DNA from: Gemmatimonadota bacterium
GTDB lineage: Bacteria; Gemmatimonadota; Gemmatimonadetes; Gemmatimonadales; Gemmatimonadaceae
Assembly: GCA_021299375.1 (NCBI GenBank)
Contig: JAJTGR010000045.1
Span: forward strand, 1 to 41,442
DNA length: 41,442 bases
Direction: 5' to 3'
The notes under the pieces are model-generated. The model did not search any database, was not told the origin of the DNA, and saw only the letters and a program-made list of their open reading frames with translations. Made by a program: the position numbers and the translations under genes. This document shows positions 1 to 41,442 of this stretch, piece after piece. Position 1 is the stretch's first letter, and every line of letters begins with the position of its first letter.

Positions 1-8849: not shown

Positions 8850-9680
8850 ATGATCGGATCCATCCAGCGGACCAGCACCGGGCGGCGGATCGCCCTGGCC
8901 GGGGCGGCGCTGCTGCTCGCGGCCTGTGTGCCCGGCACGTCGGAAGAAGTTGCCATGGGCAACGCCTACGCGCAGCAGATCGAGCGCGAGTTGCCGATGG
9001 TCCAGGATCCCGAGGTGCTCCGCTACATCAACGTGCTCGGGGATTCGATCGCCCGGGTCGTCGACGACCGGAGCCTGTCGTGGCGGTTCAACGTGGTCGA
9101 CATGAACGAGATCAACGCCTTCGCGGTACCCGGGGGGCACATCTACGTGAACCGCGGGCTCATCGAGAAGACCACCAACATGTCCGAGCTGGCCGGCGTG
9201 CTGGGGCATGAGATCGCCCACGTGACCCAGCGCCACAGCATGAAGCAGATGGCGGCGGCCCAGCGCGCCAACCTCGGCATGACCGGACTGTGCATCTTCG
9301 CGCCCTCCATGTGTCAGGGGGTGGCGGGAACCGTGGTGCAAGCCGGGGCCTCGGCCGGCTTCGCGAAGTTCAGCCGCGACGACGAAACCGAGTCCGACCG
9401 CTACGGCGTCATGTACGTCACCCGTGCCGGCATCGATCCGCGCGGCATGCCAAGCATGTTCCGCATCCTGCTCCGCGAACGGGAGCGAAACCCGGGGGCG
9501 ATGGAAGCCTGGTTCTCCTCGCACCCCATGGAGGAGAGCCGTGTGCGCACGACGGAAGAAGAGATCGCCAGGATCGACCCCGTCGTGCTCAACTCCCTCA
9601 CGCGCGACACCCGGAGCTTCCAGGCCTTCAAGGCCCGGCTGGCAAGCCTGCCGCGCTCGGCGACGCCCGCGCGTCGCTGA
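8850..9680 (+). CDS. M48-family metalloprotease, lipoprotein
   Basis: Exported Zn-metalloprotease of the M48 (Ste24/BepA/LoiP-like) family, which in other bacteria degrades misfolded envelope proteins. The 276-residue product has a lipobox LAAC (Cys26), zinc motif HEIAH at 120-124 and the downstream Glu ligand in DDETESDRYG (Glu179). No transmembrane domains follow, so it is the periplasmic lipoprotein type. The ATG at 8850 is preceded by GGAGAG at 8841-8846, one of the few plausible ribosome-binding sites in the window although close to the start. Open reading continues upstream to 8775, but that part lacks signal-peptide character. It is convergent with pnp, 23 bp apart. Confidence 0.9.
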   Translation: MIGSIQRTSTGRRIALAGAALLLAACVPGTSEEVAMGNAYAQQIERELPMVQDPEVLRYINVLGDSIARVVDDRSLSWRFNVVDMNEINAFAVPGGHIYVNRGLIEKTTNMSELAGVLGHEIAHVTQRHSMKQMAAAQRANLGMTGLCIFAPSMCQGVAGTVVQAGASAGFAKFSRDDETESDRYGVMYVTRAGIDPRGMPSMFRILLRERERNPGAMEAWFSSHPMEESRVRTTEEEIARIDPVVLNSLTRDTRSFQAFKARLASLPRSATPARR

Positions 9681-9703
9681 GTGCCGGCGTTCGCACGGTG
9701 ACG

Positions 9704-10555
9704 TTATGGCAACCGCCGCACGAACGCTGTCACGAGCTGTTCGAAGCGCATCGCCACCGCCTGGCCGGCTTCCATGACCTCGGCGTGATTGAGCTTCTCG
9801 GTCGACAGGCCGGCCGCCTTGTTGGTGATGCAGGATACCGCCACCACCTGCATCCCGAGCGCCCGCGCGACGATCACCTCGGGCACGGTAGACATGCCCA
9901 CGGCGTCCACGCCGAGCCGCTCCAGCATGCGCACCTCGGCCGGTGTTTCGTAGGTCGGTCCAAGCAGACCGCAGTAGACGCCCTCCTGCAGCGGGACCCC
10001 CACCGTCACGGCGGCCTGCCGCATCACCTCGCGCAGGCCACGGTCGTACGGGTCTGACATATCGGGGAAGCGCTCGTCACCCGGCTCGCTCACCCCGATC
10101 AGCGGATTACGGAACATGAGGTTCACGTGGTCCGCGATCAGCATGAGGTCACCCGGAGCGAAGGTGCGCCGCACCCCACCGGCCGCGTTGGACGCGAGGT
10201 ACACCGGTGCCCCCAGCGCATGCAGTACCCGCACCGGAAAGGCCGCCAACGCGGCCTCGTGCCCCTCGTACAGGTGGAACCGACCGGCCAGCGCAATGAC
10301 CGGGCGCCCGCCCAGCATGCCCGCCAGCAGCTGTCCGGCGTGCCCCGCCACGGTGGCGTTCGGGAATCCCGGCACATGCGAGAACGGAATGCGGACCGCA
10401 CCGTCGAGGCGCTCCGCCAGTCCGCCCAACCCCGACCCGAGCACGATGCCGGCGACCGGCGTCGGCCAGTCAGGGCCGACCCGCTGCCGGATGTACTCGG
10501 CCGCCTGCCGTGCCGCCGCCGCTCCCACCCGCGACGGGGAGCCACCGGAACTCAC
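9704..10555 (-). CDS. punA: Purine nucleoside phosphorylase (trimeric, PNP family 2)
   Basis: Cytoplasmic enzyme that splits inosine or guanosine with phosphate into base and ribose-1-phosphate. The 283 residues carry the family landmarks GIVLGSGLGGLAE, GRFHLYEGH, SNAAGGV, GPTYETPAEVRML and AVGMSTVPE. SCITNKAAG contains the Asn that reads 6-oxopurines in trimeric PNPs. The GTG start at 10555 overlaps the adenosine deaminase stop by 4 nt (GTGA), so translation is probably coupled. As last gene of the purine operon it takes the inosine made by adenosine deaminase. The symbol follows common usage for this family and does not claim a tested substrate. Confidence 0.94.
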   Translation of the reverse strand: MSSGGSPSRVGAAAARQAAEYIRQRVGPDWPTPVAGIVLGSGLGGLAERLDGAVRIPFSHVPGFPNATVAGHAGQLLAGMLGGRPVIALAGRFHLYEGHEAALAAFPVRVLHALGAPVYLASNAAGGVRRTFAPGDLMLIADHVNLMFRNPLIGVSEPGDERFPDMSDPYDRGLREVMRQAAVTVGVPLQEGVYCGLLGPTYETPAEVRMLERLGVDAVGMSTVPEVIVARALGMQVVAVSCITNKAAGLSTEKLNHAEVMEAGQAVAMRFEQLVTAFVRRLP

Positions 10556-11622
10556 GCGTCCCCCCGCATGGCCGGCGCATTGGCGAGCAGCTGGGCGATC
10601 TCGCGCCCCGCCGCCTCACGCAGCGCCCGCTTCTGGCGGTACGGCAGGAAGGCGGCGTCGAACGACGCCAGTGCCAGCGAGGCCAGTTGCGGCAGCTCGT
10701 AGCCCAGATCCTGCGCGCACTGTACGTACTCGTCGGTCAGCGACACGCCGCTGACAAGCGTGTTGTCGGTGTTGATCGTGACCAGGGCCCCCAGCGACAC
10801 ATACCGCGCGAGTGGATGCTCCGCGATGCTGTTCGCCACCCGCGTCTGCACGTTGCTGGTCGGACACACTTCCAGCGGGATTTGCCGATCGACGACGTAC
10901 GCCTCGAGCGACGGGTCTTCCTGAAGCCGGGTGCCATGTCCGATGCGATCGGCCCCACAACGATGCACCGCCTCGTGAATCGACCGCGCCCCATCACCCT
11001 CACCCGCATGCACCGTCACGGCGAGGTTGCCGTAGCGCGCGAAGTCGAAGGCGGCGGCATGCTCGTGCGCGGGGTTCCCCAGCTCGCCGCCAGCCAGATC
11101 GAACGCCACCACGCCCCGATCCTTGTACGCCACCGCCAGTTCGGCCATCTCCATGGCGTGCGGCCACGGGAAGCTGCGCAACGCACAGACAATCACGCGG
11201 GCCACCGTGCCCGTCTCCCGTTCGCCGCGGGCGAGGCCGCGCAGTACGGCGTCCATGACCGCATCCGGCGAGAGCCCCTCGCGCCCGTTGAGCGTGGGAC
11301 AGAAGCGCGCCTCGATGTAGCGAATGCCCTCGAGCGCCGCATCGAGCACGAGTTCGTGCGCCACCCGCTCCAGCTCCGCTGCCGTCTGCATGACCGCGAG
11401 GGTGGTCTCGAACCTGGCCAGGTACTCGCCGAGATTGTGGGCATCATCCGCCCGCATCCAGCGCCGTAAAGCGTCGGGCGTGTCGTGCGGGAGCGTGATG
11501 CCGCGCGTCGTGGACAGCTCGAGCAGCGTACCGGGCCGAAGCGATCCATCGAGGTGGCAGTGCAACTCCGCCTTGGGCAGGCGCCGCACGATCTCCACGA
11601 ACGCTGGAGACAGCGCACTCAT
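10552..11622 (-). CDS. add: Adenosine deaminase
   Basis: Zn-dependent hydrolase converting adenosine or deoxyadenosine to inosine and ammonia. The 356 residues show the metal ligands His21 and His23 in ELHCHLDGSLRP, His205 in VTVHAGEG with catalytic Glu208, His229 in RIGHGTRL and Asp286 in INTDNTLVS. Length and motif spacing are normal for the family. Its ATG overlaps the stop of the 79-aa gene upstream (ATGA, 11619-11622), and its own stop overlaps the pnp start, giving an unbroken chain of coupled genes. With the nucleotidase at the head of the operon this gives nucleotide to nucleoside to hypoxanthine salvage. Confidence 0.95.
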   Translation of the reverse strand: MSALSPAFVEIVRRLPKAELHCHLDGSLRPGTLLELSTTRGITLPHDTPDALRRWMRADDAHNLGEYLARFETTLAVMQTAAELERVAHELVLDAALEGIRYIEARFCPTLNGREGLSPDAVMDAVLRGLARGERETGTVARVIVCALRSFPWPHAMEMAELAVAYKDRGVVAFDLAGGELGNPAHEHAAAFDFARYGNLAVTVHAGEGDGARSIHEAVHRCGADRIGHGTRLQEDPSLEAYVVDRQIPLEVCPTSNVQTRVANSIAEHPLARYVSLGALVTINTDNTLVSGVSLTDEYVQCAQDLGYELPQLASLALASFDAAFLPYRQKRALREAAGREIAQLLANAPAMRGDA

Positions 11623-11858
11623 GCGGTGGCCCCGTCAAGGCGTTCGCGCACCGCCACAACGCGGTAGATCGCCCCGTTCACGAGCGCTTCGTCTGTGGCC
11701 ACCGGTAGTCCGCGGCTGTCGGTGAGGCGCAGCCGCCCCTCGTCGATGCCCGCCGCCTCGTCGGGAAAGAGGGCGCGCACCGCATCAAGAGCGCGCGAGC
11801 CCGCGGGCACGCTCACGCCCCGCTCATTCACGTAGACGCGTACGTCCGCGTTCACCAT
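11619..11858 (-). CDS. Small protein of unknown function in purine operon
   Basis: A 79-residue soluble protein that I do not recognise. The pattern is alternating hydrophobic strands (VRVYVNERGVSVPAG, ALVNGAIYRVVAV) around one helix (RALDAVRALFPDEA), which loosely resembles a beta-grasp (ThiS/MoaD-like) fold. It lacks a C-terminal Gly-Gly, ending GATA, so it is not an obvious sulfur carrier. It overlaps both neighbours: its ATG shares a base with the nucleotidase stop (TGATG, 11856-11860) and its TGA overlaps the add start. That placement argues for a real, co-translated gene. A binding or regulatory partner of the neighbouring enzymes is speculation. Confidence 0.7.
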   Translation of the reverse strand: MVNADVRVYVNERGVSVPAGSRALDAVRALFPDEAAGIDEGRLRLTDSRGLPVATDEALVNGAIYRVVAVRERLDGATA

Positions 11859-14800
11859 CAGTTGCTCCGGGAAGGAATGGCAAGCACCCGCGGTGCGTCG
11901 TCACCACGCACCGGCTGCGGTTGGCGCCGCAGATATTCGGCCAGCATGTCGCTGTCGCGGATGGGCAGGTACTCGGTGGAGATCGCCGCCCGCAGCGACT
12001 CGAGATACTCGTCCTCCACCATGAAATTGTTCTGCACCAGCGTGTAGATGCGGTCGGGGTCGACCGGCTGGCCGTCGCCGGTGGTCAGGCGCGTGATGCG
12101 CTGGCCACGCGGCTTCGTCGGGTCGAATTCGATGCGGACGCCGCTCACGTGCAGGTCGGCGCGTCCGCTGAACAATCCGCGCTCGAACACCGCCGCCAGG
12201 TCTCGGCCACGCACACGCACCCGAACCAGCGTGTTGCCGAACGGGGTCACCTCGTGCACGCCCCCGAAACGCAACGGGCCGGCATCGATGTCCGCACGCA
12301 TGCCGCCGTTGTTCCACGCTGCCATGTCGGCGCTGCCCATGACGCGAGCCGCGTCGGCAATGAGGTTGCCGAGCGCATGCTGCTGCCCCGAGCGGCGGAG
12401 CGCCGTGGCGATCATGGCCACCGGCTCCTGCACCTTCGCCTCGACGCGCGCCATGGCGGCCTTCACCACCGAGTCGACCGCGGGGTCGGCGCCCGCCACC
12501 GCATCGCCGCGTATCGGGCGCAGCGCCATCTCGGCGCGGCCACCACCCACCGGCACATCCACCACGGCGATGGCGCGCCCGCTCGACGTGGGCTCGACGG
12601 TGGGCATGCCGTCCAGGTCCAGCGCGAGATTCACATGGGCGTGCCCCATGACGTAGACATCGGGGCGGTCGGCGCCAAGTGCCGCCAGTCGCTTGCCCAC
12701 GGCGATGCCTTCGCCGGTGCAGACATCGGGCCGGTCCCGCTCGCAGCGGCCGCCATCGTGAATGACCGCGACCACCATCTGTGCGCCCGCGGCCCGCAGC
12801 GCCCGTATACGCTCGGCGAAGATCGGCACCGGATCGAGAAACCGCAGCCCCGCCACCTTGCGGATGCTGGTGGTATTCGGCGTGTGCGTCCCCGCCGCTC
12901 CCACGATGCCCACGCGCAGGCCGTTCCGCTCGACGATGGTGTCACTGCGCAGCCACGCGGGCCGTGCGCCATCGGCCCCGCGCACATTGGCGCCGAGCAC
13001 CGCGTGGCGGAGGTCGGCGATCCGCATGCGCAGGGTGTCCTGCCCGAAGTCGAATTCGTGGTTGCCCAGGGCACCAGCCGCCACGTCGAACCGATTCACG
13101 GCGGCCACGGTGGGGCGGCCGGCGTCCCAGTCGGATGCGGGGGTGCCGGTGAACAGGTCCCCGGCATCGATGATCACACTCTCACAGGCCGGCGAGACAC
13201 ACTCACGCTGCGCTGTCCGCAATGCCGCCGAGAGCGCCACGGCGCCGCCCATCGGGGCGCCGCCATCGAAGCGCGGCAGCATGGCAGCATGGAAATCGCT
13301 CATCGCGATCACGCGCAGCCGCCGCTGCCCGGGGCGCGCCGCGGCGCCACCGGTCGCGGACGGCGCGCGTCCTTGCCCCTCGGCCACGCGCCCACGGCGC
13401 TGGGCCGCATACGCCGCGTCGCGCGCGGCGGCCGGTTCGAGCGTCCAGTTGCGCGTGGCGTAGCGCGCCGGATCGAGGGTGCCGGCCTTCTGGACCTCCT
13501 CGATGATCAGCTGGCGGATGTCGAGGTCCTTGTCCCAGACCACCGGGGCGCCGGCGAGCATGGCGTACCCGCCACCGCCGCCCTGCCGGTAGTTGTTGAG
13601 CGCGAGCGTGAAGCGGTCGGTCGGCGCCACCTCGCGCCCTCGTACCGTGAGCCGGGTGATGCGGCGCCCGATTGGCTGGCGCAGGTCAATCGTATAGTCC
13701 GCGCCCGCGACGACGTCGAAATTGAATCCTGGCACCGCCGGGTCGACGATGCCGTCCGCCGGCACACGGCCATCGGCGTCGAGCGACCGGTAGTAGCGCG
13801 CCGCATGCTCGAGGAATGCCTTGAGCTGCGCCCCCGAGACGCGCACCGCCCGCAGCGTGTTGTCGTAGGGATACAGGCGTGAGAGGGTGGCCTGCGTGAT
13901 CGCCCCCGTATCGAGCCCCGCATCGAGGGAGAATGCCGCCGTGGCCGACAGGTCGGCGCCGGTGGTGCGGCGCATGACCTCGTTGACCAGATCGGTGACC
14001 GGCATGTCGGCCACCCGGGCGCTGTCGGCATGCCACGCCACCGAAGTCCGGCCGACCGGGGCGGTGACCCACGCGAGCGTGGCCCGATGCGACGCCGCCG
14101 AGGCGGCCAGCACCTCCGGGGACTCCCTGTGGCCGGCCACCCGCACCGCCTGCCCCTTCTTCCCGACTACCGCCCAGCGGCCCCCGCGCTTCTCGAGGGT
14201 CAGCGTCCCGAGCGCCACTGAGGCGGCCCAGTGACGCGGCTGCATGACGAGGGCACCGTTGATGGTCGAATCCACCACTTCGCGGTGCGAGTGCCCGAAC
14301 ACGACCACGTCGAGCCCATCGATCTCCCGCGGCAGGCGGGCGGCCACATTCTCCGATGGCAGCCCGGTCGCGACGGTGTCGTAACTGGCGGGGCCGTCAA
14401 GCCCGGAGTGCAGGAGCGCCACCACCACGTCCGCCTTCTGGCGGCGGGCCTCGGCCACGCCGGCCCGGACAGCGGGCACGATGTCGCTGACCATCAGGCC
14501 GGCGGCGCGCAGGTTGTCCCGGTCCCACACCATGGCGCCAGGGGTAGTGCCCCCGACAATCGCGATGCGCACCCCGCCCCGAACGACCATCGTGAGCGGA
14601 GCGACGAACGGACGCCCACGCGCATCGCGTACGTTGGCGGCGACGAACGGAAAACCAGCCTGGGCGACCGCCTGCCGGAGCAGCGGCACCCCATAATTGA
14701 ACTCGTGATTCCCCAGGACTGCCGCGTCGTAGCGCATCACGTTCATGGACGCGATGACCGGATGCACCGGCGGAGGGGTCACGCGGGCCACCACGTAGGT

Positions 14801-15082
14801 AAGGGGGTTGCCCTGCAGAATGTCGCCCCCCTCCACCAGCACCACCCGCTCGGGATTGGCGGCCCGGACGGAGTCGACGATCGTGGCGGCGGCGGCCAGC
14901 GAATAGGTGGGATCGGCGCGATTCGTGTAGTAATCCCAGCCGCGGAGCCGGCCGTGCACATCGGTGGTGGCCGCAATGACGATCTCCACCCGTGCGGGCT
15001 GAGCCGGCAGCGGGGCGGCGAGGGGGGAGGTCATGACGGCCGCAGCCAGCATCCCCCGGAAAGCAAGTGCCGGACGTCCCAT
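11858..15082 (-). CDS. Secreted double-headed 5'-nucleotidase / cyclic-nucleotide phosphodiesterase
   Basis: A 1074-residue exported protein made of two consecutive 5'-nucleotidase units. The first (about 30-560) has DVHGRLRG (Asp41, His43), EGGD (Asp87) and GNHEFNYG (124-131), then a C-terminal nucleotidase domain with YPYDNTLRAV; it looks CpdB-like. The second (about 588-1074) repeats the set with MSDFHA near 595, DAGDLFTG, GNHEFDFG near 674 and a C-terminal domain with TPFGNTLVRV, more UshA-like. An N-terminal hydrophobic segment ending AAPLPAQPA is a signal peptide. Bacillus YfkN has a comparable double architecture. It would release nucleosides from extracellular nucleotides for the enzymes encoded downstream. 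The ATG at 15082 follows a TAGCAT box by 6 nt; the Met at residue 11 is an alternative start. Confidence 0.9.
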   Translation of the reverse strand: MGRPALAFRGMLAAAVMTSPLAAPLPAQPARVEIVIAATTDVHGRLRGWDYYTNRADPTYSLAAAATIVDSVRAANPERVVLVEGGDILQGNPLTYVVARVTPPPVHPVIASMNVMRYDAAVLGNHEFNYGVPLLRQAVAQAGFPFVAANVRDARGRPFVAPLTMVVRGGVRIAIVGGTTPGAMVWDRDNLRAAGLMVSDIVPAVRAGVAEARRQKADVVVALLHSGLDGPASYDTVATGLPSENVAARLPREIDGLDVVVFGHSHREVVDSTINGALVMQPRHWAASVALGTLTLEKRGGRWAVVGKKGQAVRVAGHRESPEVLAASAASHRATLAWVTAPVGRTSVAWHADSARVADMPVTDLVNEVMRRTTGADLSATAAFSLDAGLDTGAITQATLSRLYPYDNTLRAVRVSGAQLKAFLEHAARYYRSLDADGRVPADGIVDPAVPGFNFDVVAGADYTIDLRQPIGRRITRLTVRGREVAPTDRFTLALNNYRQGGGGGYAMLAGAPVVWDKDLDIRQLIIEEVQKAGTLDPARYATRNWTLEPAAARDAAYAAQRRGRVAEGQGRAPSATGGAAARPGQRRLRVIAMSDFHAAMLPRFDGGAPMGGAVALSAALRTAQRECVSPACESVIIDAGDLFTGTPASDWDAGRPTVAAVNRFDVAAGALGNHEFDFGQDTLRMRIADLRHAVLGANVRGADGARPAWLRSDTIVERNGLRVGIVGAAGTHTPNTTSIRKVAGLRFLDPVPIFAERIRALRAAGAQMVVAVIHDGGRCERDRPDVCTGEGIAVGKRLAALGADRPDVYVMGHAHVNLALDLDGMPTVEPTSSGRAIAVVDVPVGGGRAEMALRPIRGDAVAGADPAVDSVVKAAMARVEAKVQEPVAMIATALRRSGQQHALGNLIADAARVMGSADMAAWNNGGMRADIDAGPLRFGGVHEVTPFGNTLVRVRVRGRDLAAVFERGLFSGRADLHVSGVRIEFDPTKPRGQRITRLTTGDGQPVDPDRIYTLVQNNFMVEDEYLESLRAAISTEYLPIRDSDMLAEYLRRQPQPVRGDDAPRVLAIPSRSN

Positions 15083-15088
15083 GGGCGA

Positions 15089-15094
15089 ATGCTA
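15089..15094 (-). promoter_or_regulatory. -10 box TAGCAT of the purine operon (leaderless)
   Basis: On the minus strand TAGCAT (15094-15089) is followed by six bases and then the ATG of the nucleotidase. A -10 at this distance would place the transcription start at or next to the start codon, so the mRNA would be leaderless. No convincing -35 was seen. Confidence 0.4.
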
Positions 15095-15303
15095 GTCGCT
15101 GCCGGAGGGGCTTTGGAGGGGCGCCGTCACCTTCCGGCGGAGCGCCCAGCTTGCCGCCCCCGGCCCGCCCACGCGAACTTCACCCGTCCGCGCAGGCATC
15201 GGCTCCGGCTGCCGATACCCAATCGTTACTCCGTCGTGGCGAACCGGACACGACCCCCCGACAGCTTGGTCATCGTGCTGTGGACGAACCGGAACACCCC
15301 CTC

Positions 15304-15981
15304 GTGAAACCGCTGATCATCGGCATCGCAGGCGGAACCGGCTCGGGCAAGTCCACCGTCGCTCGGAAAGTGGCGGAAGCCCTGCCGGACGCCTCGGTCG
15401 CCTTTCTCGAAATGGATGCGTACTACCGGGACTTTCGCAGTCTCACGCTCGAGCAGTTGCACCGCGTCAACTGGGATCACCCGGAAGCGTTGGACGTGGA
15501 GCTGCTGACCGGGCATCTCACCGCCCTGTCGCGCGGGGAGGCGGTGGAGATGCCCCAGTACGAGTTCGCGACGCACTCACGCAGCGCCCGGACGCGTCGC
15601 ATCGCTCCGGCGGACGTGGTGGTCATCGACGGGATCCTGCTGCTTGCCGACGCCGGCGTGCGGGCGTTGTGCGACGTGAAGGTGTTCGTGGACGCCGACC
15701 CCGACATCCGTCTCATTCGCCGGATCCGCCGGGATACCGCGATTCGCGGGCGGACACTGGAGTCGGTGCTGGAACAGTACCTCACCACGGTCCAGCCGAT
15801 GCACCTGCAATTCGTGGAGCCCAGCAAACGGTACGCCGACGTCATCGTGACGCGCGGCGGCAGCAACACGGTGGCGATCGAGATGATCGTCGCCAAGATC
15901 CAACGACGACTGCACGCCCGTGCTGCGTCGCGTACACCGCTGGCATCGGTAGCGGTGCCAGCCGATGTCGGACCTTCCTGA
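15304..15981 (+). CDS. udk: Uridine kinase
   Basis: Phosphorylates uridine and cytidine to UMP and CMP in pyrimidine salvage. The 225-residue product has P-loop GIAGGTGSGKST at 7-18, MDAYYRDF for nucleoside binding, NWDHPEA, YEFATHSR, VVIDGILLL as Walker B and RRIRRDTAIRGR in the lid region, all typical of the Udk family. I chose the GTG at 15304, directly before KPLIIGIAGG. A GTG at 15280 would add eight residues and cannot be excluded, since neither has a ribosome-binding site. It lies divergently next to the purine operon and 8 bp before the response regulator gene, so it may be co-transcribed with the regulator. Confidence 0.93.
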   Translation: MKPLIIGIAGGTGSGKSTVARKVAEALPDASVAFLEMDAYYRDFRSLTLEQLHRVNWDHPEALDVELLTGHLTALSRGEAVEMPQYEFATHSRSARTRRIAPADVVVIDGILLLADAGVRALCDVKVFVDADPDIRLIRRIRRDTAIRGRTLESVLEQYLTTVQPMHLQFVEPSKRYADVIVTRGGSNTVAIEMIVAKIQRRLHARAASRTPLASVAVPADVGPS

Positions 15982-15989
15982 CCCCGTCG

Positions 15990-16709
15990 ATGAACCCTGC
16001 CCCCCCAGTCGCTGATCGCATCCTCGTCGTCGACGATGAACCCGAAATCGTCGCCCTCGTCGCGTATCACCTCGCGAAGGCAGGCTATCGCGTGTCCACC
16101 GCCGCCTCGGGGCAGGATGCGCTCGACCTCGCGCGCCGCGAGCGCCCCTCGCTGGTGGTGCTCGACCTGATGCTCCCGGGCATGTCGGGCTTCGATGTCC
16201 TCGAGCAGCTGCGCGCCGACGACGGTACCCGCGACATCGCGGTCCTGATGCTCACGGCCCGCCGTGAGGAGCCCGACCGCATCCGTGGGCTCTCCCTCGG
16301 TGCCGACGATTACCTCACCAAGCCGTTCTCTCCCGCCGAACTGGTGTTGCGGGTGGCCGCCATCCTGCGACGGACGGGTACGCCCGTGACCACGAGTGCT
16401 GACGCCATCGTCATCGGGCCCATGCGAATCGACCGCGCCGCCATGACCGTGCAAGTGGATGGCAGCGCCGTTGAACTCACGCCAACCGAGTTCAAGCTGC
16501 TGCTCACGCTGGCCGAGCGCCGCGGCCGTGTGCAGGGCCGCGGACACCTGCTCGAGACCGTCTGGGAGGCCGCCCCCGACATCCAGACCCGCACGGTCGA
16601 CATGCACGTGCAGCGGCTACGCACCAAGCTTGGCACCGCTGGTGACCTGATCGAAACGGTGCGGGGCTTCGGCTACCGCCTGCGGGCATCGGCCGCCCGC
16701 GGCGCCTGA
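15990..16709 (+). CDS. phoB: Response regulator, OmpR/PhoB subfamily
   Basis: A 239-residue transcription factor. The receiver domain (11-125) has Asp15/Asp16, phospho-acceptor Asp59 in LVVLDLMLPG, Thr89 and Lys111 in YLTKPFS. The C-terminal winged helix (about 145-235) has ELTPTEFKLLLTLAERRGRVQ, split by the usual conserved positions, then VDMHVQRLRTKLG and ETVRGFGYRL, as in PhoB. The gene starts 8 bp after udk and lies 12 bp before a PhoR-like kinase. The PhoB name rests on family resemblance plus the phosphate genes that follow within 11 kb; the OmpR family is large, so the stimulus is inferred. Members bind tandem 11-bp repeats, and such repeats occur upstream of 19162, 22115 and 31327. 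Confidence 0.85.
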   Translation: MNPAPPVADRILVVDDEPEIVALVAYHLAKAGYRVSTAASGQDALDLARRERPSLVVLDLMLPGMSGFDVLEQLRADDGTRDIAVLMLTARREEPDRIRGLSLGADDYLTKPFSPAELVLRVAAILRRTGTPVTTSADAIVIGPMRIDRAAMTVQVDGSAVELTPTEFKLLLTLAERRGRVQGRGHLLETVWEAAPDIQTRTVDMHVQRLRTKLGTAGDLIETVRGFGYRLRASAARGA

Positions 16710-16721
16710 CGCCCACCCTCC

Positions 16722-18122
16722 GTGCGCCTCACCCAACGCCTCGTCGTCAACAGCGCCATCATCATCGCGCTGCTCATGACCATCGTCCTGGTGGTCGTGG
16801 AATGGCGGGTGCGGCACCATGTGAGCGCGGACGGTCCGGTGGCGACCGCCTCCGACGACATCCTGCTGTCGGAGATCCGCGGGGACATCGCCGTGGCCGG
16901 CGTCATCACCCTGGCCATCGGCATCGTGCTCGCCCGCATGCTGGCGTTGCCGGTGGCCCGCCCCATCGAGGAGCTGCGTGACATCGCCCTGAGTCTGGCG
17001 GCCGGCGACCTATCGCGCCGCCCGTCCCACGCCCTCGTCGGCGGTGAGGTCGGCGACCTCGCCGACGCGCTGCGCCGCATGAGCGAACAGCTCGAGACCC
17101 GCCTCTGGGAGCTGCAGTCAGAGGAGGCCCTCCTCGTGGCGCTCACCGAGTCCCTCAACGAAGGCGTCATCGCCGTCGACGCGCGCAAGCGGGTCGTGCG
17201 CATCAATGAGACGGGGCGGCAGTTGCTCAACCTACGCCAGCCGCTCCCCTTCCCGGCGAGCGAGCTGCCGCTACAGAGCGGCCTCCAGGAGTCGCTGCAG
17301 CTGGTGCTGTCCGGCTCCTCCACGATTGTCCGCGAGGTGCGGGTCGACGACCGGACGCTCGTGCTCACGGTACGGCCGCTCCGAGGCGGCGGCGCCGTCC
17401 TCGCGCTGCTCGACCTGACCACGATCCGCCGCCTGGAAACGGTGCGCAGCGACTTCGTCGCCAACGTCTCGCACGAGCTGCGCACGCCGCTCACGATCAT
17501 CAGCGGATTCGTGGAGACGCTGCAAGATGAGGACCTGCCGCCGGATCTGCGTCGCCAGTTCCTGGGCATGGCCGAGGCCAATGTCCAGCGCATGCAGCGG
17601 ATCGTGGACGATCTGCTCGATCTGTCGCGTATCGAGTCCGGGGGCTGGGTGCCAGCGCCGGAACTGCTCGACCTCGCCGACGTGGCCGCGGACGTGCTCG
17701 GGCCGCTGCAGGTCATCGCGGCTGGCAAGGGCGTGCAGTTGCGCACCGATCTCGGGCCTGACGCCCACCTCGTCTACTGTGACGAAACAGCCGCCCGCCA
17801 GATTCTCAGCAATCTGGCCGAGAATGCGCTGCGGCACACGGCGACCGGCAGGGTCGAACTGTTCTCACGCGCCGAAGCGGGCGGGGTGTGGATGGGCGTG
17901 CGGGATACCGGGTCGGGGATTGGCGCTGAGCACCTGCCGCGCATCTTCGAGCGGTTTTACCGGGCGGATCCGGGACGCTCACGGGAAGCGGGGGGCACCG
18001 GGCTTGGGCTCGCCATCGTCCGTCACCTGACGGAAGCGCACGGTGGTCGGGTGACCGCAGAGAGCACCGTGGGGGTCGGGACCACCATCGCCGCCTGGCT
18101 GCCGCGTCCTCAGTCGGACTGA
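16722..18122 (+). CDS. phoR: Sensor histidine kinase, PhoR-like
   Basis: Membrane-bound partner of the preceding regulator, 466 residues from a GTG start. Two transmembrane helices (about 9-27 and 56-75) bracket a short periplasmic loop of about 28 residues. HAMP (about 76-128), a PAS-like domain (about 135-240), HisKA with phospho-acceptor His251 in VANVSHELRTPL, and HATPase_c with NLAENALRHT, DTGSGIG and GGTGLGLAIV follow. This is the PhoR/ResE domain order. PhoR-type kinases usually sense the state of the Pst transporter rather than a ligand, which fits the very small periplasmic loop. Its last 13 bp overlap the 3' end of the convergent sirtuin gene. PhoR assignment follows from architecture and neighbourhood. 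Confidence 0.85.
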   Translation: MRLTQRLVVNSAIIIALLMTIVLVVVEWRVRHHVSADGPVATASDDILLSEIRGDIAVAGVITLAIGIVLARMLALPVARPIEELRDIALSLAAGDLSRRPSHALVGGEVGDLADALRRMSEQLETRLWELQSEEALLVALTESLNEGVIAVDARKRVVRINETGRQLLNLRQPLPFPASELPLQSGLQESLQLVLSGSSTIVREVRVDDRTLVLTVRPLRGGGAVLALLDLTTIRRLETVRSDFVANVSHELRTPLTIISGFVETLQDEDLPPDLRRQFLGMAEANVQRMQRIVDDLLDLSRIESGGWVPAPELLDLADVAADVLGPLQVIAAGKGVQLRTDLGPDAHLVYCDETAARQILSNLAENALRHTATGRVELFSRAEAGGVWMGVRDTGSGIGAEHLPRIFERFYRADPGRSREAGGTGLGLAIVRHLTEAHGGRVTAESTVGVGTTIAAWLPRPQSD

Positions 18123-18949
18123 CGACGCGGGCGGCGTCCGGCGAACGCTTCAGCGATCAGCCGCGGCAGCATCACGCCAGCCGGCCCCTCGATGGGCAGG
18201 ATGCTTGGCCCCTTGCGCTGCCCATCCATGGTCGGGTTGACCACAATGACCGTCGCCCCGTGGGTCGCGGCGATCCACGGCAGTGACGCCACCGGCTCGA
18301 CGAGACCGGACGTGCCCACCGAAAGAAACACGTCGCACGCCACGGCCGCGTTTCGCGCTTCCTCGAACGGGCCCATGGGCGGCGACTCGCCGAGCCAAAC
18401 CACGTCCGGTCGCAGGGCGGCCCCGCACGCCGGACACGTGGGCACCTCGCCATGCGGCGCGTCGGTGGGCATGACGGAGCCGGGGCACCCGGCGCTGCAT
18501 CGGGCATGCATGAGCGAGCCCTCCAACCGTACCACCTGCTGGCTGCCGGCCCGCTCGTGCAGATCGTCGATGTTCTGCGTGACCAGCGTACAGTGCGCGA
18601 CCCGGCCTGCCAGCGTGGCAAGGGCGGCATGGGCCGGATTGGGCTGGGCCCCTCGAACCATGGCCCGGCGGGCCGCATACCACTGCCAGACCCGGGTCGG
18701 GTGAGCAGCGAATGCCTCCGCCGAGGCCAGCTCCTGCGGGGAGAATTGCGCCCAGACCCCGGTCTGGGCCTCGCGGAAGGTCGGGATCCCGCTCTCGGCA
18801 AGAATCCCCGCGCCGGTGAGCACACAGACGTGCTCGGCAGACCGGAGCGCCCTGGCGGCGACGGTCAGCGCTTCGGCTCGCGTCTGCGGATCGGTTGGCG
18901 GCGGCGACGCGACGCGTCGCCGGTGCAGCGTCTGATCAGGTGGCACCAT
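18110..18949 (-). CDS. Sir2-family (class III-like) protein with catalytic His replaced by Glu
   Basis: Sirtuins use NAD+ to remove acyl groups from lysines. This 279-residue protein has the Rossmann motif GAGILAESGIPTFR (46-59), TQNIDDLHERAG (124-135), four zinc cysteines (151, 155, 172, 175) and RPDVVWLGES. Tyr91 and Arg94 of WYAARR match the YxxR pair that binds succinyl or malonyl lysine in SIRT5/CobB. The general-base His, expected in the (L/M)HG motif, is Glu143 here: the protein reads RLEGSL and the codon is GAG. The usual Ser of GAGIS is also Leu50. Catalysis may be lost or altered. The ATG at 18949 is preferred because a TATAGT box lies just upstream, excluding 18985. It is convergent with phoR. 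Confidence 0.88.
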   Translation of the reverse strand: MVPPDQTLHRRRVASPPPTDPQTRAEALTVAARALRSAEHVCVLTGAGILAESGIPTFREAQTGVWAQFSPQELASAEAFAAHPTRVWQWYAARRAMVRGAQPNPAHAALATLAGRVAHCTLVTQNIDDLHERAGSQQVVRLEGSLMHARCSAGCPGSVMPTDAPHGEVPTCPACGAALRPDVVWLGESPPMGPFEEARNAAVACDVFLSVGTSGLVEPVASLPWIAATHGATVIVVNPTMDGQRKGPSILPIEGPAGVMLPRLIAEAFAGRRPRRQSD

Positions 18950-18958
18950 ACTGTCGCG

Positions 18959-18964
18959 ACTATA
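18959..18964 (-). promoter_or_regulatory. -10 box TATAGT of the sirtuin gene
   Basis: Minus-strand TATAGT (18964-18959) lies nine bases before the ATG at 18949, so the message would have almost no leader. It lies between the two possible start codons and therefore favours the shorter protein. The -35 region is weak. Confidence 0.45.
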
Positions 18965-19040
18965 CAACGACGACGCCGCTCGCACCAGACGGGGGCCGAT
19001 CCGAATCGTTCAAACCGGTGGATCGGGGCACGGCCAGGCC

Positions 19041-19073
19041 GTGACACATTCGTTGCACGTTCGTGCGCTGTTC
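19041..19073 (+). promoter_or_regulatory. Candidate PhoB-type operator upstream of TonB receptor
   Basis: Three 11-bp units follow without gaps: GTGACACATTC (19041-19051), GTTGCACGTTC (19052-19062) and GTGCGCTGTTC (19063-19073). Units one and two are the best pair. They match the site before the DUF47 gene in 17 of 22 positions by my count. An 11-bp direct-repeat pitch is characteristic of PhoB/PhoP-class binding. No clear -10 follows at the expected distance. Confidence 0.5.
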
Positions 19074-19082
19074 GAAACCTGG

Positions 19083-19131
19083 GTCACGGAGCTTTCGCGG
19101 CATCCGGAGCGCCTCCTGGCGGCTCCGTGAC
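19083..19131 (+). other. Inverted repeat in the leader of the TonB receptor gene
   Basis: GTCACGGAGC (19083-19092) is exactly complementary to GCTCCGTGAC (19122-19131), with 29 nt between. The loop can form an alternative inner hairpin around GGAGCGCC and GGCGGCTCC. It lies 30 bp before the start codon. It could be an mRNA structure affecting translation or a further regulator site, since both arms carry GTGAC/GTCAC. Confidence 0.4.
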
Positions 19132-19161
19132 CGATCGACGCCCTTTCGACCCAGAGTTCCC

Positions 19162-21945
19162 ATGCGGCTTTCCGCCCACGTGCTGTCCGGTGTCGCCCGC
19201 TACCTGCTGCGGGCGTTCGCTGTCGCCGTCGCGCCCCTGCTGCCTCTCACCGTGGTGTCCGCACAGGGCGCCGAGGTTCCCACCGGCAAGATCACCGGTC
19301 GTATCGTCGATGCCGCGACCGGTCAGGGAATCACCGCCGCCCAGATCCAGGTGGTCGGCACGCCCTTCGGCACCCAGTCCGGCGTCGATGGCCGCTACAC
19401 CCTGCTCAAGGTGCCCGCCGGCACCACCACCCTGCAGGTCCGCCGCATCGGTTATGGCCCCAAGACGATCACGGGCATCGTGGTCCCGGCCAACGGCGCT
19501 GTCGAGCAGGACGTGACCCTCAAGACGGCCGAACTGCAGCTCGCCGCGGTGAGCGTGACCGCCACCAAGGAAAAGGGCACGGTCAATGAAGCGCTCAATC
19601 AGCAGAGAAACGCCACCAACGTGGTCAACGCCATCACCGCCGAGCAGATCGCCCGGAGCCCGGACAACGACGCGGCCGCCGCCGCCCAGCGCGTCAGCGG
19701 CGTGACGGTGCAGGACGGCAAGTACCTGCAGGTGCGCGGCCTCAGCGAGCGCTACACCACCGCCTCGCTGAACGGCGCCCGCATCCCGAGCCCGGAGCCC
19801 GAACGCAAGGTCGTGCCACTCGATCTGTTCCCGGCCGGACTGCTGCAGGATGTGACCACCAGCAAGACATTCACCCCCGACCAACCGGGTGACTTCGCCG
19901 GTGCCAACGTGAACATCCGCACCCGGGAGTTCCCGGCCCGCCGCCAGGTGAACTACTCCACGAGCTTCGGCTTCGGTGATCGCGTCCTTGGCCAGACGCT
20001 CCCCTTCGCCCCCCGAGCCGGCGGCGAGCTGTTCGGCAATGCCAGCGCGGCCCGCCGCATTCCCAACGCGATTGCCTCGGCCAACTTCCTGGGCAGCGTC
20101 CAGCAATCACAGTTCAACCAGATGGCGCGCCAGCAGCGCAACGTCTGGAACCCGACGCCCCGCAACGGGGGACTCAACGGTTCATTCGGCCTATCGACTG
20201 GCGGGAACACCATCCTCGGCAAGCGCATCGGCTACGTGCTGAGCGGCAACTACGGCTACTCCGAGGAAGTGCGCGCCGACGAGCGCTATGCCGTGGGCAA
20301 CCAGGGCGCCAACAACACGGTCGTGCCGCTCACCCAGGTGGCCGGCCAGACCGGGCGCAGCAGTGCTCAGTGGGGCGGCATCGCCAATGTCTCGACGCTG
20401 GTGGGCAAGGGCTCGCGCCTCTCGCTCAACAGCACCATCACCCGCAGTGCGGACAACGAAGCGCGGCAGGACCGCGGCTTCGACGAAAACCTCGGCGACA
20501 GCATCGCCCGCACCACGCTTCGGTATGTGGAGCGCGGCGTGGCCACGCTGACGGGCCAGGGTGAACACCAGCTGAGTGAGCGCAACAAGACGGCGTGGTC
20601 GCTCTCCTACGGCAACACCAGCCGCCGCGAGCCCGACCGCTCGGACGTCGTGTACGTCCGCACGCCGGAAGGACCGTACCAGATCCTGTCGTCGCTCGAC
20701 GGCGCGCGCCGGCTGTACTTCGACCTCGAGGAGAACAACCTCACCGGGCAGGTAGACCACACCATCAACCTCGGCGCGGTCGCCAGCCAGAACACGCTCA
20801 AGGTCGGCGCCTACCTGCGGAGCACCGATCGCCGATCCGATGCCCCCATCTTCGCCTTCATCACGCGGGCCAACGAAAGCATCGTGCGGCAGTCGCCCGA
20901 CGTGATCTTCGGCGCCGCTCAGGCCTGCGAGACCTGCTCCGCCATCAATGTGCAGCCCATCGGGCAGGCCGGTTCGTATTCGGCGGACGACCGCACGGCG
21001 GCCGGGTACGTGATGACCGACGTGGGGCTGACCTCGCGGATCCGCATGATTGCCGGTGCCCGCCTCGAGCAAGCCCGCATCAATGTGAGGGCCTCGACGC
21101 AGGGCGGCTTCACCGCCGATGCCGCGCTCGACAACACCGACGTGCTGCCGTCGCTCCTCCTGAACACGCGCCTCACCGAAACGCAGAACCTCCGCTTCGG
21201 CATCACCCGCACGCTCGCCCGTCCCGAGTATCGTGAGCTGGCGCCGGTGACGTTCCGCGACGTGCTCGGTGGCGTGAGTGTCACCGGGAATGCGGCGCTC
21301 GTGCGCTCGCTGATCGACAACGTGGACCTGCGCTGGGAAGCCTTCCCGAACCCCGGTGAAGTGCTCAGCGTGGGTGTCTTTGCCAAGCGCTTCGATCGTC
21401 CGATCGAACGCGTGGAGCAGGCCACCTCCGGCGCCTATCAGGCGCGCTACCAGAACGCGCTCAGCGCGACGAACCTGGGCGTCGAGCTCGAAGTGCGGAA
21501 GCAGCTCGGCTTCCTCGGCGGGTGGGGCGAGTCGCTGACCGGCTTCAGCAACCTGACGCTCATGAACTCGTCGGTGAAGCTCGACCCGACGGGTGGGCTC
21601 ACGGTCACCGACGCCACCCGTCGTCTGGTGGGTCAGGCGCCCTACGTGGTGAACGCGGGCCTCACCTACTCGTCACTCTCGGGCAGCACCAATGCCACGA
21701 TCCTGTACAACGTGGTCGGCGAGCGCATCACCGCCGCCGGGGTGGTGCCACTGCCGAACATCGTGGAGCGGCCACGCCATCTCGTGGACCTGTCGCTGCG
21801 CTTCCCGGTGCGTGGCAGCCTCTCGGGGCGCGTCGATGCCCGCAACCTGCTCGACGCGCGCACCAGTTTCATGCAGGGTACGCTCGAGCGCGAAGGGTTC
21901 AACATGGGGCGCACGCTCTCCATGGGTCTCAGCTGGCGACAGTGA
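19162..21945 (+). CDS. TonB-dependent outer-membrane receptor
   Basis: A 927-residue outer-membrane transporter powered by TonB. A signal peptide (about 1-34, ending VVSA) is followed by a carboxypeptidase-regulatory-like beta domain (about 40-125, GKITGRIVDAATGQGI) and a plug (about 150-275) with QVRGLSERYTTASLNG and ERKVVPLDLFP. A beta-barrel of about 650 residues follows. The plug segments KTFTPDQPGDFAG and NIRTREFP are typical of the Oar-like receptors often found beside phosphate-stress genes. The ATG at 19162 gives a proper signal peptide; frames further upstream do not. It is followed after 169 bp by a large lipoprotein gene and then pstS. Import of phosphate or an organophosphate is inferred from context; the substrate cannot be read from sequence. 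Confidence 0.92.
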   Translation: MRLSAHVLSGVARYLLRAFAVAVAPLLPLTVVSAQGAEVPTGKITGRIVDAATGQGITAAQIQVVGTPFGTQSGVDGRYTLLKVPAGTTTLQVRRIGYGPKTITGIVVPANGAVEQDVTLKTAELQLAAVSVTATKEKGTVNEALNQQRNATNVVNAITAEQIARSPDNDAAAAAQRVSGVTVQDGKYLQVRGLSERYTTASLNGARIPSPEPERKVVPLDLFPAGLLQDVTTSKTFTPDQPGDFAGANVNIRTREFPARRQVNYSTSFGFGDRVLGQTLPFAPRAGGELFGNASAARRIPNAIASANFLGSVQQSQFNQMARQQRNVWNPTPRNGGLNGSFGLSTGGNTILGKRIGYVLSGNYGYSEEVRADERYAVGNQGANNTVVPLTQVAGQTGRSSAQWGGIANVSTLVGKGSRLSLNSTITRSADNEARQDRGFDENLGDSIARTTLRYVERGVATLTGQGEHQLSERNKTAWSLSYGNTSRREPDRSDVVYVRTPEGPYQILSSLDGARRLYFDLEENNLTGQVDHTINLGAVASQNTLKVGAYLRSTDRRSDAPIFAFITRANESIVRQSPDVIFGAAQACETCSAINVQPIGQAGSYSADDRTAAGYVMTDVGLTSRIRMIAGARLEQARINVRASTQGGFTADAALDNTDVLPSLLLNTRLTETQNLRFGITRTLARPEYRELAPVTFRDVLGGVSVTGNAALVRSLIDNVDLRWEAFPNPGEVLSVGVFAKRFDRPIERVEQATSGAYQARYQNALSATNLGVELEVRKQLGFLGGWGESLTGFSNLTLMNSSVKLDPTGGLTVTDATRRLVGQAPYVVNAGLTYSSLSGSTNATILYNVVGERITAAGVVPLPNIVERPRHLVDLSLRFPVRGSLSGRVDARNLLDARTSFMQGTLEREGFNMGRTLSMGLSWRQ

Positions 21946-21953
21946 GCCACCGT

Positions 21954-21980
21954 GGCGGGCGCGTGGACGGCGCGCCCGCC
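21954..21980 (+). terminator. GC-rich hairpin after the TonB receptor gene
   Basis: GGCGGGCGCG (21954-21963) pairs with CGCGCCCGCC (21971-21980) around a 7-nt loop, 8 bp after the stop codon. No T-run follows, so it may weaken readthrough or protect the 3' end rather than terminate fully. Confidence 0.45.
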
Positions 21981-21995
21981 CTCGCCCCCTGTGAC

Positions 21996-22034
21996 CATGG
22001 CCCGGTACGGTGACACAACCGTGACCGGGCCATG
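21996..22034 (+). other. Second long hairpin between receptor and lipoprotein genes
   Basis: CATGGCCCGGT (21996-22006) is complementary to ACCGGGCCATG (22024-22034), with a further CGGT/ACCG pairing inside. It overlaps the 11-bp repeats at 22010-22042, so one of the two signals could be a by-product of the other. Confidence 0.5.
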
Positions 22035-22042
22035 ACGTGTCC
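22010..22042 (+). promoter_or_regulatory. Candidate PhoB-type operator upstream of lipoprotein gene
   Basis: GTGACACAACC (22010-22020), GTGACCGGGCC (22021-22031) and ATGACGTGTCC (22032-22042) are three gapless 11-bp units, each with TGAC in the same place. It lies 72 bp before the ATG at 22115. The first eight bases match the receptor site exactly. No good -10 is visible behind it, and it overlaps a hairpin. Confidence 0.45.
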
Positions 22043-22114
22043 GGCACATGAGGTTGCCTTCTTCAAGCCGTGACGTATCGACGGCCCCTGCATTCTCCTC
22101 AACCTGGACTCCCG

Positions 22115-23863
22115 ATGACGATGCCTGTGCGCCTCCGCGCCCTCGCTTTCTCGTTTGCCACACTTGCCCTGGCTGCCTGCAGCAGCAACGATGATGGCCC
22201 GACGACGCCGCCCGCTGTCGCCAATGGCTCACTCGCCATCACCATTTCCGGCCTGCCGACGGGTGTCAGCGGCGCGGTCACGGTTACCGGCCCGGGTAAC
22301 TTCTCGCAGTCGGTGCAAAGCACCAGCACCATTTCGGTGGCGCCGGGCAGCTACACGCTGGCCGCCGCCCAGATCATCAACAACAACGTCCGCTACAACG
22401 CCACCATCACCGGCTCGCCGGCCACGGTGGCCTCGAACGCGACGGCCAACGTCACGGTGGCCTACGCGGTGACCGCCAACCCGACGGTCGTGCTCAGCGG
22501 CTCCATCGCGGCCAACCGCACCCTCACGCCGGACACAAGCTACGTGCTGCGCGGCTTCGTGTACGTGAACAGCGGGGCGACGCTCACCATCAACGCCGGC
22601 ACCCGCATCGTGGGTGACACCACGGCGCTTGGATCGGCACTGTTCGTACTCCGCGGCGCCCGCATCGTAGCCAACGGCACGGCGACCGCGCCGGTCGTCT
22701 TCACGTCGCAGCGCGCGCCGGGCAACCGCTCGCCGGGTGACTGGGGCGGCCTCGTGATCGTGGGCAACGCGCGCGCCAACCGCACCGGCAACATCATCGT
22801 CGAAGGCTCGAACGGCTCGGTGGTGGGTGCCGATCCGAACGGCGTGATCTACACCGGCGGCACGAACGACGAGGACAACAGTGGGACCCTGCGCTACGTA
22901 CGCGTGGAGTTCGCCGGCTACGCGACGCTCACCGACGCGGAGCTGAACTCGTTCACGATTGCGGCCGTCGGCCGCGGCACGACGATGGAGTACCTGCAGG
23001 CTCTCGCCGGCCTCGATGACCACTTCGAGTGGTTCGGCGGTACGGTCAATGGTCGCTACCTCGTTTCGTACGAGTCGGGTGACGATCACTTCGACGGCTC
23101 GGAAGGTTATCGTGGCCTCAACCAGTTCCTGATCGGCCTGCAGACCACGTACCTCACGCCGCGTCCCGGCGCGGGTGCCGTGTCGGCGGACCCGCAGGGC
23201 TTCGAGATCGACGGCTGCAACGGCGGCGGCTGCGTAGCGCCAAGCGGTGCGAACGCGCAGAGCGCGGGCCGTGACGACGGCCTCTGGAACATGAACGTGT
23301 TCGCGAACTTCACGCTGATCGGTACGCCGGCGGGTGTGACGGTGCCGGGCTCGGGTGGCGTCGGCGCAGTGCTGCGTCGCGGCACCGGCGGCTACTACCT
23401 CAACGGCGTGCTCGCGCGCTGGTCGCGTGGCGGCATCTCGCTCCGCGACTCGACGTCGAACAACCGCTTCCAGGTCGACTCGCTCATCGTGCGCAATCTG
23501 TACTTCGCTGAGAATGGTGGCACCGACGGCGGGTTCGATGCGCCCGGCAGCACCACCAACTTCGGTACGGCGGCCGCGTTCACGGCCCGCAATGCCAACA
23601 TCACGGTCGGCGCGGCGGGCACCGCGGCGGCAAGCCTGTTCACCAGCCTGCCGACGGTCAGCGCCACCACCACCACCGCCAACTTCGACTGGTCGCCGGC
23701 GACGGGCTCGCCCATCGCGACGGGTGGCTTGGCGACCTTTGCCAGCGACCCGCGCATCGCGGCGCGCGTTGGCACCTTCATCACCCCGACGGCCTACCGC
23801 GGCGCCGCGGCGCCCGGCGGCACCAAGTGGTGGGAAGGCTGGACCAACTACGCCCGCAACTGA
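22115..23863 (+). CDS. Large surface-type lipoprotein paired with the TonB receptor
   Basis: A 582-residue lipoprotein with lipobox LAAC (Cys22). After a Ser/Asp/Thr-rich linker comes a beta-sandwich-like region (about 36-130, GSLAITISGLPTGVSGAV). A long repetitive body follows (about 140-582) with LRGFVYVNSGATLTINAGT, PGDWGGLVIVGNA, LRYVRVEFAG and FEWFGGTVNGRYLV. I recognise this body as a type common in Bacteroidota and some Proteobacteria, usually next to a TonB-dependent receptor; it looks like a right-handed beta-helix. Its function is not established to my knowledge. Order and spacing suggest it works with the receptor at 19162, perhaps capturing substrate on the surface. The ATG at 22115 gives a normal signal peptide. 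A strong terminator follows at 23935. Confidence 0.82.
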   Translation: MTMPVRLRALAFSFATLALAACSSNDDGPTTPPAVANGSLAITISGLPTGVSGAVTVTGPGNFSQSVQSTSTISVAPGSYTLAAAQIINNNVRYNATITGSPATVASNATANVTVAYAVTANPTVVLSGSIAANRTLTPDTSYVLRGFVYVNSGATLTINAGTRIVGDTTALGSALFVLRGARIVANGTATAPVVFTSQRAPGNRSPGDWGGLVIVGNARANRTGNIIVEGSNGSVVGADPNGVIYTGGTNDEDNSGTLRYVRVEFAGYATLTDAELNSFTIAAVGRGTTMEYLQALAGLDDHFEWFGGTVNGRYLVSYESGDDHFDGSEGYRGLNQFLIGLQTTYLTPRPGAGAVSADPQGFEIDGCNGGGCVAPSGANAQSAGRDDGLWNMNVFANFTLIGTPAGVTVPGSGGVGAVLRRGTGGYYLNGVLARWSRGGISLRDSTSNNRFQVDSLIVRNLYFAENGGTDGGFDAPGSTTNFGTAAAFTARNANITVGAAGTAAASLFTSLPTVSATTTTANFDWSPATGSPIATGGLATFASDPRIAARVGTFITPTAYRGAAAPGGTKWWEGWTNYARN

Positions 23864-23934
23864 CCCGGTCCGGCGTGACCCGGTAGCTTTCCCCAAAGCT
23901 GTCGGCGTCACGCCACCGTCGTGCTCATCCGGGA

Positions 23935-23975
23935 ACGGCCGGCGTCGCGCGGTGCGACGCCGGCCGTCGGTTTTC
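23935..23975 (+). terminator. Rho-independent terminator after lipoprotein gene
   Basis: A 14-bp stem, ACGGCCGGCGTCGC (23935-23948) with its complement at 23954-23967, encloses a 5-nt loop and is followed by TTTT at 23971-23974. It separates the receptor/lipoprotein unit from the gene at 23994, which starts only 20 bp later. Confidence 0.8.
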
Positions 23976-23993
23976 CCGGCCTCCGATCTGCCT

Positions 23994-24623
23994 ATGCATC
24001 GACATCGTCGCTTCTCCTTGCTGCTCACCTTCTCCCTGCTTGCTGCCTGCGGCGAGCGTGGTCCGCGTACCGCGGCGGATTCGCAGGCCGCGCACGTCGC
24101 CGAAGTCGTGGCAGCCGGTGGCGTGGTGGATTCGATCCTGCCCATCACCGAACAGCTGCGCCGCTTTCGCGAGGGCATGACCGCGCCCGACACCCTCCGG
24201 CATGCCGCGGCATCCCGCGAGGCGCTCGTCCGCCGATGGCTGAAGGCGGTGGCCGCCAGCGACACAGCCGCACTCAATCAACTGGTGCTCGACCGAGCGG
24301 AGTTCGCGTTTCTCTACTATCCCGCGTCGGCCATGAGTCAGCCCCCGTACGAGGCGCCACCGCAGCTGCTCTGGGGGCAGATCCTCGCGAGTTCCAACGA
24401 GGGGCTCCCCAAGGTCCTTGCGCGCTTTGCCGGCCAATCGGTGGCACTCGAGCAGCTCACGTGCCCTGATTCCGGCACCGCCGAAGGCGACAACCGGCTC
24501 TACGCCAATTGCACCGTCACCGTGCGGACGGGCTCAGCGGCGCCGGTCACGGGGCGGCTCTTCGGCAGCATCATCGAGCGTCAGGGGCGCTTCAAGTTCC
24601 TCGGCTACGCCAACGCCCTCTGA
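23994..24623 (+). CDS. Small lipoprotein of unknown function, upstream of pstS
   Basis: A 209-residue protein that I do not recognise. A short basic N-terminus and hydrophobic core end in lipobox LAAC (Cys19). The mature part has a helical N-terminal half (EQLRRFREGM, REALVRRWLKAVAASD) and a C-terminal half with TCPDSGTAEGDNRLYANCTV and a strand-rich end (GRLFGSIIERQGRFKFLGYA), resembling an NTF2/SnoaL-like alpha+beta fold. Two cysteines around 160-175 could form a disulfide. The stop is 2 bp before the pstS start, so the two are surely co-transcribed. A role in phosphate capture is inferred only from position. No ribosome-binding site is seen. Confidence 0.75.
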   Translation: MHRHRRFSLLLTFSLLAACGERGPRTAADSQAAHVAEVVAAGGVVDSILPITEQLRRFREGMTAPDTLRHAAASREALVRRWLKAVAASDTAALNQLVLDRAEFAFLYYPASAMSQPPYEAPPQLLWGQILASSNEGLPKVLARFAGQSVALEQLTCPDSGTAEGDNRLYANCTVTVRTGSAAPVTGRLFGSIIERQGRFKFLGYANAL

Positions 24624-24625
24624 CC

Positions 24626-25756
24626 ATGCCCCTCCTGCGCCCCGTCGCCACCTGCGCGCTGACAACGCTGACGTTGTTCGCGGCCGCCGGATGCACGGCC
24701 GACCGCACATCGGTGGTCCGCCACGACTCGGGGCGCGCCGGTGTGCCGGACTCGACGCCGGCCACCACCCGGGTCGATCTCACGGGCGCCGGGGCCACCT
24801 TCCCGTATCCGCTGTATGCGCGCTGGTTCAATACATACGCCGACGACCGCGGCGTGCGCATCAACTACCGTTCCATCGGGTCGGTGGCGGGCATCGAGCA
24901 GCTCGAGGCGCGCACAGTGGACTTCGGGGCCACGGACGTGTTCCTCAGCGATGCGGAACTGAAGGCGGCGCCGTTTCCCATCCTGCACGTGCCCACGGCC
25001 ATTGGCGCCGTGGCCCTCACCTACAACCTGCCGGGGTTGGTCCGGCCGCTGCGACTCAGCGGCGCTGTCATCGCCGACATCTTCCTCGGGCGTCTGACGC
25101 GATGGAATGATGCACGGATCGTCGCCCTCAATCCGACGGCCACCCTCCCCGGTGCGCCCATTCAGGTGGTGCACCGGGCCGACGCCAGCGGGACGTCGTA
25201 CATCTTGAGCGACTACCTCGCCGCCATCAGCCCGGCGTGGGCGGCGGGGCCGGGCCGTGGCCGCAACGTGAGGTGGCCCGTCGGTGCTGCCGGCAACGGC
25301 AACGAAGGCGTGGCGGCCTCGGTGAAGGAAACCATCGGCGCCGTGGGATACGTCGAAGTGATGTATGCGCGGCAGAACCGCCTGCCCGTCGCGCACGTGC
25401 AGAACCGGACGGGCCGATTCGTCTCCCCCATGCCATACGAAGTTGCGTCCGCCGCCACCGCGGTGCTGGATGGGCTGCCCCTCGATCCCCCATCGGCCGC
25501 ATCCGCCAGTGACCTGCGTGTTTCCCTCGTGAACGCCCCAGGCCCGCAGTCGTACCCGATCGCGTCGTTCACCTGGCTGTTGCTTGCACCTCAGGTGCTC
25601 GGGGCCGCCAAGACCGGGCAGCTGGTTGACTTCCTGCGCTGGGCGCTCCTCGACGCCGTTGACCTGACGTCGACCATGGGGTACGTGCCCCTGCCGACCG
25701 CCGCCGCCGAACGGGTCGTCGATCGCCTCGAACGGCTGGCCCCGTCTCGGGAGTAG
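24626..25756 (+). CDS. pstS: PstS-like phosphate-binding lipoprotein (orphan)
   Basis: Phosphate-binding protein of the PstS family, 376 residues, with signal sequence and lipobox AAGC (Cys23). The mature domain begins VDLTGAGATFPYPLYARW, the classic PstS start whose Ser/Thr and backbone bind phosphate. DFGATDVFLSD, RADASGTSYILSDYL and GAVGYVEVMYA mark further parts of the fold. Normally PstS feeds PstCAB, but no permease or ATPase gene lies in this window. Instead it sits behind a TonB receptor module and before ppx. It may hand phosphate to a Pst permease encoded elsewhere, to Pit, or act as a sensor with PhoR; none of these is shown by the sequence. Confidence 0.92.
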   Translation: MPLLRPVATCALTTLTLFAAAGCTADRTSVVRHDSGRAGVPDSTPATTRVDLTGAGATFPYPLYARWFNTYADDRGVRINYRSIGSVAGIEQLEARTVDFGATDVFLSDAELKAAPFPILHVPTAIGAVALTYNLPGLVRPLRLSGAVIADIFLGRLTRWNDARIVALNPTATLPGAPIQVVHRADASGTSYILSDYLAAISPAWAAGPGRGRNVRWPVGAAGNGNEGVAASVKETIGAVGYVEVMYARQNRLPVAHVQNRTGRFVSPMPYEVASAATAVLDGLPLDPPSAASASDLRVSLVNAPGPQSYPIASFTWLLLAPQVLGAAKTGQLVDFLRWALLDAVDLTSTMGYVPLPTAAAERVVDRLERLAPSRE

Positions 25757-25770
25757 CCGGCGCCGGCTGC

Positions 25771-25790
25771 TGCCTGCCCCTCCGCAGGCA
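25771..25790 (+). terminator. Weak hairpin between pstS and ppx
   Basis: TGCCTGC (25771-25777) pairs with GCAGGCA (25784-25790) around a 6-nt loop, without a T-run. A perfect GCCGGCGCCGGC palindrome lies just before it. Partial termination is possible. Confidence 0.35.
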
Positions 25791-25857
25791 CGGACGGAGC
25801 CGTGTAGCTTGCAGCGGGCACCGTTCATCCGCCCTGTTGCCGACAAGCCCGGACCCC

Positions 25858-27450
25858 ATGACCAACCCTGCCCTGCCCGCCACCGACGTCCGCATCGCCG
25901 CCATCGACATCGGCTCGAACTCGGTACGTCAGATCATCGCCGACGTGTCACCGGCGGGGCAGATCCGGGTGGTCGATGAAATGAAGGCGATGCCACGCCT
26001 CGGGGAGGGGCTCGAGAGTACCGGGGCCCTCTCGCCGGCGTCCATCGATGCGGCGGTGTTGGCGGTGCAGCGCATGGTGACGTTGGCGCGCCAGCTTGGA
26101 GCCGCGCGCATCGAGATCGTGGCCACCAGCGCCGTGCGTGATGCCTCCAACTCGGCCACGTTCACCGCGCAGATTCATGCGGCCACCGGAGAACCCGTGC
26201 GGGTGCTGAGTGGCGACGAGGAAGCGCTGCTCTGCTTCCGCAGTGCGCTCGCGCACTTCGAGCTGGGCGCCGGCCGGACGGTGGTCATGGACATCGGCGG
26301 CGGCTCCCTGGAGCTGGTGCTCGCCAAGGACGGGCTCATCGAACGCGTGGCCTCGCTCCCATTCGGCGCCGTGCGCCTCACCGAGCGGTTCCTCACCCCG
26401 ATCGTGCGCCCGCGCCGGGTGCGCGCGCTGCGCGCCCATGTGCGCGAGGGCCTCAAGAAGGCCGTGCCGGTAAAGGACTGGCGCGGCGCGCAGGTGATTG
26501 GCTCTGGCGGCACCTTCACCAACCTTGCCGGCATGGTGCTCGCACGGCAGCACGTCTCCGTGCCGTCGCCGCATGGCACACGCATCACGCGCGTGGAGGT
26601 CGAGCACGTGCTCGACTGGCTGCAGCGTCTCGACAGCGAGGAGCGGCAGCTGGTCCCGGGACTCAATCCGGCCCGTGCCGACATCATCGTGGCCGGCCTC
26701 GCGGTCGCCGCCGAAGTGCTCGCGCGCTTCGACCCGCGCGACCTGCTCGCGTCCGGATACGGCATCCGCGAGGGGCTGCTGCTCGAGGCAGCCCGCGTGA
26801 CGCCGGTGGTCGCCGATCCGGGCACGGCGCGCGAGCGCTCAGTGCGGGAATTCGCCGAACGGTGCCACTACGAGGAGCCGCACTCGCGGCAGGTGCAGGC
26901 GCTGTCGCTGCAGCTGTTCGACGCCCTCGCGTCGCGGCTCGACCTCACGCCCGAAGACCGGCGGGCCCTGGCGGACGCGGCGCTGTTGCACGATGTGGGC
27001 TATCACATCAACTATGAGAAGCATCACAAGCACTCGTTCCACCTGATCTCGCACGCCGAACTGCTCGGCATGACCCCTTCCGAGCAGATTGTCATCGCCC
27101 ACGTGGCGCGCTACCATCGTGGCGCACCGCCCAAGGCCAAGCATCGTGGCTTCGGCCAACTCGACCGCGCCATGCGTGAGCGGATCGTCAAGCTGTCCGC
27201 CCTGCTCCGTTTTGCCGATGGCATGGACCGCGGCCATGTGGCTGCGGTAGGCTCGCTCTCGGTCAAGTGGACCAGCGACAGCCTGCGCGTGTTGGTGCAG
27301 GAGGCCGAGGGCGCCACCAGCGTCCGGCTCGAATGCTGGGGGGCAAGCCGGAAACGCCACCTGCTCGAGGCGGTCCTGGGCCGCCCCGTGGTGGTGGTGA
27401 TGCCCGACGGCACCGAAGTCAGCGCCGACGACGACGGCGAAAGCGAGTAG
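25858..27450 (+). CDS. ppx: Ppx/GppA exopolyphosphatase-like protein with HD domain
   Basis: Removes terminal phosphates from polyphosphate and/or hydrolyses pppGpp. The 530-residue product has the ASKHA phosphate loop DIGSNSVRQ near 20, VATSAVRDASNS, the second phosphate loop DIGGGSLEL near 145-155 and GSGGTFTNLAGM near 220. A C-terminal HD domain (about 340-500) has LLHDVGYHINYEKHHKHS with the metal His-Asp. This three-domain form matches E. coli Ppx/GppA in length; the two activities cannot be told apart from sequence. The start is the ATG at 25858. A TAGCTT box at 25805-25810 may serve as its own -10. It converges on ppk, so polyphosphate making and breaking enzymes share one terminator region. 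Confidence 0.9.
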   Translation: MTNPALPATDVRIAAIDIGSNSVRQIIADVSPAGQIRVVDEMKAMPRLGEGLESTGALSPASIDAAVLAVQRMVTLARQLGAARIEIVATSAVRDASNSATFTAQIHAATGEPVRVLSGDEEALLCFRSALAHFELGAGRTVVMDIGGGSLELVLAKDGLIERVASLPFGAVRLTERFLTPIVRPRRVRALRAHVREGLKKAVPVKDWRGAQVIGSGGTFTNLAGMVLARQHVSVPSPHGTRITRVEVEHVLDWLQRLDSEERQLVPGLNPARADIIVAGLAVAAEVLARFDPRDLLASGYGIREGLLLEAARVTPVVADPGTARERSVREFAERCHYEEPHSRQVQALSLQLFDALASRLDLTPEDRRALADAALLHDVGYHINYEKHHKHSFHLISHAELLGMTPSEQIVIAHVARYHRGAPPKAKHRGFGQLDRAMRERIVKLSALLRFADGMDRGHVAAVGSLSVKWTSDSLRVLVQEAEGATSVRLECWGASRKRHLLEAVLGRPVVVVMPDGTEVSADDDGESE

Positions 27451-27475
27451 CGCCGGGCCCGCGGTCCGGCGGCCG

Positions 27476-27500
27476 AGCGGCAGGCTCCTGCCCTGCCGCT
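27476..27500. terminator. Bidirectional hairpin between ppx and ppk
   Basis: AGCGGCAGG (27476-27484) pairs with CCTGCCGCT (27492-27500) around a 7-nt loop in the 54-bp gap between two convergent genes. No T-run follows on either side. Confidence 0.55.
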
Positions 27501-27504
27501 GCCG

Positions 27505-29658
27505 TCAGGCCTTTCGCTTCCGCTTGGGGGCGCGGGTCTCCGAATCTCCCCAGGGTGCGCGCATCAGCGTGGCGTGGGTTCCCAATTCCGGGGCATCCAC
27601 CCCGCTTCGCCGGCGATAGGTGCCATCTGCCCCGAGCTCCCACGCCTGACGGTTGTCGGCCAGACACGTGGCCAGCACGGCGTCAAGCCCCCGGTGCAGC
27701 GCGGGATCCTCGATGGGCACCATCGTCTCGACCCGCCGGTCGAAGTTGCGTGGCATCCAGTCGGCCGACCCGATGTAGTACTCCGGGTTGCCGCCGTTGG
27801 CGAAGTAGGCCACCCGCGAGTGCTCCAGGAACCGTCCGATGATGCTGACGACCCGGATCCGCTCACTCACTCCGGCGAGTCCGGGCACCAGACAGCAGAT
27901 TCCTCGCACGACCAGATCGATCTCGACTCCCGCCTGCGACGCCCGATACAGCGCGCGGATGATTTCGGGATCGACCAGGGCATTCATCTTCGCGATGATC
28001 CGCCCTCCTCGCCCCGCCTTGGCGTGCGCCGTTTCGCGTTCGATGAGCTCGAGCACCCTGGCGCGCAGCGTCGCCGGCGCCACCGCGAGGCGTCGATAGA
28101 ACTTCTGGCGCGAGACGCCCGTCAGCGAGTTGAACAGGTCCGACAGATCGGCGCCCAGCGTGGGATTGCAGGTGAACAGACCCATGTCGGTGTACAGGCG
28201 CGCCGTCTTCGCGTTGTAGTTGCCGGTGCCGATGTGCACGTAGCGCCGAATGCCGTCCGGGTCGCGTCGGACCACGAGGATGGTCTTGGCGTGCGTCTTG
28301 AGCCCGGGCAGGCCATAGGCGACATGGATGCCGTAGCTCTCCATCGTACGCGCGAAGGTGATGTTGTTGGCCTCATCGAAGCGTGCCTGCAGCTCGATGA
28401 GGACCGCCACCTGCTTCCCGGCTTCGGCCGCCTCGGTCAGCGCCCGCACGATCGCCAGATCCCCCGACGTGCGGTACAGCGTCATCTTGATGGCCAGGAC
28501 CTGCGGATCGTTGGCCGCCGCTTCGAGGAATGCTTCGACGGACGAACTGAACGACTCGAAGGGATGATGCACCAGCACATCCCGTTCGCGGATCACGTCG
28601 AACAGGTTGCGCGCATCGCGAAACGCCGGCGGCACCTGCGGCGCATGCGGCGCATCGCGCAGCTCCGGCACATCGAGCATCGCCAGCGAGATCAGGTCGC
28701 CAAGTTCCAGGAGCTCGTCGATGTCGTGCACATCCTGTTCACTCAACGGGGCGACCAGCTGCGTTTCGCTCTCTCCAAGCTCCTCGAGCAGCAGTTGGCG
28801 AATGCCGGCAGGCATGTCCCGCTGCACCTCGAGGCGCACCACCTCGCCGAACCGGCGCTGGAAGACCTGCTGCTCGATGGTCTCCAACAAGTCTTCGGGC
28901 TGGTCCATCTGGCCGAGGTCGAGGTCGGAATAGCGCGTGATCCGGAAGACGAACCATCGACGCACTTCCATGCCGGGAAAGAGCGTGTCGAGATGCGCCC
29001 CGATCACCTCCTCGAGCGGCACGAAACGGTGCCCGCTTCCTACCGAGACCCACCGCGGCAGCGACCGCGGCACTTTCACGCGGGCAAAGTGCTCCTTGCC
29101 CGTCACCGGATCACGGATGTCGACCGCGAGGGACAACGACAGGTTGGAGATGTAGGGAAAGGGATGGCCCGGATCGACGGCCAGGGGCGTCAGCACCGGG
29201 AACACCTGCGCCTCGTAGAAGGCCTGAACGCGCGCCCGCTCGTCATCGCTCAGCGATGCCATGGAGACGAGCCGAATCCCGTGCGCCGCCAAGGTCGGCA
29301 GCAGGTCGTCGCGCAGCGCGCGTCGGCGCCGGCCCAACAGCTCGTTCACCCGATCCCGGATCGCCACCAGCTGCTCTGCCGGAGCCAGGGGATCGGGCGC
29401 GTACTGGGGGGCACCGGCCGACACCTTCCGTCGCAGGCCGGCCACCCGCACCATGTAGAACTCATCGAGGTTGGTGCTGAAGATGGCCAGGAACTTGAGC
29501 CGCTCCAGCAACGGTACGCGCTGGTCGAGCGCCTCCTCCAACACCCGCGCGTTGAAGTCGAGCCACGACAGCTCGCGATTGAGATAGGGGAACGCCAGCG
29601 ACGTCATCGAGGACGGCCCCGGCGCGCCCGCCGCCGCGTGACGCGCGGAGGTATCCAT
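27505..29658 (-). CDS. ppk1: Polyphosphate kinase 1
   Basis: Makes inorganic polyphosphate reversibly from ATP. The 717-residue protein has the four PPK1 parts: N domain with YLNRELSWLDFN and FSTNLDEFYMVR (about 60-71), head domain, and two phospholipase-D-like C domains. The autophosphorylated His is His475 in VHIGTGNYNAKTARLYTD, and the second catalytic His is about 613 in FLEHSRVAYFANGG. GGRIIAKMNALVDPEII is also typical. The ATG at 29658 lies one base after the Pit stop (TGAGATG), so translation is coupled; Met18 is an alternative start. Being in one operon with a phosphate importer and a PhoU-like protein ties import directly to storage. Confidence 0.96.
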   Translation of the reverse strand: MDTSARHAAAGAPGPSSMTSLAFPYLNRELSWLDFNARVLEEALDQRVPLLERLKFLAIFSTNLDEFYMVRVAGLRRKVSAGAPQYAPDPLAPAEQLVAIRDRVNELLGRRRRALRDDLLPTLAAHGIRLVSMASLSDDERARVQAFYEAQVFPVLTPLAVDPGHPFPYISNLSLSLAVDIRDPVTGKEHFARVKVPRSLPRWVSVGSGHRFVPLEEVIGAHLDTLFPGMEVRRWFVFRITRYSDLDLGQMDQPEDLLETIEQQVFQRRFGEVVRLEVQRDMPAGIRQLLLEELGESETQLVAPLSEQDVHDIDELLELGDLISLAMLDVPELRDAPHAPQVPPAFRDARNLFDVIRERDVLVHHPFESFSSSVEAFLEAAANDPQVLAIKMTLYRTSGDLAIVRALTEAAEAGKQVAVLIELQARFDEANNITFARTMESYGIHVAYGLPGLKTHAKTILVVRRDPDGIRRYVHIGTGNYNAKTARLYTDMGLFTCNPTLGADLSDLFNSLTGVSRQKFYRRLAVAPATLRARVLELIERETAHAKAGRGGRIIAKMNALVDPEIIRALYRASQAGVEIDLVVRGICCLVPGLAGVSERIRVVSIIGRFLEHSRVAYFANGGNPEYYIGSADWMPRNFDRRVETMVPIEDPALHRGLDAVLATCLADNRQAWELGADGTYRRRSGVDAPELGTHATLMRAPWGDSETRAPKRKRKA

Positions 29659-29659
29659 C

Positions 29660-30697
29660 TCAGAGCGGATTGAACGCCGCCAGCGCCCAGTAGGTCAGGG
29701 CAGCCATCGACGCACTGGCCGGGATGGTGATGACCCACGCCCACACGATCCGGCTCGCGAGCCCCCATCGCACGGCGGACAGGCGGTTGGTCGCGCCCAC
29801 CCCCACGATGGCGCCGGTGATGGTGTGCGTCGTGCTCACCGGGATGCCGAGCTTGGACGCCGCCAGAATGACCATCGCCCCGCCCGTCTCGGCGCAGAAC
29901 CCGCCCACCGGACGCAGCTTGGTGATGCGGGTGCCCATGGTATGCACGATGCGCCACCCGCCGAACAGCGTACCGAGCGAGATCATGGTGTAGGCACTCA
30001 GCTCGACCCACACGGGGATGTGGTCCAGCGACGTCACGTGCAGGTGACGCAGGATGCCCGTCTCCCCGGCGAATGTCGCCTGGGATGCCACGAGCAGCCC
30101 CACGATGATACCCATCGTCTTCTGCGCGTCATTGCCGCCGTGGGCCAGCGACAGCAGCGCCGAGCTGGTGAGCTGCATGACCCGGAACACGCGCTCCGCC
30201 TTCGCGTTGGCGACGTTCCGGAAGAGGTTGAACACCAGCACCATGAGCACGAAGCCCATGAGCGCCCCGAGGGTGGGCGAGAGCACGATGGCCGAGAGCG
30301 TCTCGATCCACTTCTTGCCCCAGAGCAACGCCGAGAAGCCGACCTTGGCCACGGCCGCACCGGCATAGCCGCCGATGAGCGCGTGCGAGGAGCTCGAGGG
30401 AATGCCGAACCACCAGGTGATGAGGTTCCAGATGATCGCGCCCATGAGGCCACCCAGGATCACATTGGCGTCGACGATGCTGACGTCGATGAAACCTGCC
30501 GCCACCGACTTCGCGACCGCGGTGCCGACGAAGAAGAGCGCCGAGAAATTGAACACGGCCGCCCAGATCACGGCGGCCAGCGGACTCAGAACCCGCGTGC
30601 CGACGATGGTCGCGATCGAGTTGGCGGAGTCATGAAAGCCGTTGATGAAGTCGAACGCGAGGGCGACGACGACGATGAAGATGACGAAGGTGACCAC
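29660..30697 (-). CDS. pit: Low-affinity inorganic phosphate transporter (PiT family)
   Basis: Inner-membrane symporter bringing in phosphate, usually as a metal-phosphate complex with protons. The 345 residues form about ten membrane segments with the two inverted family signatures: GFHDSANSIATIVGTRVLSP near 20-40 and AHGGNDAQKTMGIIVGLL near 200. Also typical are SSSHALIGG and STTHTITGAIVGVGA. The start is a GTG at 30697, 18 bp after the DUF47 stop. DUF47/Pit pairs are common and DUF47 is thought to modulate Pit. Here the pair continues into ppk1, so imported phosphate is probably stored as polyphosphate. Confidence 0.95.
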   Translation of the reverse strand: MVTFVIFIVVVALAFDFINGFHDSANSIATIVGTRVLSPLAAVIWAAVFNFSALFFVGTAVAKSVAAGFIDVSIVDANVILGGLMGAIIWNLITWWFGIPSSSSHALIGGYAGAAVAKVGFSALLWGKKWIETLSAIVLSPTLGALMGFVLMVLVFNLFRNVANAKAERVFRVMQLTSSALLSLAHGGNDAQKTMGIIVGLLVASQATFAGETGILRHLHVTSLDHIPVWVELSAYTMISLGTLFGGWRIVHTMGTRITKLRPVGGFCAETGGAMVILAASKLGIPVSTTHTITGAIVGVGATNRLSAVRWGLASRIVWAWVITIPASASMAALTYWALAAFNPL

Positions 30698-30715
30698 GGA
30701 AGAAGGCCTGTTTCG

Positions 30716-31327
30716 TCAGCTGTTCTTGAGCGCGATACTCTCGAGGGTGTTGGACACATCCTCGCACTCGTCGATGGCGTCCTCGAGGGCATCGAAGATC
30801 TCCTTCCACTTCAGCACCTCGATGGCGGGTTCGTCCCGCTCGAACAGCGCGCCGACCGACTGGGCGTACAGCACGTCGCCTTCCTCCTCGAGGAGCTTCA
30901 CCGCTCGGCCATGCTCCATCATCAGTTGGCGCTTCGAGATGTCACCGATCGATCCCAGGATCTCCTTGCTGGCCCGCACGAGCACGTCCGCCATCTGCAC
31001 CCCCCCATCGCGGGGAGTCTTCACGCGAAACATCACCACGCGGCGCGACGCGCCGTTGATCAGGTCGATGACGTTGTCGAGACGCTTGGCGAGCAGGTGA
31101 ATGTCTTCGCGGTCAAGCGGTGTCACGAAGCTGGTGTCGATGCGCTGGTTGATCTGGTGGACGATGGCATCGCCGTCCGTTTCCACCTTCTTGATCTGCA
31201 CCGAGATCTGGGCCGAACTCGCCGGATTCTCGAACATCGTACGCAGCAGGGTGGCGGCGTCACCGATGTAGACGGCGAGCTGGCGAAAGTGATCGAAGAA
31301 CGTTTCGTCTTTGGAGAAGAGCTTCAC
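30716..31327 (-). CDS. DUF47 PhoU-like regulator of Pit
   Basis: A 203-residue all-helical protein of the DUF47 (PhoU-related) family, encoded directly before pit. It starts KLFSKDETFFDHFRQLA and continues with ETDGDAIVHQINQRI and DREDIHLLAKRLDNVIDLI, the conserved helices whose acidic residues bind metal in PhoU relatives. I chose the GTG at 31327, because homologues begin exactly there; a longer frame to 31405 would add an arginine-rich stretch of 26 residues. The leader of about 67 nt then fits a promoter with -10 TGTGAT at 31401-31406. The operator-like repeat at 31418-31439 lies immediately upstream. Confidence 0.88.
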   Translation of the reverse strand: MKLFSKDETFFDHFRQLAVYIGDAATLLRTMFENPASSAQISVQIKKVETDGDAIVHQINQRIDTSFVTPLDREDIHLLAKRLDNVIDLINGASRRVVMFRVKTPRDGGVQMADVLVRASKEILGSIGDISKRQLMMEHGRAVKLLEEEGDVLYAQSVGALFERDEPAIEVLKWKEIFDALEDAIDECEDVSNTLESIALKNS

Positions 31328-31400
31328 AAGCACCCAAGGCTGGAGGAGGTCCGACCCGACTCGGCGGCGAGACCGGACGCCGAAAAGCAAGCGCGACCGA

Positions 31401-31439
31401 ATCACACCACCCCCGCGGACCGTGTAACGATTACGTCAC
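31401..31439 (-). promoter_or_regulatory. Candidate PhoB-type operator and promoter of the DUF47-pit-ppk operon
   Basis: On the minus strand, GTGACGTAATC (31439-31429) and GTTACACGGTC (31428-31418) are two adjacent 11-bp units closely matching the pair upstream of the TonB receptor. Eleven bases further comes TGTGAT (31406-31401), a plausible -10. A box 10-11 bp before the -10 and no -35 is the standard arrangement of PhoB-activated promoters. The orientation of the unit relative to the gene is the reverse of the E. coli Pho box but the same as at the receptor. Confidence 0.55.
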
Positions 31440-31481
31440 CGACGCCGCCGCGCCACCGCCGGTGTTCCCGCGTGCGGGTTC

Positions 31482-31514
31482 GTGACAGAGGCGATACACG
31501 TGTCACGCGTGACG
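31482..31514 (-). promoter_or_regulatory. Second GTGAC/GTCAC-rich site between DUF47 and rhomboid genes
   Basis: Plus-strand GTGACAGAGGC (31482-31492) and GATACACGTGT (31493-31503) form another 11-bp pair; read on the minus strand it contains CTGTCAC in the E. coli Pho-box direction. A perfect palindrome GTCACGCGTGAC lies at 31502-31513. It could be an upstream activator site for the DUF47 operon or the terminator of the rhomboid gene. Confidence 0.3.
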
Positions 31515-31530
31515 CCGGTCCCCGAACCGT

Positions 31531-32301
31531 TCATGACCAAACGGCTTTCGCGTCGGAAACGGTGCGCCGACGACGGACAAGATCCGGGTTTTCGAACAGC
31601 CGCGCCAGCACCACGCCGACCATGAAGCCGCCAATGTGCGCCCACACGGCCACGCCACCGGAGATCTCGCGCCGCAGAGGCAGCAGATCCGGCAGACCGG
31701 CCACGACCTGGCTGCCGAACCAGAGAACAAGCACCGCCCAGGCCGGAACATGGAGCAGGAAGAACGGCGGAATGAACGTCCGCACCCGCACCCGCGGGTA
31801 CAGCATGAGATACGCCCCCATGATGCCCGAAATCGCCCCCGACGCCCCGACCGTGGGCACCGGCGAGCCCGGATCGACCAGCAGATGCGCCATGGCCGCG
31901 GCCACGCCCGTCAGCAGGTAGAAAAGCACGAACCGGCCACGCCCCATGCTGTCCTCGACGTTGTTCCCGAAGACCCACAGGTACAGGGAGTTCCCGATGA
32001 GATGCCCCCAGCCGCCGTGCAGGAAAACCGAAATGACGGGGGTCAGCCAGTTGATGGGCTGTTCATCGATCACACACGCCAGGTCCTGATTGCCGACCCG
32101 ACCGAGCGGTACGCCAAACCCCACCGGAGCCTGCCGGCTGAACTCGCCCGGCACAAAGCCAAGGTCGCAGACGCTCACGGCCAACGGCAACGGACTCCCG
32201 CCGCCCTGCACCAGGAACCACACGGCCCAGGTCACGATCAGCAGGGCGATCGTCATGACCGGAGTCCGCAACGTCGGATTGTCGTCCGAAATCGGAAACA
32301 C
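31531..32301 (-). CDS. Rhomboid-family intramembrane serine protease
   Basis: Cleaves membrane-spanning segments inside the inner membrane. The 256-residue protein has about six hydrophobic segments, the loop motif [18 protein letters not shown] (about 95-112), catalytic Ser154 in GASGAISG and catalytic His222 in [10 protein letters not shown]. There are no extra domains. The start is a GTG at 32301, preceded by GAGG at four bases distance, one of the few visible ribosome-binding sites here. It is divergent from dnaK. It ends about 200 bp before the DUF47 start and may read into that operon, but the operator-like repeats in between suggest DUF47 has its own promoter. Substrate unknown. Confidence 0.92.
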
Positions 32302-32429
32302 GGCGCCTCACAGTGGTCAAAATGGCAGACTGTCGTCTCGGCAGCCCCGACGACGGCTGTTTTCCGGAGAAATGCGCCGCTCCGGCAGCGGTTTTGCGGC
32401 CCGTGCCTTGCTCGTCTTCCCACGGAGCG

Positions 32430-32445
32430 ACGGCGGATCCGCCGT
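32430..32445 (+). other. Palindromic hairpin in the dnaK leader
   Basis: ACGGCGGATCCGCCGT is a perfect 16-bp palindrome, 30 bp before the dnaK ATG, followed by TTCCTGTT. No CIRCE element (GAGTGCTAA type) was found. Further up, ACAGT at 32310-32314 and ACTGT at 32329-32333 form a spaced inverted repeat. Either could take part in heat-shock control, but I cannot assign a known element. Confidence 0.35.
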
Positions 32446-32475
32446 TTCCTGTTGGACCTCCTCTACGAGATCCCC

Positions 32476-34410
32476 ATGGCTGAGAAAGTTATCGGCATTG
32501 ACCTCGGCACCACCAACTCCGTGGTGTCGGTGCTGGAAGGTGGCGATCCGGTGGTGATTCCGAACGCCGAAGGCGGCCGGACCACCCCCTCGGTGGTCGG
32601 CTTTACCAAGGACGGTGAGCGCCTCGTCGGGCAGATCGCCAAGCGGCAGGCGGTCACCAACCCGCAGAACACCATCTTCTCAATCAAGCGCTTCATGGGC
32701 CGCCGGGTGGCGGAGGCCCAGCAGGAGCAGTCGCGCGTGCCCTACCAGATCGTCGCCGGCCCGAATGACGTGGCGGCGGTCGAGGTGGCCGGCAAGCGCT
32801 ACACGCCGCCCGAGATCTCGGCCATGGTGCTGCAGAAGATGAAGCAGACCGCCGAGGACTACCTGGGCCACCAGGTAACCAAGGCGGTCATCACCGTGCC
32901 GGCGTACTTCAACGATGCCCAGCGCCAGGCCACCAAGGACGCCGGCAAGATCGCTGGCCTGGACGTGCTGCGCATCATCAACGAGCCCACGGCGGCCGCC
33001 CTCGCCTACGGCCTCGACAAGAATAAGAAGAAGGACGAAAAGGTCGCCGTCTTCGACTTGGGCGGCGGTACGTATGACATCTCCGTCCTCGAGCTCTACG
33101 ATGTCGACGGCACGCGCCAGTTCGAGGTGAAGTCCACCAACGGCGACACGCACCTCGGGGGTGACGACTTCGACCAGCGCGTCATCGACTGGCTCGTGGC
33201 CGAGTTCAAGCGCGACCAGGGCATCGACCTCTCCAAGGACCCGATGGCGCTCCAGCGCCTCAAGGAAGCCGGTGAGAAGGCCAAGATGGAGCTGTCGAGC
33301 GCCAGCACGACGGACATCAACCTGCCGTTCATCACCGCCGACCAGTCGGGCCCCAAGCACCTCAACTACACGCTCTCCCGCGCCAAGTTCGAGCAGCTGG
33401 TGGATGACCTCATCCAGCGTACGCTCGAGCCGATGAAGCAGGCGCTCAAGGACGCCGGCATGCAGCCGAGCGAGGTCGACGAGGTCATCCTCGTGGGCGG
33501 CTCGACGCGCATCCCGAAGATCCAGCAGGTCGTGAAGGAGTTCTTCGGTAAGGAGCCCAACAAGGGCGTCAACCCTGACGAAGTCGTGGCCGTCGGTGCC
33601 GCCATCCAGGGCGCGGTGCTCACCGGTGAGCAGAAGGACGTGCTGCTGCTCGACGTCACGCCGCTGTCCCTCGGCATCGAGACGCTCGGTGGCGTGATGA
33701 CGGTGCTCATCCCGCGCAACACCACGATCCCGACCAAGAAGGCGGAAACATTCTCCACCGCCGACGACAACCAGACCACGGTCGAGATCCATGTCCTGCA
33801 AGGCGAGCGCGACCTGGCCGTGTATAACCGCACCATCGGCAAGTTCCAGCTCACGGGCATCCCGCCCGCTCCCCGCGGCATGCCGCAGGTCGAGGTGACG
33901 TTCGACATCGACGCGAACGGCATCCTGCATGTGACGGCGCGCGACAAGGCGTCGGGCAAGGAGCAGAAGATTCGCATCGAGGCGTCCAGCGGCCTCTCGG
34001 ACAACGAGATCGACCGCATGGTCAAGGACGCCGAGAAGAATGCGGCCGAGGACAAGAAGCGTCGAGAGGAAATCGAGATCCGCAACCGCCTCGACTCGCA
34101 GACGTACGAAGTCGAGAAAAACGTGAAGGAGTGGGGCGACAAGGTGGCCGCGCCGCTCAAGGAGCGTATCGACGCGTCGATCGAACGAGCCCGCAAGGCG
34201 CTGCGCGGTGACGACCTGAACGAGATCCGGGCGGCTCAGGAAGAGCTGAGCAAGGCCTACAGCGAAGCGGGCCAGGCGTTCTACCAGCAGCAGGCCGCCG
34301 CCGGCGCGCCGGCGGCGGAAGGTGCCGCGCCTGGTGCCGACGCCGGCGCCCAGGCCAAGGCCGACGACGTTGTCGACGCTGACTACGAGATCGTCGACGA
34401 CAAGAAGTAA
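32476..34410 (+). CDS. dnaK: Molecular chaperone DnaK (Hsp70)
   Basis: ATP-dependent folding chaperone, 644 residues. The actin-like ATPase domain (1-385) has [12 protein letters not shown] at 6-17, [27 protein letters not shown] and [14 protein letters not shown]. The linker [15 protein letters not shown] leads to the substrate-binding beta domain ([20 protein letters not shown]) and helical lid. The tail is Ala/Gly-rich and ends in [11 protein letters not shown], the conserved EEVD-like bacterial terminus. The ATG at 32476 is clear from homology; the frame is open far upstream without meaning. grpE and dnaJ are not adjacent, so the usual operon is split. It is followed by a good terminator and a DegP-type protease. 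Confidence 0.97.
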
Positions 34411-34458
34411 GGCGGGGACACCGGGCGGGCCGTACCCCGTCCGGGTTGCCGAACACCG

Positions 34459-34488
34459 AGCCCCGCCGGAAACTCCCGGTGGGGCTTT
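34459..34488 (+). terminator. Rho-independent terminator of dnaK
   Basis: AGCCCCGCCGG (34459-34469) pairs with CCGGTGGGGCT (34476-34486) through eleven pairs including one G-T, around a 6-nt loop, followed by TTGGTGTCTT. Confidence 0.75.
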
Positions 34489-34538
34489 GGTGTCTTATCC
34501 CCGGAGTCCGGTTGCACACCACTCACCCATTACGACCC

Positions 34539-36068
<1,530 letters not shown>

Positions 36069-36105
36069 CGCTCAGCGCGTAGCAACGCCGGTCACAGGGC
36101 GTGCG

Positions 36106-36149
36106 AAACGGGGGGACGGTCGGCCGCGGTGGCCACGGTCCCCCCGTTT
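36106..36149. terminator. Bidirectional terminator between degP and the M55 peptidase gene
   Basis: AAACGGGGGGAC (36106-36117) pairs perfectly with GTCCCCCCGTTT (36138-36149), with an inner GGCC/GGCC pairing. The A-run on one side and the T-run on the other suit termination from both directions. Confidence 0.75.
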
Positions 36150-36182
36150 GGCGTCTGCGGGTTGCCGGAGTCGGTGTCTGCG

Positions 36183-37067
36183 TCAGTCGGTGTTGATGAA
36201 CCGGTACAGCACGCGAATGAGCCGGTAGGCATCCGGCATCGCGTCGCGCGTGAACTCCACCGACGTGGGCGTCACGAGCGTCACCTCGCGGAATGCGGCG
36301 GCCACCTCGGGGATGGTCGGATCACGGAACGCCATGCGGACCGTGTACTGGGCCAGCCGCACCGGCGGCGCCTTTTTCGCACTGGCTACGCTCTCCTTCG
36401 CCGCCAGCTCGATCTCACGGCGCGTGTCCACCAGGGGGCGCAATTCCACCGCGCGCGAGTTGATGGCCCGCTTCACCACCACCCCACGGACATTCGGTAC
36501 CGTGGCCTTCTGTTCCTCGATGGCCACGTCATCCCCGGTGACCATCACCACCGGCACACCGTACCAGCGAGCGAGGAACGCGTTCATGCCGCCTTCGCCC
36601 ACGGACTGGCCGTTGATCTGCAGGTCAGCCAGCACACCCGAGCCCGTGTGCGCGAAGACGCCGCGCGGCGAGCCCGCCTTGGCGTGGTAGCCCACGAAGA
36701 TGATCGCGTCGTAGGTGGCGTCGAGGCCCTCCATCATGCCGTGGCGCTTGAAGCTGTGGCTGATGAGGCGGACACGTGGATCGAGGTCTTCCGGCAGCAG
36801 GTTGCGCTGGCTGCCGTGCGAGTCGTTGACCACGACGTCGGTAGCGCCACCGGCGAAGGCGCCGCGAATGGCGGCATTCGCATCCTCCACCATCAGCTTG
36901 CGGGCACGCCCATACTCGGCACCCGCCGCCGATGTCTGGTTGTCACTGTTGATGCCGCTGATGCCCTCCATGTCCACCGAGATGTAGACTTTTTTCGCCT
37001 GGGCCTTGGCGGAGGATGACAGGGTGACGAGGGCAAGGGCCAGGAGTACCGTCGGGGATCTGCGCAT
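36183..37067 (-). CDS. Exported M55-family D-aminopeptidase (DppA-like)
   Basis: M55 peptidases such as Bacillus DppA are zinc enzymes that cleave N-terminal D-amino acids from short peptides. The 294-residue protein has a signal peptide (about 1-23, ending AKAQA), which Bacillus DppA lacks. Metal residues can be placed at Asp32 and Glu34 in SVDMEGISG, His84 in NDSHGS, His128 in GYHAKAG and a Glu in VGEGG. HGMMEGLD and FAHTGSG are also family features. Secretion suggests work on peptidoglycan peptides or scavenged D-peptides in the periplasm (inference). It is preceded by the unknown exported protein gene at 42 bp, probably in one transcript. Confidence 0.9.
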   Translation of the reverse strand: MRRSPTVLLALALVTLSSSAKAQAKKVYISVDMEGISGINSDNQTSAAGAEYGRARKLMVEDANAAIRGAFAGGATDVVVNDSHGSQRNLLPEDLDPRVRLISHSFKRHGMMEGLDATYDAIIFVGYHAKAGSPRGVFAHTGSGVLADLQINGQSVGEGGMNAFLARWYGVPVVMVTGDDVAIEEQKATVPNVRGVVVKRAINSRAVELRPLVDTRREIELAAKESVASAKKAPPVRLAQYTVRMAFRDPTIPEVAAAFREVTLVTPTSVEFTRDAMPDAYRLIRVLYRFINTD

Positions 37068-37109
37068 CGAAGGGGGGGAAGAAGGAGTTGGAACTGCGCG
37101 TGTGTTGTG

Positions 37110-38690
37110 CTACCGGCAGCCGGGGAGACGGAATGCGCCAATGCGCGTGGAGTACGCACTGTCGCCGGCCTTGAAGTAGTCGCCCACGTACCAGATGGTG
37201 CAGTCGTCGAGCGGATCGACGGCGGTCTGCGTGTAATCCTGCCAGCGGAGCGTGGTGGTCTGTGCGGCTTCGCCGTTCACGAGGGCCACTTCGCGCAGGC
37301 CGAGGGTGCCGGGGGGATCGCGCGGCGTGCGGGCGGCGAAACGCTGCCCCGGAAACTGTGACGCGCTGCCAAAGGAGTAGCCGATGCCGACGTTGCCGAA
37401 GCGGTCGATCGCGGGGCTCGGCATCCAGCGATAGCTGCTGTCGGGCGCGAAGGTCCCCTGTTGGGCGAGCGTCACGGGGTGGTCGACCGCTGCGTGCAGT
37501 TCGTACCAGCGCACACCACCGGCGCCGTTGGCGGTGTTCACGGAATGCGCGGCCACGATGGAGCCGCGGGCGCCGAACTGCCGATACACGACGCGCGCCA
37601 TGAGCTTGTCCCCCTGTGCATCGAGCCGCCGCGCGACACCGGGCTGCGGCACACAGCTGGTCAGCTGGCCGCCACAGAGGTAGCGATAGGGCGCCACGGC
37701 CACGCGTTCAGGCCCGACGAGTGTCGTGCGCGCGGTGTCGGCCCAGTCCACGTGAAACCGCCAGAGCTGCAGTTCGCTGGCGTCAGTGACGCCTGCGAGC
37801 TGGGAACCACCAGCCGCCAGCACAAGGTTGGGCGCCCCGCGTGGTGGCCGTTGCCGCCCATCGAGGTCGGCGGTGTTGAGGAAGTTCACGCCGGGCACAA
37901 GGCGACACAATTCACGCGCCCGTTCGCCGCGCAGCATGCGCGTACGCTCGGCCACGCACACGTGTTTTTCGATCACGTCGTCGCCGGTGCTGGTGGGCAC
38001 GTAGTAGCCGTCGGGCCACACGGCGGGGCGCGGATAGTCGGGAAAGAGCGGCCGGGTGAACTCGTAGCGATACCACGGGCCCATCGGGTCGTCCGTCGCG
38101 CTCACCGCATAGCACATGGCGTAGGTGCCGCCCGGCGGTTCGGGCCCCGGACGCGGTGGCGCCACACGCACCACCGTATCGCGCGTCGGCGCGGGGCGAG
38201 GCAACACGGCCCGGCGCGGCCCTGGCGGCGTGCGGCGCGGCACTGCGCGGCGGAAGGTGGGCAGCACCAGCAGCCAGCGGTCGGCCAGCTGGTCGTAGCG
38301 CACGACCGCATCCCCACTCAGGATCTCCTCGCAGGGCCCACCGAATCCGCGAAACACCGTGTTGGTAGGGAGCGGCCCGTACAGTGGCTTACCTGTGCGG
38401 CTGAAGATCGCCAGCTGCGCATTCACCGTCTGCACGACATGGCGGCGCCCCACGGCCAGCGCATTGTCCGATGGATTGCGCAGGGCCACGCGTCCATGCG
38501 GGCCTGTGAACCGGGCGCCCAGGCCGTCGAACGAGGCGACGAGACGGATGCCCTCGCGGGAGCCCCGCGTGCGCTGCTCGACGGCGTGGGCGCCAGCCGG
38601 CACGCCGGTTGCGGGGCCAACGGGGCTGTTGGCCTGGGCGGCCAGTTCGCAGGAGACCGTGCACGTGAGCAGGAGCGGGACGAAGCGCAT
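37110..38690 (-). CDS. Exported protein of unknown function
   Basis: A 526-residue protein that I cannot assign to a family. A short signal peptide (about 1-19, LLLTCTVSCELAAQA) is followed by a region with repeated beta-type motifs: GRRHVVQTVNAQLAIFSRTG, YDQLADRWLLVLPTF, YAMCYAVSATDDPMGPWYRYEF and WPDGYYVPTST. It continues with RFGNVGIGYSFGS and ends WYVGDYFKAGDSAYSTRIGAF. These read like blades of a beta-propeller of the kind seen in secreted sialidase-like or uncharacterised exoproteins. A Pro/Arg-rich insert lies around 150-185. Eight or more cysteines suggest disulfides. It is divergent from the decarboxylase gene with only 45 bp between starts. Secretion is well supported; function is unknown. 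Confidence 0.72.
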   Translation of the reverse strand: MRFVPLLLTCTVSCELAAQANSPVGPATGVPAGAHAVEQRTRGSREGIRLVASFDGLGARFTGPHGRVALRNPSDNALAVGRRHVVQTVNAQLAIFSRTGKPLYGPLPTNTVFRGFGGPCEEILSGDAVVRYDQLADRWLLVLPTFRRAVPRRTPPGPRRAVLPRPAPTRDTVVRVAPPRPGPEPPGGTYAMCYAVSATDDPMGPWYRYEFTRPLFPDYPRPAVWPDGYYVPTSTGDDVIEKHVCVAERTRMLRGERARELCRLVPGVNFLNTADLDGRQRPPRGAPNLVLAAGGSQLAGVTDASELQLWRFHVDWADTARTTLVGPERVAVAPYRYLCGGQLTSCVPQPGVARRLDAQGDKLMARVVYRQFGARGSIVAAHSVNTANGAGGVRWYELHAAVDHPVTLAQQGTFAPDSSYRWMPSPAIDRFGNVGIGYSFGSASQFPGQRFAARTPRDPPGTLGLREVALVNGEAAQTTTLRWQDYTQTAVDPLDDCTIWYVGDYFKAGDSAYSTRIGAFRLPGCR

Positions 38691-38695
38691 GGGCA

Positions 38696-38701
38696 ACGTT
38701 A
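38696..38701 (-). promoter_or_regulatory. -10 box TAACGT of the unknown exported protein gene (leaderless)
   Basis: Minus-strand TAACGT (38701-38696) is followed by five bases and the ATG at 38690. It overlaps the candidate -35 of the opposite gene, so the two promoters would interfere with each other. Confidence 0.4.
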
Positions 38702-38728
38702 CCGCCGCCTCCCGGCCCCCGCTACATT
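38699..38728 (+). promoter_or_regulatory. Candidate promoter of the decarboxylase gene (leaderless)
   Basis: TTACCG (38699-38704), an 18-bp spacer and TACATT (38723-38728). The GTG start at 38736 is seven bases further, so the transcript would begin at or next to the start codon. Confidence 0.45.
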
Positions 38729-38735
38729 CCACGCC

Positions 38736-40196
38736 GTGACGCCTCCCCTCCAGCTCTCCCGCGCCGACATGCAAGCCCTCGGCGAGCGCGCGCTCGCCAT
38801 GGTCATCGACCACTTCGAGACCAACCGTGATGCGCCCACGGCGCGCACCCTCTCGCGCGAGGACACGGTGCGCCTGCTCCATACGCCGCCACCGGAGGAG
38901 GGTACGCCGATCGACGTGCTGCTCGACACCCTCGCGCAGCACGTGTTTCCCAACACGTTCAAGGCCGATCACCCGCGCTTCTACGCCTTCGTGCCAAGTC
39001 CCACGAACTTCGTGAGCGTCGTGGGCGATTTCCTCATGAGTGGCCACAACGTGTTCGCCGGGCACTGGCTGGCCTCGTCGGCGGCCTCGCAGATCGAGCT
39101 CACGGTCATTGACTGGCTGCGCCAGGCGTGCGGGCTCGGCGAGGGCGCGGGTGGCATTCTGGTGAGCGGCGGCTCCATGGCCAACCTGTCCGCGATCGTG
39201 GCCGCGCGTGAAGCCAAACTCGGCGGACATGACATGCGCGCCGTGGTGTACTGCTCCGACCAGACGCACTCCAGCATGTTCAAGGGGCTGCGCATTCTGG
39301 GATTCGGGCGCGAGCAGCGCCGCGCGGTGGCTACCGATGCGCAGTTCCGCCTGTCGGTACCGGCACTGGAAGCCGCCATGGCCGCCGACCGCGCCGCCGG
39401 GCGCCTGCCCTTCTGCGTGGTGGCCAACGCCGGTACCACCAACACGGGCACCGTCGATCCGCTCGAGGAATTGGCCGCCGTGTGCGCACGCGAGGGACTC
39501 TGGCTGCACGTGGATGGCGCATACGGCGCAGCGGCCGTGCTCACCGAGCGCGGCAAGGCGGCCATGCCGGGGCTGGCGCTAGCCGATTCGATCACGCTCG
39601 ATCCGCACAAGTGGCTGTTCCAGCCGTACGAACTGGGGTGCCTGCTGGTGCGCGATGCGCGGCATCTGCAGCAGGCGTTCCGCATCGATGATGACGACCA
39701 CGCCGACTATCTCGCCGACGTGTCGCGACACATCCAGCAGGATGTGAACTTCTACGACCGCGGCGTGCAGCTCACGCGGTCGTTCAAGGCGCTCAAGCTG
39801 TGGCTGTCCATGCGGGCGTTCGGTCTCGCCGAATTCCGACGGGCAATTGCGGTGGGCTTCGACATGGCGGAAGTCGCCGAAGCGATGTTGCGTGAAGATC
39901 CGCGCTGGGAGATCGTGACGCCGGCGCAGCTGGGGATCGTGACCTTTCGGTGGCGCGACGACGCCGAGGCGCCGGCGGTGCTCGACGCCCGGCTGCGGCG
40001 GGCGGTGGACCTCATGCGCGCCGACGGGTATGCGCTGGTGATGTCGACGATGCTCAAGGGACGGCCGGCGCTGCGGCTCTGCCCCATCCATCCGGGTGCG
40101 AACGCAGACGAGATCCGGGAGACGATCGCACGGTTGGCGCAGTGCTGCGCCATGGCGGCGGCGGAGTCCGCACGGGCGAGCATCGGGTCGTTATAA
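38736..40196 (+). CDS. PLP-dependent amino acid decarboxylase (group II, aromatic-L-amino-acid type)
   Basis: Removes the carboxyl group from an amino acid to give the amine, using pyridoxal phosphate. The 486-residue protein has the group II layout: HPRFYAFVPSPTNFVSVVGD, GGILVSGGSMANLSAI, CSDQTHSSMFKG with the His that stacks on the cofactor, and VVANAGTTNTGTVDPLEELA. LWLHVDGAYGAAA supplies the Asp for the pyridine nitrogen, and the Schiff-base Lys lies in LDPHKWLFQPYELGCLLV. Substrate (Tyr, Trp, Phe, Dopa or Glu) cannot be decided from sequence. The GTG at 38736 is supported by the promoter just upstream. Its stop codon lies inside a perfect TATAAT that may drive the tRNA gene. Confidence 0.92.
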   Translation: MTPPLQLSRADMQALGERALAMVIDHFETNRDAPTARTLSREDTVRLLHTPPPEEGTPIDVLLDTLAQHVFPNTFKADHPRFYAFVPSPTNFVSVVGDFLMSGHNVFAGHWLASSAASQIELTVIDWLRQACGLGEGAGGILVSGGSMANLSAIVAAREAKLGGHDMRAVVYCSDQTHSSMFKGLRILGFGREQRRAVATDAQFRLSVPALEAAMAADRAAGRLPFCVVANAGTTNTGTVDPLEELAAVCAREGLWLHVDGAYGAAAVLTERGKAAMPGLALADSITLDPHKWLFQPYELGCLLVRDARHLQQAFRIDDDDHADYLADVSRHIQQDVNFYDRGVQLTRSFKALKLWLSMRAFGLAEFRRAIAVGFDMAEVAEAMLREDPRWEIVTPAQLGIVTFRWRDDAEAPAVLDARLRRAVDLMRADGYALVMSTMLKGRPALRLCPIHPGANADEIRETIARLAQCCAMAAAESARASIGSL

Positions 40197-40197
40197 T
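40192..40197 (+). promoter_or_regulatory. -10 box TATAAT, candidate promoter of tRNA-Leu
   Basis: A perfect TATAAT overlaps the TAA stop of the decarboxylase gene, 70 bp before the mature tRNA. The leader transcript would contain the GTGGCGG repeats. No good -35 was seen at 16-18 bp. Confidence 0.4.
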
Positions 40198-40212
40198 TCG
40201 GCGCGGCGGCGA

Positions 40213-40247
40213 GTGGCGGGTGGCGGGTGGCGGGTGGCGGGTGGCGG
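40213..40247 (+). repeat. Tandem repeat, GTGGCGG x5
   Basis: Five exact 7-bp copies lie between the decarboxylase stop and the tRNA gene. The array is probably variable in copy number between strains, being short, exact and non-coding. Confidence 0.9.
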
Positions 40248-40267
40248 GTACGATGGGCGTCGCACAC

Positions 40268-40349
40268 GCGGACGTGGCGAAATTGGTAGACGCGCCAGCC
40301 TTAGGAGCTGGTGGGGCAACCCGTCCCGGTTCGAGTCCGGGCGTTCGCA
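40268..40349 (+). tRNA. tRNA-Leu (anticodon UAG)
   Basis: An 82-nt class II tRNA. Acceptor arms GCGGACG (40268-40274) and CGTTCGC (40342-40348) pair with one G-U, and the discriminator is A at 40349. The anticodon stem CCAGC/GCTGG encloses loop CTTAGGA with anticodon TAG at 40302-40304, reading CUA and probably other CUN codons. The long variable arm has GGGCAACCC, and the T arm is CCCGG-TTCGAGT-CCGGG. The CCA end is not encoded. The convergent nuclease gene ends 11 bp later. Confidence 0.96.
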
Positions 40350-40360
40350 TGCAGCGGGAC

Positions 40361-40855
40361 TCAACACCGTCCGGCCCGCGCATCCCCCGGCAGGCAGGCG
40401 AAGCCGTCCACGGCCCATAGGCCGGCGCGCGCGGCTTTGGCCTGCTCGGCGGCTGCGCGGATGCGCGCCACGTGGCGCACGTTGGGTGGGTAGACCACCG
40501 GCACCGCAAAGCCGGCACGCACCAACGCCTCGTTGACGAACACGCCGTCGGCGGCGTAGAGGTACGCCAGGATGCGGCCGTACCGGTCGGTGCGCCGCAC
40601 GTCGAATTCAAGCCGCACGGTACTTCCCACGGGGAGGAGCTGCGCCAGGGCCGCCGTGGCCTGGGCGCCCAATGGGGTCTGACGGCGCTCGGGGGAGTCG
40701 ATGAGCAGCAGCCGGATGCGCTGCGCGTCGCAGTCCACGGTGTCACCGTCCACGATGCGCGTGATGCGGCAGGTCTGCTGGTTCTCGAGCAAGACCGCGG
40801 AATTGGCCGCGCACACCATCAACACCAGCACCCCGCGCCACACTGGGATTGTCAT
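40361..40855 (-). CDS. Thermonuclease-like (SNase-fold) secreted nuclease
   Basis: A 164-residue protein of the staphylococcal-nuclease fold, hydrolysing DNA/RNA phosphodiesters with Ca2+ in well-studied members. An N-terminal hydrophobic segment (about 5-23) suggests export. The fold is marked by ITRIVDGDTVDCDAQRIRLL (Asp ligands), IDSPERRQTPLGAQA, DVRRTDRYGRILAYLYA and NEALVRAGFA. The active-site Arg/Glu pair is plausibly present in IDSPERR and DRYGR. The ATG at 40855 has GAGGGG six bases upstream (40862-40867), a good ribosome-binding site by local standards. The 3' end faces tRNA-Leu. Confidence 0.87.
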   Translation of the reverse strand: MTIPVWRGVLVLMVCAANSAVLLENQQTCRITRIVDGDTVDCDAQRIRLLLIDSPERRQTPLGAQATAALAQLLPVGSTVRLEFDVRRTDRYGRILAYLYAADGVFVNEALVRAGFAVPVVYPPNVRHVARIRAAAEQAKAARAGLWAVDGFACLPGDARAGRC

Positions 40856-41209
40856 TCATCGCCCCTCGGGTAACTCGCCGCATCCTGGACCACCTATGAC
40901 CGTTGCACCTCGATCCTATGGCGGGGGTCCGACAATCGCTGGGGACGCGCAGCGAGCAGGCGGGGCGCGTTGCCGCGCCCGACGGTCCGCCCCGCACACG
41001 GCAGCAGCCGGGCAGCAGCCGGGCAGCAGCCGGGCAGCAGCCGGGCAGCAGCCGCGACAATCGGTGCCTGACGACGGGACAGCCTCGTCGTGGAGATCAA
41101 GATGCCGAGCGCCTCCCCACGGCCCGCGAGCCCATGCCGTGGGCGCCGGGCCTGCCACCCATCAGCCGGCCGGGCGGGCGGGCGCGCTGCACCACCCTCG
41201 GCCCTGGCC
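40856..41209. other. 354-bp intergenic region without recognisable gene
   Basis: It lies between the nuclease start and the stop of the partial serine hydrolase gene, both on the minus strand. Apart from the nuclease ribosome-binding site and the 11-bp repeat array at 41000-41054, I see nothing I can name. The short open frames are the repeat array read through and its antisense, and have no protein-like composition. Confidence 0.7.
41000..41054. repeat. Tandem repeat, GGCAGCAGCCG x5
   Basis: Five exact 11-bp copies start at 41000, 41011, 41022, 41033 and 41044. Each copy can pair with its neighbours only weakly. It is a likely strain-variable minisatellite. Confidence 0.92.
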
Positions 41210-41442
41210 TCAGCGCCGGAATCCCGTGAGCAACCGCGTCAGGAACTGCACATCGTCAAAGTTGTTGCGCTGCGCCGGCCCGTTGCGGATGACGGTGAGT
41301 TCGAGAGAGGGAATCACGTACACCTGCTGCCCGTAGGCACCTTTCGCCATCACGAAGTCGTCGGGGATCATGGCCTGATCGATGATCGGCTTGATCTCCC
41401 GCGAAAACTGGTTCTTGTTGTTGGCGTCGATCGTGGCCGCCA
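41210..41442 (-). CDS. C-terminal end of a beta-lactamase-family serine hydrolase (partial)
   Basis: About 77 residues from the window edge to the TGA at 41212-41210. The segment AKGAYGQQVYVIPSLELTVI, followed by RNG, is the typical last strand and helix region of class C beta-lactamase/penicillin-binding-like hydrolases, where the protein reports its final beta strands before the closing helix (FLTRLLTGFRR). The catalytic SxxK and YxN motifs would lie outside the window, so neither activity nor start can be assessed. Confidence 0.65.
   Translation of the reverse strand, partial: AATIDANNKNQFSREIKPIIDQAMIPDDFVMAKGAYGQQVYVIPSLELTVIRNGPAQRNNFDDVQFLTRLLTGFRR

Follow-up and report, generated by a model that had tools for sequence, protein, structure and literature searches.

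A candidate sirtuin pseudoenzyme with glutamate at the catalytic histidine position in one species of a Gemmatimonadota genus

Introduction

In the class III sirtuin CobB of E. coli, His147, the equivalent of position 143 in the protein described here, is the general base (PMC8556138). The SIRT6 substitutions H133Y and S56Y have each been reported to leave the protein without deacetylase and without ADP-ribosyltransferase activity (PMC6755095). Natural replacement of the catalytic His is known from the class M sirtuins (SirTMs) of S. aureus and S. pyogenes, which carry Gln at this position (Gln137 in S. pyogenes SirTM), have no deacylase activity and act as ADP-ribosyltransferases, an activity that is abolished when Gln is changed to His (PMC4518038). 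Class M genes have a linked macrodomain and, in some groups, GcvH-L/LplA2. A literature search returned nothing relevant on sirtuin pseudoenzymes or on sirtuins in Gemmatimonas.

Here, we analyse a sirtuin gene in a stretch of 41,442 nt (contig JAJTGR010000045.1, referred to as the window at its full length) from a single assembly (116 contigs, 95.9% complete) of one Gemmatimonadota species. As in class M, the catalytic His has been replaced naturally, but the residue found is Glu and not the Gln by which class M is recognized, and elsewhere in the genus the class III-type family of the window protein keeps His.

Results

A class III-type sirtuin with an altered active site

The gene and the positions discussed below are the following (residue assignments by translation and alignment):
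18110..18949, minus strand: SIR2-family gene, 279 aa plus stop, frame uninterrupted, with an ATG start (MVPPD...) common to close relatives
18800..18802, minus strand: Leu50 (CTT) replacing the Ser of GAGxS, equivalent to Sir2-Af1 Ser24
18668..18679, minus strand: Y91-x-x-R94, the class III acidic-acyl pocket pair, kept
18569..18571, minus strand: Ile127 replacing the genus-invariant Val of TQNVD, a conservative change
18521..18523, minus strand: Glu143 (GAG) replacing the general-base His of the HG motif
18392..18394, minus strand: Leu186 replacing the invariant Phe of VVWFGE, equivalent to Sir2-Af1 Phe159
18380..18382, minus strand: Pro190 replacing Leu/Ile/Met of the FGExLP segment
18305..18307, minus strand: Gly215 replacing the genus-invariant Asn after GTS
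18290..18292, minus strand: Val220 replacing the genus-invariant Ala of the GTSxxVxPA motif

The protein matches PF02146 (E 2.6e-45, 155 bits against a curated cut-off of 24) and is the sole SIR2 match in the source genome. The initial annotation had described an otherwise intact gene with Glu in place of the catalytic His and Leu in place of the Ser of GAGIS, in which the NAD motifs, the four zinc cysteines and the YxxR pair are kept. Codon reading and alignment to Sir2-Af1 confirm both replacements (GAG on the minus strand for Glu143; CTT at 18802-18800 for Leu50, aligned to Ser24), and the uninterrupted frame agrees with an intact gene. Translation and alignment with relatives likewise bear out the retained motifs: GIPTFR, TQNxD and zinc cysteines 151, 155, 172 and 175 are all present, and Gln125, Asn126, Asp128, Phe58 and Arg59 are kept, so that part of the NAD machinery remains. 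The protein scored below the cut-offs of the NCBIfam CobB model NF040867 (223.9 bits, cut-off 320) and of the subfamily model NF001753 (237.8 bits, cut-off 243), in a scan of the window protein alone, so that these low scores may reflect the lineage and not the variant.

The AlphaFold2 model of the window protein has the sirtuin fold (mean pLDDT 81) and agrees in secondary structure with the model of the His-bearing orthologue from L003, although AlphaFold2 is insensitive to point substitutions and this agreement shows only that sequence and fold are compatible. The fold is held in common with Sir2-Af1 (Foldseek E 1.5e-22, TM 0.77/0.86, 42% identity in the structural alignment) and with SIRT5 (E 1.1e-21). 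The window protein shares the zinc cysteines, TQNxD, GIPxFR and YxxR with Sir2-Af1 and the class III sirtuins (SIRT5, E. coli CobB) but differs from them in having (i) Glu for the catalytic His, (ii) Leu for the Ser of GAGxS and (iii) Leu for the Phe of VVWFGE. Two of these positions, Leu50 and Leu186, are also the sites of two mutants deposited for Sir2-Af1, S24A and F159A (1m2h, 1m2k). From motif alignment, we take His133 and Ser56 of SIRT6 to be window positions 143 and 50. Both are altered together in the natural window protein, to Glu and Leu, whereas each SIRT6 mutant was made in the laboratory with one Tyr substitution, and SIRT6 is a mammalian sirtuin from a different class.

Six changes at genus-invariant columns are private to the window protein (S50L, V127I, H143E, F186L, N215G and A220V; other members have 0-5), and all six lie in or beside Sir2 catalytic motifs; L190P shares the motif VVWFGExLP with F186L. 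Codon comparison shows that Ser to Leu, His to Glu and Asn to Gly each take at least two base changes, and that the catalytic-site changes together need at least eight base substitutions. Ile at the TQN[V/I]D position is present in other sirtuins, for example in viral-contig homologues. We dropped N215G as a catalytic lesion, as sirtuins differ in the residue that follows GTS, which is Ala in Sir2-Af1.

Distribution of the Glu replacement

We compared 30 species of the genus, the source genome included. An orthologue with 66-86% identity to the window sirtuin occurs in 26 of the 29 others, and the three assemblies without one are 57-84% complete. The genus family is class III-type (CobB/SIRT5-like), and the window gene is its syntenic orthologue. 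His143 and Ser50 are present in all 26 congeneric orthologues, and three aligned order-level homologues also carry His at position 143. The initial annotation had asked whether Glu is conserved in the phylum and had named His in all relatives as counting against its reading; His throughout is what the alignment shows. As judged from these aligned sequences, Glu143 is confined to one species, with no conserved Glu class. Outside the genus, none of the seven same-family genomes searched has a SIR2 match. A second, distant sirtuin (33-39% identity, a two-piece match) was seen within the genus at G007:C7:15986-16753, in a congeneric assembly listed at 5% contamination.

Genomes were further scanned with the pattern QN[IVM]DxLHxxxG-x7-E-G, which is blind to other spacings and to sirtuins without QN[IVM]DxLH...G. 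Across 84,980 species genomes, a set from which the source genome may be missing, it matched nothing, nor did it match in viral contigs; among 395 phylum genomes, the window gave the single match. With His in place of Glu, the pattern finds 82 of 298 phylum genomes, so it does detect sirtuins. A class of Glu-bearing sirtuins was sought and not found in these scans, and the uniqueness of the window protein holds within the motif only. A second genome-wide pattern, for a purine-ending codon at the His position, returned 44 loci, 38 of which encode Gln; among the remaining six, two frames end in a stop and the other four mostly resemble shifted alignments or chance. Where the catalytic His has been replaced naturally, the new residue is thus usually Gln, and Glu was seen nowhere else within the motif's reach.

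The Gln-bearing loci include an arrangement of gut Clostridia in which a tandem SIR2 pair is followed by a microbial-type PARG (PF10021), found in 4 of 4 loci checked (L098:1591-4023, L089:4850-7284, L092:3925-6457 and L079:1038-3462). Both sirtuins of L098 have Gln for the catalytic His (TQNMDCLHT...EFQG and TTNEDCMHT...EIQG), and the first of these motifs is common to many further loci. Such an arrangement suggests two writers of ADP-ribosylation next to an eraser, resembling class M with PARG instead of the macrodomain. Scattered CobB-like sirtuins from unrelated bacteria (L074, L096, L100, L104 and L110) carry a single His-to-Gln replacement by one base change; several of these frames are short, and some may be errors or pseudogenes.

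Neighbourhood and cell context

The sirtuin gene is flanked by:
16722..18122, plus strand: PhoR-like histidine kinase (HAMP, HisKA, HATPase), convergent with the sirtuin gene
19063..21945, plus strand: TonB-dependent receptor with a CarboxypepD_reg domain, divergent from the sirtuin gene and syntenic in the genus

By Pfam, the PhoR-like kinase adjoins an OmpR-type regulator. The gene order in seven relatives is nucleotidase, uridine kinase, response regulator, PhoR-like kinase, sirtuin and TonB receptor, in a set where one relative's stretch begins at the sirtuin and udk of one relative was matched only by a second search. The initial annotation had placed the sirtuin between phoR and a phosphate receptor; the kinase is indeed PhoR-like, but Pfam identifies a TonB-dependent receptor on the other side and does not establish a phosphate role for it. 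We rejected a special tie of the variant to phosphate signalling: relatives with His have the same synteny, so adjacency to phoR is uninformative on the variant.

The stop ends of the kinase and sirtuin genes overlap by 13 bases (window:18110-18122), whereas ~40 to 160 bases separate their matched regions in relatives. The window kinase has its nearest counterpart in L041 (82% identity, against 70% to that of L037), and the sirtuin is closest to those of L037 and L003 (86%). These differing gene histories across the kinase-sirtuin region suggest recombination.

A search of the whole source genome for a macrodomain (PF01661) gave no match, and GcvH-L/LplA is found nowhere among the genes adjacent to the sirtuin; the window gene thus differs from class M in both associations. 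The source genome encodes two zinc-type deacetylases (PF00850), as do most of the genus, and an acetyl-CoA synthetase (Acs) with the motif PKTRSGKIMRR, the regulatory lysine being kept. This motif is the usual acetylation-controlled motif of Acs. Inactivity of the sirtuin need not, then, leave acetylated Acs without a deacetylase.

Selection on the species branch

Changes fall on 6 of 32 invariant columns in catalytic motifs and on 0 of 96 other invariant columns (hypergeometric p 0.0002), for a motif list that was compiled once the changes were already known; with a stricter textbook list, 5 of the 6 changes lie inside the motifs (Fisher p 0.004). Likelihood branch models gave a dN/dS on the window branch of 0.037 against a background of 0.043 (7 taxa) and of 0.059 against 0.041 (11 taxa), in small taxon sets with synonymous divergence near saturation, limits shared by all the purpose-written codon models used here. 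A branch ratio near background, together with the unchanged other invariant columns, argues against general decay. A raised dN/dS in Nei-Gojobori pairs that include the window gene (0.09-0.14 against 0.04-0.07) was discarded, as the likelihood branch model did not confirm it.

In a branch-site mixture model, ~10% of codons are relaxed on the window branch (2dL 24.5), with relaxation highest at codons 215, 178, 143, 138 and 50. Two other branches show relaxation with 2dL of 22.6 and 41 at sites that are not catalytic, so the amount of change on the window branch is unexceptional and its location is exceptional. The branch-site test for positive selection on the window branch was not significant (2dL 0.42). 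On the species branch, as represented by one assembly, catalytic residues have been lost, the fold is compatible and purifying selection has been kept.

Discussion

The window protein is probably catalytically dead but folded, and a changed chemistry is less likely. As far as sequence can tell, its deacylase chemistry has likely been lost, and we give about an even chance to a lineage-specific sirtuin pseudoenzyme in which the fold is kept and NAD-dependent deacylation is gone. The ancestor would have been a CobB/SIRT5-like (class III) deacylase inherited throughout the genus. In one species, His143, the general base, would then have become Glu and Ser50 of the cofactor loop Leu, and residues lining the active site would have changed as well (Phe186 to Leu, Ala220 to Val), the fold, the zinc site and the remaining sequence staying under normal purifying selection. 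NAD-dependent deacylation would have ceased, and ADP-ribosyl transfer probably too, and a non-catalytic role such as binding of a protein partner or of an acyl-lysine substrate would have been kept. Acetyl removal, for example from acetyl-CoA synthetase, would pass to the two zinc-dependent deacetylases. Against such a pseudoenzyme, a carboxylate can serve as a base, and Glu143 might support some activity. The kept NAD-machinery residues, the reliance on one assembly and the comparable or stronger relaxation on two other branches weigh on the same side, and the SIRT6 mutants carry Tyr where the window protein has Glu and Leu. Taken further, the objection becomes a reading in which the protein is still a deacylase, Glu143 taking over as general base while the remaining substitutions tune acyl-chain preference. 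This reading fits the kept YxxR pair, the zinc site and the normal overall constraint; it is nevertheless improbable, with Glu unseen at this position in all other motif-scanned genomes and Ser50 and Phe186 altered too.

Loss of chemistry could also mean that the gene has recently become functionless and is heading for loss, its intact frame and low dN/dS recording an earlier history. The patchiness of sirtuins outside the genus implies that they are dispensable in the wider group, and a very recent switch is compatible with a low ratio averaged over the whole branch. Neutral decay would, however, be expected to reach other invariant columns as well, which is not the observed distribution; the gene contains no frameshift or stop, and at least eight substitutions at the catalytic site take time, which makes recent inactivation unlikely, if still the most credible of the alternatives. 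Class M, and enzymes in which a Glu works close to the NAD ribose, suggest by analogy a neofunctionalised protein whose Glu143 would contact the nicotinamide ribose hydroxyls and support ADP-ribosyltransferase or NAD glycohydrolase activity. We consider this quite unlikely. The existence of class M ADP-ribosyltransferases without deacylase activity (PMC4518038) and the clustering of multi-base codon replacements in the active site speak for it. The Gln-bearing sirtuins that we found mostly keep GAGIS, however, whereas the window Ser is Leu; the genome has no macrodomain and the adjacent genes no GcvH-L/LplA; positive selection was not significant; and SIRT6 S56Y was reported to lack ADP-ribosyltransferase activity too (PMC6755095). 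A new Glu-based NAD chemistry is in this sense possible but unsupported, and that a class III deacylase was rebuilt in one lineage around a catalytic Glu and now uses NAD as an ADP-ribosyltransferase or NAD glycohydrolase, a change separate in origin from that of the Gln-bearing class M sirtuins, seems to us doubtful, with a slightly smaller chance again. The two readings of the initial annotation, a new enzymatic variant or an NAD/acyl-lysine reader, are likewise no more than possible. With no macrodomain and with an altered Ser loop that most Gln-bearing proteins keep, the simplest reading is that NAD-dependent catalysis has been lost and the fold retained.

An assembly or sequencing artefact has to be weighed for a species with a single genome in one assembly of 116 contigs at 95.9% completeness, and the initial annotation had named sequencing error and a lone mutation as possible sources of an isolated Glu. 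Neither fits codons replaced at several bases, six catalytic-motif sites and normal constraint elsewhere; the replacements are in frame, at several separate sites and free of indels, and the neighbouring genes of the contig are intact and normally constrained. We regard an artefact as highly improbable.

Annotation routinely takes a sirtuin to be an enzyme, and an automatic pipeline would call the window gene an NAD-dependent deacylase despite its missing catalytic base and cofactor-loop serine. The putative pseudoenzyme is a natural multiple active-site mutant that stands beside presumably active orthologues of 86% identity, which makes it well suited to showing cleanly whether sirtuins can be retained for a non-catalytic role or rebuilt around Glu.
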